Shown here one piece after another: positions 1-64,000 of a DNA stretch of 64,000 nucleotides. The first letter of the stretch is position 1, and each line of letters begins with the position of its first letter. The notes beneath the pieces were generated by a model. It worked only from the letters and a program-made list of their open reading frames with translations, ran no database searches and was not told the origin of the DNA. The stretch is taken from NCBI RefSeq assembly GCF_011039075.1, contig NZ_JAAKEG010000006.1, positions 1 through 64,000 on the forward strand, read 5' to 3'. A program made the translations under genes and the position numbers. Source of the DNA: Adlercreutzia sp. ZJ304. Its GTDB lineage: Bacteria; Actinomycetota; Coriobacteriia; Coriobacteriales; Eggerthellaceae.

Positions 1-650
1 TTCAACAAAGAGCAGATATCGCTAGGAGATATAGATATTATCAAGCATCTATTGATACTACATCGCTTGATAAAGGAGCAGACTACGATAAGCTACCCAC
101 AAGCTATATTATCTTTGTTTGCAATCACGACCCTTTCAAAGCAGGACTTCCAATTTATGAAATAGAACCAATATGTAGACAAGACACATCTTTAGATATA
201 GACAGCGGTATACACTGGATTGCCCTTAACTGCAAAGACTATGCAAAGACAAAGGATAAGCACCTACTTTCTTTTATGGAGTATGTCTCCACTGGTAAAA
301 TAGACCATAGAGACAAACTAGTTACATCTATTGCTAGTGCAGTAGATAAAGCCAATAAAGATAGAGAGTGGGTGAATAAGGTGTTTTCTGTAAGTACAAT
401 AGGAGAAGATTGGGAGCGAGAAGTACGTATAGCCCGCAGAGCTGCTCTAAAAGAGGGAGAAGAACGTGGGTTAGAGCGCGGAATCTTGCAAGGACGTGCT
501 GAAGGCTTACAACAAGGGCGAGTAGAAGCTGAAATGCGTTATGCAGAACTCACTAAACTACTTCTCTCTAAAAAGCGTGAAAACGACCTATTCAAGGCAT
601 CCGAAGACCCAGCCTATCGTGAGCAACTTTTTACCGAGTTTAATATATAG
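1..650 (+). CDS. Rpn/PD-(D/E)XK nuclease-transposase family protein, 3' part
   Basis: The gene enters from the left edge, and its frame is open from base 3, so only the C-terminal part of about 215 residues is present. The visible part has the typical middle of this family: an ARRYRYYQ segment, then a strand reading YIIFVCNHDPF and the segment LPIYEIEPICR. The tail, from about base 445, is rich in Glu, Arg and Gln with repeated ERG and QGR steps and probably forms a coiled coil. Members of the family are Rpn-like recombination-promoting nucleases, often annotated as transposases. The catalytic N-terminal residues lie outside the window. The gene is clearly more AT-rich than leuB next to it, which suggests acquisition. 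The family call is firm; activity cannot be judged. Confidence 0.75.
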   Translation, partial: QQRADIARRYRYYQASIDTTSLDKGADYDKLPTSYIIFVCNHDPFKAGLPIYEIEPICRQDTSLDIDSGIHWIALNCKDYAKTKDKHLLSFMEYVSTGKIDHRDKLVTSIASAVDKANKDREWVNKVFSVSTIGEDWEREVRIARRAALKEGEERGLERGILQGRAEGLQQGRVEAEMRYAELTKLLLSKKRENDLFKASEDPAYREQLFTEFNI

Positions 651-661
651 AACAATTTATC

Positions 662-715
662 AACATAGACTAAAAACTATGTTTGACCGCGAATTGGCTG
701 CTATTTCTTAGCAGC
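662..715. terminator. Two small stem-loops after the Rpn-type gene
   Basis: Two short perfect hairpins follow the stop codon. The first pairs AACATAG (662-668) with CTATGTT (677-683). The second pairs GCTGCTA (697-703) with TAGCAGC (709-715). Neither has a long T tract. They sit where a transcript end is expected for the plus-strand gene. Confidence 0.4.
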
Positions 716-743
716 TATTAACCTGATTGATTGCTTTTAAACG

Positions 744-784
744 AGAATGTGCTATAGCATGCTAGGCACGCTATAGCACATTCT
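744..784. terminator. Strong hairpin between convergent genes
   Basis: A perfect 15-bp stem (744-758 with 770-784) encloses an 11-nt loop. The core arm is GAATGTGCTATAGC. It lies between the plus-strand nuclease gene and the minus-strand leuB, 32 bases beyond the leuB stop. A bidirectional terminator is the simplest reading, although no long T run follows on either side. Confidence 0.6.
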
Positions 785-815
785 GCTATTGGTAAATTAT
801 GCCTAGTAGAGCCTA

Positions 816-1922
816 TTAAATGGCAGCTATCACCAAATCTCCCATGCGTTCGGTGCCTACTATTTGGTCTTTCGGGGTATCGGCATCGGCAATGTCCCCC
901 GTGCGCCAACCCGCATCCAAAACCGCCGTAACAGCACGACGAATATCGTCTGCAGCATCCTGCATATCGAAACTGTAGCGCAGCATCATTTCGCACGAAA
1001 GTATTTGCGCAAGCGGATTCGCTATGCCCTTGCCCGCAATATCGGGAGCGCTGCCGTGGCTAGGCTCATAAAGCGCAGTACCGTCGCCCAAACTAGCACT
1101 TGCCAACATACCCAGCGACCCAGTAATCTGCGCCGCCTCATCCGACAAAATGTCACCAAACATGTTCTCGGTTACAACCACATCAAAATCGGCTGGACGG
1201 TTTATCAACTGCATTGCCGCATTGTCCACCAAAATGTCTTCCAACTGCACGTCGGCATAATCGCGGTCGTGTATGTCGTGCACAATTTCGCGCCACAGGC
1301 GGCTAGTCTCAAGCACATTCGCCTTGTCAACCGAGTGCACGCGACCGCGCCTTTTGCGCGCTGCCTCGAACGCCTGACGCGCAATGCGCTCTATTTCGTA
1401 CTCGCGATATTCCAGCGTATCGTAGGCGCGTTGCCCGTCAGCGCCGCCCACACCCGCGCCCGCCTCATCATAAAAGCGTTCGCGCTTGCCAAAATACAAA
1501 CCACCAGTCAACTCGCGCACTATCATCATGTCCACGCCATCTATAACTTCCGGCTTTAACGTAGAAGCCTGCGAAAGCGCGCCAAAAATTTGCACAGGAC
1601 GCAAGTTCGTGTACAAACCAAGCCCCTTGCGAATTCCCAGCAAACCCTGTTCCGGGCGCGGTCTATTCGGGTCTGTAGTATCCCACTTCGGACCACCCAC
1701 AGCTGCCAACAGCACAGCATCGCTTTCGCGCGCCACCTTAAGCGTTTCCTCGGGCAGCGCAGTATCGCATGCATCAATAGCGCAACCACCTATAAGCGCC
1801 TCGGTATATTCAAACTGCACGCCGTATTTCTGACCCACAGCATCAAGCACTTTCACGCCCTCGGCAATAATTTCTGGTCCAATGCCGTCGCCCGGTAGAA
1901 GACAAATTTTATAGGATGTCAT
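816..1922 (-). CDS. leuB: 3-isopropylmalate dehydrogenase
   Basis: LeuB catalyses NAD-dependent oxidative decarboxylation of 3-isopropylmalate to 2-oxoisocaproate in cytoplasmic leucine biosynthesis. The protein has 368 residues, normal for the family. It starts with [11 protein letters not shown], has [10 protein letters not shown] with the catalytic-type Tyr143, a VDKANVL segment with Lys200, and the IDH/IPMDH signature beginning [10 protein letters not shown] at residue 253 with metal-binding Asp257 and Asp261. The start codon overlaps the leuD stop by four bases (ATGA), showing translational coupling in a leuC-leuD-leuB operon. No leuA is present in the window. Confidence 0.96.
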
Positions 1923-2413
1923 TTAGCCAACTTCTCCTTCCAGCGGTTCACCAGCCCGCCCTTCTCTATTATTTCGGCAATGAACGGCGGGAATGGCTGC
2001 GCTTGGAAAACTTGACCAGTAGTCTCGTCGGTTATAGTGCCTGTTTCTGTGTCTACGCTTACTGTGTCGCCTTCGCTAATAGCATCTACCGCTTCGGGGC
2101 ATTCCAAAATTGCAAGCCCAGTGTTAATAGAATTGCGGTAAAAAATGCGCGCGAACGACTTTGCAATAACCGCATCAACGCCCGCAGCTTTTATGGAAAT
2201 AGGTGCATGTTCGCGTGAACTGCCGCAACCAAAATTTTCATCAGCCACAATTATGTCGCCCTGCTTTACACGCTGCACAAATGTTGTGTCCAAATCTTCC
2301 ATGCAGTGAGCCGCTAATTCTTGCGGGTCAGACGTATTCAAATAGCGCGCAGGAATTATTACGTCGGTATCTACATCGCGCCCGTAGCGAAAAACTGTTC
2401 CTTTGAATTTCAC
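1919..2413 (-). CDS. leuD: 3-isopropylmalate dehydratase small subunit
   Basis: This is the small (swivelling) subunit of isopropylmalate isomerase, which works with LeuC to convert 2- to 3-isopropylmalate. The 164-residue length matches the short archaeal-type LeuD rather than the roughly 200-residue enterobacterial form. Family motifs are [17 protein letters not shown] near the N terminus and [10 protein letters not shown] in the middle. The start is a GTG with GAGG seven bases upstream. The 3' end overlaps leuB by four bases and leuC lies 55 bases upstream, so the three genes form one operon. Confidence 0.95.
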
Positions 2414-2468
2414 CTTAAATCCTCCAAATCAAATTCGGATAGCCGAAAACAACCAAACGACCCAGCCG

Positions 2469-3734
2469 CTAGTCTAAATCTTCGGGAAGCCCAATGTGCC
2501 CCAGTACAGCGCTTGCTGCTGCCACCGCAGGAGAAGCTAGATACACCTCGCTAGTTGGGTCGCCCATGCGTCCCACAAAATTGCGATTAGTGGTAGCTAT
2601 GGCGCGTTCTCCAGCCGCCAAAATTCCCATATAGCCACCAAGGCATGGTCCACACGTAGGTGTGCTTACAGCGCAATTTGCATCTAGGAAAATATCGGTT
2701 AGACCCTCTTCTATACACTGTCTATACACCTGTTGGGTAGCCGGAATAATTATGCAGCGCACATCGGGGTGAACCTTGCGCCCTTTAAGCACAGCCGCAG
2801 CCTGACGCATGTCATCAAGCCTGCCATTCGTGCAGCTGCCTATAACTGCCTGATCTATCTTCACGTCGCGCGCTTGCGCCACAGGGCGCGTATTGCTAGG
2901 CAAATGCGGGAAAGCCACAGTGGGAACTATGTCGGCAGCATCTATTTCTATTACTTGCGCGAACTGCGCATCGGGATCGGAATAATACGCCGTATATGGA
3001 CGCTCAACACGGCTGTCCATATATGCACGCGTAACATCGTCCACAGGAATAAGCCCTGCTTTGCCACCCGCCTCTATAGCCATGTTGGAAATTGACAGGC
3101 GCTCATCCATTGGAAGCGCTTCTATGGCGCTGCCGGTAAATTCCATTGCTTTATACAGCGCACCGTCTACACCGATTAAACCAATTATGTGAAGAATAAC
3201 GTCTTTACCAACAACGCCCGGTGCCAGCTTGCCATTCACTACAAACTTGATGGTTTCGGGAACCTTAAACCACGCCTTACCGGTAGCCATGCCCACGCCC
3301 GCATCGGTAGAACCCACACCGGTGCTAAATGCACCCAGCGCGCCGTATGTACATGTGTGGCTGTCGGCGCCAATAATAAGATCGCCCGCGCCCACAACGC
3401 CTTGCTCGGGCAAAAGCGCATGCTCAACACCCATGCAACCCACTTCGTAATAGTGGCTAATACCCTGCTCACGTGCGAAATCGCGCACAATTTTCGCCTG
3501 TTCGGCACTCTTAATATCTTTATTGGGAACGTAATGGTCGGGCACTAGCACCACGCGGTTTGCATCGAAAACCTTGTCGGATATTTGCTTGCTAGTTTTA
3601 ATAGCAATTGGCGCCGTAACATCGTTTGCCAGCACTATATCCAAATCACACTCGATAAGCTGTCCGGGCTCCACTTCCTCAAGCCCGGCGTGAGCGGCTA
3701 AAATTTTCTCAGCCATAGTCATAGCGCGCGCCAT
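2469..3734 (-). CDS. leuC: 3-isopropylmalate dehydratase large subunit
   Basis: This is the [4Fe-4S] catalytic subunit of isopropylmalate isomerase, an aconitase-superfamily enzyme. It has 421 residues, the size of the short archaeal-type LeuC that pairs with a short LeuD. Cluster ligands are visible as the Cys in [11 protein letters not shown] and the pair in [10 protein letters not shown] chose the ATG at 3734 because a TGGAGGTT ribosome site lies four bases upstream. An in-frame TTG six bases earlier would overlap that site. It is the first gene of the leuCDB operon. The gap to the upstream gene is only about 50 bases. Confidence 0.95.
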
Positions 3735-3786
3735 AAGCAACCTCCATTTTCGCTGTAATTCGTGTTGGTGATTGTATCACTTGATA

Positions 3787-5724
3787 CTACTGCAGCGGTT
3801 GTGCCGACTGCACCTGCGAAGGATGCGGCTGTAACCAATTCAGCCAATCATCGGCATCTTCACACGCAACATCTTTCATGTCTACGCTGGTTCCACCCAC
3901 GCCCGCAGCAGTACGTACATTGATAGTAGCTACATTAGATATGCGTTGGAATGGATTTGTCTTAGTAAACCCATACTGAATCTTATTGCGCGGGAAACTG
4001 CGCTCTTCGCGCGACAGCCCACCGTTTATCATTTTCATAAAACGCTCGTTCACCGCAAACCCCGATTCGCGCGCCCACTTCACAGCGCTAATCGCCTCAA
4101 GAACAAACACCACAGCCGCTATAACATAAAGCCCTATAGCTATCGCGTTTGTAAAATTTAAAAATGCAATGTCGTCCGAACTAGACGCAGCACCTGACAC
4201 AAACGACAAATTTATTGCTATTTGAACTATTGCTGTGCAAACCGCCAACCAAAAACCGCCACCCTGCCAAATGCAGCGCCGTATTATGGCACGGCGAAGT
4301 GCCACAGGCGCAACAGGCGTGCGACCCTGCGGCACAGCAGCATATTCGGGCACTATCCCCTGCAAAATTCCGGGCACATCTGATAGCTTGCAGAACGGAT
4401 GAATAACCACACCATGCGTATTCAGGCTACTATTCTGCGAAGTGTCATCGGCGCTGTTGGTATCTATCTTGTCTAGCGACACTTCGCAATAACCTATAAG
4501 TCGTCTAATGACCGACTGCTTCACCACAACAGCCTGCACGCGCTGAATGCTTATGCTCTGGCGCGTATGTTGCAGCAGCCCCCGCTCAACCTCGACACGA
4601 TCGCCTATGCGGCGCGCGCGGAAACCACCAAAACTGATGCATTGCCCCGCTGCAGCAATTATCCAAATAACAACTAGAAACCCTACTATTCCCGCAATGG
4701 ATATCGCAATGCCAAAACCAAACATGGGGTTTACAACCTGCGAAGTGAACGAATTTATCGCCATGTCGGTCTGGCTTGGGAAAATTTGCGACGCTAGCCC
4801 TACTATCTGACTGATAATGCTAATAAAACCAATTATCAACAGAACAAACGACGTATTATTTGAAAGCCCTGCCAAGAAAAGCTGCTTATTCGTAAGACCA
4901 TATTGGAATGAAGGCCTCATTTCGACTTGAGGCACCTGAGACTCGTCGGCGAACACTCCCCCAATTTCATCCCAAGCCTGCTTGCCCACATCTAGCACAT
5001 TGCCCTGCTGGTTGTACACAGGCGCAGCAGAAACAGCACCAGCCGCAGATGGCACTTGCGCCGCTTGCGGCTGCAAAGCCTGACGCTTGCGTGCATACAG
5101 TTCAGATGTTAACCACTCCGCCTGCGCTTTTGTTAAGTACGGCACCGTAACTGCCTTATTTGCCGCACCACCTGCCGTGTCTATAAAAACATTGCGCACT
5201 CCAAAAAGGCGCTGTATCAAACTTGCGCGCGCGTCTACAGATTGCACGCGATCGTAGGGAACATGAACACGCTTCTTGGTTATTATTCCGCTATATAAAC
5301 TGAATTCATTCGGTCCAAGTGTGAAATAAAGCCGCTTATAAGCTAGAAAATGCACAAGCACAATAACGCCTACCAGCAATAAAAACAACAACCCTATACC
5401 GCCAACAATGGCTCCCATGGTTGCTAGTTCGAAAACTCCACCATCTTCAATAATGGATATCAAAGATGAGAACATGCTAATAATTAGTACAAACAATATT
5501 GCCAATGTACTGCGTATAGTACCTAGCCATATATAGCTATGGTGTACTCCGTAGTGCTGCAATTCTGAACTTGCAGGCGTTGCAGCCGTTGCAGACACGG
5601 CAGGTGTTGCAGCCGCGGCAGGCGCGGCAGGCGTTGCAGCCGTTACAGGCGCGTCAGGCGTTACAGCCGTTTCATTTGCTGCTTCAGGTGTATTCATATT
5701 GGGTGTCTCTGTTGTAGGTTGCAT
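3787..5724 (-). CDS. Bacterial PH-domain membrane protein (YdbT-like)
   Basis: This 645-residue membrane protein belongs to the bPH2 (formerly DUF304) family, like YdbT of Bacillus. After an Ala/Pro/Thr-rich N-terminal tail of about 50 residues come paired hydrophobic helices. They are followed by PH-like segments such as KKRVHVPYDRVQSVDARASLIQ, a second near TRQSISIQRVQAVVV, and a third near ERSFPRNKIQ. Each has the family's pattern of a short Arg-rich strand and a leucine-rich helix. The gene begins directly after the stop of its upstream partner (TAA-ATG), with GAGG inside that partner's end, so the two are co-translated. YdbS/YdbT-type pairs act at the membrane, but their biochemical role is not established. 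Confidence 0.85.
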   Translation of the reverse strand: MQPTTETPNMNTPEAANETAVTPDAPVTAATPAAPAAAATPAVSATAATPASSELQHYGVHHSYIWLGTIRSTLAILFVLIISMFSSLISIIEDGGVFELATMGAIVGGIGLLFLLLVGVIVLVHFLAYKRLYFTLGPNEFSLYSGIITKKRVHVPYDRVQSVDARASLIQRLFGVRNVFIDTAGGAANKAVTVPYLTKAQAEWLTSELYARKRQALQPQAAQVPSAAGAVSAAPVYNQQGNVLDVGKQAWDEIGGVFADESQVPQVEMRPSFQYGLTNKQLFLAGLSNNTSFVLLIIGFISIISQIVGLASQIFPSQTDMAINSFTSQVVNPMFGFGIAISIAGIVGFLVVIWIIAAAGQCISFGGFRARRIGDRVEVERGLLQHTRQSISIQRVQAVVVKQSVIRRLIGYCEVSLDKIDTNSADDTSQNSSLNTHGVVIHPFCKLSDVPGILQGIVPEYAAVPQGRTPVAPVALRRAIIRRCIWQGGGFWLAVCTAIVQIAINLSFVSGAASSSDDIAFLNFTNAIAIGLYVIAAVVFVLEAISAVKWARESGFAVNERFMKMINGGLSREERSFPRNKIQYGFTKTNPFQRISNVATINVRTAAGVGGTSVDMKDVACEDADDWLNWLQPHPSQVQSAQPLQ

Positions 5725-6213
5725 TTATACGTCCTCGCGCGCTATACGGGCAAGTTCAGCCGCGCGGTCACGCAGCTGCTCGGCATGCTCGGTGTTTATT
5801 CCGGGAATCTCGTGTTCGCCAGCAGCTGTAGCCACGGTAACACTGGAAAGTCCAAACGCGCGCAAAATAGGCCCTTGGCGCGTATCGGTATTCTGCACAC
5901 GTATAAATGGAATAACATAGCGCTTGCGCCAAACGATTCCCTTTGCAATGTCAAGAAAATCGTCGTTTAGTTGATAACGCCAACGCATGTAGCGAATGGG
6001 CGGAAGCACTATCAAAAATATAACCAGCAACGCCAAAAATACTATAGCTTCAACTGCAAGTACCATAAATACCCAACTTGCAGGCTCTACTGCTGCCACA
6101 ATAGCAAATGGTACAAAGCAGCATAAAAACGATATTACGATCCAAATGGCATCGTTTATTCGCCAAACGCTTTTGATGCGAGGATCTAATTGGCTGGATG
6201 GAAGTTCACGCAT
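5725..6213 (-). CDS. Bacterial PH-domain membrane protein (YdbS-like)
   Basis: This small bPH2 protein has 162 residues from the chosen start. Two adjacent membrane helices (VISFLCCFVPFAIVAA and a second after WVFMVL) are followed by one PH-like domain with KRYVIPFIRVQNTDTRQGP. I chose the ATG at 6213 because AAAGGAT precedes it at good spacing; the longer frame to 6270 lacks such a site. It abuts the YdbT-like gene with no intergenic base, which matches the usual ydbS-ydbT arrangement. The function is unknown beyond membrane association. Confidence 0.85.
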   Translation of the reverse strand: MRELPSSQLDPRIKSVWRINDAIWIVISFLCCFVPFAIVAAVEPASWVFMVLAVEAIVFLALLVIFLIVLPPIRYMRWRYQLNDDFLDIAKGIVWRKRYVIPFIRVQNTDTRQGPILRAFGLSSVTVATAAGEHEIPGINTEHAEQLRDRAAELARIAREDV

Positions 6214-6325
6214 TTTTATCCTTTGATCGAATACTATCTGCCAAGATTCTATCATTGCAACCGTAAGCAAGGAACAACTCTAGCCATTAGCTTTGAACCT
6301 GCTAAAATATGGGTGCTGCTGAAGT

Positions 6326-6409
6326 GGGAGTGTGGTGGAATGGCAGACACCGGGGACTTAAAATCCTCTGCCGCAAGGCGTGCGGGTTCGAATCCCGCCA
6401 CTCCTACCA
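6326..6409 (+). tRNA. tRNA-Leu (anticodon TAA)
   Basis: The acceptor stem pairs GGGAGTG with CACTCCT, with one G-U at the first pair. The T arm is GCGGG-TTCGAAT-CCCGC, and the anticodon loop is CTTAAAA, giving TAA. A variable arm is present, as expected for a class II tRNA. CCA is encoded at 6407-6409. A TAAAAT hexamer at 6303-6308 is a possible -10 element. Confidence 0.95.
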
Positions 6410-6434
6410 GCTTTTCAGAAGTCGAAATTGCAAG

Positions 6435-7322
6435 CTACAAAACAGCACAAAGCGCGTCTAGCAGCGTTATAGCAAAGTGCTGGGCGGTACGCTCTTCACC
6501 CGCATCCATCCAGCTTCTCCCGGGAAGAACTACCTTTATACGCAGCGGTTTGTTAGCCCGCGCCGCCTGAATAGCGCCCGACAGGCGCCTCTGCAGCGTT
6601 TCCTCGTTTTCATAATCTACAACCGGCACAGTATCTTCCGCCGCGCTTAGCGCCACTTCCACAAGCAGCATATCTTCGCTAGGCGCAACCGAAAGAGTGT
6701 CGGCACTTACTATGTGTGAAGCAGGGTTTGTGGCTATAGCCAAGTTCGACATACGCTGCGCCACCGACCGGGTGAATTCGCACGTGCCATACAAACATAG
6801 CGCATTGGCTTCCAACACATCTGCCGCACGCGCAAAACCAAGATTGCGCACTTCGTGCAGCGGCTCTTTGCCCGCCCAAGAGTGCTCCAAATTGCGCAGC
6901 GCTGCAAACGTGTAGGCACCTGCTATGCCATCCGATGGCAGACCCAAGTTCACCTGAAACTTCCGCAGCGCGTTTTCGGTATGTGCACCAAATATGGCAT
7001 CTTCCGATCCGCTGGAAAACCCAAGCGCGCCTAAAGCCTGCTGCAATTCCAAAACATCGTTACCGTGCAAGTAAGGCATGCGCAAATACAGCGTGCGGTC
7101 ACCCATGTGATACGATGCGTCAACCAACGCCGACCACACCTTTGAATCGACCTCGTCGCTTGCTTGCATACCAGCCTGTTCGCAGAACTTCCGCAGCGCC
7201 ACCAGCGTTACGTCATCAAAAGTGCCCGACACATCACTTTCGTCTAAAAGCCCAAGCATCGCCAAGCGCTCTTGCACATCTTCAACAGCTGCCCCAGAAT
7301 CGCCTTTTCGAATGGAGTTCAT
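6435..7322 (-). CDS. Peptidoglycan-binding-domain protein with unclassified C-terminal domain
   Basis: The 295-residue protein contains two PG_binding_1 repeats. The first is at about residues 3-67 (KGDSGAAVEDVQERL, GTFDDVTLVALRKF). The second is at about residues 84-147 (HGNDVLELQQALGALGF, FGAHTENALRKFQ). There is no signal peptide. The C-terminal 150 residues look like an alpha/beta domain, in the place where related proteins carry an amidase_3 domain. The amidase zinc motif DPGHG is absent, so I would not call it an active amidase. The gene starts just before the stop of the upstream polyprenyl synthase gene, and the two are probably co-transcribed. A role in envelope assembly is inference. 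Confidence 0.7.
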   Translation of the reverse strand: MNSIRKGDSGAAVEDVQERLAMLGLLDESDVSGTFDDVTLVALRKFCEQAGMQASDEVDSKVWSALVDASYHMGDRTLYLRMPYLHGNDVLELQQALGALGFSSGSEDAIFGAHTENALRKFQVNLGLPSDGIAGAYTFAALRNLEHSWAGKEPLHEVRNLGFARAADVLEANALCLYGTCEFTRSVAQRMSNLAIATNPASHIVSADTLSVAPSEDMLLVEVALSAAEDTVPVVDYENEETLQRRLSGAIQAARANKPLRIKVVLPGRSWMDAGEERTAQHFAITLLDALCAVL

Positions 7323-7326
7323 ATGT

Positions 7327-8382
7327 CTACATCAGCCTCCGCACAAACCAATCAGCCATCGACTCTAACATGTCGCGCGCTTGGCTAGGCGAAATAGTTT
7401 CCTTCAAACGTTCTTTTGCGGCGCTAGTCAAGTTTTCGGCGAAATTGCGAGCGTATTCTATAGAACCCGAATCTTCCATCAATTCAACCGCTTCGGCAAG
7501 CACTTTAGGGTCGCGCTCTTTTGAAGACAACACTTCAATTAAGCGGACGCGCTGATTATCCTGCAAATTCTGCAACGCATGTACCACCATAAGCGTGCGC
7601 TTACCCTCGGTTATATCGCTGCGAAAATCTTTATTCGCAGATTCTTCAGCACCTATCAAATTCAGTAAATCATCTTGAATTTGGAAAGCAAGACCGGTGT
7701 CTAGACCATAGTCGCGCAGCGCCTGTATTTCGCATTCCGTACCGCCACCTATAATTGCGCCTATAGCCAGTGGCACCGCGCCCGAATAATGCGCGGTTTT
7801 ATGTATTGCCATAACCAAATAATCTTCAGGCGTAATGTCGTAGCGCTCATCGCGCGCCCATCCTATGTCTAGCGCCTGACCTTCTACCGTGCGCCGCGTC
7901 ATATTAATAAGCTCTGTCACCACGCGAATTTTTGTAGCGTCATCTAGCGTAGAGTCGTTCATAACGGTGCCATTTACCAACGCAAGAGCTAAGTCGCCCA
8001 TGTTGATAGCCAGCCCCGTGCCCTGCGTTAAATGCAAGCACGGCTCGCCGCGACGCAGCGTGGCTTCATCTGCTATATCGTCATGAATTAGCGCTGCAGT
8101 ATGAAAGTGCTCCATAGCTGCCGCTGCCGACATTGCCAAGTCTACGTTGCCACCAACAGCCAAACATGCCGTAAAGCAGATAAGCGGACGATGCCGCTTA
8201 CCACCATTTTGGCTATATGTCAGCAATGGGTCGTATAGATACTTATTCATATCGGGGTGCGTTCCCCTAGGAATGTAGCTGTTAACTAAATCGCCTACCT
8301 TACCAGCGTAGTTGTCCAGATATTCCTCAAACGACACCACTTGGCTATCTACCGACTTTAATATTTCGCTGATCGTTTCCAT
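7327..8382 (-). CDS. Polyprenyl diphosphate synthase family protein
   Basis: This is an all-trans isoprenyl diphosphate synthase of about 351 residues, which elongates allylic diphosphates with isopentenyl diphosphate. The first Asp-rich motif is LIHDDIADEATLRRG. The second is FQIQDDLLNLIG, where the last Asp of the usual DDxxD is Asn. The substrate-binding GGKRHRP is near residue 67. The chain length cannot be told; menaquinone side chain or undecaprenyl supply would fit. The frame extends to 8451, but that would overlap the upstream Ppx gene. The ATG at 8382 has GGAG just upstream and matches the usual N terminus. Confidence 0.85.
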   Translation of the reverse strand: METISEILKSVDSQVVSFEEYLDNYAGKVGDLVNSYIPRGTHPDMNKYLYDPLLTYSQNGGKRHRPLICFTACLAVGGNVDLAMSAAAAMEHFHTAALIHDDIADEATLRRGEPCLHLTQGTGLAINMGDLALALVNGTVMNDSTLDDATKIRVVTELINMTRRTVEGQALDIGWARDERYDITPEDYLVMAIHKTAHYSGAVPLAIGAIIGGGTECEIQALRDYGLDTGLAFQIQDDLLNLIGAEESANKDFRSDITEGKRTLMVVHALQNLQDNQRVRLIEVLSSKERDPKVLAEAVELMEDSGSIEYARNFAENLTSAAKERLKETISPSQARDMLESMADWFVRRLM

Positions 8383-8416
8383 TTTCTCCAACTTATGCGG
8401 CTTATACGCCTTAGCC

Positions 8417-9364
8417 TTATGCAGCATTGGCGCAGCGAATAACAATGCCACTAAGTATATCCGATTCGCTAACGGTAAACGCCGTTTGTCGGGCGGCGTG
8501 CATAACCTCTTCCAGAATAAGCATTCCTGCCACTATAACCGGCGCACGATTAGGATCTAAGCCAACTACTTGCTGCCGCTCTTGCAAAGGCAACGCTTGC
8601 AGGCGGGTAGTAATTTCGCGAAGTTGAGCTAGCGTAACGCAAGCCATATCTACCCTTGAGGAATCGTATTCACGCATAGCTTCGCGAATGCTTACAGCAG
8701 TTGTGGCAGTACCGGCTACCGCTATCATTCGGTCGAGCGGCTGGCAGATACAAGCCTGCACATTGCGAAACCAATCGCAAAATTCATTAGACATCCATGC
8801 GCGCGCAGCTTCTATTTCTGAGGGTGCCGGCGGATCGCTAAGTAAAAAGCGCTCGGTAGCGCGACGGCATCCTACGTTAAACGAATGCGAGAACTTAGGC
8901 TTTTCGCCCGCCAGTCCAATGGATATTTCAGTAGAGCCGCCTCCAACATCTACAACCATAACATGCTGATGCACAAAGCGCGAAGTAGCGCCCGCAAAAG
9001 TTAGCGCCGCCTCTTCTTCGCCGCTGATAACTTGCAATTGCAGACCCAGCCCAGCTAGCATATCGTAAAATTCTGCTGCATTTTCAGCGTCGCGTGCAGC
9101 TGATGTAGCCACCACCATTGTTTGACGCACGGGATTTTCGGATGTATCGAAATTTTCACGAATAGAAAGAAAGTTTGTAAGCGCAGCCTTCACGCGCTGC
9201 ATTGCCTGCGATGTCAAAATATGAGTGGCATCTACGCCTTCGCCTAAATTGGTTATGCGGTATTCCTTCGCAAGTACATGAATTTGCCCCGCGCACACGT
9301 CGGCTATCATCATTCGACACGTAACCGTGCCTATATCTATAGCAACATAACGCCCGTCGATCAT
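8417..9364 (-). CDS. Ppx/GppA-family phosphatase
   Basis: This 315-residue protein belongs to the exopolyphosphatase/guanosine pentaphosphatase family of the actin-like ATPase fold. It shows the N-terminal phosphate loop YVAIDIGTVTCRMMIA, the ISGEEEAALTFAGA segment, the second phosphate loop VMVVDVGGGSTEISIG, and AVAGTATTAVSI near residue 210. It is the single-domain short form, like many actinobacterial Ppx proteins, and would hydrolyse polyphosphate or pppGpp in the cytoplasm. Which substrate it uses cannot be decided here. The start at 9364 is preferred over 9388 because the upstream residues are encoded next to repetitive DNA. Confidence 0.9.
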   Translation of the reverse strand: MIDGRYVAIDIGTVTCRMMIADVCAGQIHVLAKEYRITNLGEGVDATHILTSQAMQRVKAALTNFLSIRENFDTSENPVRQTMVVATSAARDAENAAEFYDMLAGLGLQLQVISGEEEAALTFAGATSRFVHQHVMVVDVGGGSTEISIGLAGEKPKFSHSFNVGCRRATERFLLSDPPAPSEIEAARAWMSNEFCDWFRNVQACICQPLDRMIAVAGTATTAVSIREAMREYDSSRVDMACVTLAQLREITTRLQALPLQERQQVVGLDPNRAPVIVAGMLILEEVMHAARQTAFTVSESDILSGIVIRCANAA

Positions 9365-9385
9365 TTTGTTTTCACCGTGTTTGTT

Positions 9386-9470
9386 CATTAACCGCGTTCA
9401 CCCATTAACCGCATTCGCTAATTAACCACTTTCGCCACTAACAGCGTTCACCCATTAACAGCATGCGCCC
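9386..9470. repeat. Degenerate 15-18-bp tandem repeat
   Basis: Five imperfect units of 15-18 bp, each close to CATTAACCGCGTTCACC, follow one another between the FtsB-like gene and ppx. They begin near 9386, 9403, 9420, 9438 and 9453. They fill the whole gap between the two minus-strand genes. There is no conserved spacer, so this is not a CRISPR array. Confidence 0.7.
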
Positions 9471-9471
9471 A

Positions 9472-10275
9472 TTATTTCGAGTAGAAAAATATAGTGTCTA
9501 AAACATCGGAATACCAAGTATCGGGTGCAGGCACACTTCCCGGAGTTATATTCGCGGTGAAATCAGACGATTGAGAAACGTCTATCCCCGATACGCTGCC
9601 CGCGCTTTCCCCCTCTTTCACCATGCCGTATTCGCTATGAGCCTTGTCTTCTATACCAGAAGCGCTCTGAAGATTCTGCACGGAATTTTCTAACGCAGCA
9701 TTGCGCTCTATTACTGCATCATATTCGGCTTGAAGCCTGTCGCGTTCGCGAATTTGCTGGTAGCATTGCTGCGCCGGGGTATACAGCATGAAGCAAACAA
9801 ACACCACACAGACGATGGAAAATAGCACACGCAAGGTCTTTCGGGGCGCGTGCTGGAAGCTGGGCAGATGAATAGACCCGATAAAGCCCGAAACTGCCGA
9901 TTGCATTTTCGAACCTTCATGTGTAAGCGCCGTAGCTGCCTTGCGATGCTTCGAGCCCATCTTGCCTTTATAAACAGCTGCGCGGGGGGAACCCTCTGCG
10001 GGAATATCCGCCGAACTGCCACCATATGCGGCATCAAATTTTCGCGCTGCGCGGGTTTTGTTGCGCTTGCGCTTTGCCTGCGCGTGGCGCGATTCTAAGC
10101 GCGAAGCCAGTTTTTGTTTGGCTTGAATTTCAGTTTCAGTTTCATCTAACGTGCGCGCTTTATTGGACGGTGCGGAAACAAAGTTATCTTGGATAGCAGT
10201 CGTTTTGGCGCCGCTGCGTTTTCTTGCTGAGCGACGCGCGTCTTCAAAAGAGACGATGTTCGACTGTTTTGGCAA
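9472..10275 (-). CDS. FtsB/DivIC-like septum formation protein with long basic N terminus
   Basis: The protein has about 267 residues. A cytoplasmic part of roughly 150 residues is very rich in Lys, Arg and Ala. It is followed by one membrane helix (VLFSIVCVVFVCFMLYT) and then a short coiled coil (RERDRLQAEYDAVIERNAALENS) ending in the segment KAHSEYGMVKEGE that is typical of FtsB/DivIC. FtsB-type proteins join FtsL and FtsQ in the divisome. The E. coli protein is only about 103 residues, so the basic extension is unusual but has counterparts in actinobacteria. The most likely start is the TTG at 10275, with AAGGAG four bases upstream; a GTG at 10290 is the alternative. Confidence 0.75.
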   Translation of the reverse strand: MPKQSNIVSFEDARRSARKRSGAKTTAIQDNFVSAPSNKARTLDETETEIQAKQKLASRLESRHAQAKRKRNKTRAARKFDAAYGGSSADIPAEGSPRAAVYKGKMGSKHRKAATALTHEGSKMQSAVSGFIGSIHLPSFQHAPRKTLRVLFSIVCVVFVCFMLYTPAQQCYQQIRERDRLQAEYDAVIERNAALENSVQNLQSASGIEDKAHSEYGMVKEGESAGSVSGIDVSQSSDFTANITPGSVPAPDTWYSDVLDTIFFYSK

Positions 10276-10375
10276 AATGCTCCTTGGCACTAGTGTGTTT
10301 AAGGTTTGTTTTTGGCTTCAAGAGCACTAACTAGGTTAACATGCGAAAAGCGTTCCGTGAACTAGAAATTAGAAA

Positions 10376-10756
10376 TTAACGGATATCTAACTTATCTATG
10401 AAAGCCAGCCACTTCTCAAATGAATCATCGCTTATAGCGTGCTCCATTAAACATGCTTCTTCTTCGGCGGTGTGCTTATCTATCCCTAACGCCTTGTTTA
10501 GAAAAAGCGTTAATGCGCAATGCCTATCTAGCACCTTCGTACCATATTCGCGCCCGTCTTCTGTAAGAGTTATATCGCCATAAAACGGCTGATCTACAAA
10601 ACCCTTTTCCTTTAGCACCGATATAGCTTTGCTAACTGAAGCCTTAGAAACGCCTAGCTTTGTGGCAACATCTACGGCGCGCACCGGAGCAGTAACGCCG
10701 CCCAACATAACTATAGCCTCAAGATAGTCTTCATGTGATTTTGAGATTTTTTCCAT
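10376..10756 (-). CDS. DtxR/MntR-family metal-dependent transcriptional regulator
   Basis: This 126-residue protein has the DtxR winged helix (SHEDYLEAIVML, VRAVDVATKLGVSKASVSKAISVLKEKGFV) and the start of the dimerisation/metal domain (DRHCALTLFLNKALGIDKHTAEEEACLMEHAIS). The conserved Glu, His and Cys positions that bind Fe(II) or Mn(II) are present. It lacks the C-terminal SH3-like domain and is MntR-sized. It sits just downstream of the feo genes on the same strand, which points to control of iron uptake. The likely targets are the two palindromes at 13446-13467 and 14039-14054. Confidence 0.88.
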   Translation of the reverse strand: MEKISKSHEDYLEAIVMLGGVTAPVRAVDVATKLGVSKASVSKAISVLKEKGFVDQPFYGDITLTEDGREYGTKVLDRHCALTLFLNKALGIDKHTAEEEACLMEHAISDDSFEKWLAFIDKLDIR

Positions 10757-10815
10757 CAGCTTCTTCCGCCGCTGTTTTGGTATGTTCAAGCCATTGTGGC
10801 TAGACCCTCATGTTA

Positions 10816-11034
10816 TCACAGACTGGATTCCATCTTCGCTACCATATCCTTCACGGCGTTGCATTCAGCGCCGGGTTCGCAATTTTTTGCGCAATGTGCG
10901 CAGCCCTTGCTTTCGCAGTTATCGCCACAGTCGCACATGCCGCGTCTGAGAAGCCGCCGGACAGCCAGCGCAGCGCACGCTACGATAACAAGCAGCAATA
11001 CTACAGTTGACGGCGTTATAACTAATTCTTCCAT
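10816..11034 (-). CDS. FeoB-associated Cys-rich membrane protein
   Basis: This 72-residue protein has one N-terminal membrane helix (TVVLLLVIVACAALAV) followed by a short basic stretch and a Cys-rich tail with eight Cys residues (MCDCGDNC, GCAHCAKNCEPGAEC). This architecture is the small protein often encoded directly after feoB and thought to assist ferrous iron transport. AAAGGAG lies upstream of the ATG, and feoB ends 23 bases before it, so it is part of the feo operon. Confidence 0.85.
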   Translation of the reverse strand: MEELVITPSTVVLLLVIVACAALAVRRLLRRGMCDCGDNCESKGCAHCAKNCEPGAECNAVKDMVAKMESSL

Positions 11035-11057
11035 GCGGCTTCTCCTTTCCTTTAAAT

Positions 11058-13421
11058 TTAAGCAACTCCCTTGCTTGCGCTAAGTTCATGTTGCATTTCT
11101 GCATCTTTGTCTTTGTTGTATTTCGGCATAGGGCGGAACAGCTGGAACAAAATAGCCGCCAGAAGCAGTACCGCTATTACTGTCCAGAAGTTAAATGCCA
11201 CTTCACCAGTAACAAGACCACCTAACTGGTAGATGATAAGTCCTACAACCCATGCGAATGCGCACATATAGCCAATAGTTGCCCATGTCCACTTTGCAGA
11301 ATTCATTTGGTTGCGGATAGCGCCCATAGCTGCAAAGCACGGCGCGCATAGCAGATTGAACGCGCAGAATGCCATAATAGCCACACTTGAGCCGCCCATC
11401 ATAGCGGCAAACGACATCCAGATATTCGGATCGTCTTCGCCAATTTCGCCAAGGCTGGTTATGATGCCTACCGTTGCCACCACATTTTCTTTTGCCACAA
11501 GACCGGTAATAGATGTAACAGTAGCTTCCCAATTGCCAAAGCCAAGCGGCGCGAAAATCCAAGCCAAAACATTACCTAACCCAGCCATTAAGCTGTACTG
11601 GATATAGTCGTCCATTTCGGTGTCAAGCAGACCGAACGCGCCTTCGTACACACCAAAATTCAGCAGGAACCAAATGATGATTGAGCTTAGGAAGATAATG
11701 GTTCCGGCTTTTACCGCGTAAGCCTTCACGCGCTCCCACATGGAAAGCAGCACGTTTTTCACGGTAGGCAGATGATACGCCGGAAGCTCCATGATAAACG
11801 GAGCGGCATCGCCCGCAAATGCTTTCAGTTTCTTCAGCATTATGCAGCTGATTATGATGGCAGCAAGACCCAAGAAGTAGAACAGCGGTGCCACCCACCA
11901 AGTGTCTTCGTAGAAATTGCCAGCTAGAGCGCCAAATACAAGCGCTATGATTGGCAGCTTCGCGCCGCAGGGAATCATAGTGGTGGTCATAATTGTCATG
12001 CGGCGATCTTTTTCATTTTCAATAGTTTTTGTAGCCATAACAGCCGGCACACCGCAACCAGACGCAATAAGCATTGGGATGAACGATTTACCAGACAGAC
12101 CGAAACGGCGGAAAATGCGGTCCATAATGAACGCCACGCGCGCCATGTAGCCGCAACCTTCAAGAAAACCAAGCAGCAAGAACAGCACGATTAGCTGCGG
12201 GATAAAGCCGATAACAGCACCAACACCGGCAATTATGCCATCTACAATAAGACTTTGCAGCCACGGTGCGCAGTCAACAGACTCAAGCCACTCTCCTACA
12301 ACAACTGGCACGCCCGGATGCCATAATCCGAACTCTGCCGGGTCGGGCTCTTCTTCGGCAAGCACCGCAAGCTCTTCATCAGTTGCGCCACTTTCTTCAG
12401 CTAGCGCAAGTTCCTCTTCCCACGCGCCCACAGCTTCGTCGTATTGTTCGGTGTTGGTATATAGCCAACCGTCGCCGAACAGACCGTCGTTAGCCCAGTC
12501 GGTGACAAGCGTGCCCACAGTAGATACACTTATATAGTAAACAAGCGCCATAATTACGATAAAAATAGGAATACCAAGCACGCGGTTAGTAACTATACGG
12601 TCAATCTTTTGTGTAGTAGTCATGCCTTTTGTGCCGCGTTTTACAGTATCGGCGCACACATCGGCTATAACATCGTAGCGTTCGTTCGTTACGATAGACT
12701 CAGCATCGTCATCTTCCTCAGCTTCAACCGCTTCGCGTATTTCGGCAATTTTCGCCATATCCTCTGCGGGAAGATTTAGTTTTTCTACCGTCAGCTGTTC
12801 ATTTTCAAACAGCTTAACGGCGAACCAGCGCTTATCTCGTGAAGGAACTTTATCGCCAAGAATGTTGGCAATTTGTAACAGCGCCGCTTCCACATCGTCG
12901 GTGAAATGAAGTTTTGACTCAGATGCCGCGCCGGCAGTTGCCAGTTCGCGCGCCTTCTCTATAACTTGCCCGGTACCGCGGCTTTTTAAGGCGGATATTT
13001 CCACTATGGGACAACCTAGTTTATTGGAAAGTTTTTCAACATTTATGGTGTCTCCATTTTTCTCCACCAAATCCATCATGTTTAGCGCAATTACAGTGGG
13101 AAGCCCCAAGTCGAGAATTTGGGTGGTTAGATATAAGTTGCGCTCAAGATTGGTTGCGTCAACTATATTCACAACAACATCGGGATTGCCGCTCATAAGG
13201 TAGTCGCGCGTTACAACTTCTTCGGATGTATAAGGGGAAAGCGAGTATACGCCGGGCAAGTCTGTAATAGAAACTTCCTTGTCGCGCTTATACTTGCCTT
13301 CCTTCTTTTCCACCGTAACACCCGGCCAATTGCCGGTGTATTGGTTTGCGCCGGTCAAATCGTTAAACAGTGTGGTTTTACCACAGTTCGGATTGCCAGC
13401 AAGAGCAATGTTGAAACCCAT
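11058..13421 (-). CDS. feoB: Ferrous iron transport protein B
   Basis: FeoB (787 residues) is the membrane Fe(II) transporter. The N-terminal G domain has GNPNCGKTTLFN, DLPGVYSL and NMMDL. A helical insertion domain follows, and then the paired Gate membrane segments (GFLEGCGYMARVAFIMDR, IASGCGVPAVMATKT, TMIPCGAKLPIIALVFG) typical of the family. After the first membrane helix, at about residues 320-365, there is an unusually acidic loop with YDEAVGAWEEELALAEES and a second run of Glu. It would lie outside the membrane. The gene is between two feoA genes and the FeoB-associated gene. Confidence 0.96.
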   Translation of the reverse strand: MGFNIALAGNPNCGKTTLFNDLTGANQYTGNWPGVTVEKKEGKYKRDKEVSITDLPGVYSLSPYTSEEVVTRDYLMSGNPDVVVNIVDATNLERNLYLTTQILDLGLPTVIALNMMDLVEKNGDTINVEKLSNKLGCPIVEISALKSRGTGQVIEKARELATAGAASESKLHFTDDVEAALLQIANILGDKVPSRDKRWFAVKLFENEQLTVEKLNLPAEDMAKIAEIREAVEAEEDDDAESIVTNERYDVIADVCADTVKRGTKGMTTTQKIDRIVTNRVLGIPIFIVIMALVYYISVSTVGTLVTDWANDGLFGDGWLYTNTEQYDEAVGAWEEELALAEESGATDEELAVLAEEEPDPAEFGLWHPGVPVVVGEWLESVDCAPWLQSLIVDGIIAGVGAVIGFIPQLIVLFLLLGFLEGCGYMARVAFIMDRIFRRFGLSGKSFIPMLIASGCGVPAVMATKTIENEKDRRMTIMTTTMIPCGAKLPIIALVFGALAGNFYEDTWWVAPLFYFLGLAAIIISCIMLKKLKAFAGDAAPFIMELPAYHLPTVKNVLLSMWERVKAYAVKAGTIIFLSSIIIWFLLNFGVYEGAFGLLDTEMDDYIQYSLMAGLGNVLAWIFAPLGFGNWEATVTSITGLVAKENVVATVGIITSLGEIGEDDPNIWMSFAAMMGGSSVAIMAFCAFNLLCAPCFAAMGAIRNQMNSAKWTWATIGYMCAFAWVVGLIIYQLGGLVTGEVAFNFWTVIAVLLLAAILFQLFRPMPKYNKDKDAEMQHELSASKGVA

Positions 13422-13445
13422 CTCGTGTTTCCTTCTTCGTCGTTC

Positions 13446-13467
13446 TAAGTTAGCCCGGGCTAACTTA
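13446..13467. promoter_or_regulatory. Perfect 22-bp palindrome, candidate DtxR-family operator
   Basis: The site TAAGTTAGCCCGGGCTAACT(TA) is a perfect inverted repeat in the gap between feoA and feoB. Its 16-bp core GTTAGCCCGGGCTAAC matches the pattern GTTA-n-CC-YR-GG-n-TAAC, which is also found upstream of the first feoA and resembles known IdeR/DtxR boxes. Confidence 0.7.
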
Positions 13468-13490
13468 CCTGCAAAAAAATTTGGCCGCTC

Positions 13491-13724
13491 TTAGTTGACC
13501 AAAACATGTTCGGCTTCGTCTTTGCGAAGCGAAAGTTCAAAACCGCGTACCGTAATCTCGATAGGATCGCCCAGCGGGGCTACCTTATGAACCTGAAGCT
13601 GTGTACCTTTTGTAAGCCCCATATCCATAATGCGCCTCTTTACGGCACCGTCGCCTGTAAGCTTGCGCACTACTGCGCTTCCACCTACCGGGACATCCCG
13701 TAAAGTTTTCTCCTGTTCTGACAT
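13491..13724 (-). CDS. FeoA-family protein
   Basis: This 77-residue SH3-like FeoA protein has the family core RIMDMGLTKGTQLQVHKVAPLGDPIEITVRG split over two strands, and ends with the typical LRKDEAEHVLV. FeoA is a small cytoplasmic partner of FeoB. It is the second of two FeoA-type genes in tandem; AAGGAG precedes the ATG, and the upstream feoA ends 15 bases before it. It matches canonical FeoA better than its neighbour does. Confidence 0.92.
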   Translation of the reverse strand: MSEQEKTLRDVPVGGSAVVRKLTGDGAVKRRIMDMGLTKGTQLQVHKVAPLGDPIEITVRGFELSLRKDEAEHVLVN

Positions 13725-13739
13725 GCTTCTCCTTAAACT

Positions 13740-14018
13740 TTAAGCTGCGATAATCTTTGAAGCAGCCGATTTATCCAACGCCACTTGGCAACCTTTTATC
13801 TCGACTATTAGATTTCCAGCTTGCTCAGTTACCACACGAACAGGAGCACCAGCTACAAAGCCAAGATTTTCCAAATGATGATGAATTTCATCTTTCCCGC
13901 GCACCTTGATTACATGCGCAGTTTCGCCAGCATGCATAAACGTAAGCGGCATTTGATGTGCGCTTCGCGTTGCGGGGGTGGCGAAAGCCGTATCTTCAGC
14001 AACCATCGCGTTTTGCAT
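13740..14018 (-). CDS. FeoA-family protein (second copy)
   Basis: This 92-residue protein has a FeoA domain from about residue 27 (MHAGETAHVIKVRGKDEIHHHLENLGFVAGAPV), with the strand-turn core NLGFVAGAPVRVVTEQAGN. It is the first gene of the feo operon on the minus strand. Tandem FeoA proteins are common in anaerobic Gram-positive feo operons. A palindromic operator lies about 20 bases upstream of its start. Confidence 0.9.
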   Translation of the reverse strand: MQNAMVAEDTAFATPATRSAHQMPLTFMHAGETAHVIKVRGKDEIHHHLENLGFVAGAPVRVVTEQAGNLIVEIKGCQVALDKSAASKIIAA

Positions 14019-14038
14019 ATTACATCTCCATCAACCAA

Positions 14039-14054
14039 GTTAACCTAGGGTAAC
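14039..14054. promoter_or_regulatory. Candidate DtxR-family operator upstream of feo operon
   Basis: GTTAACCTAGGGTAAC is an imperfect 16-bp palindrome with one mismatched pair, just upstream of the first feoA. It shares the pattern GTTA-n-CC-YR-GG-n-TAAC with the perfect site at 13446-13467. Its place in the feo promoter region suits iron-dependent repression. Confidence 0.65.
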
Positions 14055-14096
14055 ATCAGGAATATAACACAATGGCAACAAGAATGAAAGCCTTGG

Positions 14097-16712
14097 TTAA
14101 CTTTTTTGTATTCTTCGCATACGGAGACGATCAAATGCGTTATAGAGCAGCTGGAACACAACTAGATTTACCGCAGCGGCTATGCCAATAATTAGCCACA
14201 TTGTTGATGTAAATGGCGCTATGTTAAACAGCGGTCCCAGCAACGTTGAGCCCAATAATAACCCGCCAACAATAACGACCAACAGCGCTGCGCGAATAGC
14301 GTTGTACGGAATAGACAGCCTTATAACCAGCATAACGCCTATAAATGCAAACAACAGCACACAAAGCGTAGATACCTGCGCATAATTCAGCCCAGCGCCA
14401 TAACCCGTTATGCAAACTGCGAGTACTGTTAAAACGGCACAAATGGCACCGGGAATGGAATGCACTACGCAATTAGACAGGAAGCGCCCGCGAACACGCT
14501 CATGGTTCGGTTCTAGCGCAAGCACAAACGATGGAAGTCCTATGGTAAATGCACTTATCAGCGTCATCTGAATGGGCACAAACGGATATTGCCAAGGCAG
14601 GAAAATGAATAGTACCGCCGAAGTTATAGAGAACAGTGTTTTTATCAAGAAGAGAGATGCGCTGCGTTGCAAGTTATTTATAGAGCGCCTACCCTCTGCT
14701 ACAACCTTTGGCATGCTGGCGAAATCGTTATCGACCAACACCAGTTGTGCCACGTTGCGCGCAGCATCACTACCACTTGCCATAGCAACACTGCAGTCGC
14801 TTGCTTTCAGCGCAAGCACATCGTTCACGCCGTCGCCTGTCATGGCTACGATATGGCCTTGCGCCTGCAATGCCACAACGAATGCTTTTTTCTGCTCGGG
14901 TGTTACTCGCCCAAAAACACTGTATTTGTTTATGGCTTCAACTATTTGTTCATCGGTTTTAAGCGTAGTTGCATCAATATAATTTTCCGCCCCCGGTACG
15001 CCTACTTTTTGCGCAATGCCAGATACCGTATGCGGATCGTCACCACTTATTACTTTAAGCTGCACGCCCTGTTCGATGAAGTATCCTATGGTCTGTGCTG
15101 CTGTAGAACGTATCTGATCGCGCAGCATTATAAAACCAACAGGTTCAGGCTGACCTAATATGCCGCCTTCTTCAGTGAACCCGTCAACACGAGCCAACAG
15201 CAATACACGATTCTCAGCCGCCAATTCATCTAACTGCGGCTTTATATCGCGAAGCGCTTGCGCATTTGCAGCCAACACAAACTGTGCCGCACCCATAACG
15301 TAAGCCCCATCAGAAAACTCTGCGCCCGACCATTTTGTTTCCGAAGAAAACGGAATTGCACGAACAATCTCGCTGCAATGCGGCTGTTGGGATGCGGAGT
15401 GAAGGCTGCGCAGCTTCTGAGCAGAGCATTCAGAAGTCGCATCATAGCGCGGCTGCGTCTCAGAGCGTAGTGAAGGCTGCGAAGCTTCTGAACGAAGCTC
15501 TGAGCGAGCCGCGCCAGTTGGCAATTCTTCACCACAATGCGGCTGCGTCTCAGAGCGGAGTGAAGGCTGCGTAGCTTCTGAACGTAGCTCTGAGCGAGCC
15601 GCGCCAGTTGGCAATTCTTCACCACAATGCGGCTGCGCGTATTCAATTATTGCCCGCGCTGTATCGTTGGGGTCTTCATCCGATGCTGCAATGCTGGCAA
15701 ACAAGTGCACGAGTTCATCTTCTGAAACCGCATTGTTATGCGCCGCCACCACGCCGGCAACTTCCATACCACCTGTAGTTATGGTTCCCGTTTTGTCCAA
15801 GCAAAGCGTATCTACACGAGCCAGTGTCTCTATGCAATAAAGCTGCTGCACCAATACTTTATGACCCGCCAGCCTTATAACCGCCACAGCCAATACTGTA
15901 GAGGTTAGCAATATTAGTCCTTCAGGAATCATCCCAACAAGAGCTGAAACAGTACTTAAAATTGCCGAATCGGGTGCCACGTTATGCAAAAAATGAGTGC
16001 TGCCAAACAGCAGCAATCCCACAGGCACCATAGCCAAACTGACAAACTTAATTATGCGATTCAAGCTTGTCATTATTTCGGAATTTACAGCTTTGTGCTG
16101 CTTGGCTTCAGCGGTAATTTTGGCGGCGTAATTATCGGCACCCACATGCACAACACGCGCCCACACCATACCAGAATTTAAAAACGATCCACTCATAAGC
16201 GCATCGCCTGCAGCCTTTGCAACCGCTTTACTTTCGCCGGTAAGCAGGCTTTCATCTACACGACACGCGCCCTGCACAACAACAGCATCAGCCGGAACCT
16301 GATCGCCTCGACCTAGGCGTATCACATCGTCTAGCACCAGCTGATCTACCGACAGCTGCACCTGCTCGCCGTCACGCGCAACATCTATAAGCGATGCCGC
16401 CACAATGGAAAGCTTGTCAGTAACCATTTTTGAGCGAATCTCTTGCACGATGCCGATAATCACATTCACCACAATGATTATCATAAACAGCATGTTTTTA
16501 TACGACCCGGTAAAAAACACCAGCGTCGCAAGCACCACATTCACAAAATTGAATAGCGTGCAAATATTGTCTCGGAATATATCGCCGATGGAGCGTGTTT
16601 TTAAGCCAGTATCAACATTTACCTTGCCAGCTGATATGCGTTCAGCCACTTCAGCTGCAGTTAGCCCTTTAATGCTTGTATCAACCAAATTGCCAGCTAC
16701 GTTTTTAGCCAT
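14097..16712 (-). CDS. P-type cation ATPase (CtpE-like) with in-frame repeat insert
   Basis: This HAD-IC P-type ATPase of 871 residues has all core motifs: LLTGESKAV in the actuator domain, the phosphorylation site CLDKTGTIT, and AMTGDGVNDVLALKASD in the hinge. The transmembrane motif MIPEGLILLTS is like that of CtpE-type calcium or cation pumps, so the ion is uncertain. There are about ten membrane helices. The N domain is interrupted at about residues 357-450 by a repetitive low-complexity insert with repeated SELRSEA-xQPSLRSE units. It lies just before the conserved RAIPFSSETKWSGAEF segment. Related pumps have only a short loop there, so I judge the insert to be an in-frame repeat expansion. 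The reading frame stays open, and the pump is probably functional. Confidence 0.9.
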   Translation of the reverse strand: MAKNVAGNLVDTSIKGLTAAEVAERISAGKVNVDTGLKTRSIGDIFRDNICTLFNFVNVVLATLVFFTGSYKNMLFMIIIVVNVIIGIVQEIRSKMVTDKLSIVAASLIDVARDGEQVQLSVDQLVLDDVIRLGRGDQVPADAVVVQGACRVDESLLTGESKAVAKAAGDALMSGSFLNSGMVWARVVHVGADNYAAKITAEAKQHKAVNSEIMTSLNRIIKFVSLAMVPVGLLLFGSTHFLHNVAPDSAILSTVSALVGMIPEGLILLTSTVLAVAVIRLAGHKVLVQQLYCIETLARVDTLCLDKTGTITTGGMEVAGVVAAHNNAVSEDELVHLFASIAASDEDPNDTARAIIEYAQPHCGEELPTGAARSELRSEATQPSLRSETQPHCGEELPTGAARSELRSEASQPSLRSETQPRYDATSECSAQKLRSLHSASQQPHCSEIVRAIPFSSETKWSGAEFSDGAYVMGAAQFVLAANAQALRDIKPQLDELAAENRVLLLARVDGFTEEGGILGQPEPVGFIMLRDQIRSTAAQTIGYFIEQGVQLKVISGDDPHTVSGIAQKVGVPGAENYIDATTLKTDEQIVEAINKYSVFGRVTPEQKKAFVVALQAQGHIVAMTGDGVNDVLALKASDCSVAMASGSDAARNVAQLVLVDNDFASMPKVVAEGRRSINNLQRSASLFLIKTLFSITSAVLFIFLPWQYPFVPIQMTLISAFTIGLPSFVLALEPNHERVRGRFLSNCVVHSIPGAICAVLTVLAVCITGYGAGLNYAQVSTLCVLLFAFIGVMLVIRLSIPYNAIRAALLVVIVGGLLLGSTLLGPLFNIAPFTSTMWLIIGIAAAVNLVVFQLLYNAFDRLRMRRIQKS
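15391..15594. repeat. Palindromic coding repeats inside the P-type ATPase gene
   Basis: Three copies of an interrupted palindrome share the core AGTGAAGGCTGCG-n-AGCTTCTGA. The outer arms are GATGCG/CGCATC (15391-15396 with 15438-15443), CTCAGAGC/GCTCTGAG (15459-15466 with 15497-15504), and the same arms again (15549-15556 with 15587-15594). The last two lie in a direct tandem duplication of exactly 90 bp (15451-15540 and 15541-15630) with three mismatches. The units keep the ATPase frame open. Confidence 0.88.
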
Positions 16713-16885
16713 GTTTGATATAACAGCTCTCCCTTGCGCATCGTAATTTCAAACAGAGTTAAGAATAATGGAGAAATGGGACACATCGAACAACAATGCA
16801 ACATTATTACATTTTTATAAGGTTGCCTAGATGGGTTTTGCCATGTTTGTCATCGCTTTCCCAAACCTATGCATCAGCTATGCAC

Positions 16886-16962
16886 CCAGCAGCCAGCAGG
16901 CAGCAGTCAGCAGCCAGCAGCCAGCAGCCAGCAGCCAGCAGCCAGCAGCCAGCAGCCAGCAA
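16886..16962. repeat. Eleven-unit 7-bp tandem repeat (CCAGCAG)
   Basis: Eleven head-to-tail units of CCAGCAG run from 16886 to 16962, with single-base changes only in the third, fourth and last units. The tract starts about 170 bases upstream of the ATPase start and ends nine bases past the stop of the GDSL hydrolase gene. The rest of the 16713-16971 gap shows no gene. Confidence 0.92.
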
Positions 16963-16971
16963 GAATACACA

Positions 16972-17610
16972 TCAGCACCCCATAAGAAAAGTCTGGGCTA
17001 GTTGCTGCATCCCCAATTTTGTAGGATGCGTGCCATCTAATGTATCGAATGGCTTACCTAAATTTGCCATATCTATTAAATGCGCACCATACTTCTTAAC
17101 TACGCATCTTATTGCCTCATTATAGGATTCAAGATTTTCGCCTTTATATTTCGCGCGGAAAAATTCCACATCGTGCTCTTTTGAACGACCCGGCAAAAGC
17201 GTCATGCAAAACATCTCCGCATTGGGTGCCATCTCGCTAAGATTCGTCAGCATCTCTGCATAGGCTTGCTCAAATTCGCACAAAGATGAACCTTCTCCGT
17301 AATCGTTTATCCCCATATATATAAGTATGCAGTCGGGCTGCTGACCAGACGCTCCTATTACTTGCTTCGCCCGCGCAACCGATCTACCTGCCGGAAATTC
17401 ACTACCAGTAACTAAGCTTCCCGAAAACGACCCATTTGCCAGAAGTTCGCCTTCCAGCGACTCTATTACTTGCATCCACCAAGTATCAGCAGGCTGCGTA
17501 ACGCCGTTTTGCGCGCATAAATCATCTTCGTAATACACCTTATTTTCCGGCGGAATAAACCCATGGAAAGTAGATATAGAATCGCCAAATACTGATATTC
17601 TTTTGCCCAC
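16972..17610 (-). CDS. SGNH/GDSL hydrolase family protein
   Basis: This cytoplasmic hydrolase of about 212 residues has the GDSL block near the N terminus (ISVFGDSIST, nucleophile Ser in GDS), the Gly and Asn blocks (LANGSFSGS, IYMGINDYGEG), and the C-terminal catalytic Asp-x-x-His in DGTHPTKLG. The substrate is not apparent; the family includes esterases and acylhydrolases. I chose the GTG at 17610 because AGAGGA lies five bases upstream and the protein then begins right at the first strand. The longer frame to 17643 lacks a ribosome site. It is divergent from thrC. Confidence 0.85.
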   Translation of the reverse strand: MGKRISVFGDSISTFHGFIPPENKVYYEDDLCAQNGVTQPADTWWMQVIESLEGELLANGSFSGSLVTGSEFPAGRSVARAKQVIGASGQQPDCILIYMGINDYGEGSSLCEFEQAYAEMLTNLSEMAPNAEMFCMTLLPGRSKEHDVEFFRAKYKGENLESYNEAIRCVVKKYGAHLIDMANLGKPFDTLDGTHPTKLGMQQLAQTFLMGC

Positions 17611-17739
17611 GATATTCCTCTCGCAAAGCATCCTGCACCCCATGCAGAAAAACAGACAAGTTGGCAGAATGTATCCATTAACATTTCAGATAAGTATATG
17701 GTAGAACCGCTGGGAATATATGCGCAAGGAGGGAATACA

Positions 17740-19314
17740 ATGGGCGATGTACTCGACCGGAAAAGCTCGTTTGGCGAAAACCGCTATATTGATACACGCG
17801 CAGCCATAGATGAAGCCGTGCCATTCACTCAAGCTGTAATAGACGGGCTGGCTCCCAGTGGGGGTTTGTATGTTCCTCAAAGCATTCCGCGTTTTCCTTT
17901 AGAGCGCATATTGGAACTTGCCGATTTGCCCTACAGCGAACGCGCGGCGGATATATACAGCGCTTTCAATATAGATATTCCCGATACAGATATTCACGAA
18001 TTGATGCACAAAAGCTACGGAGACAATTTCGATACCGTAGATGTGTGTCCAATTCAAAAACTTGATGAAGATGTGCATGTCTTAGAACTTTGGCACGGTC
18101 CTACTAGCGCGTTTAAAGATATGGCTTTGCAATGTCTGCCCAACTTTTTTGCAGCTAGCGCCGATGTCTTGCGTGAACGCGGACAGCTTGACAATAACTT
18201 TTGCATTTTAGTTGCCACATCGGGCGACACTGGAAAAGCTGCACTAGAAGGCTTCAAAGGCGTTAAAGGCGTGAATGTAGGCGTATTGTTCCCCGATGGA
18301 GGCGTTAGCGATATACAGCGCAAACAAATGGTGACGACCACCGGCGACAATGTTTGCGTTTGGGCAGTACGCGGTAATTTCGATGATTGCCAAACCGGCG
18401 TAAAAAAGGTATTCGGCGACGATGCTTTTGCGTCCCAACTAAAAAGCGATGCAAATGTAGCGTTATCTAGCGCCAATTCGATTAACTGGGGACGACTGCT
18501 TCCACAAATTGTTTATTACGTATCAAGTTATGCCGAGTTAGTAGCTGAAGGGAATGTAAGCGCAGGCGACCCAATAGATGTATGTGTACCTACTGGCAAT
18601 TTTGGCAATATATTAGCTGCTTGGTATGCCAGACAAATGGGAACACCGATAGAAAACCTGTTTTGTGCAAGTAACGAAAACCGGGTTCTTACCGATTTTA
18701 TAAACACTGGCATATATGACATATCTGATCGCGAATTTGTTCTTACACCATCTCCTTCCATGGATATATTGGTATCTTCAAATTTAGAGCGACAGCTTTT
18801 TGAACTGTCCGGGCGCAATGGTCAAGCCATTTCAGAATGGATGACCAGCTTAAATGCTGAAAAGCGTTTCCAAGCCGACCCCGACACAACAAAAGCTATG
18901 CAGGCTGTGTTCAAAGGCGAATCGGTTAGCAACAACGACTGCCTTAACGCTATAAAAAGCGTATTTGACAAGTATGATTACCTAATGGACCCCCACACCG
19001 CTGTCTCTTATACTGCCGGAATGAGGCTACGCAAAGATAATCCGCTACTAATAATCAGCACTGCACATTGGGCAAAGTTCGGCGATAATGTATACCGCGC
19101 TTTGCATGGCATAGCACCAGAGCAATCGCTACCGCAAGATATTGCTTCTCTTACCGGCTGTCAGCTAAACGAGCTGATTGCAAAAGAAACCGGCAAGTGG
19201 GGCATACCTAAACGTCTGGCAAACTTAGATGCTATGCCTATACGGTTCTCTGAGGTTATCGACGGTAATCAGAGCGCCATAGAGCAAGCCATAGCAACGT
19301 TTCTAGAACACTAA
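17740..19314 (+). CDS. thrC: Threonine synthase
   Basis: This PLP enzyme makes threonine from O-phosphohomoserine. The 524-residue length puts it with the longer ThrC class. The PLP lysine lies in HGPTSAFKDMA, and the phosphate-binding loop is ATSGDTGKAALEGF. The N-terminal YIDTRAAIDEAVPFTQAVIDGLAPSGGLYVP segments are characteristic. AAGGAGGG six bases before the ATG at 17740 fixes the start; the frame also opens at 17698. The regulator gene 16 bases downstream may be co-transcribed. Confidence 0.95.
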   Translation: MGDVLDRKSSFGENRYIDTRAAIDEAVPFTQAVIDGLAPSGGLYVPQSIPRFPLERILELADLPYSERAADIYSAFNIDIPDTDIHELMHKSYGDNFDTVDVCPIQKLDEDVHVLELWHGPTSAFKDMALQCLPNFFAASADVLRERGQLDNNFCILVATSGDTGKAALEGFKGVKGVNVGVLFPDGGVSDIQRKQMVTTTGDNVCVWAVRGNFDDCQTGVKKVFGDDAFASQLKSDANVALSSANSINWGRLLPQIVYYVSSYAELVAEGNVSAGDPIDVCVPTGNFGNILAAWYARQMGTPIENLFCASNENRVLTDFINTGIYDISDREFVLTPSPSMDILVSSNLERQLFELSGRNGQAISEWMTSLNAEKRFQADPDTTKAMQAVFKGESVSNNDCLNAIKSVFDKYDYLMDPHTAVSYTAGMRLRKDNPLLIISTAHWAKFGDNVYRALHGIAPEQSLPQDIASLTGCQLNELIAKETGKWGIPKRLANLDAMPIRFSEVIDGNQSAIEQAIATFLEH

Positions 19315-19330
19315 AGGAGATATGGTTCTA

Positions 19331-19669
19331 ATGAAACTTAATAACTTGCAAACAAACATTCGCCTTTCCATAGTTAACCCCGATTCTCAAAGCAATTCTG
19401 TTTTTGGGCGCGGAATCGCCAATTTGTGCATGGGTGTACGCGAAAAAGGCTCTCTTAATGCTGCCGCCAAAGAAATGGGCATGGCGTACAGTAAAGCTTG
19501 GCGCATTATTAAAGACACAGAAGCGGCTCTAGGAATGCAGCTATTAATTCGCGATGGTGCACACGGAAGCGAACTTACCGAAGATGGCAATAAACTCCTA
19601 GATCTGTATTGCTCTATTAACGAGAAAGTCTCTCAGGAAGCGCTCGAACTCTACAAGGAAATGCTCTAA
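19331..19669 (+). CDS. ModE-like winged-helix (LysR-type HTH) regulator
   Basis: This 112-residue DNA-binding protein matches the N-terminal domain of ModE: FGRGIANLCMGVREKGSLNAAAKEMGMAYSKAWRIIKDTEAALG, then LLIRDGAHGSELTEDGNKLL. It has no molybdate-binding (Mop/TOBE) domain, so the ligand is unknown. Stand-alone domains like this occur in many anaerobes near molybdate and oxidoreductase genes. AAGGAGA lies about nine bases before the ATG at 19331; an ATG at 19322 is too close to it. Its last 72 bases overlap the convergent zinc-ribbon gene. Confidence 0.85.
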   Translation: MKLNNLQTNIRLSIVNPDSQSNSVFGRGIANLCMGVREKGSLNAAAKEMGMAYSKAWRIIKDTEAALGMQLLIRDGAHGSELTEDGNKLLDLYCSINEKVSQEALELYKEML

Positions 19670-19861
19670 TAAGCTGCTGGTGTTTGTTTCTGAAGTCTTT
19701 TCAATATGCTCTGCGCAATGCATGCTTGTACTGCTTGAGTTTGCTTGTTCGGCATTGGCAAACTCAACAGAGCAGGGTTTATTATCGAACTGATACATAC
19801 AGCCATAACATACGTCCATATCGTCAAATATTGATGTATTGCATACCGGGCATTGCTTCAT
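19598..19861 (-). CDS. Small zinc-ribbon protein at the end of the tad operon
   Basis: This 87-residue protein starts with a zinc-ribbon-like half, CPVC then CYGC 13 residues later, followed by a Ser/Glu-rich linker and a C-terminal amphipathic segment (LLEHFLVEFERFLRDFLVNR). Its ATG overlaps the stop of the DUF192 gene by four bases (ATGA), which strongly supports that it is translated. I do not recognise a function. The 3' end overlaps the convergent ModE-like gene by 72 bases. Confidence 0.65.
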   Translation of the reverse strand: MKQCPVCNTSIFDDMDVCYGCMYQFDNKPCSVEFANAEQANSSSTSMHCAEHIEKTSETNTSSLLEHFLVEFERFLRDFLVNRAIQI

Positions 19862-20307
19862 TTTTGTTCTCCCCTTCGATATGTATTGTTGCCATGCGGA
19901 GTGCCTAATTTAATAACGTCCCCCACACATAGCCAATCTCCGTCACGCGAAAATCTTTCTGCAACCATAGAAGCATGTTTATTTTTCAAGCGTTTCCGTA
20001 CACCAACTCCTCTATACACTTCTAACACTCCACCATCTTTAGTAATGAAAGCTATATCTAGTGGATGCCGCATTCCAAAAGTATGCACATCGTGACATGG
20101 CACTAATAAGCGTGTTACTTCATCTGGGTCGCGAAACAACATGCCACGAAGACGCTGCGTAGTAGTTGATGCCAATTCTATAGGCTGCGCCTCGCCGCTA
20201 ACATCCATAAACCACTTAGTCGTACCCTCATCTTTTGTTAATCTTGACGAGTATGCAATACCACACTTCCCAATTCTCCTGTCTGTGCAAACTCCACCAT
20301 GATCCAT
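19858..20307 (-). CDS. DUF192 family protein
   Basis: The DUF192 core is clear from about residue 45: ASTTTQRLRGMLFRDP, then a CHDVHTFGMRHPLDIAFIT stretch, and GDVIKLG near the C terminus. The family is small and of unknown biochemical role. DUF192 genes are recurrent neighbours of Tad genes in actinobacteria. The ATG at 20307 has a GGAGG site nine bases upstream but overlaps the upstream gene by 70 bases. An internal ATG at 20208 would start right at the domain but has a weaker site, so the start is uncertain. Confidence 0.8.
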   Translation of the reverse strand: MDHGGVCTDRRIGKCGIAYSSRLTKDEGTTKWFMDVSGEAQPIELASTTTQRLRGMLFRDPDEVTRLLVPCHDVHTFGMRHPLDIAFITKDGGVLEVYRGVGVRKRLKNKHASMVAERFSRDGDWLCVGDVIKLGTPHGNNTYRRGEQK

Positions 20308-20756
20308 TTACACGCACCTCCATCTTTCACATAGGTAGATACTCCCTCTTCTCCAGAAGAACATTCCACCCATCCGTTTTTACTAAGTTCAGTCTTTATG
20401 TAAGCTTGCAATTCACTAGCACGAGAATCGCAAATTATCCCTATCACAGACCAATCATTTACAATCCAAATATCCCAGCCCTGTTCGGGCTGTGCAATCT
20501 CATCTGAAAACCAATTTGGCAATTCATTGCAGGACACAGACTTCAAATTAGTTTCCTGCAAAACATCCGTAATACTTTTATCCTCTTTTAGCCCGTCCCA
20601 AACATGTTCTACAAACGTGTCTTCTAAGCCCTCAGCCTCAGCCTTTGAAGACAGCATGCATGCTGCAATAAAAACCATCGCAAGCACCGCTATAGCTATA
20701 ACTGCATTTCCCGCACGCCTTCTTTGGGCTGACATTAGCTCCATTTCTTTATCCAT
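20238..20756 (-). CDS. Single-pass membrane protein in the tad operon, unknown function
   Basis: This 172-residue protein has one N-terminal hydrophobic helix (AVIAIAVLAMVFIAACML) after a short basic start, and an exported domain of about 135 residues. The helix could be a signal anchor. AACM is only a weak lipobox, so lipidation is unlikely. The domain has four Cys (SVSCNELP, IICDSRA, ECSSGEE, GACKWIM) that could form two disulfides. I recognise no family. Its position after the TadE-like gene and before DUF192 suggests a role in pilus assembly or surface display. Confidence 0.65.
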   Translation of the reverse strand: MDKEMELMSAQRRRAGNAVIAIAVLAMVFIAACMLSSKAEAEGLEDTFVEHVWDGLKEDKSITDVLQETNLKSVSCNELPNWFSDEIAQPEQGWDIWIVNDWSVIGIICDSRASELQAYIKTELSKNGWVECSSGEEGVSTYVKDGGACKWIMVEFAQTGELGSVVLHTRQD

Positions 20757-20770
20757 AGTCTTCGCTTTCT

Positions 20771-21223
20771 CTAAAGCAACATTCCGGGTTTGTATGTGCT
20801 TATCACCAATGTTGTAGCGTGGCTTAATTTCGGTAAGCCAATTCCAAAAACGCTTTGCTGTAGACCCATTCCAAACAAAGTCGGCGAATACTGCATCGTT
20901 GCGGTGTATTTCGAATGTTCACCGCTTTGCTCTACAACTACCCGACAATCGCTGCAAACAGAACCCATCTGCGACTCTATAGCAGCCTTAATTCTGTCAA
21001 CCGATTCTGCTGCTGTTTGTTCATATGCAGGAGATGTTGCAACTGTACGAATAGCATTTCTGCTAACGCGATCAAATTCGGCGCATTCACTAAAAAATGT
21101 GCAAGCATTCACAGCTATAACTGCAATTATCAGCACTACCGGAAACACAGCAGCTAGCTCTACAGTCATTTGCCCGCGCGCATCTCTTGCAAGCATCAAA
21201 GTTCTTGGAAGTATAGAAGCCAT
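20771..21223 (-). CDS. TadE-like pseudopilin (second copy)
   Basis: This 150-residue protein starts with a basic leader and the class III prepilin site RG-QMTVE, cleaved after Gly with Glu at +5, then a hydrophobic helix (FPVVLIIAVIAVNACTFF). The rest is extracellular, with two Cys. The start at 21223 overlaps the upstream stop by one base (TAATG), indicating coupled translation with the TadG-like gene. TadE-type pseudopilins are needed for Flp pilus biogenesis. Confidence 0.8.
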   Translation of the reverse strand: MASILPRTLMLARDARGQMTVELAAVFPVVLIIAVIAVNACTFFSECAEFDRVSRNAIRTVATSPAYEQTAAESVDRIKAAIESQMGSVCSDCRVVVEQSGEHSKYTATMQYSPTLFGMGLQQSVFGIGLPKLSHATTLVISTYKPGMLL

Positions 21224-23376
21224 TACTGCCACGACCTTATTCCCGCAATGCTAGCTGCAGCACCAGCGACTGAATTTATACAATTAGCCACCATAGTTGC
21301 ACCTTCTTGTTCCGTTTCTTGAGGCACAGTAATCTTTATGGGAATAACTACATCTCCCACTGGAAACTCTATGTCGGCAATTGCTATTTCTCCATCCGCT
21401 ATTCCGCTTGCATCCATCTGCGCATTTGCCCCAGCTGCAAGAGCTGAAAACAAGTCGGTTGAAGAATTTGAAGCCAAAAGTGCCGATTGTTTTATTTGGG
21501 AATACCTAACAGCAAATTGTCCCGTATCACGCGCCGCTACACTTCCCGTATTAACGAGTATCGGTTTAAGAGAGTCAAGTTGAACAGGTTCAAGCCCGAT
21601 AGCCTGAAACACGCTACTAAGTTCGCCTGCTGCCCAATCTCCAAGCCCACTAATCGTGGTCGTATGAATACTATTTAATGCCCGAGACACCCCATCGCTT
21701 AAAGCCGATTGCCCATCTTCAAAAGCGCGCAGCAAAGTTGACCAACTATCTAATACAACCTTTCCAACGCCTACAGCTGCACTATCAATATCTGCAACAC
21801 CATCCAATAAAGATGTAATAACAGATGAAGCGCTATCGGATGAATCGCCAATTAACGTTGCTCCAGATACTGCTGCCCGTGTTCCAAAAGTTTGCCCAGA
21901 TGCTATAAACGTATTTTCAAAACCTGCAGAAGCGTCATTAGATGCAGTATTTACTACCATCGCTATAGCGCCATATCGTCCGGGCGGTAGCGCGTGTATC
22001 CGGCGAGATTCAGTATCGGCAATAACATCAGCAATACCCTGAAATAAATTCTTCGATTCTTCCTGCACCTGAGTTTTTAGAGGTTCAAGTTCTTCCATTA
22101 CCTCGTTATATTCATCACATGCCCGCCGTACCTCTTGGTAGTGATATTCAAACCCACTAGATACATTAGTTGTAGCAGAAGCTATATTAGCTATCGACTC
22201 TATGGTGAAATGGCATCTTTCGCATTCCGCATAGTTTGCATTCTCCATTTCTCGCACAGATACCTCATACGTATAACCATCAGCTGCCGAACACGCACCC
22301 CACGCATGCACAGTTTCTGTATCGTCACTTTCTGTTACAGGAAAAAGCTGCTTGGTATACAAGCTGGTTGAGCGCATTTCCTCTAGATTTCTAAATAGTT
22401 TTGGAAAAGTACAGCGCTCGTCACTTGCTTCAAAATATGCTTGTCTTATTTCCGTATAAGCATAATCATAGTAATACATGCGCAAAACTGAATCTGACGC
22501 ATGCTCGTCATGATCGTCCCAATAATAATCTTCGTTATCGTATCGTTCGGAATAATAGTACTTCGCTCGCAAAAGCGCAGTTTTGAAGGACCACGTATCT
22601 GCACTTTCATAAAGCGGGTTATACTCTGCGCCAAACCCTGCCAAACTGTTGAACCGCTCATACATACACGCCGAAGGATTACGCCCACAATCCGCTTCAT
22701 ACCCCGCGCGTTTCGCTTCGTCTGCCCTCTGAGCTAAATGTTCTACCTCAGCTGATTTTTCCCTAATATCAGGCACTAAGTCTTCAACATACTGCCCCGT
22801 TTCTAATAAATTGTCAGAAACTTTTCCTATGGGTTCTCCTTTAGCGGGAACAAGCATTGCTAAAGGAAAATAACTTGAATACATATCGCCATCTATATTA
22901 TTTGCTTTCCCAATCTCTGCAGCAGCCGCAGCACTTAAAAACGGCAGCATCTGTTGCAGTCTATTAAGCCCCTCAGCTGCTTTTTCAGAAAACTTATCGC
23001 GCGCCTGTGCGGTTTTTGTAGCCGCATTTATTATGTTTGCAGATAGTTCAGACAGCGGCGGTATACACGCAGTTACTATTCCCACTCCATATAAGGTACC
23101 CGCAAGAAGCGTCATACTTAGCACTATCGCATCACACGTATTGGCGGCAATCATGAACTCTGCCACTTCGTTTTCAGCCGCCAGCGATGCAACGTCAGCC
23201 ACTTCTTGAATATCTGCTGCAGCACTTTGTATTTTGTAAAGTTGCGCTGCCGAAAAAATAAGTGCAAGTGATAAAAACATGGACACAGCCATGCTTACTG
23301 TTGTTATTCCCCTCTCGTCCCTGAAGACACAGACCGCCCTGCATTTTTGCCACCATCGAAAACCGCAACGCCGCAT
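21223..23376 (-). CDS. TadG-like large pilus-assembly protein
   Basis: The 717-residue protein has a short Arg/Trp-rich cytoplasmic start, a hydrophobic helix (VSMAVSMFLSLALIFSAAQLYKIQSAAADIQEVADVASLAA) of TadG type, and a long extracellular region with Cys-containing loops. Unlike the smaller pseudopilins it lacks Glu at +5 of the cleavage-like site (RG-ITTVS), so it is probably not processed. The ATG at 23376 overlaps the upstream stop (TGATG). TadG-like proteins anchor or tip Flp pili; here the exact role is inference. Confidence 0.75.
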   Translation of the reverse strand: MRRCGFRWWQKCRAVCVFRDERGITTVSMAVSMFLSLALIFSAAQLYKIQSAAADIQEVADVASLAAENEVAEFMIAANTCDAIVLSMTLLAGTLYGVGIVTACIPPLSELSANIINAATKTAQARDKFSEKAAEGLNRLQQMLPFLSAAAAAEIGKANNIDGDMYSSYFPLAMLVPAKGEPIGKVSDNLLETGQYVEDLVPDIREKSAEVEHLAQRADEAKRAGYEADCGRNPSACMYERFNSLAGFGAEYNPLYESADTWSFKTALLRAKYYYSERYDNEDYYWDDHDEHASDSVLRMYYYDYAYTEIRQAYFEASDERCTFPKLFRNLEEMRSTSLYTKQLFPVTESDDTETVHAWGACSAADGYTYEVSVREMENANYAECERCHFTIESIANIASATTNVSSGFEYHYQEVRRACDEYNEVMEELEPLKTQVQEESKNLFQGIADVIADTESRRIHALPPGRYGAIAMVVNTASNDASAGFENTFIASGQTFGTRAAVSGATLIGDSSDSASSVITSLLDGVADIDSAAVGVGKVVLDSWSTLLRAFEDGQSALSDGVSRALNSIHTTTISGLGDWAAGELSSVFQAIGLEPVQLDSLKPILVNTGSVAARDTGQFAVRYSQIKQSALLASNSSTDLFSALAAGANAQMDASGIADGEIAIADIEFPVGDVVIPIKITVPQETEQEGATMVANCINSVAGAAASIAGIRSWQ

Positions 23377-23876
23377 CAGAACCACTCCCCAACCATATCT
23401 TGTGGTGAAGATCCATCCATGCTGGCAATCGCCCAATCAGGCTGCGTTTGTTGTTCACATTCCACATGCACTTCCAAATTTCCCGAAGCATTTACCAATC
23501 CCAACAGCGAAGCTCCCGCATCTAGTAAAGGCAGCGGACGTATTTGATTTGTTATGGTTACTTTTGCGATTGATGAGCCATCTAACCCCTGCAAGCCTAT
23601 ATCCCAAGAACAGCCACTACTGTGAACATGAAATATATCTACCTGTGGAACAGCGGACAGTCTCCGCCTTATGAAGTCTTCACATATTTGGCTATCTGCC
23701 GAAGATGATGTAGCCAGTAACCTACACCCTTCCGCTGCGGCATTCTGCATCACTATACGATCGTAGAGCACTATGCTTGGTTGTAACAGCAAAAGAGCCA
23801 GCAACATAAGAATGGGCAGAGCAAACGCCGCCTCAACCGTTGCCTGACCTTTGCATTTATCAGAAGCAGAAAACAT
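23376..23876 (-). CDS. TadE-like pseudopilin
   Basis: This 166-residue protein has the prepilin-type site KG-QATVEAAF, with Glu at +5, and a hydrophobic helix (LPILMLLALLLLQPSIVLY), followed by an extracellular domain with Cys pairs. It matches TadE. It starts 17 bases before the stop of the small pilin gene and ends one base into the TadG-like gene, so all are translated as a chain. Confidence 0.82.
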   Translation of the reverse strand: MFSASDKCKGQATVEAAFALPILMLLALLLLQPSIVLYDRIVMQNAAAEGCRLLATSSSADSQICEDFIRRRLSAVPQVDIFHVHSSGCSWDIGLQGLDGSSIAKVTITNQIRPLPLLDAGASLLGLVNASGNLEVHVECEQQTQPDWAIASMDGSSPQDMVGEWF

Positions 23877-24042
23877 CTATGGCACCCCCGACCGATCCCT
23901 GAACGTTATGAGATGCAGCAGCTATAGAATGCTGGATGAACACTCCATCACTTACCACAGATGAAAGAGCACCCAAAACAACAACGATACATAAAATTGC
24001 TCCAAGCACCACGGCATATTCCACGCTAGATTGCCCGCGCAC
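23860..24042 (-). CDS. Small Flp-type pilin-like protein
   Basis: From the GTG at 24042 the gene encodes 60 residues: VRG-QSSVEYAVVLGA with Glu at +5 and Tyr at +6 (the Flp signature), one hydrophobic helix, and a short tail ending in DVFCF. It follows the main Flp gene by five bases. The longer open frame to 24321 runs over that gene and is not believable. The start is uncertain because no strong ribosome site precedes the GTG. It may be a minor pilin or short pseudopilin. Confidence 0.6.
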   Translation of the reverse strand: MRGQSSVEYAVVLGAILCIVVVLGALSSVVSDGVFIQHSIAAASHNVQGSVGGAIDVFCF

Positions 24043-24047
24043 GCTAG

Positions 24048-24302
24048 CTATAAGCTGTTTATTCCGTCGGAAATAGCCGCCCACAATTCTTCCAATTTTG
24101 GACGGAATATGGTTATTGCCAAAATCGCAATTACTACCAAGACCCCCACAAGTATTGCGTACTCTGTAGTGCCTTGACCTCTCTCGCAAACTAGCTTCGC
24201 TTGCGCACGACTTACTAAATTGCGCATACAATCTTCTAGCTGTCTTTGCGCTGTATGCATCCTGCACTTTGCGCTTTGTACAAATCTGTTCATTCCATAC
24301 AT
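24048..24302 (-). CDS. flp: Flp-family type IVb pilin
   Basis: This 84-residue prepilin has a leader of about 50 residues, longer than usual, then ERG-QGTTEYAILVG with Glu at +5 and Tyr at +6, and a hydrophobic helix and short tail. This is the major pilin signature. The ATG at 24302 has GAAAGGAGA upstream. Leader removal needs a TadV-type prepilin peptidase, which is not in this window. Confidence 0.85.
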   Translation of the reverse strand: MYGMNRFVQSAKCRMHTAQRQLEDCMRNLVSRAQAKLVCERGQGTTEYAILVGVLVVIAILAITIFRPKLEELWAAISDGINSL

Positions 24303-24321
24303 AAACGTTCTCCTTTCCCAT

Positions 24322-25257
24322 CTAAAAACCGCCACCTATCATCTCTAGCAAAACAGGTCCAAGCACCATGATTAACATGGCAGGAAGAATCAATGTTCCT
24401 GTAGGAACCATCATCTTTACAGGTGCTTTTGCGACCTGTTCTTGCTTATTTGATCTGTATGTAACGCGCGCCTCTCGTGCTGCGGCTTCCAAGCTTTCCA
24501 CCATTGAAGTTCCAAACCTAATAGAGCGCACAATTGTCTCTACCACTCGCATAAATATGATTGAGTTATACGACTCTGCTAATTCACGCAAAGATTCATC
24601 GCGACGCTGTAGCCCCGATACCCATTTCTTCTCGGCAAGTGTAAATTCGCTAGCCAAAATTGTGTTAAAACGCGCCGAATAAATTTGCAGGCTACGATCG
24701 AAAGAAAGCCCACTTCGCATTCCTATAGCAACAACATCCAACATTTCTGGTAGATGTCTTTCCATTTCACTTGTGCGCCAATCAACTCTATGCTTCAAAG
24801 CGCGTTTCGGTGCTGTAGCACCTAAAAAGCAGCCAACTATCCCCAACACTATGGCAAACGCCCCAGAAACCATTACCCCTAAAAGCGCCCCTAGCAAAGC
24901 GCATGCGACAGACAATTTCACACGCGCAGCGCAAAAACCACCTTCACTTATAGCTCCTTGAAATCCAGCAAAAGTAACGTTCCGCTCAAGCCAGATTGAC
25001 TTCGCGAATATATTTGGCAAACGTAAAGTGGCACCATTTGTTTCGCTTATCGTTTCGCGGCGCAATAGTTCAATCACTTTTACATCTATAGCTGAGCCGC
25101 CCTCCGCTATATTCAAATTGTCGTTTTCCCGAACTCGCACTTTATCTTTATGTCGAGAACGCTGCTGAAGATGCTTCACGAAAATATATGCGTTATAGCC
25201 AGCTCCGCTGGCAAATCCCATCGCAGCACAAACCGTAACGGCTGATAAAGTAGACAC
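24322..25257 (-). CDS. TadC-like type II secretion system F-family protein
   Basis: This 311-residue inner-membrane platform protein has a T2SSF domain in the C-terminal two thirds: ERHLPEMLDVVAIGMRSGLSFDRSLQIYS, FGTSMVESLEAAARE, and a terminal hydrophobic segment (LPAMLIMVLGPVLLEM). It pairs with the TadB-like protein in the Flp assembly platform. The start is a GTG with GGGGG upstream. The gap to TadB is five bases. Confidence 0.88.
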   Translation of the reverse strand: MSTLSAVTVCAAMGFASGAGYNAYIFVKHLQQRSRHKDKVRVRENDNLNIAEGGSAIDVKVIELLRRETISETNGATLRLPNIFAKSIWLERNVTFAGFQGAISEGGFCAARVKLSVACALLGALLGVMVSGAFAIVLGIVGCFLGATAPKRALKHRVDWRTSEMERHLPEMLDVVAIGMRSGLSFDRSLQIYSARFNTILASEFTLAEKKWVSGLQRRDESLRELAESYNSIIFMRVVETIVRSIRFGTSMVESLEAAAREARVTYRSNKQEQVAKAPVKMMVPTGTLILPAMLIMVLGPVLLEMIGGGF

Positions 25258-25262
25258 CTAAA

Positions 25263-26231
25263 TTACCCCCTACCTATCTGAAGCATATGCCTTACCGTCA
25301 GCACGCCCACAAGCTGCATAATTAAAGCCACCGCAAGCAAACCCATGCCCGCTAAACTGGTGAAAAATGGTGTTAGAAATCCCGGACTTACCAGCGAAAA
25401 AATTGCTACCAATACAAACGGCATAACAGTTACTATACTGGCGGACAGTCTTGCTTGTGCTGTTTGCACCCGAAGCGAACGCATCAAATCCAATTCATTT
25501 ACAACCGATTCACGCGCAGTTTCCAAAACAGGTGCAATGCTGCCGCCGCTTTGATGCTGCACATCTAAAGCAACAGCTACAAACGACAATTCAGGTACAT
25601 GATCGCTAGACCGCATAACAGACAGCGCTTCTTCAACAGATGCACCCATCTGAAGCCTTCGTGCAGCTACGCCAAATAGCTTTCCTAGCGCTCCACTGCA
25701 TTCTTTGGCCGTTTGCTGAAGTGTTTGCGAAAGAGACAACCCCGACCTAAAGCACACCCCCATGCATCTAAGTGCATCTGGTATCTGTTCGCGCATCGCC
25801 AAACTACGCTTCTCAAAACGGTTACGCACATACACAGATAAAGCCACTACGCACAAACACGAAACCGCAACACCGCACACGACAGACATTGTAATTAAGC
25901 CAGCCAACACACCCACACCAGCCACAACAACCAACATCAGCGAAATCAACGCCTGCGGCGTAGTAGGAATATCGCGCCCTTCTAACAATTCAACACTTTC
26001 TTCAGCTACCTTTTTAATACTGGGAATACCAACAATTTTTGCCGCCAACGGTCTAAAAGGTTCAATTCCTTTCGATATGCGCAACAAAACGCGCTCTCGT
26101 CTATTCGGCGCTAATGCACTAGCAGCCGCATTCCTCCTGCGCCAAGCGCCATCCAAAATTAGACCTAGCGCCACACCGCATGCAGCCGCCAAAACAATTG
26201 CCGCTATTCCACACGCGCCATACGCTTCCAT
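25263..26231 (-). CDS. TadB-like type II secretion system F-family protein
   Basis: This 322-residue membrane protein has N-terminal and central hydrophobic helices and the T2SSF motif EQIPDALRCMGVCFRSGLSLSQTLQQ, with GGSIAPVLETARESV. It starts within the 3' end of the CpaF/TadA gene (28-base overlap) and has AGGAGGTG before its ATG. Its role is the platform on which the ATPase drives pilus growth. Confidence 0.88.
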   Translation of the reverse strand: MEAYGACGIAAIVLAAACGVALGLILDGAWRRRNAAASALAPNRRERVLLRISKGIEPFRPLAAKIVGIPSIKKVAEESVELLEGRDIPTTPQALISLMLVVVAGVGVLAGLITMSVVCGVAVSCLCVVALSVYVRNRFEKRSLAMREQIPDALRCMGVCFRSGLSLSQTLQQTAKECSGALGKLFGVAARRLQMGASVEEALSVMRSSDHVPELSFVAVALDVQHQSGGSIAPVLETARESVVNELDLMRSLRVQTAQARLSASIVTVMPFVLVAIFSLVSPGFLTPFFTSLAGMGLLAVALIMQLVGVLTVRHMLQIGRG

Positions 26232-27532
26232 CGCTGCACCTCCTTGCTGTTTGCAATGTTGTTTTGCACCACTTCATCCAATATCTGTGGCTTGTATTCC
26301 CACACACCATCTGCATCGGGTGCCGATCTGTAAAACAAGCGCCTTATACTGCAAGTGCGCGATTCGCGGGCATAACTAACCTCGGACACAATCGACAAAA
26401 ACCTAGAACCATCACAGTGCCTACTAACCTGTACTATGTAGTCGAAAGCATTTCCTATCTGGGCTTCTATAGCATCTACCGGAAGATCTACGGCATACCT
26501 AACCATGGTTACTATTCTGTCCAGCACATCTTCAGGCGAATTTGCATGCAAAGTGGTTAAAGACCCATCATGTCCAGTATTCATGGCTTGCAACATATCT
26601 AGCGTCTCGCCCGATCTGCACTCACCGACAATTATTCTGTCTGGCCTCATACGCAGCGCATTTACCACTAAATCACGTATTGTTATTTCGCCCTCGCCTT
26701 CCGCATTCATCGGGCGCGCTTCCATACGCACCACATGAAGCCCCGGGCTGAATTTCAATTCCGCAGAATCTTCTATTGTTATAATTCGCTCGTCTTTAGG
26801 AATATGGCACGACAGTGCATTCAGCAGCGTAGTTTTCCCACTACCGGTACCACCTGATACCACTACATTTTTACGGCTAACCACCAGCCATTTTAGAAAA
26901 ATACCCATGCATTCATCGAATGATCCGCGCTGTTCCATCTCTTCAAGCGTCATTACATGCCGTGTGAATGCTCTGATTGTTAAATGCGGTCCATCTGGCG
27001 TTATAGGAGGAATTACAGCATTAACACGATGTCCCTGCGGAAGCCTAGCGTTCACCATAGGTGAAGATTCATCTATGCGCCTACCAAGCGGTCCAATTAT
27101 GCGATCAATCAGAACGCGCACTTGTTCATCGCTATCGAAATGCAAGTCGCATTCAATTAATTTGCCGTCGCGTTCATAAAAAATGCTATACGCACCGTTA
27201 ACCATTATTTCAGTAACACTCTCATCGGCAATCAGGCTCTCTATCGGACCCATGCCAAATACAACATCTATAAGCTCTTCTGTTAGTAAACGTTTATCGG
27301 CACCAGAAAAAGCGTCCCACTTCGATTCAGAAAGTGCATGACGACATGCCGTGCGAAGCTCGTTGCGCGCGCGTTGCGGATTATCAGCCATTATTGCAGC
27401 TATAGTTTCAAACGAAGTCCATTCACGCACATCTTCGCGCAAATCTTCCACTGTTAAGCGCTGCAGCGCACGCCCATTAGCTGTAGCACTATTTACATCG
27501 GCAACCGCGCGTACACGTTCCATAAGGCTCAT
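26204..27532 (-). CDS. CpaF/TadA-type secretion ATPase
   Basis: This 442-residue hexameric motor ATPase has the TadA/CpaF domain: GPIESLIADESVTEIMVNG, Walker A VVSGGTGSGKTTLLNAL, an Asp/His box in IITIEDSAELKF, Walker B-like RIIVGECRSGE, and a closing TTLHANSPEDVLDRI. It powers Flp pilus assembly at the membrane face. The ATG overlaps the stop of the TadZ gene (ATGA). Confidence 0.95.
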   Translation of the reverse strand: MSLMERVRAVADVNSATANGRALQRLTVEDLREDVREWTSFETIAAIMADNPQRARNELRTACRHALSESKWDAFSGADKRLLTEELIDVVFGMGPIESLIADESVTEIMVNGAYSIFYERDGKLIECDLHFDSDEQVRVLIDRIIGPLGRRIDESSPMVNARLPQGHRVNAVIPPITPDGPHLTIRAFTRHVMTLEEMEQRGSFDECMGIFLKWLVVSRKNVVVSGGTGSGKTTLLNALSCHIPKDERIITIEDSAELKFSPGLHVVRMEARPMNAEGEGEITIRDLVVNALRMRPDRIIVGECRSGETLDMLQAMNTGHDGSLTTLHANSPEDVLDRIVTMVRYAVDLPVDAIEAQIGNAFDYIVQVSRHCDGSRFLSIVSEVSYARESRTCSIRRLFYRSAPDADGVWEYKPQILDEVVQNNIANSKEVQRWKRMARVE

Positions 27533-28914
27533 GCGCGTACTCCTTTACCCACATGCGATCTATGCGGTGCAGGCAGCTCTAATGCATTCTCGGCATATGA
27601 ACGTCTACGAGAAGTGCGTTTGCCTACTTTTGTAGTCTTCATTTTTACGGTCTTCGCATTAGATGCTTTACTTTTGCGTATGCGTTTTTTGTCATTGCCG
27701 CTAAGGCTGCTAGGCAGCATTTCGTCTAGCATTTCAGACACACTTGCGCAAAGAGCATTTTTACTGGCTAATAAATCATGTGAACTACCAGCACCCAAAA
27801 GCTCTTCAACATCCACTCCGCCATCTTTAAGTTCATATACATGAGCACCTTGCATGGCACATGCAACATCCATAGATGTAAATAAAGCGCCGCGCTTGCA
27901 TTTATTTATTGCGTAGGCGAAAGTTCCTGAAGCTATACCTAACCTAGAGCACAGTTCTACTGCATGCCTACACGCGCGAACACTAGATGCCTTCTGATCT
28001 ATAAGAAATAATGCACAATCGCTATGTTCAATAAGCGAAACGTGATACTCAGCCCAACTAGCACCGGTATTCACAACTACCATATCGAATAATTTAGATG
28101 CCTCGCTTAATATATCCGATATATGCGCGCCCACAACTTCTGCCTGCTCAAGCCGCTTAGGTGCAGCCAGCAATGCCACACCACCTTCTTGCACTTGCAA
28201 AGCTAAAGTTTCCAGCATCTGCATTTCAGACAAAATGTCGTCAGCCGTAATAGGCTCATTTGCTCCTGTTAGATAAGCCAAATCTCCAAACTGTAAGTCG
28301 CAGTCAAATAGAAGCACTTTACAACCCTGAGATGCAGCCACATCTGCAGCCACAGCCGAAACCGTACTCTTCCCAGCGCCACCGCTACCCGAAAGCACAG
28401 TTAACACATAAGCATTGCCTTCTGCTTTTGACTTTTGTTGTTGTGCGGCAATTTGTGCATTTCTGTGCTGGGCTTCAAAAGATTGGTCAGAACACAATTC
28501 AGTCGGAGTAGACGCATTCGCCTCTAAACTCTTAGCTGAATCCAGCAAGCGCCCGCGCGTATCGCGCTCTTCTAAAAACCGCTGCACTAAATCATCTAGC
28601 GCCAAAACACCACTTAACCCTGCAGCTTTAGCCCTGCTGCACAAAGACCCGCTGACGCTATCCGCCACTACATATACTGGCAACTGCAAGTTATCTGTGC
28701 GCATAGCCGCTGCTAGATTTATAGCTTCAACATCATCGCTTCCGACAATCCAAACCTTACACACATCTTCTGAATTGCGTGCAATATTGCGCGCTGTCTT
28801 AGCATCTGACTCTAACAACAGCCAATCTATACTACTTAAATTTATATCCCCGAATCCTAAAATCTCAGGATGCAAAAACACTTCAGCAGGTGCGCATAGA
28901 AGAATACGACTCAT
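27529..28914 (-). CDS. TadZ/CpaE-like localisation ATPase
   Basis: This 461-residue protein has an N-terminal receiver-like domain (MSRILLCAPAEVFLHP onward) without an obvious phosphorylation role, then a MinD/ParA-type ATPase with deviant Walker A (VLSGSGGAGKSTVSAVAA). A DCDLQFGDLAYLTGA segment follows, and the C-terminal tail is basic. TadZ proteins set the polar or local position of the Tad machine. The frame is open to 29226, but the ATG at 28914 one base past the upstream stop is the clear start. Confidence 0.9.
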   Translation of the reverse strand: MSRILLCAPAEVFLHPEILGFGDINLSSIDWLLLESDAKTARNIARNSEDVCKVWIVGSDDVEAINLAAAMRTDNLQLPVYVVADSVSGSLCSRAKAAGLSGVLALDDLVQRFLEERDTRGRLLDSAKSLEANASTPTELCSDQSFEAQHRNAQIAAQQQKSKAEGNAYVLTVLSGSGGAGKSTVSAVAADVAASQGCKVLLFDCDLQFGDLAYLTGANEPITADDILSEMQMLETLALQVQEGGVALLAAPKRLEQAEVVGAHISDILSEASKLFDMVVVNTGASWAEYHVSLIEHSDCALFLIDQKASSVRACRHAVELCSRLGIASGTFAYAINKCKRGALFTSMDVACAMQGAHVYELKDGGVDVEELLGAGSSHDLLASKNALCASVSEMLDEMLPSSLSGNDKKRIRKSKASNAKTVKMKTTKVGKRTSRRRSYAENALELPAPHRSHVGKGVRA

Positions 28915-28915
28915 C

Positions 28916-29719
28916 TTATGCACCGCCGTTCCGTTTGTCCGCCGATGCAGCGGATGACGATTTACTGCTAGAACTAGCTTTACTAGATGAAGACGCATCC
29001 GAAGACAACGCTGCAGAAGATGAATTTCGCGCTGAGGTTGCTGCCGAAGACGAGCTTGAATTTGACACAACGCTTTCAGAAGGCAAAACGAAATATAGCT
29101 CTGTATTTTCAGCAGCGCTAACCATTTCTGGTACCTTTTCTGGAGGTAGCGCCAACGTAATCCAAGTGCCCGAGTTAGAAGACCCACTAGAAGATCCATC
29201 GGCGCATGTCTCAAGTACCTTGACAAAAGATGCTATCTTAACGGTAGAACTAGCCCCAACCGCATACACGTCAACACTCATTCCCGGACCAAGCGCGCCA
29301 CCAACAGCTTGCACCGCCCTAGCAGGAACGCTTAACGCTACCATGCCATCAGGGACTTCTATGCTAGATGACTCAAATCCAAATCTTGCCGAAGACACAA
29401 CTTCACCAGCCAAGATTGCAGAGCCTACCTGCTGCCCTACTGCGTCCGCCTTAGATGTTATGGCATCGGCAGGCAACAGTGTTGCAATCCACATTTTTGA
29501 TTCTAAGTCACCATCAGTTATAGTCTGACCAGCTGCAATATCACGCTTAGCTACACATACCTCTACCTGATCGCCACCATAACGCGCCAGCATTTCATCC
29601 TGTGCTGCATGTGCCCGCTCATCAACCTGCAACACATACAGCGCCACACATATCGCACATAGCACGCCGCACACTATGGCTATTAATGCCGATCTATTTC
29701 GTCTTGTTGATAATTTCAC
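28916..29719 (-). CDS. CpaB/RcpC-like Flp pilus assembly protein
   Basis: This 267-residue protein has an N-terminal membrane helix (ALIAIVCGVLCAICVALYVL), an SAF domain (CVAKRDIAAGQTITDGDLES), and a Ser-rich low-complexity tail of about 50 residues. In Gram-negatives RcpC/CpaB links to the secretin; no secretin gene is seen, as expected for a monoderm. It is the first gene of the tad operon. The start is GTG with GAGG six bases upstream. Confidence 0.88.
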   Translation of the reverse strand: MKLSTRRNRSALIAIVCGVLCAICVALYVLQVDERAHAAQDEMLARYGGDQVEVCVAKRDIAAGQTITDGDLESKMWIATLLPADAITSKADAVGQQVGSAILAGEVVSSARFGFESSSIEVPDGMVALSVPARAVQAVGGALGPGMSVDVYAVGASSTVKIASFVKVLETCADGSSSGSSNSGTWITLALPPEKVPEMVSAAENTELYFVLPSESVVSNSSSSSAATSARNSSSAALSSDASSSSKASSSSKSSSAASADKRNGGA

Positions 29720-30000
29720 TTGTCACCTCACTCGCCTTCAGCTTTCGCCTGCAAAACAAGTGTGGCTATTAAATCTGTCATGCACATATCAAAATTGCGA
29801 CATTGAGCTACATAGAAAATCGCTGCGTAATGACTTTTTTGAAAGTTCAATTTACTTCGCAATCTTTATATTTGCGAAATCTATTCCTATCTATATGTCA
29901 CAAAAATCTGGCATCAAATGATCAAGAAGCTTGCAAAAACCTTGCAGAAATCTTGCTGAATATGCAAGGTTCAAATCTATGTGGATATTTCCAAACATGA
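29720..30000 (-). promoter_or_regulatory. Promoter region of the tad operon
   Basis: This gap of about 300 bases upstream of the CpaB-like gene is AT-rich. It contains a 9-bp stem (AACCTTGCA at 29938-29946 with TGCAAGGTT at 29963-29971) and a 7-bp inverted pair TTCGCAA/TTGCGAA near 29851-29880. I could not pick out a convincing promoter pair. No other gene is visible. Confidence 0.4.
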
Positions 30001-30031
30001 AAAACGCCCCGTTGTAGGGGCGTTGATTTTT
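30000..30031 (-). terminator. Terminator after tRNA-Val
   Basis: On the minus strand ACGCCCC-TACAAC-GGGGCGT is followed by a T run. This is a classic Rho-independent terminator immediately past the tRNA-Val 3' end. Confidence 0.9.
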
Positions 30032-30033
30032 AA

Positions 30034-30108
30034 TGGTGGTCGAGGAGGGATTTGAACCCCCGACCTTGTGCTTGTAAGGCACCTGCGCTCCCGCTGCGCC
30101 ACTCGACC
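30034..30108 (-). tRNA. tRNA-Val (anticodon TAC)
   Basis: The acceptor stem GGTCGAG pairs with CTCGACC, the T loop is TTCAAAT, the anticodon loop CTTACAA gives TAC, and CCA is encoded. A TATAAT box on the minus strand (30125-30130) lies 17 bases upstream of the mature 5' end. Confidence 0.95.
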
Positions 30109-30189
30109 ATGTATGTTGATGACTATTATAGCAGTATTTTTGTCAGTAAAAAATCGTTGACCCAAAAAGGTTCATCACATATCCTACAC

Positions 30190-30350
30190 ACAGGGCGATT
30201 TACGATTGCGTGATGTAATGCGGATATGTATTACCCCACGTGTTCGCAAATCGTAAGGGAAGAAGTATGAAAGGAGGATCACGCGCGGTCGTTTCTCCCG
30301 ATTGTGTCGTTAGTCCTGAAGGGATGCGGCGGACTGGTCATCCTCTGCAT
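30190..30350 (+). promoter_or_regulatory. Structured leader candidate upstream of the MFS gene
   Basis: The 416-base gap before the transporter holds several nested stems. TTACGATTGCG (30200-30210) pairs with CGCAAATCGTAA (30245-30256) with one bulge, enclosing GTAAT/ATTAC (30215-30219 with 30230-30234). GAGGAT (30274-30279) pairs with ATCCTC (30340-30345), enclosing AGTCC/GGACT (30312-30316 with 30331-30335). This suggests a folded RNA leader or a small RNA. I do not recognise a known class. Confidence 0.4.
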
Positions 30351-30524
30351 TGTTTATTACAGGTACCTCAACAACCCTAGATATTTGAGGCACACGTAAT
30401 CCTTACTATGAACACGTCACATTCCGGTCTTGCTACTGCGTTTGGACAATCCCATTCATTTTCTAGGCAGCGTTGCCTTAATCCATCGGGCACGCTTGCA
30501 AATTCACTCATCTAGGGGGTATTG

Positions 30525-32288
30525 ATGGACGGTAAAGAGTTCACAGTATCTGAAGTTATTGACCGTGCTGGTATTTCCACTCACACATGGATTGTGTTTG
30601 TTCTTCTAGCATTCGCCATGATCTTTGACGGTTATGACTTCATGATCGTAAATTCAACTAACACTTATGTTGCACCTACATTCTTTGCAGAGCAGATCGC
30701 TTCTGGTCAGCCTATTGCCGCACTTACCGGCTCTCTGACCACTTGGGGCTTGCTAGGCATGGTTCTTGGCGGCGCAGTCGGCGGCATAATGTCCGACGCT
30801 ATTGGTCGTAAGAAGACTCTAACTATCGCAGTTATCTTCTATGGTCTATTCACGCTGCCTCAGGCATTTGCGCCCGACTACACGTTCTTCTGCGCATTCC
30901 GCCTGATCGCCGGCTTTGGCGTAGGTTCCTGCATCCCGGTTGTAACCACCGTGTTCTCCGAGAGCATGCCTTCTAAGCAGCGCGGCATCTTCGTTACTAT
31001 CGGCATGGCTGGCATGGTTGCTGGCTGGGTTATCGCCGGTCTGATTGCTGCACCTGTATGCTCTAACCCTGTTTCTATGATTCCGGGTCTTACCGACGGC
31101 ACCATCACACTTGCTAATGGCACCGAGGCTAACCAGAACTGGCGTCTTTGCTACCTGATTGGCGCTCTACCGGTTGCATATGGCATCGTGCTGTTCTTCT
31201 GCATGCATGAAACTCCGCACTGGTATGCCAACCATGGCATGAAAGACAAGGCTTGCGCACGTCTTACTCAGATCGTGTCTGCCACCCGTCACGTTGACGT
31301 AGAGTTCGATCCCAACCTGCTGATCGTTCCTCCGAAGCCTGCTAAGAGCGGTCCTGCAGTTCTGTTCTCCAGCAAATTCATTGTTGCTACTTGCGCTGTA
31401 TGGTCTGCATACTTCGTTGGACAGTTCTGCGTTTATGGCATGAACGCTTGGATCCCCACTTGGTTCCAAGGCAATGGCTTCACCGCTGCTGAGTCGGTTA
31501 CTCTGCAAACTTGGAACAATGTTGCTGCTATCGCTTCGAATGTTGTTTGCGGCTTCATCTCTGACGGCATTGGTCGTAAGCGCGCACTATGGATCGGCTG
31601 GGTAGCATGTATCGTAGCTATCATTGCTTGCTCCGTGTTCGTGCCTATGTTCCCGGGCGAAGCTCCTGTAAATGGCGCACCGCTGGCTGGCGCTGCTGCT
31701 GGTAACTTCGTACCTTGCATCTTCCTGATGCTGCTGTTCGGCTTCTGCCTGAACTACGCTATTACTTGCGTACAACCTCTTATGCCTGAGGCATATCCCA
31801 CCACGCTGCGCAACACTGGTACTTCTTGGTGCCAAGCGTTCGCTCGTTTCGGTGGTTCCGGCTCCTCCATCGTTCTTGGTGCTGCTGCTGGTCTAGCAAT
31901 GTTCCAGCACGACGTAAACGGCACCATGACCAACAACTGGTCGATGGTTGTTCTTGTTCTTCTGATCCCGTTCGTTCTTGGTCTAGTTTGCACATTGCTG
32001 TTTGTTAAGAACACTGGTGGTAAGACCATGGACCAACTGCAGAAGATGCAAGAGGAAAATCCGCTTTCCGAAACTGACGGCAATGCACGCTTCTGGATAA
32101 TGATCGCTGTGGTTATTATCAACTTCATCGGCTGCATCATTTGCCCGTTGGTTATTCCCGGATTCTCCAAGACTGCTATGGCTCTGCCTATCATGCTTGT
32201 TGCTATGCTTCTTCCGTTTATTTACTTCTTCGTTTTCGGTATCCAAGGTCTGTCGAAAGAGAAGGCTGCTGGCGTCGAGAAGATGTAA
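30525..32288 (+). CDS. MFS transporter, aromatic-acid symporter type, with C-terminal extension
   Basis: This 587-residue major facilitator protein has twelve core helices. The loop 2-3 signature is SDAIGRKKTLTIAV and the matching one in the second half is SDGIGRKRALWIGW. Near the N terminus, FAMIFDGYDFMIVNS resembles the AAHS (aromatic acid:proton symporter) group. The C terminus adds two more helices after residue 520. GGGGG precedes the ATG at 30525. Codon use is strongly biased (GCT, GGC, ATC), which suggests high expression. The substrate is unknown. Confidence 0.85.
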   Translation: MDGKEFTVSEVIDRAGISTHTWIVFVLLAFAMIFDGYDFMIVNSTNTYVAPTFFAEQIASGQPIAALTGSLTTWGLLGMVLGGAVGGIMSDAIGRKKTLTIAVIFYGLFTLPQAFAPDYTFFCAFRLIAGFGVGSCIPVVTTVFSESMPSKQRGIFVTIGMAGMVAGWVIAGLIAAPVCSNPVSMIPGLTDGTITLANGTEANQNWRLCYLIGALPVAYGIVLFFCMHETPHWYANHGMKDKACARLTQIVSATRHVDVEFDPNLLIVPPKPAKSGPAVLFSSKFIVATCAVWSAYFVGQFCVYGMNAWIPTWFQGNGFTAAESVTLQTWNNVAAIASNVVCGFISDGIGRKRALWIGWVACIVAIIACSVFVPMFPGEAPVNGAPLAGAAAGNFVPCIFLMLLFGFCLNYAITCVQPLMPEAYPTTLRNTGTSWCQAFARFGGSGSSIVLGAAAGLAMFQHDVNGTMTNNWSMVVLVLLIPFVLGLVCTLLFVKNTGGKTMDQLQKMQEENPLSETDGNARFWIMIAVVIINFIGCIICPLVIPGFSKTAMALPIMLVAMLLPFIYFFVFGIQGLSKEKAAGVEKM

Positions 32289-32336
32289 ACAAATTTCAGG
32301 AAAGCGATTTGAGCCACTGGTTCAATCTAAACCTAA

Positions 32337-32368
32337 AAAGAACCCCTCCATCCGGAGGGGTTCTTTTA
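32337..32368 (+). terminator. Rho-independent terminator after the MFS gene
   Basis: AAGAACCCCTCC-ATCC-GGAGGGGTTCTT followed by TTA gives a strong 12-bp stem about 50 bases past the stop. Confidence 0.93.
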
Positions 32369-32417
32369 TTGCCTGAATAAACTAGAAAAGGAAAAGAATT
32401 CAAAAACCCTTAAGAAA

Positions 32418-33071
32418 CTAAACGTTATCCATCGGACGACCTTGCGGCTTAATAACTTCCACAAGAGGCGAACCTTGACGCTCTAGTTCTAGCACTTGCT
32501 CGTAGGTATAGCCTTTATTCTCAAAAACGCGATTCTTCAAGCGCTCCATCCAAGTAGCGCCACGCACTTCCTCGCATTCGCTTAGACCTTTCCACTCCTC
32601 TTTAATAAGTATAGCCACAAGCGCAATAACCGCCACACGAAGCTTCGTCAAATCGGGCACATGTATTTCGTAGCAAAGCCCCTTATTTTTGAACAGGCGC
32701 TCCTTCACATGCACATCTTTTTTGTTGTAGCTAGTCTTTGTCTCGCAAACGAAGTCGAACGGCGGCTCGGCAGCCGAACCGTATAAATCCCACAGCATTC
32801 CCTCAATGTAGTAATGCTTAAATAGCACATAGGGATGCATTATGTATTCGTAGCGCTCAAGACGCAGAAAGTAATTCAAGCAGCGGTTATCCGGGCGAAT
32901 TAGCCCGTTTTCGCCACCCATACGCCCTATAACAGATACTTTATCTTTCTCGCTTTTCCAGCCATTTTTATTTTCAAACCTATAAAACCTCTCGCCATCT
33001 TCATACCATGTGTCGAAATCTTCATGGCGTGCAATAGCGTCTTTCTGCAAATAAATCTTGTTAAATTTCAA
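32418..33071 (-). CDS. Hypothetical protein, possibly tubby/LURP-one-like
   Basis: This 217-residue protein has no membrane helix in its first half. Its strand-rich make-up, with FDTWYEDGERFYRF, CETKTSYNKKDVHVKERLF and a hydrophobic helix KLRVAVIALVAILIKEEW, recalls the LURP-one-related/tubby C-terminal barrel with its buried helix. This is only a fold guess. The start is a TTG with GGGGG seven bases upstream. It is divergent from nagA and downstream of the MFS terminator on the other strand. Confidence 0.55.
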   Translation of the reverse strand: MKFNKIYLQKDAIARHEDFDTWYEDGERFYRFENKNGWKSEKDKVSVIGRMGGENGLIRPDNRCLNYFLRLERYEYIMHPYVLFKHYYIEGMLWDLYGSAAEPPFDFVCETKTSYNKKDVHVKERLFKNKGLCYEIHVPDLTKLRVAVIALVAILIKEEWKGLSECEEVRGATWMERLKNRVFENKGYTYEQVLELERQGSPLVEVIKPQGRPMDNV

Positions 33072-33183
33072 AAGACTACCCCCGACCGTTACGAAAAATC
33101 TTATCTATTATTTTACAGTGAAACATGAACGTACAAGCCGTAATATGAACCAAACAAATTTTTTGAAGCGAATAGGAGATGAC

Positions 33184-34338
33184 ATGAGCAACACCGCACA
33201 AACCGCAACAGCTATCTCCGCTATAAAAGGCGGCTTAATATTTACCGGATCTGACTTTACCAATAAAGATGTATACATTGAAAACGACCACTTTACAGAG
33301 AGCAACAACTCTGCCGGCGAAGCCATAGACGCAAGCGGCTGCTATGTTATTCCCGGTCTGATAGATTTGCACTTTCATGGAAGCGCTGGTGGCGATATAA
33401 GCGATGGCAGCCTTGAAGGACTACACAAAATGGGTGCCTACGAAGCCTCGCGCGGAGTATGCGCAATGTGCCCCGCAACCATGACTTTGTCTGAGGCGCA
33501 ACTAGCAGATGCCGCGAAAGCCGCCGTCGAATATACACCTTCGCCATTCGAAGCCGACTTGGTAGGCATAAATATGGAAGGTCCTTTCATATCGCCCAGC
33601 AAAGTTGGTGCTCAAAACCCCCAACACGTGCGAAATGCTGGTGTAGAGGAATTTCAACGTTTGCAAAAGGCGGCGGGCGGATTAATTAAGTTGGTGGACA
33701 TAGCTCCGGAAGAACCCGGCGCTGATGCCTTTATAGAAACCCTAAAAGACGATGTACGAATATCAGTCGCACACACCTGCACCGACTACGACACAGCAGC
33801 ACACGCATTCGATTTAGGTGCAAAACATATAACGCACCTGTATAACGCAATGGATCCTATGCACCACAGAAAGCCCGGTCCTATTCCTGCCGCTGCCGAA
33901 CGCGACAACATAACTGCCGAAATAATAGCCGACGGCGTGCATATTCATCCATCTATGGTGCGCTTAGCATTCAACATGTTTGGCGACGATCGCATGATAC
34001 TAATAAGCGATACGCTGCGTGCAGCAGGCTTAGGCGATGGTGTATACGACCTAGGCGGACAAGATGTAACAGTAAAAGGATACGAAGCGCGAATAGATAA
34101 CGGTGCGCTGGCTGGCTCGGTAAGCGATCTTATGCGTTGCTTCTATGTAGCCGTGCACGACATGAACATACCACTGGTAAGTGCCGTTAAAGCAGCCAGC
34201 GTAAACCCTGCACGCGTCCTAAATATAGAAGAAAGTTACGGCAGCTTAGAGCCAAACCACGTAGCTAACGCTGTGTTATTAGATAAGGAAACCCTAGAGG
34301 TAAAGCAAGTAATTTTGCGCGGTAACGCCATTCTGTAG
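33184..34338 (+). CDS. nagA: N-acetylglucosamine-6-phosphate deacetylase
   Basis: This amidohydrolase removes acetate from GlcNAc-6-phosphate in amino sugar recycling. The 384-residue protein has the metal-site motif GLIDLHFHGSAGGD, the family's NMEGPFISP and GAQNPQH, the substrate loop THLYNAMDPMHHRKPG, ADGVHIHP, and the catalytic Asp in ISDTLRAAGLGDG. AGGAG precedes the ATG at 33184; the frame opens earlier at 33058. No nagB is seen nearby. Confidence 0.95.
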   Translation: MSNTAQTATAISAIKGGLIFTGSDFTNKDVYIENDHFTESNNSAGEAIDASGCYVIPGLIDLHFHGSAGGDISDGSLEGLHKMGAYEASRGVCAMCPATMTLSEAQLADAAKAAVEYTPSPFEADLVGINMEGPFISPSKVGAQNPQHVRNAGVEEFQRLQKAAGGLIKLVDIAPEEPGADAFIETLKDDVRISVAHTCTDYDTAAHAFDLGAKHITHLYNAMDPMHHRKPGPIPAAAERDNITAEIIADGVHIHPSMVRLAFNMFGDDRMILISDTLRAAGLGDGVYDLGGQDVTVKGYEARIDNGALAGSVSDLMRCFYVAVHDMNIPLVSAVKAASVNPARVLNIEESYGSLEPNHVANAVLLDKETLEVKQVILRGNAIL

Positions 34339-34367
34339 AAAAGAAGTGCGCAGAACACTTTTTACGA

Positions 34368-34520
34368 AAAAATGGTCAAAACTTCCGACTTTCCACGATG
34401 GAAAAGGGCAAACAACCCCTATTGGTGCATAGGTGGAAGCTGTTTGCCCAGTGTTCTCCACAATTCAGACTGGTCATGCGGCAATCCGACCATGGAAAGT
34501 CGGAAGTTTTGACCATTTTT
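34368..34520. repeat. Long nested inverted repeat between nagA and the pyridoxamine kinase gene
   Basis: A perfect 28-bp inverted repeat (34368-34395 with 34493-34520; arm starts AAAAATGGTCAAAACTTCC) brackets 97 bases. Inside are a 9-bp stem GGGCAAACA/TGTTTGCCC (34406-34414 with 34441-34449) and a CCTAT/ATAGG pair. There is no open reading frame for a transposase. It could be a miniature element or a very large bidirectional terminator. Confidence 0.75.
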
Positions 34521-34550
34521 CTGACTTTTTTAGACCAAGAAGCCCGAACC

Positions 34551-34583
34551 ACTCTATTTCTTCGGCGAGAAAATAGAGTGGCA
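34551..34583. terminator. Hairpin before the pyridoxamine kinase 3' end
   Basis: CACTCTATTT pairs with AAATAGAGTG around the loop CTTCGGCGAG. It lies in the remainder of the convergent gap, and a bidirectional terminator role is likely. Confidence 0.5.
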
Positions 34584-34643
34584 ACAGCGGCAACAACTGT
34601 AGTTGCTACGAACAAGATGCCGAACCGAGAGCGGCATACAGAC

Positions 34644-35570
34644 TTAACTCAATAGCTCGGTAACTTCACCAAGAATAAGCTCGAAACTTACACCGCGATC
34701 GCGGAAATTTGGCTGCTTGCTTGAAACAATCATCGCGTCATGCACAAAATCGCCAGCAAAAGCTGCCGCCTCAACAAGAGAGCGCCCCGCCATAATTGCA
34801 CCCAGCACACACGATGCGTACACATCGCCCGTACCATGCAACATATATGGCAAAAATTCGTTAGAAACTTCCACTATTTCTGGCATATCAACGCCACCAA
34901 CAAAATTGCGGATAGTGTTTTCGCCTTCGCGCTGAATACCTTTCAGTACCACATGTTTTGCACCACGCTCCAGAAGCGCATTCACTAAACGCTTGGCCTC
35001 AGCATCGTCTATGTTGGCACCAGCCCATTTATCGCCTATGGGCTCGCCTAATATTATGGCAGCCTCAGTAAGATTCGGTGTAAGTACATCAGCTTCGCAT
35101 GCTAGCTGCGCCATAGCCTCGCAAAGTTGGGGTGTATACGTAGGATAAACCACCCCATGGTCTGCCATTACCGGGTCTACCATGCGCAATGCTTTGGGGA
35201 ATTGCTTATACAGCGAACGAATAACTTCAACCTGCTCAGGAGCGCCAAGAAAACCGGAATAAACAGCATCTATCTGCACATCTATGCCGCGCCATGCATC
35301 TAAGTAGTCGCTAAGTATGTCGGTAGTATCGTGCATATACCAACCGGGGAAAGCCGTATGCGACGAAAACAAACCCGTAGGAACCGGACACACATCGCAC
35401 CCTGCAGCCGAAAGCACAGGTATAGCCACCCCAAGCGAACATTTGCCGTAACCGCAAAGGTCGTGTACAGCAGCTATGCGAGGTATATAGTCAGATTCGC
35501 GTTTATACAGAAAAACATTATCAGCGGCGCAATTAGCATTTTTGTTTTGACAGCCCAATTCATTCTCCAT
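34644..35570 (-). CDS. Pyridoxamine/pyridoxal kinase family protein
   Basis: This 308-residue ribokinase-fold kinase phosphorylates B6 vitamers in salvage. The N-terminal AAVHDLCGYGKCSLGVAIPVLSAAGCDVCPVPT is diagnostic of the pyridoxamine kinase group. Other motifs are DPVMADHG, TPNLTEAAIILG and the anion-hole part MLHGTGDVYAS (catalytic Asp). It lies at the end of a minus-strand run that starts with the TSUP permease. Confidence 0.92.
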   Translation of the reverse strand: MENELGCQNKNANCAADNVFLYKRESDYIPRIAAVHDLCGYGKCSLGVAIPVLSAAGCDVCPVPTGLFSSHTAFPGWYMHDTTDILSDYLDAWRGIDVQIDAVYSGFLGAPEQVEVIRSLYKQFPKALRMVDPVMADHGVVYPTYTPQLCEAMAQLACEADVLTPNLTEAAIILGEPIGDKWAGANIDDAEAKRLVNALLERGAKHVVLKGIQREGENTIRNFVGGVDMPEIVEVSNEFLPYMLHGTGDVYASCVLGAIMAGRSLVEAAAFAGDFVHDAMIVSSKQPNFRDRGVSFELILGEVTELLS

Positions 35571-35581
35571 TAGTTATCTTG

Positions 35582-35809
35582 TTATCCTTCCTTGCCAGTT
35601 TCTTCATCATCGTTTTCGTTCTCGTCGTCTAAAAATGCCCATTCGTCATCTTGTTCAGCTTCATAATTGCGAAAACGCTTGCGGGTTTTAATCTCAAATA
35701 TAAAACAACAAATTATGCTAATAATTAACCCAGCACCAACCATCACGCCTATACCGGGAATAGTCTCGAATAGAAAATGGTATATCTCTCCGATGTCAAT
35801 ATTTTCCAT
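35582..35809 (-). CDS. Small membrane protein with acidic tail
   Basis: This 75-residue protein has one central hydrophobic helix (GIGVMVGAGLIISIICCFIF) and a very acidic C-terminal tail (DDEWAFLDDENENDDEE). GAAGGG lies upstream of the ATG. I recognise no family. It is 22 bases from its upstream neighbour and 12 bases from the pyridoxamine kinase gene, so it is in the same operon. Confidence 0.6.
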   Translation of the reverse strand: MENIDIGEIYHFLFETIPGIGVMVGAGLIISIICCFIFEIKTRKRFRNYEAEQDDEWAFLDDENENDDEETGKEG

Positions 35810-35830
35810 AAGAACCCTTCGAAACGACTA

Positions 35831-36478
35831 TTAGCGCCTATGCGCATTGCCTGACGAACGACTACGATCTGCCTCTAAGCTTCTTGTATGCTCTTGCACT
35901 ATGCTTTCAGCCCTACGGCGAACTTGGTCTTGCCTGCGCTCTTCGCGCCGCCGCCTAGTATCATGCTTAATTGATTGACGACCCTGCGGCGCTACAGGCG
36001 CGCTGCGCACGGGCGGATTTGCCTCGGACTCGCTAAGCGATACAGGCGCAGACGGTACAGTCTTCGCTGCACTATGAACTTCGTTAGTAGAAGGCTTTGC
36101 CTCGCCATATGGAATTACCGGCTGACGCTTTAAGCGGCGCGATTTGGTTTCACGGCTTTCATTTGTTCGCGCCGCAGCAGATTGCTTAGAGGGGCTCACC
36201 CGAGATGCAGGCTTTGCAGCTTTCGCCTGCGTCAAATTCGCCGAGCTTATTGGCTCGTCTTCACCTGAATTAATAGGAATCATGTCGCGCTTCGACATGT
36301 GCGAAAGATAGTCTTCCACATGCGCTAGGCGCTGCTCCATTATCTCCGCTTTTGCGCGTTCTTTGCTGGCGCGAACGCTAATAACTACCAACCAAATAGC
36401 CAAGATTACAATAAGAACCGCCAGAATTCCTACCCCGGCTAGGATAAAAACATTCTGAGACGACAAAAGGTTCGACAA
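35831..36478 (-). CDS. Membrane-anchored basic protein of unknown function
   Basis: This 215-residue protein begins with one membrane helix (VFILAGVGILAVLIVILAIWLVVISV) followed by a short coiled-coil-like part (KERAKAEIMEQRLAHVEDYLSHM). A long, disordered, Arg/Ser/Pro-rich tail (TRRRREERRQDQVRRRAES) completes it. The start is a TTG with AGGA six bases upstream. It follows the histidine kinase gene by 57 bases. No function is apparent. Confidence 0.6.
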   Translation of the reverse strand: MSNLLSSQNVFILAGVGILAVLIVILAIWLVVISVRASKERAKAEIMEQRLAHVEDYLSHMSKRDMIPINSGEDEPISSANLTQAKAAKPASRVSPSKQSAAARTNESRETKSRRLKRQPVIPYGEAKPSTNEVHSAAKTVPSAPVSLSESEANPPVRSAPVAPQGRQSIKHDTRRRREERRQDQVRRRAESIVQEHTRSLEADRSRSSGNAHRR

Positions 36479-36535
36479 GAGAAATCCTAACTTCGCTTTG
36501 CGGTCAAAAATTTCGCGCTGCTACTCGTTTTTTGA

Positions 36536-37903
36536 TTATACATTTTGTAGGCAGTCTGGGAGACGCAAAGTTATTGTTGTGCCGCATCCGGGCTGACTTT
36601 CAACCGTCATATTAGCATTTGAACCAAAGAAGCCACGAAGCCGGTCGTGCACATTCTTTGCAGCAATCCCAAGACCGGTTTGCGATTCGGGATGCATTAT
36701 GCGAGCACGCTCGTTTTCAGTCATGCCTGTGCCGTCGTCAGCCACAACCAGCAATACATCTGAACCCTCGACGCATACACGCAGCGTCACCGTAAGTTTT
36801 CCCTCGGCAGGCATTGCGTGCTTCACCGCATTTTCCACTAGAGGCTGCAGCAAAAACGGCGGCACCATTATGCTGCCCCCACGCGGAGAATTCAGAACCT
36901 CTGGAACCGACTGACTGCCAGATAAAACTCCAACATAATTTTCCGACTCTAGCACCATTTCCAGACGCTCTTCGCCAAAACGCGCCACCTCAAATGCAAA
37001 ATAGCGCGCAGTTTGTTGTATCTCGCGCTCTAACGGAATGCGATCTTGCGAATCTTCCAAAGTTGAACGATAGAACACAGCAAACTCGCGCAACAATGTG
37101 CGCGCTTTCATCGGATCGGTACGAATAAAAGACGCTATAGTATTTATTGTGTTGAACAGGAAATGCGGGTTTATTTGACTTTGCAGCATTTTTAGTTCCA
37201 TAGCAGTAGCCAGTTCGCGCTGCGTTTCCATTTCTACTGCCGCAATTTGCGTAGAAATTAATTTGCCAAAACCCTGCGCAATAGATTTCTGCGTTTCTGT
37301 AATTTTTTTCGCACTTCCAAAATAAAACTTCAAAGTTCCGCGAATTTCGCGCCCAGCAATAAGCGGCACCAAAATTGCCGCCTTTATATGTGTGGAAGTT
37401 TGCGGAAAACCAATCTCTTGCTCCGTGTACATTACGCGCGATTTACCATCGGCAATAGTGTCGTGCGTGGCTTGCGTGCGAATGCGCGCCCCAGCAGGGT
37501 TTTCTGCCTCTAAATAGCCAGCATAGCCCTGAATATTTTCGCGATCGGTTATAGCTACAGCTATAGCAGCAGTACTAGGCAACAGTAATTCGCAAATGCT
37601 CTGAGCGGCTTTGTCGGTCATGCCATCCTGCATTAAGTCGATCATCTGGCTGGACAGCTGCAACATAGATTCGGTTTGGCGGGCGCGCACGGAATCGGGG
37701 TCCATAACCATACGAACTATTACAACTACGCAAAGCGTAAATACGATGCCAGCCACAACCATAATAGACACCATATGGACCTTCGATATTGTTGCCCAGA
37801 CCATGGCGCATGCAGCCAAAATTGCAACAAGCACCGCTAACATTTCAATACCGCGTGCACTTGGCGTATACCAACGCTTACGTTTCCTATCTAGCGTTTC
37901 CAT
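36536..37903 (-). CDS. LytS/YehU-type sensor histidine kinase
   Basis: This 455-residue kinase has two N-terminal membrane helices (residues about 15-70), a GAF-like sensor domain (QMIDLMQDGMTDKAAQSICELLLPSTAAIAVAI onward), and a His_kinase domain with the phosphoacceptor in SQINPHFLFNTINTIASF. The ATPase domain has PPFLLQPLVENAVKHA and VADDGTGM. GAGAAGAGG precedes the ATG. It follows the TSUP gene by 14 bases. No LytTR response regulator gene is found in the window, so its partner is elsewhere. Confidence 0.9.
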   Translation of the reverse strand: METLDRKRKRWYTPSARGIEMLAVLVAILAACAMVWATISKVHMVSIMVVAGIVFTLCVVVIVRMVMDPDSVRARQTESMLQLSSQMIDLMQDGMTDKAAQSICELLLPSTAAIAVAITDRENIQGYAGYLEAENPAGARIRTQATHDTIADGKSRVMYTEQEIGFPQTSTHIKAAILVPLIAGREIRGTLKFYFGSAKKITETQKSIAQGFGKLISTQIAAVEMETQRELATAMELKMLQSQINPHFLFNTINTIASFIRTDPMKARTLLREFAVFYRSTLEDSQDRIPLEREIQQTARYFAFEVARFGEERLEMVLESENYVGVLSGSQSVPEVLNSPRGGSIMVPPFLLQPLVENAVKHAMPAEGKLTVTLRVCVEGSDVLLVVADDGTGMTENERARIMHPESQTGLGIAAKNVHDRLRGFFGSNANMTVESQPGCGTTITLRLPDCLQNV

Positions 37904-37917
37904 TCAAACCTCTTCTC

Positions 37918-38817
37918 CTACAATGCGTACAGCTGATCCACCAATAACAAAATAGCAGCCACCATAAGAAAGCCACTAAAAAGAAAACGTAGCGCACGTT
38001 CGTGAATGCGATTGATTAAACGGGCACCAATAAAAGCGCCCGGCACAGTGCCAAGAGACACAAGGATTCCCGCTATCCAATTCACATTTCCATAAAACCC
38101 TTGCATTATTACGCCGGGAATAGGCAAGATCATAACTGCCAGAAGCGATGTTCCCGAAGTAAGGCGCATCGGCAGCTTCAGCAGCTGCATCAGCATGGGA
38201 ACCATTAGAAAACCGCCGCCTATGCCCACATAGCCAGAAGCCACACCAGCCACAATACCTATGCACACACCTATTGCCATTTCGCGCGCCGATATTGCAG
38301 GGTCGGCAGTAGATTCATCTGCGGCAGATTCAGCGGCAGCAGATTCGCTAGCAGATTCATCCGCAGCAGATTCATCCGCAGCAGATTCGCTATCAGAAGG
38401 TGCAGAAATTTTAGCGTCTATTTGCCCCGCCTTAGCAGGCTTCATCTTCCAAGCCTTCTGAAACATCGTTATAGCCGAATACGCTATAACCAAAGTTGCC
38501 GCCACCATAATTGCCCAATCGGGCGATATAGCACCAAGCCATACTCCAAGCGGTGAAGTTGCCGCGCCGCCCAGCCCTAGCGCCAATCCTAACTTAGGCA
38601 CGCACGTTTTATTGCGTATATGAGTAATGCTGCCCGAAATTGCCGTAAGAACTACGGCAAATAACGATGTAGCTGCACACATCGCTGGTGCCATGCCGAA
38701 CCCCAGCTTAAAAACAGGGATCATTATGGTGCCACCACCTATGCCTAGCATGCCCGAAAGCACACCGATAACAAGCCCAACAATAAGCGAAGCTAGTATG
38801 GAAACGGCAGAAATCAT
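37918..38817 (-). CDS. TauE/SafE (TSUP) family permease
   Basis: This 299-residue membrane protein has two repeats of the TSUP motif, LSGMLGIGGGTIMIPVF near residue 20 and SGYVGIGGGFLMVPML near residue 190. Its roughly eight helices are split by a cytoplasmic acidic loop of repeated Ala-Asp-Glu-Ser units (about residues 145-175). Family members export sulfite, sulfonates or other anions. The loop is encoded by short imperfect repeats and is unusual. The gene appears co-transcribed with the downstream kinase. Confidence 0.88.
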   Translation of the reverse strand: MISAVSILASLIVGLVIGVLSGMLGIGGGTIMIPVFKLGFGMAPAMCAATSLFAVVLTAISGSITHIRNKTCVPKLGLALGLGGAATSPLGVWLGAISPDWAIMVAATLVIAYSAITMFQKAWKMKPAKAGQIDAKISAPSDSESAADESAADESASESAAAESAADESTADPAISAREMAIGVCIGIVAGVASGYVGIGGGFLMVPMLMQLLKLPMRLTSGTSLLAVMILPIPGVIMQGFYGNVNWIAGILVSLGTVPGAFIGARLINRIHERALRFLFSGFLMVAAILLLVDQLYAL

Positions 38818-38850
38818 CCTAAGCTAATATTCTCACTATCAATGTTTACA

Positions 38851-40122
38851 CTATTCCGCTATATCTAGCCGAATTTCACTGGTTAGTCCCGCATCTATCG
38901 GATGTGCTTCGGAAAGCCCGTGCTCTAAACTAGAATTCACCACAGCCGATGTAAGCGTTCGGTCAGAATCTAGCGCACTTATAATGTCGGACCAAATGTA
39001 TTGGAATTCAAAATACTTGGTGCAATTTTCCTGCGCATAACGTGTAGCTTCGCCTGCCGCCACACGCGCAGCTGCCCTGTAAGCCTTTTTATCAGGTCGT
39101 CCAAAACTTCTTAAAATTGCAGTTAGGCGAATGCGCCTGCGCAATCCGTTTTCAAGAAACGGACCCGGATAAGGCAAAAGCGACTGCGCTGTTATTTTTT
39201 GTAGGTCAATAAGCGAATTGCTGTATTCCATTTTGTCGTGCTCGTACATCCAGCGGAAAATATCTTGCCGGAAGCGATTACCTTCGCTTTTGCCCGAAGG
39301 CGGCAAATGGCGAACTTGCCACTGATTGTCAAACCATATATCGCTACCGTACATGCGAAGGTTTAGCATGTAGTCCAGATCTTCGCCACGCGGAATCCAC
39401 GGATCGAAGGAAAGCCGCTTGAAAGCCTCCTTATGTATAGCCAAACAGCCACCGCACACATGGTTACTGCGGCTAATGCGCGGTCCTTGCATGGCGCTAC
39501 GAATCCATTGGTTAAAAACCCTGCCTTGTTGCCAGAAGCGGTTGTACCACTTATCTTCCCACTTCGACAAAAAACTTCCCTGATCGTTTAAGTAATAGCC
39601 CGTCTTCGCCAGAATAGGAATGCCCTTTTTTGTAAGCTTACCCAAGCCATACATTGCCTTTTTCAAGAAAGCCGGATCGTCAATTATTTCATCATCGTCA
39701 ACAAAAACGACAGCATCAAAACCAAGCACATCAGCCAGCACAAGACCGAAATTGCGTATTGCGCCATAACCGCGCAAACCCACTTGCGTTGTTACGCCAT
39801 CTATTCCCAGCTGATCCATCCGCTGCCTAACAAGCCCCAGTTCAACCGAACCGGCAACAACCACACTTAACTGCGGGTACTGCGCTACCGTATTGTGAAC
39901 TTTCTTCACTGCATCGGCTTCAATATTGTGGTCTGCTGCCACCAGCACTATAACCACGCCTAAATCTTCCACATTTTGCAACGACTCTAAGCAGCGCCCC
40001 AATTCACCGGGCTCGTTTATATCGGTGGTATGGTCGTAGTTAGCCACAACGCCTTTCACTTCACCGCGCCGCCGGCTTGATGTTATAAAAGTTGGCACAA
40101 TAACTACAGGATTCAGTTTCAT
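38851..40122 (-). CDS. Glycosyltransferase family 2-like protein
   Basis: This 423-residue protein begins with PVVIVPTF and has a GT-A fold: a nucleotide-binding region, AVVFVDDDEIIDDPAFL with the metal-binding DxD-like acidic motif, then CGGCLAIHKEAFKRL and PRGEDLDYMLNLRMYG. No membrane helix is seen. GAGGAAAG precedes the ATG at 40122. The sugar and acceptor are unknown. Confidence 0.82.
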   Translation of the reverse strand: MKLNPVVIVPTFITSSRRRGEVKGVVANYDHTTDINEPGELGRCLESLQNVEDLGVVIVLVAADHNIEADAVKKVHNTVAQYPQLSVVVAGSVELGLVRQRMDQLGIDGVTTQVGLRGYGAIRNFGLVLADVLGFDAVVFVDDDEIIDDPAFLKKAMYGLGKLTKKGIPILAKTGYYLNDQGSFLSKWEDKWYNRFWQQGRVFNQWIRSAMQGPRISRSNHVCGGCLAIHKEAFKRLSFDPWIPRGEDLDYMLNLRMYGSDIWFDNQWQVRHLPPSGKSEGNRFRQDIFRWMYEHDKMEYSNSLIDLQKITAQSLLPYPGPFLENGLRRRIRLTAILRSFGRPDKKAYRAAARVAAGEATRYAQENCTKYFEFQYIWSDIISALDSDRTLTSAVVNSSLEHGLSEAHPIDAGLTSEIRLDIAE

Positions 40123-40196
40123 ATACGCTTTCCTCTTGCATCGGATTGCAGAGTGCACATGTCAATTGTACTCCAGCAACGACAACACTACTGCAA

Positions 40197-40685
40197 CTAC
40201 TGCACCGCAGAAAATTTCTTGCGCAACGCTTGCTGCACGCATTCGGGTACGAACTGCGCCACATCTCCACCTAGCGATGCCATTTCGCGCACAATGGAAG
40301 ATGAAAGATACATAAATTCCGGCGGACTCATTATGAATATAGTTTCAAGTTCGTAGTAAAGCTGATTGTTTAGCGCATTCATCTGAAACTCGTACTCAAA
40401 GTCGGTTATAGCGCGCAAACCCTTTACGATAACCTTCGCATCGCGTTCACGCGCAAAATCGACCAGCAAATTCGAAAATGGCTCTACCTTAACATTGGGA
40501 AGATGACTAGTGGCTTCGCGTACCAGCCGCGTGCGTTCTTCTAAACTGAACAGCGGGTGTTTTCCAGCAGATGCCGCTACCGCCACAATAACCTCATCCA
40601 TAAGCGATGATGCGCGCGTAATAATATCTAGGTGCCCATGGGTTATAGGATCGAACGTTCCCGGCGTTATTGCGCGACGAGTCAT
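40197..40685 (-). CDS. coaD: Pantetheine-phosphate adenylyltransferase
   Basis: CoaD transfers AMP from ATP to 4'-phosphopantetheine, the penultimate step of CoA synthesis. The 162-residue length is typical. Motifs are PGTFDPITHGHLDIITRA (HxGH-type), VIVKGLRAITDFEYE and LSSSIVREMASLGGDV. GGAAAGG precedes the ATG. It is divergent from hypC. Confidence 0.96.
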   Translation of the reverse strand: MTRRAITPGTFDPITHGHLDIITRASSLMDEVIVAVAASAGKHPLFSLEERTRLVREATSHLPNVKVEPFSNLLVDFARERDAKVIVKGLRAITDFEYEFQMNALNNQLYYELETIFIMSPPEFMYLSSSIVREMASLGGDVAQFVPECVQQALRKKFSAVQ

Positions 40686-40788
40686 TTAACTTCCTTTCCG
40701 ACTTATGCCGATTTATAAGCGTAGTCATTCTACCAATTCGGCGATTGAGGCTATCATGTATTAAACAATGAATGCAGGAGGATAGCGT

Positions 40789-41148
40789 ATGTGTCTTGCA
40801 ATACCGGCAAAAGTTACACGGCTAGATGCAGATAGGTTAGCCGAAGTTGACATACTTGGAGTGCAGCGCCAAATATCGCTCGATCTAACCCCGCAAGCCA
40901 ATGTGGGAGACTACGTGCTTGTACACGCAGGTTTTGCGATAGAAGTTGTAGACGAGCAATTTGCACAAGAAACAATAGATTTAATTCGCGAATTCCCAGA
41001 ATTGGCAGCTGAAGATTTAAGCGCGGAAGCATCTGGCGGCATTGGCATTAGCAATGAAGACAACAGCACCGGCACCGTTGTGCACGGCGCAAGTTTGGCT
41101 ATGGAATTTGCAGCAGAATTCGGCGATGTTCCCAAACGTGGTGAATAA
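40789..41148 (+). CDS. hypC: Hydrogenase maturation chaperone HypC
   Basis: HypC carries the Fe(CN)2CO unit during [NiFe]-hydrogenase assembly. The N terminus MCLAIPAKV has the essential Cys2, and VGDYVLVHAGFAIEVVDEQFAQET is the standard barrel part. At 119 residues it is 30-40 longer than usual, with a Ser/Gly/Glu-rich extension that has no known role. GCAGGAGG precedes the ATG. HypD follows after one base. Confidence 0.93.
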   Translation: MCLAIPAKVTRLDADRLAEVDILGVQRQISLDLTPQANVGDYVLVHAGFAIEVVDEQFAQETIDLIREFPELAAEDLSAEASGGIGISNEDNSTGTVVHGASLAMEFAAEFGDVPKRGE

Positions 41149-41149
41149 C

Positions 41150-42244
41150 ATGGACGATATGCAAACCGAACTAGCAGCATTCAAAGACCCGCAACTTGCA
41201 CACGGGCTAATTGATGCCATTCGCGAACTAGCGCCAAAAAGCGGCGCAACACTAATGGAAGTGTGCGGCACACACACGGTTTCAATTGCGCGCAATGGCA
41301 TACGCAATTTGTTGCCAGACGGGGTGAAATTGTCATCTGGTCCGGGATGTCCCGTATGCGTTACGTCAAACCACGATATAGACAAGGTAATAGCGCTGAC
41401 GCGCGTACCGGGTGCAATAATAGCCACCTTCGGCGACATGACGCGCGTGCCGGGCTCTACAAGCAGCCTTTTAGCCGAACAAGCCGCCGGGCGCGATGTG
41501 CGTATAGTGTATTCCCCGCTTGATGCGCTGCGTCTAGCGCAAGAAAACCCAACTTCGCAAGTAATTTTTGTAGGCGTGGGGTTTGAAACCACAACACCGC
41601 TAACCGCCATGGCAATAAAGCGCGCAAAGGCTATGGGGCTTCATAACTTTACCGTGTACGGCGCACATAAAAATATGCCCGGAGCGCTAGAAGCCATAGT
41701 TGCCGACCCTCAGCTGCACATAGATGCCCTTATTTTGCCGGGACACGTTAGCACCATAATCGGCGCTGAACCGTACAAGTTTTTGGCGCAAAAATATGGA
41801 ATACCGGGGGTTATAACCGGGTTTGAGCCAAATGACATTCTGCAGGGTATAGCTATGATTGTGCGGCAGCTGTACGAAGGGCGATCTGACATAGAAATAG
41901 CTTATGCGCGCGGCGTAATGTCTGAAGGAAATACGGTGGCGCTGGCAGCCATAGATGAAGTGTTTGAAACATGTACCGCAACATGGCGCGGATTAGGACC
42001 GATAGATGGCAGCGGCTATAAACTTCGCGACGAATTTGCGGAATTTGATGCTATGCAGCGCTTCCAGCCTGAAGTAGAGCCTACCGTAGAACATGCCGGA
42101 TGCCGCTGCGGAGACGTGTTGCGTGCGCACATGCGCCCCGACGAATGCCCGCTGTTTCGCAAAGTGTGCACACCGGAAAACCCCATTGGTCCATGCATGG
42201 TTAGTAGCGAAGGAAGCTGTGCTGCGTACTATAGATATTACTAG
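41150..42244 (+). CDS. hypD: Hydrogenase maturation protein HypD
   Basis: HypD is the [4Fe-4S] scaffold on which the Fe(CN)2CO cofactor is built with HypC. The 364-residue protein has the conserved MEVCGTHTV, GPGCPVCVT, GFETTTPLTA and FEPNDIL, plus the cluster-binding Cys set in GCRCGDVLRAHMRPDECPLF and EGSCAAYYRY. The frame is open from 41042, but the ATG one base after the hypC stop is the natural start. Confidence 0.96.
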   Translation: MDDMQTELAAFKDPQLAHGLIDAIRELAPKSGATLMEVCGTHTVSIARNGIRNLLPDGVKLSSGPGCPVCVTSNHDIDKVIALTRVPGAIIATFGDMTRVPGSTSSLLAEQAAGRDVRIVYSPLDALRLAQENPTSQVIFVGVGFETTTPLTAMAIKRAKAMGLHNFTVYGAHKNMPGALEAIVADPQLHIDALILPGHVSTIIGAEPYKFLAQKYGIPGVITGFEPNDILQGIAMIVRQLYEGRSDIEIAYARGVMSEGNTVALAAIDEVFETCTATWRGLGPIDGSGYKLRDEFAEFDAMQRFQPEVEPTVEHAGCRCGDVLRAHMRPDECPLFRKVCTPENPIGPCMVSSEGSCAAYYRYY

Positions 42245-42247
42245 TTG

Positions 42248-42297
42248 TTAGTGCGAATGAAATACGTCGCCTCATTCTGGCGCTTCATTCGCACTAG
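42248..42297. terminator. Bidirectional terminator hairpin between hypD and hypF
   Basis: AGTGCGAATGAA (42250-42261) pairs perfectly with TTCATTCGCACT (42284-42295), extended by a T-A and a wobble pair. The genes on either side converge on it. Confidence 0.75.
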
Positions 42298-42310
42298 GCT
42301 AATACATTTG

Positions 42311-44839
42311 CTAACTCTTGCTTGCCACTATAGCCTGTCCAAGAGATATACAACCATCGTTTGGCGGTAAATCGCGATTGATTGCAACCGTAAAACCTTC
42401 ACGCTGTATTGCCGCCAACGAATGCTCTATCAGATAGCGATTCATAAATACGCCACCCGATAACACCACAGTTTGTATGTCATAAGTAGCTGCTACAAGT
42501 TGCGCAACAGTTACAACCGCATCAACAATCGCATCATGAAAACGCCGCGCAATTATAGACACAGCAACGCCTGCGGCAAAGTCGTCCAATAAGGCGCGAA
42601 TGGCGGGTTCGGCATCTAGCAAAACTACAGATGTGTCTTGGGCTGTACTTTGTGCTGTAGCTGTATTTTTAACAACTGCAATTTCATAAGCAGCGTTATC
42701 GGAATTTTCAGAGGTGGTGAAGTTTATTGCCGCCTCTAACATTATGGCTGGCTCACCTTCATAGGTAGGCTCGGTGCAAATTCCCAAAAGCGCACTTACA
42801 GCATCGAACAGACGACCGACCGACGATGTATAGGGCGTATTCAGCCCGTTTTCTATCATGGTTTCGCATACTTTTGCCTGTTCGGCGCCAAGCGCTTGAA
42901 GCGCAAATTGCGCCCCGGGGTGTTCCAGCAAATCAAATTCCCACAAAATACCGTATGCCATGCGCAGCGGATGCTTTACGCATGCCTGACCTCCGGGCAT
43001 AGGCACATATGCAAAATTGGCGAATCGCTCAAATGCACTCAAATTTGACAACAACACTTCGCCGCCCCAAATGGCACCATCAGGTCCGTACCCGGTGCCG
43101 TCAAACGCAATTCCGCACACCGCATCCGACAAACCGTTTTCCGCCATAGCCGCTACTATGTGCGCATGGTGGTGCTGCACAAGCGTTAACGGTAAATCGC
43201 ATTTTTCGGATTGCTCATGCGCCCATTTGGAAGTGATATATTCAGGATGCATATCGCATGCTAGCGCAGTTGCGGCAAGATCGAATAGCTTTTCATAGCG
43301 CGCCTTTGCTTGCAGCCATGCATCAAAAGTTTCCGCATTTTCCACATCGCCTATATGCTGCGACACGAATGCATCTGCACCGCGCACGAATGTGAACGTG
43401 TTTTTCTGCTCTGGTCCTGTGGCGAAAATTACCGAGTCGTCTTCGCGCGACGCTTGCGAAGGCGGCAGCGAAATAGGCATAGGAGCAAATCCGCGCGCTC
43501 GACGCACGAACTGTATAGCATCGGAATCGCCAGTATTTATGACGCGAACAACAGAATCGTCGAATCGCGATAAAATTTCGCGATTATTGCCAAGAAACGC
43601 ATCGGCTATACCTGCAAGTTTTTCGTAGGCTTCTTCATCATTTATTACTATTGGTTCGTCATGCAGATTCCCGCTAGTCATAACCAACATGGGAACACTG
43701 GTGCCCTGCCCGCTGCGCTGCGCGCCTTTTGCTCTCAAACGCGAATAAGCTGCACAAAAATCATTCAGAAGAATATGCTGCACAGGCGTATAAGGCAGCA
43801 TAACCCCTAATTCAGGCAAACCATCAGCTATGCCCTTAGGAGTTTTTATGCCGGGCAACTTGCGCAACAGCACTATTGGGCGTTGACTACCTTCAAGAAG
43901 TTTTCGTTCGGAGTCGTTCACTTGGCAAATTGCACGCACATCGTCTAGACGACTGCACATAACCGCAAATGCTTTGGCGGGACGCCGCTTGCGCCGACGC
44001 AATTCAGCAACAGCCTGCGCGTTATTTGCATCACACACCAAGTGAAAACCGCCCAAACCCTTTACAGCTAGTATTTTGCCGTCGCAGAGCATATCAACCG
44101 CTGCCGCAAACACCGCATCTGATGACCCAGAGGGGCGAAGTGAAGGCTGCGAAGCTTCTGAACGTAGCACTTCTGGGTTATCAGAGCCGAAAGAGTGAAG
44201 TGAGGGCTGCGCAACTTCTGAACGTAGCCCTTCCGCATCGCCAGAATCGGACAAGGGCACATACCATGAAACGCAAGGACCGCAATCAAAGCACGCATCA
44301 GGCTGCGCGTGAAAGCGACGATCAACCGGGTTGGCATATTCCGCAGCGCATTCATCGCACATTTTAAATTCACGCATGCTAGTAGACGCACGATCGTATG
44401 GAAGCGAGTCTATGATAGTGAAGCGCGGACCGCAATTCGTACAATTTATAAACGGATAACGAAAACGCCTATCTTCCGGATCAAACAATTCACGTTCGCA
44501 ATCGGCACAAGTAGCTAAATCGGGAGACACAAGTGTGCGCTCCCCTTCCGCAGACGCATCCGACGTGCGAATTTCAAACGAATTGTAACCCTCTATTGGA
44601 ACCTCGTGCATTTCTATTTCAGTTATTTGCGCGGCAGCGGGCGCGCTATCTGAAATAGCCAGCACAAATTCATCCACCAGCTTTTCTTCGCCCTCGGCGT
44701 GTATATGCACACCATCAGCGCTGTTCAGCACCCATCCATTCACAAGATAGCGCTTTGCCAACCTATAAACAAAGGGGCGAAAACCCACCCCTTGCACTAT
44801 GCCTTTTACCCATATATCAAGCGCACTAAGCAAGCACAT
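42311..44839 (-). CDS. hypF: Carbamoyltransferase HypF with in-frame repeat insert
   Basis: HypF makes the cyanide ligand precursor for [NiFe]-hydrogenases from carbamoyl phosphate. Domains in order are acylphosphatase (KGIVQGVGFRPFVYRLA, residues 8-95), two zinc fingers (CADCEREL, CTNCGPRF, CDECAAEY, CFDCGPC), YrdC-like (KGLGGFHLVCDA onward) and Kae1-like with QHHHAHIVAAMAE and FDGTGYGPDG. At about residues 203-241, between the second zinc finger and the YrdC domain, lies an extra stretch with two LRSE-xxQPSL units, matching repeats in the P-type ATPase. The ATG at 44839 follows GGAGG and overlaps the pgi stop by 14 bases. Confidence 0.95.
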   Translation of the reverse strand: MCLLSALDIWVKGIVQGVGFRPFVYRLAKRYLVNGWVLNSADGVHIHAEGEEKLVDEFVLAISDSAPAAAQITEIEMHEVPIEGYNSFEIRTSDASAEGERTLVSPDLATCADCERELFDPEDRRFRYPFINCTNCGPRFTIIDSLPYDRASTSMREFKMCDECAAEYANPVDRRFHAQPDACFDCGPCVSWYVPLSDSGDAEGLRSEVAQPSLHSFGSDNPEVLRSEASQPSLRPSGSSDAVFAAAVDMLCDGKILAVKGLGGFHLVCDANNAQAVAELRRRKRRPAKAFAVMCSRLDDVRAICQVNDSERKLLEGSQRPIVLLRKLPGIKTPKGIADGLPELGVMLPYTPVQHILLNDFCAAYSRLRAKGAQRSGQGTSVPMLVMTSGNLHDEPIVINDEEAYEKLAGIADAFLGNNREILSRFDDSVVRVINTGDSDAIQFVRRARGFAPMPISLPPSQASREDDSVIFATGPEQKNTFTFVRGADAFVSQHIGDVENAETFDAWLQAKARYEKLFDLAATALACDMHPEYITSKWAHEQSEKCDLPLTLVQHHHAHIVAAMAENGLSDAVCGIAFDGTGYGPDGAIWGGEVLLSNLSAFERFANFAYVPMPGGQACVKHPLRMAYGILWEFDLLEHPGAQFALQALGAEQAKVCETMIENGLNTPYTSSVGRLFDAVSALLGICTEPTYEGEPAIMLEAAINFTTSENSDNAAYEIAVVKNTATAQSTAQDTSVVLLDAEPAIRALLDDFAAGVAVSIIARRFHDAIVDAVVTVAQLVAATYDIQTVVLSGGVFMNRYLIEHSLAAIQREGFTVAINRDLPPNDGCISLGQAIVASKS
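44121..44235. repeat. Palindromic coding repeats inside hypF
   Basis: Two copies of the same core found in the P-type ATPase gene (AGTGA-GGCTGCG-n-A-CTTCTGAACGTAGC) lie 60 bp apart. The outer arms are GATGACCCAGA/TCTGGGTTATC (44121-44131 with 44172-44182, one non-Watson-Crick pair) and CGAAAGAG/CCCTTCCG (44188-44195 with 44228-44235; fully paired with G-U in the sense RNA). Both keep the hypF frame. Confidence 0.88.
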
Positions 44840-46622
44840 CAGCCTCCGCCGCATTTGCCAGCGCATCATCGGAAAACTCGTCTATATCTTCGGCGAATTC
44901 CAATTCGCGATTTACCAAAACTTCACCTATTACGTCAGCTATAACCGCAGCAAGCATACGAAGTGTAACCGCTGAATTATCGGGAAGATGCAGATGCACC
45001 ACTCGCCTACCGCGATCTGCCAACGTAAGCGCATCGCCCACAGCTTGCGCCTTTGCCAAGCTGCCAAGTGAAGGCGCTTGCGAATCGGCGGGCAACTGAA
45101 TATCCTTCAGTTCGTCAGCTGAAAGTATCAAAAACACGCCACAATCTGGACCGCCCTTTTGAAGCTGCCCCGTAGAATGCAAATAACGCGGTCCCACCTC
45201 TAAGCACGACACTATGCCAAACGCCTCAGCTATATCATGGCGAATGCATTCTAGCGCCTCGCGCCTACCTTCACCGGTAAACGGCAAAAACGCATTCAGA
45301 GCAAAATAGTCGCCCGGCAATATGCCGTCTATCAGACCATAAAGCGTGCTGCGCAAATGCGTGCGGCTTTTCAAGTTGTGCGACTGGCGCACTTCGACAA
45401 GACCCATATCTAAACCAGATGTGAAAGTTTCTACATAATCGGGATCAGAAATTCCTTCGTCAAGAATTTTCACTACCGCAGCTTTCGTGGAAGCCACGTC
45501 GGGCTGATCGAACGGACAAACGCGCATTAAATAGCCGCACATTGCTATGGCGTATTCCCACATCACAAAATGCTCAGCAAGTTCGTTCACATTCTTGATG
45601 CGGTAATTTTGACGCGGAATGTTCGGGTCGATGTAGGCTAAACTCATTTCGAAATTGCGACTTTCATCCCACAGATCGGTTTCGGTCTTGTACATAATTA
45701 CCGACCTATCGCCCGGATCTTCCGTCAGAAGCAACGTGTCAATCTCGATATTAGGCAGAATGCCCTGTCCGCCCTTACCTAAGCTTTCCGCCACCAACTG
45801 TTCAATCCAAAGACCTAATACACGCCCGCGTTTAGGCGTAAGGAAGCTGAACTTGTTGCGCCCCTGACAGAAATTGTCAAACAAAAACGCCGCTAAATTA
45901 ACAGCCGGATTGTCTATGGCATCTTCACTACAACGACGCTCGGCTTCGCATGCATGCGCCAAAAAATCGTTCAAATCTATACCAACCAGCGCTGCGGGCA
46001 AAAGCCCAAACACCGAAAGAGCGCTGAAGCGACCGCCAACAGACGGCTCGCCCAAAAATACCGCACGCCAACCTTCTTCGCGCGCCAGCTTTTCCAATTC
46101 GGTGCCCGGATCGGTTATAGCCACAAGATGCTTTGGGAAATCAGGCCCTAGCGCCTCGCTAAAATGTTCGCGAATGGCGCGTAGCTGCGTGCGCGGCTCT
46201 ATCGTGCCGCCACTTTTGCTGCTTACTATGAAAAGCGTGTTCTTTGGATTGCACGATGCGAACATAGCACGCATACGCACAGGAGAATCGCTATCCAAGG
46301 TTTTAAACAACACTCGGTTATTGTCGGGCTTGTTGTATTTTGTAATGGTCATAGGTGCCTGAGTTGAACCACCCTGACCCAGCAACACAACCGACTCTAT
46401 TCCCTCGGCAATTACTTCGTCAGCAAATTTCATAAGTTGCACGACATCGCACTGAGGCTTACTGCCCAAGCGCGCCCAGCCCATGAAATCGCCCGCACAT
46501 TGCTGTGCGCTTTCAGAAAAGTCATACACGCTGCCATCTTGCTCAAAGATGCGGCTAGCTATATGTTCTTTCACCAGCGTTTTGGCTGACGGATACAGTT
46601 TTTCCATATCTCCGGATATCAT
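44826..46622 (-). CDS. pgi: Glucose-6-phosphate isomerase (long form)
   Basis: This 598-residue SIS-fold isomerase interconverts glucose-6-P and fructose-6-P. It has LLGQGGSTQAPM, the sugar-binding SSKSGGTIEPRTQL (SKSGxT type), GEPSVGGRFSALSVFGLLPAAL, and LGKGGQGILPNIE with a catalytic Glu. The C-terminal 100 residues (LILSADELKDIQLP onward) match the extended actinobacterial/cyanobacterial-type PGI, also known as the C-terminal half of transaldolase-PGI fusions. Here no transaldolase part is attached. The start at 46622 could instead be the ATG of MEKLYPSA shortly after. Confidence 0.9.
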   Translation of the reverse strand: MISGDMEKLYPSAKTLVKEHIASRIFEQDGSVYDFSESAQQCAGDFMGWARLGSKPQCDVVQLMKFADEVIAEGIESVVLLGQGGSTQAPMTITKYNKPDNNRVLFKTLDSDSPVRMRAMFASCNPKNTLFIVSSKSGGTIEPRTQLRAIREHFSEALGPDFPKHLVAITDPGTELEKLAREEGWRAVFLGEPSVGGRFSALSVFGLLPAALVGIDLNDFLAHACEAERRCSEDAIDNPAVNLAAFLFDNFCQGRNKFSFLTPKRGRVLGLWIEQLVAESLGKGGQGILPNIEIDTLLLTEDPGDRSVIMYKTETDLWDESRNFEMSLAYIDPNIPRQNYRIKNVNELAEHFVMWEYAIAMCGYLMRVCPFDQPDVASTKAAVVKILDEGISDPDYVETFTSGLDMGLVEVRQSHNLKSRTHLRSTLYGLIDGILPGDYFALNAFLPFTGEGRREALECIRHDIAEAFGIVSCLEVGPRYLHSTGQLQKGGPDCGVFLILSADELKDIQLPADSQAPSLGSLAKAQAVGDALTLADRGRRVVHLHLPDNSAVTLRMLAAVIADVIGEVLVNRELEFAEDIDEFSDDALANAAEADVLA

Positions 46623-46743
46623 TTGATTCGCTTTCCTTTCGAATGCATTTCAGCAGATTCTACCGTAAAATGCTAAAAAGAACTGCTAAGAGGGACACAA
46701 ACAAGCCAACACTTAATAAGTTATGTAATTTCGGGAGGAAAAT

Positions 46744-47472
46744 ATGATAGATCGCAAAGCTTTCCATACTCTTAGCTATGGATTATTCATCATTTCGTCA
46801 AAAAACGGGGCTGGGCGTAAAGTCGGCTGCGTGGCTAATACATTTCAGCAAATTGCAAGCGAGCCGGCACTGGTGTGCGTTTCACTAAACAAGCTGAATG
46901 CGACAACTGCTGCCATTCAAGAAACTGGCATGTTTACTGTCAGTGTGCTAAGCGAAACTTGCACGATGGATCTAATAGGCGCGTTCGGATTTCACAGCAG
47001 CCTAGATATTGACAAGTTTGAATCTGCAGAATACGAACTTGATTCCAAGGAATTGCCCTGCATAACGCAGATGACCGTTGCCAATTTTTCTATTGAAGTG
47101 CAGCAAACTATTGATGCTGGGTCGCATCTGCTATTCGTTGGAAAGGTGAGAGAGGCGCGCAAAATATCTGACGATTCGCCCATAACTTACAGTTACTATC
47201 GCAATGTTTTGCGTGGGAAAACTCCGCCAAAAGCCGCTAATTATCAGCCCATCGAAAAGAAGACTGAACCGCAATCGCAGACGCAGGTGCAGGTGCAGGC
47301 GCAAGAGCCGCAAGAATCACAAGAGCCACAAGAACCGGCAAAAAGCACACGCCATGCTTGGAGATGCACATTATGCGGACATATTGAATATGTAGATGAA
47401 TTGCCCGACGATTTCGTATGTCCAATATGCGGCGTTGATAAAAGCTTCTTTGAACGCATAGAAATTGAGTAA
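46744..47472 (+). CDS. High-molecular-weight rubredoxin (flavin reductase-rubredoxin fusion)
   Basis: This 242-residue fusion has an N-terminal flavin reductase-like FMN domain ([38 protein letters not shown]), a Gln/Glu/Pro-rich linker at about residues 175-200, and a C-terminal rubredoxin ([32 protein letters not shown]) with both CxxC iron sites. Such proteins, as in Moorella Hrb, pass electrons to diiron flavoproteins that detoxify O2 or NO. GGGAGG precedes the ATG. It is monocistronic. Confidence 0.92.
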
Positions 47473-47644
47473 ATATCAGCTGTTTTAATACAGTGCAGGA
47501 ATCATGATAATTACCCCATAGTGCACCTACGCTGGGATTAGCAACCAATATTTGCTATAAAATTCCAACTAGAATTTATAGCGCAACCTATAACTTTTCG
47601 TCTAACCTTGCTTTTCGATGGCACAAACGGAAGGAATTTAGAGA

Positions 47645-48559
47645 ATGAACGTAGACGTAGCGAACAGGCTAGCACGCAGACGTCGCGCAGCTGGACTTTC
47701 ACAAGAAGCACTTGCAGAAAAGCTAGGTGTTACAAGACAAGCAGTTTCAAAATGGGAAAGATCGGAATCGTCTCCCGATACAGATAATCTAATAGCATTG
47801 GCAAATTTATATGGCGTATCGCTAGACGACTTACTATATGCAGAAATCCAAGATGCCGCCGTTGAAAACGACGATAGCATTGACGTAGATGCACATAATG
47901 AAAGCACAGAAAATGCGACTGGTAGCGCCGATACCGAAGCAGGCGAACCAAACGCACAAAGCGAAAACGAAAGCAAAAGCAATTCCGAAAATTCCGAAGA
48001 CAAAAAGGACAATTTCCATATAGGTCCTGATGGAATATTTGTTCGAGACGGAAGAGATCACGTAAGCATAAGCCATGAAGGAATACATGTAATAGACAGC
48101 AAAAAGGGAGACACGGTACATGTTGGCTGGGACGGCATTCACGTCAACGACCAGCACTACGACAACTTAAAAGATTTTCACAAAGAATTTCCGCAGTACA
48201 CCAACTGCAAAGGTGACAAAAAATCGCCCGTCGCTAAGGCGTGGATGCGCTTTCCTTTTCCTGTATTAGCAATTCTGGCTTATATACTTATCGGGCTTGC
48301 AACAAATATGTGGCTGCAGGGATTGTTTATCGTGTTCACAATACCGATCTACTACATAATAGGCACTTTTATAGGAACGCGCAGCATAAGTTCCCTAGTA
48401 AGCGGCTTATATTCAACAGGTGCCATAGCTTGGTTTTGCTACATGGCATTTGTGCTTAACCAGCCACACCCAGCGTGGGTTGTGTTGCTAACTATTCCTT
48501 TAGTGTGTGCGCTGGCTGCATGGGCAGGGCACGTTATTGGCAAAAGGAAGCCGTCATAG
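47645..48559 (+). CDS. XRE-family regulator with C-terminal membrane domain
   Basis: This 304-residue protein has an N-terminal HTH (RRRAAGLSQEALAEKLGVTRQAVSKWERS), an acidic linker of about 50 residues, a soluble part with repeated I-G-x-DGI-x-V motifs (about residues 120-180), and a C-terminal part with three to four membrane helices. It is a membrane-bound transcription factor of a common Gram-positive type. The signal it senses is not known. Confidence 0.85.
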   Translation: MNVDVANRLARRRRAAGLSQEALAEKLGVTRQAVSKWERSESSPDTDNLIALANLYGVSLDDLLYAEIQDAAVENDDSIDVDAHNESTENATGSADTEAGEPNAQSENESKSNSENSEDKKDNFHIGPDGIFVRDGRDHVSISHEGIHVIDSKKGDTVHVGWDGIHVNDQHYDNLKDFHKEFPQYTNCKGDKKSPVAKAWMRFPFPVLAILAYILIGLATNMWLQGLFIVFTIPIYYIIGTFIGTRSISSLVSGLYSTGAIAWFCYMAFVLNQPHPAWVVLLTIPLVCALAAWAGHVIGKRKPS

Positions 48560-48573
48560 GGAGGCTTCCTTTT
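48542..48573 (+). terminator. Terminator overlapping the XRE gene stop
   Basis: AAAAGGAAGCC pairs with GGCTTCCTTTT (48542-48552 with 48563-48573). The stop codon lies in the loop, and the right arm provides the T run. Confidence 0.85.
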
Positions 48574-48622
48574 AGTTAGCTATCGGGCACGACCCCAAAC
48601 GAGCTTTGTTATAATTCGCGAC

Positions 48623-48985
48623 ATGAATAATGCCCCACATAATAGCGATACGCCCCAAACGGCAAAGCGTCGCAAACGCGAAATGCGTACTATATCTCAA
48701 ATGATTGCTATTTATTGCGCGAAGAATCACAGCGCTGCTATGCGCAGCAAAACCGCATACTGCGGCGAAGCAATATGTGCGGAATGCGCCGAGCTAGATG
48801 CCTATGCCGTAGCGCGCACGCAAAATTGCCGCAAGATGGATGTAAAAACTTCCTGTGAAAACTGCGAGAACCGATGCTATCAAGCGTCCGAACGAGAACG
48901 TATCTGCACCGTTATGCGCTTCTCCGGTCCGCGCATGATTTCCAAACACCCCATAGCCGCCATTCGACACTTGCTAGGAAAATAG
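48623..48985 (+). CDS. Nitrous oxide-stimulated promoter family (YgbA-like) protein
   Basis: This 120-residue Cys-rich protein has the YgbA_NO pattern: KRRKREMRTISQMIAIYCAKNH, then CGEAICAECAELDAYA, CENCENRCYQASERERICTVMRFSGPRMI, and a C-terminal HPIAAIRHLL. About ten Cys suggest a metal or FeS centre. In enterics ygbA is induced by nitric oxide. Placement after the rubredoxin fusion fits nitrosative or oxidative stress response. Confidence 0.88.
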   Translation: MNNAPHNSDTPQTAKRRKREMRTISQMIAIYCAKNHSAAMRSKTAYCGEAICAECAELDAYAVARTQNCRKMDVKTSCENCENRCYQASERERICTVMRFSGPRMISKHPIAAIRHLLGK

Positions 48986-49252
48986 CTTAGTTATCGAATG
49001 GGATGCAACACCTTGCAAACGATACAATAAGTATCACGTCAAAATGTCTGACATAAAGAAGACCCGCCAGTGTGCATACTTAAACAGGTCAGAAGAATTA
49101 CCTTCTGACCTGTTACGTAATCCAATCACAGGGGATAAATCAATAGACATACGGTAAAATCAGTATCCCGCAACCTCAAACATTAGCAACCTCAAATATT
49201 AAAATGACGCAGCGTTGCTCTACTCACAAAATTGCACAATACAGAAACTATG
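48986..49252. other. Convergent gap with a 13-bp terminator stem
   Basis: The gap between the YgbA-like gene and the first ferredoxin gene holds a perfect 13-bp stem, AACAGGTCAGAAG (49083-49095) with CTTCTGACCTGTT (49102-49114) around a 6-nt loop. It probably ends transcription from both sides. Nothing else is seen. Confidence 0.7.
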
Positions 49253-49591
49253 CTACTTATTATTGAATAGCACCATACATTTCCCTTTAAGCTCAGCCGA
49301 TTTTTTGAGAATCTCCTCTTTGGTTCCGAAATCCATAACCTCTGCCATACAATGATGAACGCACGCCGGCTTCTCTCCAGCATCAATTCGATCTTTGCAC
49401 ATATCACATAGATTAGTAGTAATGGGAACATAATCCCATTCCCAGTCGTTCTTTCCGTACTGCCAAGGACCTTGCTCCGTGAGCTTGATACCATATTTGC
49501 CAATAGGGAAATCATGCTCATTTCGACAAGCAACTTCACATGCATGACAACCAGTACACCACTCAAAATGAATTAATAGCCCATATTCCAT
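49253..49591 (-). CDS. Two-[4Fe-4S] ferredoxin-like subunit of Mo enzyme 1
   Basis: This 112-residue DmsB/HycB-type small subunit has CTGCHACEVAC and then CDMCKDRIDAGEKPACVHHC. Eight Cys are enough for two [4Fe-4S] clusters, half the number in DmsB-size proteins. It follows the molybdopterin enzyme gene by 12 bases and is the last gene of the island. It likely wires the catalytic subunit to FixABCX-derived electrons. It is the same length as its paralogue at 59777. Confidence 0.9.
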   Translation of the reverse strand: MEYGLLIHFEWCTGCHACEVACRNEHDFPIGKYGIKLTEQGPWQYGKNDWEWDYVPITTNLCDMCKDRIDAGEKPACVHHCMAEVMDFGTKEEILKKSAELKGKCMVLFNNK

Positions 49592-49603
49592 TTATGGCTC
49601 CTC

Positions 49604-51856
49604 TTATTCCGTTTCCGCAAGATAAATTCGACAAGGAACACCACTCTTGTACGGAGCACCAAAACCGAGCTTGCCTATAACTTTGTGCGGAATGAGATTA
49701 TTGATATTTGACTTCCAGTTTCCGTAAAGATTCGGCTCTTCACCATCTTCCTCTGGATACCACCAGCCATGCGAAGCACTAACAACATATGGCAAAACAA
49801 TCGGTGAAACTTCAACGCGCTCTTTTGCACGTCCCCAATCGTTTTCAATCCAAATCCAATCCCCGTCTTTCAAGTGATATTTAGCAGCAGTATCAGGATG
49901 AATTGTTGCAATAGGATCTTCATCGATGGATCGAAGAGATGGAATCTGACGATGCTCGGAGTGGAAAGACGTGATTTTGCGTTTTCCTGTTGTCAAAGTC
50001 AGAGGATATTTTTTCGCTAGATCGGGGCGCGAAATCGGAGAGAATGCCGGTTCCATATAGTACGGTAGTGGATCTTCTCCAAAATGCTCGAAGATCGTCG
50101 AGTACAACTCAACTAGACCTGTTGGAGTATTAAATCCAGGTTGACCATCTGGACGCAAAAGACCTTTCTCGTGCTTACGATAAACCAAACCGGGCAAGTA
50201 ATATGTCTGTTCTTTCAGCTGTTCGTAAGAGATATCCTCATCTCTAGCAAGTCCATTAGCCCAAAAATCCGTTGGCTTCTCTATCCCTTCCCATCCTTCA
50301 GGGTTAAGCATATGCCCCATGTGCAACATAATCTCAACATCAGATTTGCATTCATCAACGCTAATCGCCTTGTTAATAGCAAAAATACTACCGGGGTTCA
50401 TCTCGTAGTGTGGTGCTACCATACCATCCTGCTCAAGAAACGTCGCAAGAGGAAGAAATAGATCTGCTAAAGCCATAGTTGTCGGAGTCATAAAAAGATC
50501 TGTAGCTACAGCAAACTCCATTTTCTGCTGTAAAGCATCATGCCATCGATGCGGCTGAGCAGAATTAGTCGGTGCAATTAGGTTGGTACTGTAATACCAT
50601 GCCATACGAATAGGGTACGGTTTATCCGTTTCAAGACACTCAAGCATAATGTCAGGATGAGCGTTTTCCAATAACGCCGGCAGAGCTGGATATTCATCAA
50701 CACCGACCGCTTTAGCCATCAACTCAGCTGGCAAACGTCCACCAACTTCATTGTTACGATCGTTGAATACGCCTACATAAGTACCGCCCGGAACATCAAA
50801 GTCTCCAGTAAGAGCAACAATCGCCATCATTGCATGAGCAGCTTGTTGCCCGTTTGGATTCTGATCCATGGCAAGACCCCATGTGAAACTATTTGGGTGC
50901 TCAGTTGCAAGAATACGCGCCACAGCACGAATATCTTCCGCATCGCATCCGGTAATCTCAGCAGCCCATTCAACAGAATGCTCATTTACACGTTCTACTA
51001 GTTCGTCAAAACCATAGCACCATTTTTCAACAAAATCATGGTCATAAAGATCTTCATTGATGATAACGTGCAGCAGTCCAAGACCTAGAGCAGCATCGGT
51101 ACCGGGACGGAGCTGTAGATTATACTCAGCCTTCGTTCCCAGCCAACGTATACAGGGATCTATAGTTATCAGTTTAGTGCCACGTTTAGCCATCTCAACA
51201 ATTGAATATCCCCAAAATCCATCGGCCAGAGACTCAAGAGGAGCCTTACCCCATATAGTGATGTATTTCGGCAAGACAAAATCCGGGTCATCGTAGCGAA
51301 GAGGAGTACCTCCTGCATAGTCTATCTCGGGAATGCCCGCTCCAAATACAAATCCGGTAATGGTAACTCTTGGACCATAACATGACCACCCACTCTGAGT
51401 GTACGCAATGTTTGGCGTGCCTAGAGTTCCAGTCGAAAACGGATGAATTGTCTTTGTGGGCTGGCGACCTGTTCCTTCAAATACAACAATACCTTCGGGA
51501 CCGTATTTTTCTTTGATTCTTTCTGTTTCGGTTTTGATCAGGCTCCACGCCTCATCCCATGTGATGCGCTCCCATTTATCAAGACCGCGATCTTCACGTG
51601 CCCTTTTCATCGGATACGTGATGCGATCAGGATGATAGACATACTCTTTCAACGCAAGACATCTCGGGCACAAACGACCTTTTGTTATAGGGTGATTAGG
51701 ATCACCTTCGATTTTTAAAAGTTTTCCATCTTTAACGAATGCCTTTATGCCGCATCCAACCGGATGACATCCGGGAGGCGACCATGCATTGGTTCTTATG
51801 ACGGTAGTGCCATCGTCAAGAACCTCTTTCCATGGTTTATTTTCAGTCATCGACAT
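49604..51856 (-). CDS. Molybdopterin oxidoreductase, acetylene hydratase/catechol dehydroxylase-like (enzyme 1)
   Basis: This 750-residue bis-MGD enzyme of the DMSO reductase superfamily has no Tat signal and should be cytoplasmic. The N-terminal Fe-S region has Cys30, Cys35 and the pair in GRLCPRC (residues 58-61). TQSGWSCYGPR offers Cys as a likely metal ligand, at the place of Cys141 in acetylene hydratase. The segments RPGTDAALGLGLLHVIINEDLYDHDFVEKW and GLVELYSTIFEHFGEDPLPYY are close in pattern to acetylene hydratase and the catechol dehydroxylases of gut Eggerthellaceae. The substrate is not known. The ATG at 51856 follows GAAAGG. Confidence 0.9.
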   Translation of the reverse strand: MSMTENKPWKEVLDDGTTVIRTNAWSPPGCHPVGCGIKAFVKDGKLLKIEGDPNHPITKGRLCPRCLALKEYVYHPDRITYPMKRAREDRGLDKWERITWDEAWSLIKTETERIKEKYGPEGIVVFEGTGRQPTKTIHPFSTGTLGTPNIAYTQSGWSCYGPRVTITGFVFGAGIPEIDYAGGTPLRYDDPDFVLPKYITIWGKAPLESLADGFWGYSIVEMAKRGTKLITIDPCIRWLGTKAEYNLQLRPGTDAALGLGLLHVIINEDLYDHDFVEKWCYGFDELVERVNEHSVEWAAEITGCDAEDIRAVARILATEHPNSFTWGLAMDQNPNGQQAAHAMMAIVALTGDFDVPGGTYVGVFNDRNNEVGGRLPAELMAKAVGVDEYPALPALLENAHPDIMLECLETDKPYPIRMAWYYSTNLIAPTNSAQPHRWHDALQQKMEFAVATDLFMTPTTMALADLFLPLATFLEQDGMVAPHYEMNPGSIFAINKAISVDECKSDVEIMLHMGHMLNPEGWEGIEKPTDFWANGLARDEDISYEQLKEQTYYLPGLVYRKHEKGLLRPDGQPGFNTPTGLVELYSTIFEHFGEDPLPYYMEPAFSPISRPDLAKKYPLTLTTGKRKITSFHSEHRQIPSLRSIDEDPIATIHPDTAAKYHLKDGDWIWIENDWGRAKERVEVSPIVLPYVVSASHGWWYPEEDGEEPNLYGNWKSNINNLIPHKVIGKLGFGAPYKSGVPCRIYLAETE

Positions 51857-51962
51857 ACACCTTTCTTTCAAGCTAGAGCCGTATTTGCGAAAACGCAAAT
51901 ACGGATCAATAAGCATCAAAAAGTTATTAATATTGCAAACACCACGCTGTTCTCAACGTAGG

Positions 51963-53258
51963 TTAATCAGCATCCGCAGCTGAAGCCTTCTGCTCTTTCT
52001 GCTTCTTGTCTAGAACCATATAAGCGATACTTAAAACAATTGCCGAAACACCAAGTATTGCCAAAAACGGTGTTGCATTCATCCAAACAAAGGTCCCCGG
52101 CGTTGATTCAATCATCGCGCCTGTAACAGCTGGGCCAATCGCTGCGCCGATATTCTCAGCAAAAGTAAAGAGAGCCATCAGCACACCAACAACAGCAGGC
52201 CGATTCGCACAAGCCGGTGTCATCGTGAAAGTACAAGCAGGAATCATTTGGAAGATAAGACCAGCGACAATCATATAAAGCAATGCTGTCGCAGCAGTGA
52301 ACATGTATTCTGTCGTAAAAGCAATAGCAGATAACACACAGCTAATCACAAGGATGATACCCCAATGCTTCTTGCCTTTGTTTAGTACCACACCCATAAT
52401 GAATCCGCCAGCAATCATGGCAATATTCATGATACTGCTCAGGCTGTTTGCCGTACCAATTTCAATACCAAGTTGCAGATTCATAAACGTCGGTGCATAA
52501 GTAAGAATACTGCCAGAGCAGATAGCAAACACCGTCATACAAAGAATAACTGTCCATGCTTTAACATTCTTCAAAGCTTCAAAGAAATCCTTTGCAGAAC
52601 CAAGTGCGGCATTTTCAGAATCCTTCATTTCGTGGATTTCGTCATCGTCCACATTGAAAGGAACTTTTGGCATACGAACATAAACTAAAAAGGCTATAGA
52701 TACCACAGCAAGAATAATTGCTGAGAACCACCATACAGTACGCCATCCGCCGCCAAAAGTTGTCATAAGCGGAACAGCTGCGTTTAAGATGATGAGCATG
52801 CCAACACCAACAAACGTCGAGAAAATAGACATTGGAAAACCAAGTTTTTCTTTTGGAAACCATGGAGCAATAATTGCTGGCATGCAAATTGAAACAAGCG
52901 AAGTTCCAAGTCCCTCAAAAATACGTGTAGCCAGAAGAACTTCAAACGACGGCGCAAAAACTCCGACAATTGTCGAAACAAGCGTCACAACAATAGCAAC
53001 TACAGTAATTTTAATAGGTCCAAACTTCAGCATAATCATGCCTGTTGGAATAGCTAGAATAATGCCGGCAAATGTAGTAACCGACATAAGCCAACCGCCA
53101 GCAGCCGTACCTATGTTAAATTGAGTCATAAGGTCAACCATTGTCGGAGCAACTTTAAAACGTACAGCAATAAATACAACAGCCATAGCAAAACAGATAA
53201 GCGCAACAGCCCAAGATTTTGCCGCAGAATAACGCGGCCTTTGAACATCTGTAGACAT
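51963..53258 (-). CDS. MFS transporter of the redox island
   Basis: This 431-residue protein has twelve predicted helices, starting AVALICFAMAVVFIAVRFKVAPTM. The mid-N signature is ATRIFEGLGTSLVSICMPAIIAPWFP, resembling nitrate/cyanate or organic anion MFS carriers. The C-terminal tail is Lys/Glu-rich. GGGGAGGA precedes the ATG at 53258. It sits between FixX and enzyme 1 in the same direction and probably imports the substrate or exports the product. Confidence 0.85.
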   Translation of the reverse strand: MSTDVQRPRYSAAKSWAVALICFAMAVVFIAVRFKVAPTMVDLMTQFNIGTAAGGWLMSVTTFAGIILAIPTGMIMLKFGPIKITVVAIVVTLVSTIVGVFAPSFEVLLATRIFEGLGTSLVSICMPAIIAPWFPKEKLGFPMSIFSTFVGVGMLIILNAAVPLMTTFGGGWRTVWWFSAIILAVVSIAFLVYVRMPKVPFNVDDDEIHEMKDSENAALGSAKDFFEALKNVKAWTVILCMTVFAICSGSILTYAPTFMNLQLGIEIGTANSLSSIMNIAMIAGGFIMGVVLNKGKKHWGIILVISCVLSAIAFTTEYMFTAATALLYMIVAGLIFQMIPACTFTMTPACANRPAVVGVLMALFTFAENIGAAIGPAVTGAMIESTPGTFVWMNATPFLAILGVSAIVLSIAYMVLDKKQKEQKASAADAD

Positions 53259-53560
53259 TTTTCCTCCCCGAAAATCGGCGGAGCACAATGGATGTTGCCG
53301 AGTTTGGAGCTGCCTCTCACCTCAACTCCAGCCCGCCTCGCGCGGCAGCAACAACGGCACCCCCGCATTACATGAATCCCCTGTTAGGGATGATTAAACA
53401 ATAGCATCGTATTTGCTATCGCAACATAAGCTACTGTTATTTGATTATTAGCATTTCCAATATGAAACAAAACAAGTTATATTGCTGTAACCTATTTGAA
53501 CAGCTTATCCTAAGCTGCTCTTAAATTAGGTGTCTATAAATATCGCATCCATTTTCTCGA
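53259..53560 (-). other. AT-rich gap upstream of the MFS gene
   Basis: This 302-base gap holds a short stem CAGCTTA-TCC-TAAGCTG (53501-53517) near the end of fixX and a long AT-rich stretch. It likely contains a promoter for the MFS-enzyme 1 unit. No gene or conserved site is evident. Confidence 0.45.
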
Positions 53561-53857
53561 TTAGCCATATCGGTACTCTACGCCCATCCCTGATCGAGGA
53601 TATTCCCACTTCTCTAAAATGGTATCCCCGCACACAACACGACAAGTTCCGCATTCAAGACAGCCAGAATAGTCAAAAGACTTCAAACCGTTATCTCTAC
53701 GCTTATACAATGCGGCTGGACAAACACGAACGAGCTTATCAAACTCTTCGTCATCAGGGTCACTTGTAAGCACAATATGAGGATGATTGTTATCGACATC
53801 ATATTTGTTTAAGCTCAAATATTTATCAATGTTTACATTTGAACTTATAACACTCAT
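53561..53857 (-). CDS. fixX: FixX-like ferredoxin
   Basis: This 98-residue ferredoxin has VRVCPAALYKRRDNGLKSFDYSGCLECGTCRVVCG, the standard FixX cluster arrangement, and partners the ETF-quinone oxidoreductase FixC. The ATG overlaps the fixC stop by four bases (53854-53857), so the two are co-translated. Confidence 0.93.
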   Translation of the reverse strand: MSVISSNVNIDKYLSLNKYDVDNNHPHIVLTSDPDDEEFDKLVRVCPAALYKRRDNGLKSFDYSGCLECGTCRVVCGDTILEKWEYPRSGMGVEYRYG

Positions 53858-55146
53858 AAAGCCTTCAGAGCTCCTCTTGCATCTTTGAGAAGGTTAAATA
53901 CACCAATTTCTTTCATTTCTGTCTTTACAATATCTCTAACATGACAAATTGGTTGTCCATCGATCACAAACATACCGTTCATAATATTGCCAATCATTGT
54001 GGGATATGCTGCAAACATGCGATTGAAACCTCCCATAAAAGTTGGGGCATTGCTGAATTTTTCAAAATCTTTCAAAACAAAAGAATCCTTTAACATATCC
54101 ACGTAGCATTGCAATCCCGTTACTGAAGTGTCGCCTTTATCAATAGCTCTTACTGCCGCTTGACCAGCCATTTGACCTGCCGCAATAGCATAGTCCATAC
54201 CGCGCACTACATACCCAAGATTAACGCACATCATTGCCGAATCTCCAGCCAACATAACGCCGTCACCAACAAGTGGAGGCATGCTATTCAGACCCCCTTC
54301 TGGCACCATATGACCAGAATGCTCAACCATTTCGCCACCTTTTATTAACGCAGCAATATCTGGATGCGCTTTAAAGTCTTCCATCATTTGAGAAATAGGA
54401 TAAATACCACTGGCAACAGCTTCAATCCCTGCAACTATACCTAAAGAAATAGAATTTCTATTGGTATACATAAAGCCGCCACCAAACAGACCCTTTGTAG
54501 CATCACCGGCAAACAGCCACGAAGTTCCCTCCGTATCTGAAGCTGCCAAAACTCGATTTGTAATTACATCTGCAGGTAGTGCGAACACTTGCTTGATACC
54601 GACAGCAACTTGAGAAGTAGAGAGTTGACTAAAATCCACAGCTTGATGCGCCAATACCGAATTTACACCATCGCAAAGTATCGTTACCTCAGCAGTAATC
54701 TCATCATCCTCAGCACGAATTCCACATACTTTCCCAGATTCATCTTTAACAAGTTGTTGAACACCAATTCCATAAATATACTCGGCACCAGCTTCTTCAG
54801 CTTTCGAAGCCAACCACTGATCAAAAGGACCCCGCAAAACAGAGTATGAGTCCTGACCTTCAACTCCCATCTGATTAGAAGTGAAATCAAAAGTGAAATT
54901 AGAATCGGGTGCCATAAGCGAGATGCGCTCTCTTGTTATGCGACGTTCAACAGGTGCCTCCTTTTCAAAATTTGGAAACACCTTTTTGATTGAATGCGCA
55001 TAGATGCGACCACCTGTCATATTCTTAGCCCCAGCGAAATTACCCCGTTCAACCACAAGAACAGTCTTTCCTGCTTTTGCCAACTCATATGCCGCAATCG
55101 GACCCGCACAACCAGAGCCAACGATAATGGCATCAAAATCAGCCAT
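53854..55146 (-). CDS. fixC: FixC-like ETF-quinone oxidoreductase
   Basis: This 430-residue FAD protein starts with a Rossmann motif (AIIVGSGCAGPIAAYELAKAGKTVLVVERG). It has GEKNMTG-type KNMTGGRIYAHS, and GVMLAGDSAMMCVNLGYVVRGMDYAIAAGQMAG. Together with FixABX it forms the bifurcating complex that sends NADH electrons to menaquinone and to ferredoxin. It lies after the FAD_binding_2 gene, so the fix cluster is interrupted. Confidence 0.93.
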   Translation of the reverse strand: MADFDAIIVGSGCAGPIAAYELAKAGKTVLVVERGNFAGAKNMTGGRIYAHSIKKVFPNFEKEAPVERRITRERISLMAPDSNFTFDFTSNQMGVEGQDSYSVLRGPFDQWLASKAEEAGAEYIYGIGVQQLVKDESGKVCGIRAEDDEITAEVTILCDGVNSVLAHQAVDFSQLSTSQVAVGIKQVFALPADVITNRVLAASDTEGTSWLFAGDATKGLFGGGFMYTNRNSISLGIVAGIEAVASGIYPISQMMEDFKAHPDIAALIKGGEMVEHSGHMVPEGGLNSMPPLVGDGVMLAGDSAMMCVNLGYVVRGMDYAIAAGQMAGQAAVRAIDKGDTSVTGLQCYVDMLKDSFVLKDFEKFSNAPTFMGGFNRMFAAYPTMIGNIMNGMFVIDGQPICHVRDIVKTEMKEIGVFNLLKDARGALKAL

Positions 55147-55212
55147 TGCGCTCTCCTCTCAATAATTACACTCCATGCATTGGGGCACACAAAAGAGCAT
55201 AATTTACAAGCG

Positions 55213-55241
55213 AAGTGAAGGTGGTAGATCCACATTCACTT
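55213..55241. other. Intercistronic hairpin before fixC
   Basis: AAGTGAAGGTGG (55213-55224) pairs with CCACATTCACTT (55230-55241), with one mismatch. It is in the 122-base gap between the flavoprotein gene and fixC, and could be an attenuator or processing stem. Confidence 0.5.
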
Positions 55242-55268
55242 GCAAAAAACTCGCTTTATCAGCTAAAC

Positions 55269-56756
55269 CTATGCCCCTATTTGACTAATAGCGTGGCGAG
55301 CAGCCAAGCGACCAGAAGTGTGGGCAAAACCATTGGCAGATCCCGGGCAATCCATGTTATATGTATCTCCATAAAGACCCGACGCGTCATTGCCTACAGC
55401 GTAAAGTCCCGGAATCGCTTCTGACTTTTCATTCACAACTTGGAAATCTCCGTTTACACGAATTCCGCCACAAGTAACTAGCGGACCAACTCCTTGACGA
55501 ATTGCGTAAAAAGGAGCAGTTCGAACAGGGTAAAGAAACTTACTGAGCTTATAAAAATCCCTATCATATCCTTCATCGCAATAGCCATTGTAAATGTCCA
55601 CAGTTTCTTTTAGAGTATGCGGATCAATATTGAGCTTCTCAGCTAGCTCTTCGATACTATCAGCGCTGAATGCGGCACCATCATTTGAATTTACCGATTC
55701 TTCTATCTCTGTCTTTAGGCGGCTGAGCGGAGTATGATAATGCACGAAATCGCCAAGACCAATATCAGATCCTACCTCCATATAATATTGCAAGCAATCG
55801 GAATCCATAAGAACATATATAATGCCATCATCGCGTTGAGCAATAGTATTAGGGAAGTAAATATTATTTGCAGCAAGACCCTCATTAGCAAAACGTTTCC
55901 CAGTAGTGTCTACCCAAAGAACAGGTTGGCAACCCCCACCATTGAGATGAGAATCTGGCGTTTTACCCCAAGCGCAATTCCCAATAATCATCGTTCCGAT
56001 ATTTCGAGTATCACCACCAGCAGCTAGAGCCATATTAACGCCATCGCCAGTGTTCTCAAAAGTCATGGGACAATACCAAAAATCGGGAAGATGGGGTGTC
56101 CATGAATATTCCCTCACCATATCGGGATTATTACCAAAACCGCCAGTCGCAATAATGACTGCCTTCGCTCCAATGTGCAACAATTCTCCATCAGCATCTT
56201 CAGCAATAACCCCTACAACTTTACCGTCCTCAATAATTAATTCCTTACCCGGAGTCTTGGTGAAGATGTCAACACCTGCATTCTCGCAGGCACGTAGCAG
56301 TAATTCTTGTACACGAGCCCCCAAGCCATCAGGTCGATGAAACGTATATAGCTCATTTGGCTGATCATAAGCATAGATGCTCACATCTGTATACTCCACA
56401 CCAAGCGACTTAAGAATGTCAATCGTTTCTGCTGAATTGTAAACAAACGCTTTCACAACATCAGGATTAGCGCGATAGTGACTAAATTCCAAATAGCGCT
56501 TCGCATGCTCTTCACATGTCGGAAAGTGAGCACCCTCAGGCAATTCGCCGGGATAATCAGGAACTTTACGCGCTTTGGCTTCACTCGATTCCGAAGCAGC
56601 ATGCCCTTCTGCAAACACAGAAGTTCCTCCTGTCACCTCACGTTTTTCAAGAATAGCAACACTAAGATCGCTCTCAGAGGCAACGGTGTAGGCGGCGGAT
56701 TTTCCAGAAGCACCGCTTCCAAGTACGACAACATCATATTCAACATCGAATTCCAT
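55269..56756 (-). CDS. FAD-dependent fumarate-reductase-type flavoprotein
   Basis: This 495-residue FAD_binding_2 protein opens with VVVLGSGASGKSAAYTVASE, has the ATGGFGNNPDMV motif, and ends with VGNDASGLYGDTYNMDCPGSANGFA. It belongs to the fumarate reductase/3-oxosteroid dehydrogenase group. It has no FMN-binding domain, signal peptide or heme part, so its electrons should come from a protein partner. Lying between fixB and fixC, it probably reduces a C=C bond of a pathway intermediate, with electrons from FixABCX; this is inference. The ATG at 56756 matches the family N terminus. Confidence 0.88.
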   Translation of the reverse strand: MEFDVEYDVVVLGSGASGKSAAYTVASESDLSVAILEKREVTGGTSVFAEGHAASESSEAKARKVPDYPGELPEGAHFPTCEEHAKRYLEFSHYRANPDVVKAFVYNSAETIDILKSLGVEYTDVSIYAYDQPNELYTFHRPDGLGARVQELLLRACENAGVDIFTKTPGKELIIEDGKVVGVIAEDADGELLHIGAKAVIIATGGFGNNPDMVREYSWTPHLPDFWYCPMTFENTGDGVNMALAAGGDTRNIGTMIIGNCAWGKTPDSHLNGGGCQPVLWVDTTGKRFANEGLAANNIYFPNTIAQRDDGIIYVLMDSDCLQYYMEVGSDIGLGDFVHYHTPLSRLKTEIEESVNSNDGAAFSADSIEELAEKLNIDPHTLKETVDIYNGYCDEGYDRDFYKLSKFLYPVRTAPFYAIRQGVGPLVTCGGIRVNGDFQVVNEKSEAIPGLYAVGNDASGLYGDTYNMDCPGSANGFAHTSGRLAARHAISQIGA

Positions 56757-56811
56757 GATTTCTCCTACCTCAAATTACCATCTTCCTTGTTTCCTTAAAG
56801 TCCGTAATGGA

Positions 56812-57717
56812 CTATGTCAAAGCCGAAGTAATAACTGGCACAACTTCATACAAATCACCTACGATGCCGTACTTACTGAATCTAAATATCTCAGCATCTG
56901 GATCATTATTAATCGCCACAACAACTTTTGCATCACGAACACCAGATGTATGGTTTGGCGAGCCAGATATCCCAATTGCAAAGTAAAGTTCGGGAGCAGC
57001 AGTATTGTGAGATGACCCCAATACTCTGTCCGATGAGCACCAGTGAACGCTATCCGAAACCGGAAGCGTACACGCAACCTCACCTTCCAATGCTCTTGCT
57101 AGTTCTTCTATGATGGCAAGATCATCCTTGCTTCTAAGCCCCATACCAACACCAACAATACAATCCGCAGTAGACAAACCGGTTTTACCTGAACGGTTAT
57201 TTTCGATAACCTTATCTCCGGTACCTTCGCTCATAATTGTCTCTATATTGGCTTCTGTAGCTATATTGACTTCCTTATCAGGGCCATTAAAAATTAGTGT
57301 GATGGCACCCGACACCTTAATGGTTTCAATAGCCTTTCCATTGGCAATCTGGCATTCTGCAACAATGTCATCGCCCTCGCGAGAGATCCTCTGAACCGCG
57401 CTTAAAACAGAGGAATCGATTGCACCCGAAATATGCCCCAATATGACTCGCGTTGAGGGTGAATCATTTCCAAGAACAAGCCTAGGCTTTTCAATTAACG
57501 CCTTACTTGCAACATCCGGCGCTAAAGCCTCCGGAGGAACTTTTTCTGGCGTAATAAATAGTTCTGCATGAGAAAAACCCATCGTAATTACTCTCTGAGC
57601 TAAATTCTCATCCCCAATGACTATAGCGATTGGCTCTGTACCGGCGGATTGAGCAGCCGCCAACATACCACCCGCTCGACGTAAATCTGTTACGATAACC
57701 CAACTCTTGTCAATCAT
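56812..57717 (-). CDS. fixB: FixB-like electron transfer flavoprotein alpha subunit
   Basis: This 301-residue ETF-alpha has the C-terminal FAD domain: VGMGLRSKDDLAIIEELARALEGEV, GISGSPNHTSGVRDAKVVVAINNDP (NH in place of the usual QH), and YGIVGDLYEVVP. It pairs with FixA. GAGGAAG precedes the ATG at 57717; the frame opens earlier at 57783 but would overlap fixA. Confidence 0.93.
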   Translation of the reverse strand: MIDKSWVIVTDLRRAGGMLAAAQSAGTEPIAIVIGDENLAQRVITMGFSHAELFITPEKVPPEALAPDVASKALIEKPRLVLGNDSPSTRVILGHISGAIDSSVLSAVQRISREGDDIVAECQIANGKAIETIKVSGAITLIFNGPDKEVNIATEANIETIMSEGTGDKVIENNRSGKTGLSTADCIVGVGMGLRSKDDLAIIEELARALEGEVACTLPVSDSVHWCSSDRVLGSSHNTAAPELYFAIGISGSPNHTSGVRDAKVVVAINNDPDAEIFRFSKYGIVGDLYEVVPVITSALT

Positions 57718-57763
57718 ATCTTCCTCATTTTCGGAGATGTTGTCGAAACTTATAGTTCGGCAT

Positions 57764-58498
57764 TTATTCCAGAACCCCTTCATCGCGTAGAGCAGTAAGC
57801 AACCGATTCACAGAAGTAGCTAAGTCATCTTCATTAAAGATAGTGGCTGCTTTGTTCTCGGAAAGACGGGTCCCAACTGAAAACGCGCTACTTGAAAACT
57901 CGATATCTAAATCGGAAACCGAGAAGCTCTCAACCGGTTTCTTTCGAGCCGCCAATGTCTGTTTCATTCCGGGAGGGTTAACCTCTCCACTCAGTGCTTT
58001 GGCGATTATCAAAAGAGGCGTTCTGGTTGTAACAACTCTAACACCATCAACATCCTTTGTAGTAAGTTTGATTTCCCCGTTATCCACAGCAGCGTCGATT
58101 ACTCCCGCATAAGCCGTCAATCCAAGCTTTCCAATAAGAGCAGTTGTAACCGAATAATCCCAATCTGAGTCCCCTATTACCACAGCGTCCACGCTGGGTA
58201 TACGCTTAATCGAAGCCGCAAGAACACTTGCCATAACTGCACCGTCAACGTCACTGTTAACATCCTCAACAACGACCGTACTATCGGCACCACGCGCTGC
58301 TGCCCAATCCTTTTTCCCATCACCTACTGTTAAGCCCACAATTTCCGCTTCTGACGACAAGGCTTTCGCGATTTGCATAGCAGCTGGATCGTCATCTGAT
58401 GCCGACATCTTTACGCCATCCCAAGACACACTTCCGTCTGATAGCACGCGAGCATCTTGCGGATCTCGGCACCATTTGAATACAACTACTGTTTTCAT
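57764..58498 (-). CDS. fixA: FixA-like electron transfer flavoprotein beta subunit
   Basis: This 244-residue ETF-beta has KTVVVFKWCRDPQDARVLSDGSVSW, GDSDWDYSVTTALIGKLGL and the C-terminal PPGMKQTLAARKKPVESFS. In bifurcating ETFs this subunit holds the second FAD and binds NADH. It is the first gene of the fix run and is divergent from the LysR gene. Confidence 0.93.
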   Translation of the reverse strand: MKTVVVFKWCRDPQDARVLSDGSVSWDGVKMSASDDDPAAMQIAKALSSEAEIVGLTVGDGKKDWAAARGADSTVVVEDVNSDVDGAVMASVLAASIKRIPSVDAVVIGDSDWDYSVTTALIGKLGLTAYAGVIDAAVDNGEIKLTTKDVDGVRVVTTRTPLLIIAKALSGEVNPPGMKQTLAARKKPVESFSVSDLDIEFSSSAFSVGTRLSENKAATIFNEDDLATSVNRLLTALRDEGVLE

Positions 58499-58532
58499 AT
58501 TTCTTGATTTCTCTTATGGGTTAAATTTTCTG

Positions 58533-58553
58533 GAACTCCTCTTTACAGAGTTC
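58533..58553. promoter_or_regulatory. Inverted repeat in the LysR-fixA intergenic region
   Basis: GAACTC (58533-58538) and GAGTTC (58548-58553) flank a 9-base spacer. An interrupted dyad like this in a divergent promoter is a plausible LysR-type operator. The 234-base gap has no gene. Confidence 0.45.
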
Positions 58554-58732
58554 TTTCTAAAGATACCATCCGTGTTGACAGCACAAAATAAACCATATTT
58601 ATGTAACTATTCTTGTCTGTTATGCATAGATAAAAACAGCCCGAAAGCTTTCACTAGCTGTTAAAATATTTATATATTTCACGTGTTGCTATGATTTCAA
58701 AGCGCAATTTCTCAACTGAAGGGTGCAGCCAC

Positions 58733-59632
58733 ATGATTACTATCGAGCAACTCGAATGCTTCATGCTTGCCAGCGAAACCCTTAACTTCACCATAACTGC
58801 AAAAAAGCTTTATATGACCCAACCAGCGGTCACTCACCAAATGAAAAACCTAGAAACGGAAATAGGAGTCGAACTTTTCAAAAGAAATGGACATCGTCTC
58901 TCGCTTACTCCTGCAGGAATCGAGCTTAGAGAAGGCTTTTCCTCCATTCTGCCCTCGCTCAAACGAACAATAGAACAAGTCCAACATTCGAAAGCCAGAC
59001 CGTTTACTATATTTTCACTCGGATGCAGTCCGTCACTGATATCGAAATGGCTCAGCATTGCAATAGGAACTTACAATATACAGCACAAAGAAGGCAAAGT
59101 TGTTATTCGAAGCGATGATGCTCTAGCTCTCCCCGCACTTGTGGAGACACATGCTCTTGATGCAGCCATTTGTATCGAAAACGAATTGGAAAATTCTGAA
59201 AATTTAACTTTTACTCCAATTTTCAGTACACCATTTCGTTTATTTTGTCCTGCTTTCGATACACTTACATCCCATGACATCATATCTCCAAGGGATCTTG
59301 AAGACCGCAGCGTTATCGTCTATGAAGGTGGTGGCGGAGTTCGCAAACAGCTCGGCAAAGGCTTCTCTTCAGTTGTGAGCGGAGGCATAAAGTTCTCTGA
59401 TATTTTACCTGTAAAAGATGCAGCAACGGGCATTATCATGGCAGCCTCAAATCTTGGTGTATATATAGGGTTGGAAGCTGAAGAAGAATATGCGAAGTCG
59501 TTTTCCCTCGAAAGTCGTCCGCTGAAGCTTAATCTTCCTTCCAGCATAATTGGACTTGTTTTCCGCTCAGATAATAAGAATCCAATTATCCCTGAGATTA
59601 CTACACTATTAGGAAAAGACCACATTAAATAG
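58733..59632 (+). CDS. LysR-family transcriptional regulator of the redox island
   Basis: This 299-residue regulator has the HTH ITIEQLECFMLASETLNFTITAKKLYMTQPAVTHQMKNLE, then a two-lobe effector domain from about residue 85 (FTIFSLGCSPSLISKWLSIAI, LVETHALDAAICIE). It is divergent from fixA and between the two Mo enzyme transcription units. This is the usual place for an activator of the adjacent catabolic genes, with pathway substrate as effector. The ATG at 58733 follows GAAGGGTG. Confidence 0.9.
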   Translation: MITIEQLECFMLASETLNFTITAKKLYMTQPAVTHQMKNLETEIGVELFKRNGHRLSLTPAGIELREGFSSILPSLKRTIEQVQHSKARPFTIFSLGCSPSLISKWLSIAIGTYNIQHKEGKVVIRSDDALALPALVETHALDAAICIENELENSENLTFTPIFSTPFRLFCPAFDTLTSHDIISPRDLEDRSVIVYEGGGGVRKQLGKGFSSVVSGGIKFSDILPVKDAATGIIMAASNLGVYIGLEAEEEYAKSFSLESRPLKLNLPSSIIGLVFRSDNKNPIIPEITTLLGKDHIK

Positions 59633-59685
59633 CTACATAATATTGCTTTTTGTTCATCCTGATATAGTTTTGACTAATCAAAACA

Positions 59686-59738
59686 TGAGTCTCGTCTCCA
59701 TATAATCATGTCAACAGAAACGAGACTCAATTTTTGTT
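59686..59738 (+). terminator. Terminator after the LysR gene
   Basis: TGAGTCTCGT (59686-59695) pairs with ACGAGACTCA (59720-59729), followed by ATTTTTGTTT. The loop is 24 bases long. It may work for both convergent genes. Confidence 0.75.
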
Positions 59739-59776
59739 TCATTAAATTAAGGCAAGTGCTAAAAAGAGCATCTATG

Positions 59777-60115
59777 TTATATGAGATATATGGCGCTCTT
59801 CTTTAAGCCTCTATCCTTGACTCTTTTTACCAAATCTTCTGCAGGACCATATTCAATAACCGAAGCAAGGCAATGAAGCGCGCACGCGGGTTTTGCGCCC
59901 TCAGCGACACGATTTTTACAAAGTGTACAAAGCTGCGTGGGAACAGCGACATAATCCCACTCCCATTTTTCATTATCAATTTGAAATGGTCCAACTTCAG
60001 TAACCTTGATGCCCCATTGATCAGCAGACAAACCCAATTCATTACGACATGCAATCTCGCATGATTTACACCCAGTACAATAGTCGTAATTGACTAAAAG
60101 CGCATTCTGATGCAT
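59777..60115 (-). CDS. Two-[4Fe-4S] ferredoxin-like subunit of Mo enzyme 2
   Basis: This 112-residue paralogue of the 49253 subunit has CTGCKSCEIACRNE and CTLCKNRVAEGAKPACALHC. GGGAGGAG before the ATG at 60115 fixes the start; the frame opens five codons earlier. It follows enzyme 2 by 15 bases. Each large subunit having its own small subunit suggests two distinct heterodimers. Confidence 0.9.
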   Translation of the reverse strand: MHQNALLVNYDYCTGCKSCEIACRNELGLSADQWGIKVTEVGPFQIDNEKWEWDYVAVPTQLCTLCKNRVAEGAKPACALHCLASVIEYGPAEDLVKRVKDRGLKKSAIYLI

Positions 60116-60130
60116 TTCTCCTCCCTTCAT

Positions 60131-62362
60131 CTAATCAGCCAGCTCAATAGAGCAAATCGTACTTTTGTAGTTGGAGCCAAAACCAAGATGACCAATTTGT
60201 TTATGAGGCATAAGACTATTGACGTTTGATTTCCAATTACCAAACAAATTCGGCTCCTCCGGATCCTCTTCGGGATACCACCAACCGTGCTGGGCATGAA
60301 CCACGTTTTTATTAATGAGCGGCGTTAGATGAGCCTTCTCCCGCGCCTCGCCAAACATGTTTTTAATAAGAACCCAATCGCCTTCCTTGATACCATACTC
60401 ATCCGCCGTTTCTGGATTTATCTCCACAATGGGATCGGGAACCAACCTGCGAAGGCTCGGTACCTGCCTATGCTCTGAATGAAATGACGCAAAAGTCCTT
60501 GCACCAGTTGTCAGAATCAGAGGGAATTCTTTTGCTAGCTCAGGTTGCGAAACAGGACTATATGGTGGCTCAGTATAGTACGGCAGCGGATCCTCGCCAA
60601 AACTCTCAAACACAGTCGAATACAATTCGATTTTTCCGGTAGGAGTGTTAACTCCCGGTTGTCCATCTGGTCGAATAAGACCCTTTTCATGCTTCTTATA
60701 CTCTACCTGAGGCTGATAAACACCCATCTCTCTCAGTTTCTCAAATGTAAGCCCACCTAGTTTTGCATTAAGCACTTCCTCTGGTGTTTTCCACGGCCAT
60801 TCATCTGGATTCAACCGCTTTGCCAAATCGAGCATCACCTCGATCTCTGACTTGCATTCTCCCATGCTCAATGCTTTATTAATCGGACCTACAAAAGATA
60901 CATTGAGGCCGTAATGAGTGAGAACAACACCATCACCCTCGGCATAACTTGCTAGCGGCAACACAACATCTGCACAAGCCATGATTGTAGGATTCATAAA
61001 AGTGTCCAGCGCAAAAATAAAATCTAGTTTTCGCAAAGCGTCTCGCCAACGTTTCGGCTGAGCACACGCCGTTGGAGTAAGAAGATTCGAGCTTTCGAAG
61101 AATCCTACATGAAGCTGATATGGATCTCCCGTCTCTAACGCATCTAGCACAAGGTCGGGCTGACATTGTCCGAGAACATTGGTCAATGCAGGATATTCCT
61201 GCTTACCAATCATTTTATTTCGTGTCTCATCTGGAAGGATCTCCCAACGGTTTAGAGACTGGAGCGGTTCAAGATTGTTGTCGCGCATGCCAACAGAAAT
61301 ACCACCCGGAACATCAAAATTACCAGTAATTACCATGAGCGCCATAATGGCATGACCAGCTTGAACACCGTTCTTATTCTGATCGATGGCAAGACCCCAT
61401 GCGATGGATGACGGAGTATTCTTCGCATAGATTCGAGCTACTTCACGAATCTTATCTGCTTTGACCCAAGTTATCTCCTCTGCCCATTCTGGAGTAGCAT
61501 CTTTTACTCTTTCAGCAAGTTCATCGAACCCATATGTCCAGTTCTCCACAAAGTCATGGTCGTAAAGATCTTCGCCAATTATCACGTTCAGCATGGCCAT
61601 AGCGAGAGCAGCATCGGTGCCCGGTCGAAGTTGTAAATGATATTCAGCCTTCGTTCCGATCCAATTAATACGAGGATCTATGCTGATAATCTTCGTCCCG
61701 CGCTTCATTAGGTCGATTATCGAATGTCCAAAAAAACCATCCGGGTTCGACTCAAGCGGTGCCTTACCCCATAAAATAATATAATTCGGTCGCTGCCACC
61801 CCGGATGATCATATGTATCCGGGAACCTGCAAGCATTGTCAATTTCAGGATACCCAACACCCATAACGTATGCTGTCGCAACTGTACGGGGTCCATAGCA
61901 TGAATATCCACTCTGCGAGTAGCAAACATTGGGCGTTCCAAGAATTCCGTTTGCGAACATCATGCAATACATAACAGCTTGGCGCCCAGTACCAGTGAAC
62001 TCAACAATAGACTCTGCGCCATAAGTTTCTCGCGCCCGAACTACTTCATCAGTAATCAGATCAAGTGCCTCATCCCACGAAATACGCTCCCAAGCATCTT
62101 TTCCTCGATCCTCACGATTACGCTTCATTGGATAGAGAATCCTGTCGGGGTGATTTAAGTACTCAGGCAATGTCAGGCATCTAGGGCACAGCCGACCCTT
62201 CGTAACAGGATGATCCGGATCGCCTTCTACCTTAACGAGTTTTCCATCTTTAACGAAAAGCCTTACACCGCATCCCACAGGATGATCACCCGGAGGCGAC
62301 CAAGCACAACTTCTGGTAACACATGTCCCATCTTCGAGAACGGTTCTCCATTCTTGATCCAT
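60131..62362 (-). CDS. Molybdopterin oxidoreductase, acetylene hydratase/catechol dehydroxylase-like (enzyme 2)
   Basis: This 743-residue paralogue of enzyme 1 has the same architecture, with GRLCPRC, SQSGYSCYGPR, RPGTDAALAMAMLNVIIGEDLYDHDFVENW and TPTGKIELYSTVFESFGEDPLPYY. Its N-terminal Fe-S region differs: the Cys30 equivalent is Asp26 (PPGDHPVGC), leaving Cys31 and the CPRC pair. GGGGG precedes the ATG. There is no Tat signal. It may act on a second substrate of the same pathway; direct evidence is lacking. Confidence 0.9.
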   Translation of the reverse strand: MDQEWRTVLEDGTCVTRSCAWSPPGDHPVGCGVRLFVKDGKLVKVEGDPDHPVTKGRLCPRCLTLPEYLNHPDRILYPMKRNREDRGKDAWERISWDEALDLITDEVVRARETYGAESIVEFTGTGRQAVMYCMMFANGILGTPNVCYSQSGYSCYGPRTVATAYVMGVGYPEIDNACRFPDTYDHPGWQRPNYIILWGKAPLESNPDGFFGHSIIDLMKRGTKIISIDPRINWIGTKAEYHLQLRPGTDAALAMAMLNVIIGEDLYDHDFVENWTYGFDELAERVKDATPEWAEEITWVKADKIREVARIYAKNTPSSIAWGLAIDQNKNGVQAGHAIMALMVITGNFDVPGGISVGMRDNNLEPLQSLNRWEILPDETRNKMIGKQEYPALTNVLGQCQPDLVLDALETGDPYQLHVGFFESSNLLTPTACAQPKRWRDALRKLDFIFALDTFMNPTIMACADVVLPLASYAEGDGVVLTHYGLNVSFVGPINKALSMGECKSEIEVMLDLAKRLNPDEWPWKTPEEVLNAKLGGLTFEKLREMGVYQPQVEYKKHEKGLIRPDGQPGVNTPTGKIELYSTVFESFGEDPLPYYTEPPYSPVSQPELAKEFPLILTTGARTFASFHSEHRQVPSLRRLVPDPIVEINPETADEYGIKEGDWVLIKNMFGEAREKAHLTPLINKNVVHAQHGWWYPEEDPEEPNLFGNWKSNVNSLMPHKQIGHLGFGSNYKSTICSIELAD

Positions 62363-62847
62363 ACGTCCCCCTTCTTTGATTTACGTGTGAGAGGTAAAAT
62401 CAATACGAGACTGGCACCTCGAATGGTAACTGCCACACAATCAGGTGCTAATATAAAGTTCTTATGCCTTTATTCAAAAATACGATGTGCGGCGATACGA
62501 AGTACTGGCAACATTCGCCGATAGCTTAATTTCCAAACCCTCCATTTATTCACCAGAGTACTGGCGGAAGCTATGCAAGCGCTTCGGGCTAATGGTGGGA
62601 GGTCTTGCCCGAACCTGTGCAAAATTTCGTAGCATATTTTCCACTCACTCAGGGAATAATTCAGAATCACTTCAGAAATACAGGCTTTATAAAGTAGGGG
62701 CAGCTTGCGCCATGCTTCGCTTCAATCGCATAACGTTGCGTTACCAGAAAGGCAACAATGCCGCCCTCTCTCTCGCAATTATGACAAGCGAAGGTTAAAT
62801 GACCTTACAACAGAAAAAGCATCGCCTTTTGAAAGGATGATATCGAC
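62363..62847. other. 485-base intergenic region before hdcA
   Basis: This divergent gap should contain the promoters of enzyme 2 and hdcA. Short frames exist (for example 62487-62798), but none has a ribosome site or family likeness. I see no tRNA, known riboswitch, or strong terminator. Confidence 0.5.
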
Positions 62848-63798
62848 ATGGTTTCTGAAAAACGAGATAACAGAATGATTGCAACCGCAATTGGCAAGCA
62901 TAAGGAAATGCGCAGACCCCACATCGACAGGACCGCCATAAGCCCTTATGACCAGTGGTGCGACGGCTATGGCATGCCCGGCGCTTACGGTAACGGCTAT
63001 GTAAACGTGTTGAAAGTCTCTTGCGGCGCGGTTGACAAAACCAAAGACGCGCTAATCGACGAAATCGTTACCTACGACAAGGGCGAATGCGCCGATGCCT
63101 ACGTCGGTCAGATAAATATGCTAACAGCAAGTTCGTTCAACGGTATCCAAGGGCAAATATGGGGGCACGACCTTGCCATGCACGACGACATCAAGAATGG
63201 CAAGATTCAGCCGCTTTTCGCCGAAAAGCAATTCGACGGCTCAAAGCTTGAAGTCTACGACGGTAAGCCCCTCATCCATGCGGGCATTGAGCTGTTCGGC
63301 ACCGATTCCGACCGCCGTTATCATCCTGCTCCGGGCGCGCACGTTATATGCGCTAACAAAGGAGTAACTGCTTATCGCCCAAAGGAAGACCGACCTCTCA
63401 AAGACGGCGAGGCTTATGGCGTGTGGTGCTTCATTGCTATATCGCTGACAACCGACCCCGATTATGCAGCAAATCTATTCATAGAAGACGCTGGTGTATG
63501 GACCGAAAACGACAACGAGCAAGACTTGGTAAATTTCCTTGATCAGCACCAACGCGAGATTGTCTGGTCCGTCGTGGAATGCGGAAACGATTCCGGCGTG
63601 CTCTTCGATCGTACCTATATCTCTTACAACTATTTGATGATGGAGCCGAACCAGATCGGCAATGCTATCACGGTAGGTCCTTACGTCACGTTGGCGAAAG
63701 ACGCTATCCCAGCTGAAGGATTCAGCAAGCTAAACGATATGACCATTAGCGAATGGTTGAAAGATCAGCAGTTCGAGTCACTGACAGGACTCAAGTAA
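62848..63798 (+). CDS. hdcA: Pyruvoyl-dependent histidine decarboxylase
   Basis: This 316-residue proenzyme converts histidine to histamine using a pyruvoyl group made by self-cleavage. The pattern follows Lactobacillus 30a HdcA: RTAISPYDQW, YGNGYVNVLKV, the imidazole-binding pair Tyr76-Asp77, the cleavage site TASS (Ser95-Ser96) in QINMLTASSFNGI, PAPGAHVICANKGVTA, and the catalytic Glu213 in LFIEDAGVW. Cleavage would give a beta chain of 95 residues and an alpha chain with N-terminal pyruvoyl. It has about 14 extra residues at the N terminus. Codon use is richer in C and G at third positions than in neighbours, which suggests transfer. AAAGGATG precedes the ATG. Confidence 0.95.
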   Translation: MVSEKRDNRMIATAIGKHKEMRRPHIDRTAISPYDQWCDGYGMPGAYGNGYVNVLKVSCGAVDKTKDALIDEIVTYDKGECADAYVGQINMLTASSFNGIQGQIWGHDLAMHDDIKNGKIQPLFAEKQFDGSKLEVYDGKPLIHAGIELFGTDSDRRYHPAPGAHVICANKGVTAYRPKEDRPLKDGEAYGVWCFIAISLTTDPDYAANLFIEDAGVWTENDNEQDLVNFLDQHQREIVWSVVECGNDSGVLFDRTYISYNYLMMEPNQIGNAITVGPYVTLAKDAIPAEGFSKLNDMTISEWLKDQQFESLTGLK

Positions 63799-63812
63799 GT
63801 TTGGTTTTGTGC

Positions 63813-63834
63813 GGTGCGACCAAGCGGTCGCACC
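63813..63834 (+). other. 9-bp hairpin between hdcA and the next gene
   Basis: GGTGCGACC (63813-63821) pairs perfectly with GGTCGCACC (63826-63834) around AAGC, with no T run. It may be a partial terminator or a processing stem that lowers expression of the downstream gene relative to hdcA. Confidence 0.6.
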
Positions 63835-63861
63835 AAGCGGTTTCGATGTTAGGAGATTACC

Positions 63862-64000
63862 ATGGCTGAAACAAAATCAACCACGGTCGCCGCCCCGGCA
63901 TCACCTTCCAGCACCCCGGCATCACCTTCCAACGCCCCGACAAAAGCGCCAACAGCTTCAATCGGAACAGGCAAAAAACCGGCTAAGAGATCAGCTGACG
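63862..64000 (+). CDS. Start of a gene downstream of hdcA (partial)
   Basis: AGGAG lies seven bases before the ATG at 63862. The frame is open to the window edge and gives 46 residues rich in Ala, Pro, Ser, Thr and Lys (MAETKSTTVAAPASPSS, then APTKAPTAS, and GKKPAKRSAD). This looks like a disordered cytoplasmic tail. In lactic acid bacteria hdcA is followed by a histidine/histamine antiporter or hdcB; either would fit, but the visible part does not decide it. Confidence 0.6.
   Translation, partial: MAETKSTTVAAPASPSSTPASPSNAPTKAPTASIGTGKKPAKRSAD

Follow-up and report, generated by a model that had tools for sequence, protein, structure and literature searches.

A dispersed hairpin repeat of Eggerthellaceae with copies in frame in a P-type ATPase gene

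Hairpin copies in the ATPase and hypF genes

The window, by which we mean the whole 64,000-nt stretch of the genome of the gut-type bacterium Adlercreutzia sp. ZJ304 (the host genome) that was analysed, contains a P-type ATPase gene and hypF, both of which hold copies of a short hairpin (Table 1). The initial annotation had proposed that a palindromic repeat lies in frame in the ATPase, and this was confirmed. Relatives align over ATPase residues 1–362 and 447–870, with a short loop joining the two blocks; the insert was missing from 12 relatives, which have a few to ∼20 residues at that place.

Table 1. Features of the window that carry or compose the hairpin repeat
Feature	Position	Strand	Details
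P-type ATPase gene	14097..16712	-	871 aa; E1-E2 ATPase and HAD hydrolase domains; hosts the insert
In-frame insert in ATPase	15375..15626 (about)	-	residues ∼363–446, ∼84 extra
Hairpin copy 1 in ATPase	15378..15442	+	core 15398–15425; stem partly decayed
Hairpin copy 2 in ATPase	15449..15512	+	core 15469–15496
Hairpin copy 3 in ATPase	15539..15602	+	core 15559–15586
90-bp tandem duplication	15440..15619	.	holds ATPase hairpin copies 2 and 3
hypF	42311..44869	-	852 aa; two hairpin copies in the linker between zinc finger and YrdC/Sua5
First hairpin copy in hypF	44119..44184	+	18/19 stem pairs
Second hairpin copy in hypF	44179..44244	+	partly decayed

The two tandem units of the insert (15440–15529 and 15530–15619) share 92% identity, and the three differences within their cores fall exactly at the three free positions of the core. 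In these tandem copies the stem is formed by CTCAGAGC/GCTCTGAG together with an outer GCGGCT/AGCCGC. The core, AGTGAAGGCTGCGnAGCTTCTGA, was found at 15398, 15469 and 15559 in the ATPase gene and, exactly, at 44139 in hypF, while a second hypF core at 44199 has 2 mismatches to it; the earlier observation that hypF shares the core holds for two copies. The window yielded 5 cores where shuffled windows gave an expectation of 0.00. The model of this short-family hairpin (R1) gave 55–63 bits for the three ATPase copies and 77.5 bits for the first copy in hypF. A separate tandem repeat of CAGCAGC/CAGCAGT type lies at 16888–16963, immediately upstream of the ATPase start.

Structure, copies and distribution of the short hairpin

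The hairpin has a self-complementary stem, usually of 16–28 bp, and an asymmetric tip of ∼30 nt. Tips are 90–94% identical in pairwise comparisons between copies, whereas arms are ∼41% identical, versus 28–33% expected from composition. The initial annotation needs refining here: conservation lies in the apical module, and the palindrome arms vary. The tip sequence is GRA-GY-GAAG(G)CT-GCGN-AG-CTTC-TGA-RC-GNA, which forms a 3x3 GRA/GNA internal loop, two GY-RC pairs, a 3-nt TGA bulge, the helix GAAG/CTTC, a bulged G, the pairs CT/AG and a GCGN loop. Three positions of the tip are free, namely the central one in either strand of the internal loop and the apical N. One short-family copy (L112, ∼1501–1602, in G136:C128) has 36 extra bases in the apical loop between GGATC direct repeats, which looks like a secondary insertion.

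Covariation was evaluated in a gap-free alignment of 71 copies. Mutual information was confined to one helix register (i+j = 65, an 18-bp stem) and to the tip pair 22:43, which is either T-A or C-G. The named structure had 87.6% of its cells paired, versus 35–45% when partners were slid by 1–3 columns, and its 510 double-change cells were matched by 0 of 500 shuffles. Stem mismatches of the GT and AC types stood at 35:23, without a strong wobble excess of the RNA type. Both strands of the tested copies fold, as DNA and as RNA; the folding test took six stretches, of which one off-register stretch (L106) was left out of the reading.

The repetitive nature proposed for the element was borne out on searching the genome and its relatives, with at least 34–36 copies in the 2.0-Mb host genome (36 places with a 70-nt query and 34 by covariance model). 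Ten copies lie within five genes, those for the P-type ATPase, hypF, murD, rsmB and an acyl-CoA dehydratase activase, all of which read antisense to the hairpin core and mostly in the SEAxQPS frame. Across all carrier genes, the coding copies use at least four frames and both orientations, SEAxQPS being merely the commonest antisense frame, which argues against a function at the peptide level. The view of the repeat as an invader of coding sequence stands in part: in-frame entry is real, but just these 10 of about 36 host copies are in genes. Host copies outside the five genes are mainly intergenic and often between convergent genes; where the neighbours are clear, the flanking genes are convergent or in the same direction, and none are clearly divergent. 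Neighbouring copies have the same orientation in 13 of 13 pairs. On inspection, some host copies end in TTTT within the stem, and most are without a clear T run.

The in-frame entry into murD, rsmB, hypF and other core genes marks natural insertion sites in conserved proteins, and places some copies in frame within essential-type genes. For the activase gene, two genera have the same hairpin in a linker that is otherwise unalignable, and most bases of the hairpin are retained; the host activase gene has a copy in that same linker in the opposite orientation (L006, L083 and L091 for the three genera). The linker is possibly an insertion hotspot, or the element may have flipped. Two further observations concern the host assembly (G000). 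Contigs C6 and C32 share several identical repeat loci in mirror order, from which it follows that C6 has a duplicate of part of C32, either real or an assembly effect; and C29:161106 and C29:169426 look identical over the compared stretches.

Querying 84,980 species genomes with the exact tip pattern returned 37 stretches, all from records whose titles give Eggerthellaceae, Eggerthellales, Coriobacteriia or one of the family's genera, among them Adlercreutzia, Ellagibacter, Enterorhabdus, Gordonibacter and Rubneribacter. By model, the short family was found in 19 of 138 Eggerthellaceae genomes in a patchy pattern, with copy numbers of 34 (host), 25 (G062), 12 (G069), 9 (G085 and G086, each) and one (others). 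Of 149 genomes sampled across the class, the host alone had a match, and a search of phage, plasmid and viral contigs produced none; in the collections searched, the short family is confined to Eggerthellaceae. The matches to its core come from cultured strains and from MAGs, that is, from independent genomes. In two genera the tip is a shorter variant and stems measure ∼20–27 bp; of 75 short-family copies, 13 have a CAGGT motif after the right arm, these being in genera other than the host's.

Orthologous sites without the hairpin were available for comparison. One host hairpin pair lies between convergent genes that abut in two genomes of the same genus, with no palindrome between them, and in a comparison with A. 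faecimuris, two Adlercreutzia relatives have a hypA/hypB-type junction that is without the hairpin altogether. Since the same-genus empty sites are clean, with no palindrome, a lineage-specific gain is favoured; judging from these sequences, the gain is likely, although absence in the relatives could instead be loss. Flanks at the empty sites are too diverged to place the insertion boundary or to show a target-site duplication. No single arm matching the hairpin was present at the empty sites inspected, contrary to the idea that the arms are an inverted duplication copied from the target. Unrelated loci of one genus have similar arms, so the hairpin unit can disperse whole.

Among six orthologous copies, changes were found at 2 of 162 fixed tip sites and at 7 of 18 for the three free positions. 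Arm changes numbered 17 of 240, versus about 7% in the flanks, so these pooled counts do not support arms evolving faster than their surroundings; three of the arm changes are compensatory pairs. Constraint this strong between orthologues suggests some role in place, something that a purely selfish element could do without.

Relation to known repeats and proposed mode of spread

Rickettsia palindromic elements (RPEs) are repeats that lie in frame within unrelated protein genes, where they are translated and not disruptive; the peptide that an RPE family encodes is conserved (PMC10969869). The initial annotation had likened the ATPase repeat to these elements, and the concept is indeed alike, given in-frame entry into genes as unrelated as those for the ATPase, hypF, murD, rsmB and the CoA-dehydratase activase. 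Strictly speaking, however, it is no RPE: it differs in frame and orientation from one carrier gene to the next, there is no fixed frame or conserved peptide, its arms are unconserved, its host-genome copies are mostly intergenic, and its taxon is unrelated. This comparison was by description, and the exact hairpin core was found solely in Eggerthellaceae/Coriobacteriia genomes.

REP/BIME elements (GTAG and CGTC types) are short dispersed palindromes found mainly between convergent or same-direction genes and sometimes in genes; their stems of 5–13 bp are conserved within families, they have a GTAG or CGTC end tag, and they often form head-to-head dimers (PMC3733652). The short dispersed palindromes described here have a similar gene setting, but their stems are usually 16–28 bp at ∼41% identity and their pairs are 13/13 in the same orientation. 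An unpaired GTAG or CGTC end tag was seen on none of the host-genome copies. Nor does a RAYT-driven REP origin fit, the Y1 family being missing in several heavy carriers: Y1/RAYT transposase (PF01797) was absent from carriers G062, G069, G114 and G022 (G062 and G069 being ∼85% complete). The host has one Y1 protein, a short one of IS200 type (open frame of 172 aa, G000:C29:96073-96429). The hairpin family could not be linked to any transposase. Conserved terminal inverted repeats are the defining feature of MITEs; our hairpin resembles MITEs in being small, non-coding, self-complementary and presumably non-autonomous, but differs in that its inverted arms are its least conserved part. A search of Rfam 15 with the hairpin gave no match near the gathering score, setting aside a known RNA family. 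In agreement with the earlier suspicion that such a repeat was undescribed in Coriobacteriia, the open PMC literature contained no description that we could find of the hairpin family, for this class or otherwise. The family belongs with the dispersed palindromes, and we place it as a variant within them because the tested defining features of REPs and RPEs fail and Rfam has no match.

The comparisons above establish many copies, a shared structure, covariation, constraint on the tip, differences in presence and absence, and in-frame insertion. The reading that we favour, with reasonable though far from full confidence, is a dispersed non-autonomous hairpin repeat of Eggerthellaceae that spreads as a unit, through a factor recognising its folded tip. 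The unit would spread within and between genomes; most insertions would be at the 3' ends of genes and a few in frame in protein linkers or surface loops; same-orientation pairs would often arise by local duplication; and after insertion the stem would drift while keeping its pairing and the tip would stay fixed. That the tip is fixed while the stem drifts and yet stays paired is our reason for placing recognition at the tip of the folded hairpin rather than in the stem sequence. Its function would be at the nucleic-acid level, since constraint on the tip does not depend on the reading frame or strand of the gene in which a copy lies. The absence of a strong G-U preference among stem mismatches (35, versus 23 A-C) inclines us slightly, and weakly, toward DNA rather than RNA as the form recognised. 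Active mobility, recognition of ssDNA and not RNA, the identity of the enzyme and the chemistry of transposition are what we infer from these patterns.

Some of the same evidence could be read otherwise. Conserved loops with covarying stems are the usual signature of structured RNA, and the hairpin could be an RNA signal, for instance one that serves 3'-end stability, processing or termination and presents a protein-binding tip, which was multiplied by its usefulness downstream of genes and whose coding copies are tolerated strays. The convergent or same-direction setting of the clear host intergenic sites, with none clearly divergent, would suit such a signal, as would the strong folding of both strands and the constraint at orthologous positions. 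We nevertheless rate it as rather unlikely, given the lack of an Rfam match, the weakness of the excess of G-U over A-C, the coding copies in both orientations relative to mRNA, and the variable presence at a locus between close relatives. Less probable again is that the complementarity of the arms is made or kept by a mutational process, such as template switching in quasi-palindromes, instead of by selection. Near-perfect stems that are nearly unrelated between copies, and the compensatory double changes between orthologues, are what such a process would leave; against it, the tip's asymmetric internal loops and bulges remain fixed instead of becoming symmetric, arms overall change no faster than flanks, and some stems decay.

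The variable arms, and the many sites between convergent genes, might also have arisen if a conserved core had inserted into the loops of pre-existing palindromes such as terminators. This we consider very improbable, since all empty orthologous sites examined, at the same-genus gene pair and the hypA/hypB-type junction, are without the older palindrome that it calls for. Finally, the 90-bp tandem duplication in the ATPase insert could by itself be taken for an ordinary tandem peptide repeat, a low-complexity expansion or an assembly artefact, a reading we regard as negligible and one contradicted by the core itself, which has structure and covariation and recurs on many contigs (about 36 places) and across independent genomes.

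Most bacterial dispersed repeats are recognised through conserved ends or stems. Conservation of the tip only, with a stem free save for pairing, points to recognition by shape. Should a protein that recognises the hairpin exist, the one tip with its ∼36 natural stem variants would offer a ready-made set for testing it.

A longer hairpin family

The repeat proved wider in scope than the initial annotation suspected, in that a long sister family of the same design is common across Eggerthellaceae. One site that is occupied by the short hairpin in A. faecimuris carries a longer hairpin in a relative. This long family (model R2) has a ∼75-nt core with conserved strands CACCAAGCGAGTTCC and GGACTGTCTGAGCGACTG, outside of which lies a variable outer stem and between which is enclosed a variable inner stem. 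It thus follows the short family in setting a variable outer stem around conserved strands, but has an inner stem of its own, a different conserved module and a far wider spread, being found in 78 of 138 Eggerthellaceae genomes and 27 of 48 genera. The host has 13 long-family copies, one of them in murD beside short-family copies. The edges AGCGA and CTGAGCG are common to both families, and the two are presumably homologous. A tentative extension, to which we give little weight at present, is that short and long hairpins form a modular mobile class defined solely by the internal-loop module, in which a dedicated factor would recognise the folded module and move or copy it irrespective of its stem; stems could then take on any self-complementary sequence, and modules would be interchangeable at a site. 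The long family is present in most of the genera examined of this important gut group, and is without an Rfam model.

Matches to the R2 model outside Eggerthellaceae include single copies with weak scores, some of which may be chance long hairpins, as is conceivable for a model that is mostly structural. Collinsella has a long-family-like hairpin that lies between convergent genes. In the phage, plasmid and viral search, the sole long-family match was to a 900-kb Collinsella record called a plasmid (L295, NZ_OY725717.1, "plasmid 6"); it carries genes of housekeeping type (manA, UvrD helicase) along with the long-family-like hairpins, and is probably a piece of chromosome. Intergenic stretches of two other genomes (L255 in G002 and L256 in G001) contain clustered TGTTTCACATGAAACA-like palindromes that resemble ParB-binding parS sites.
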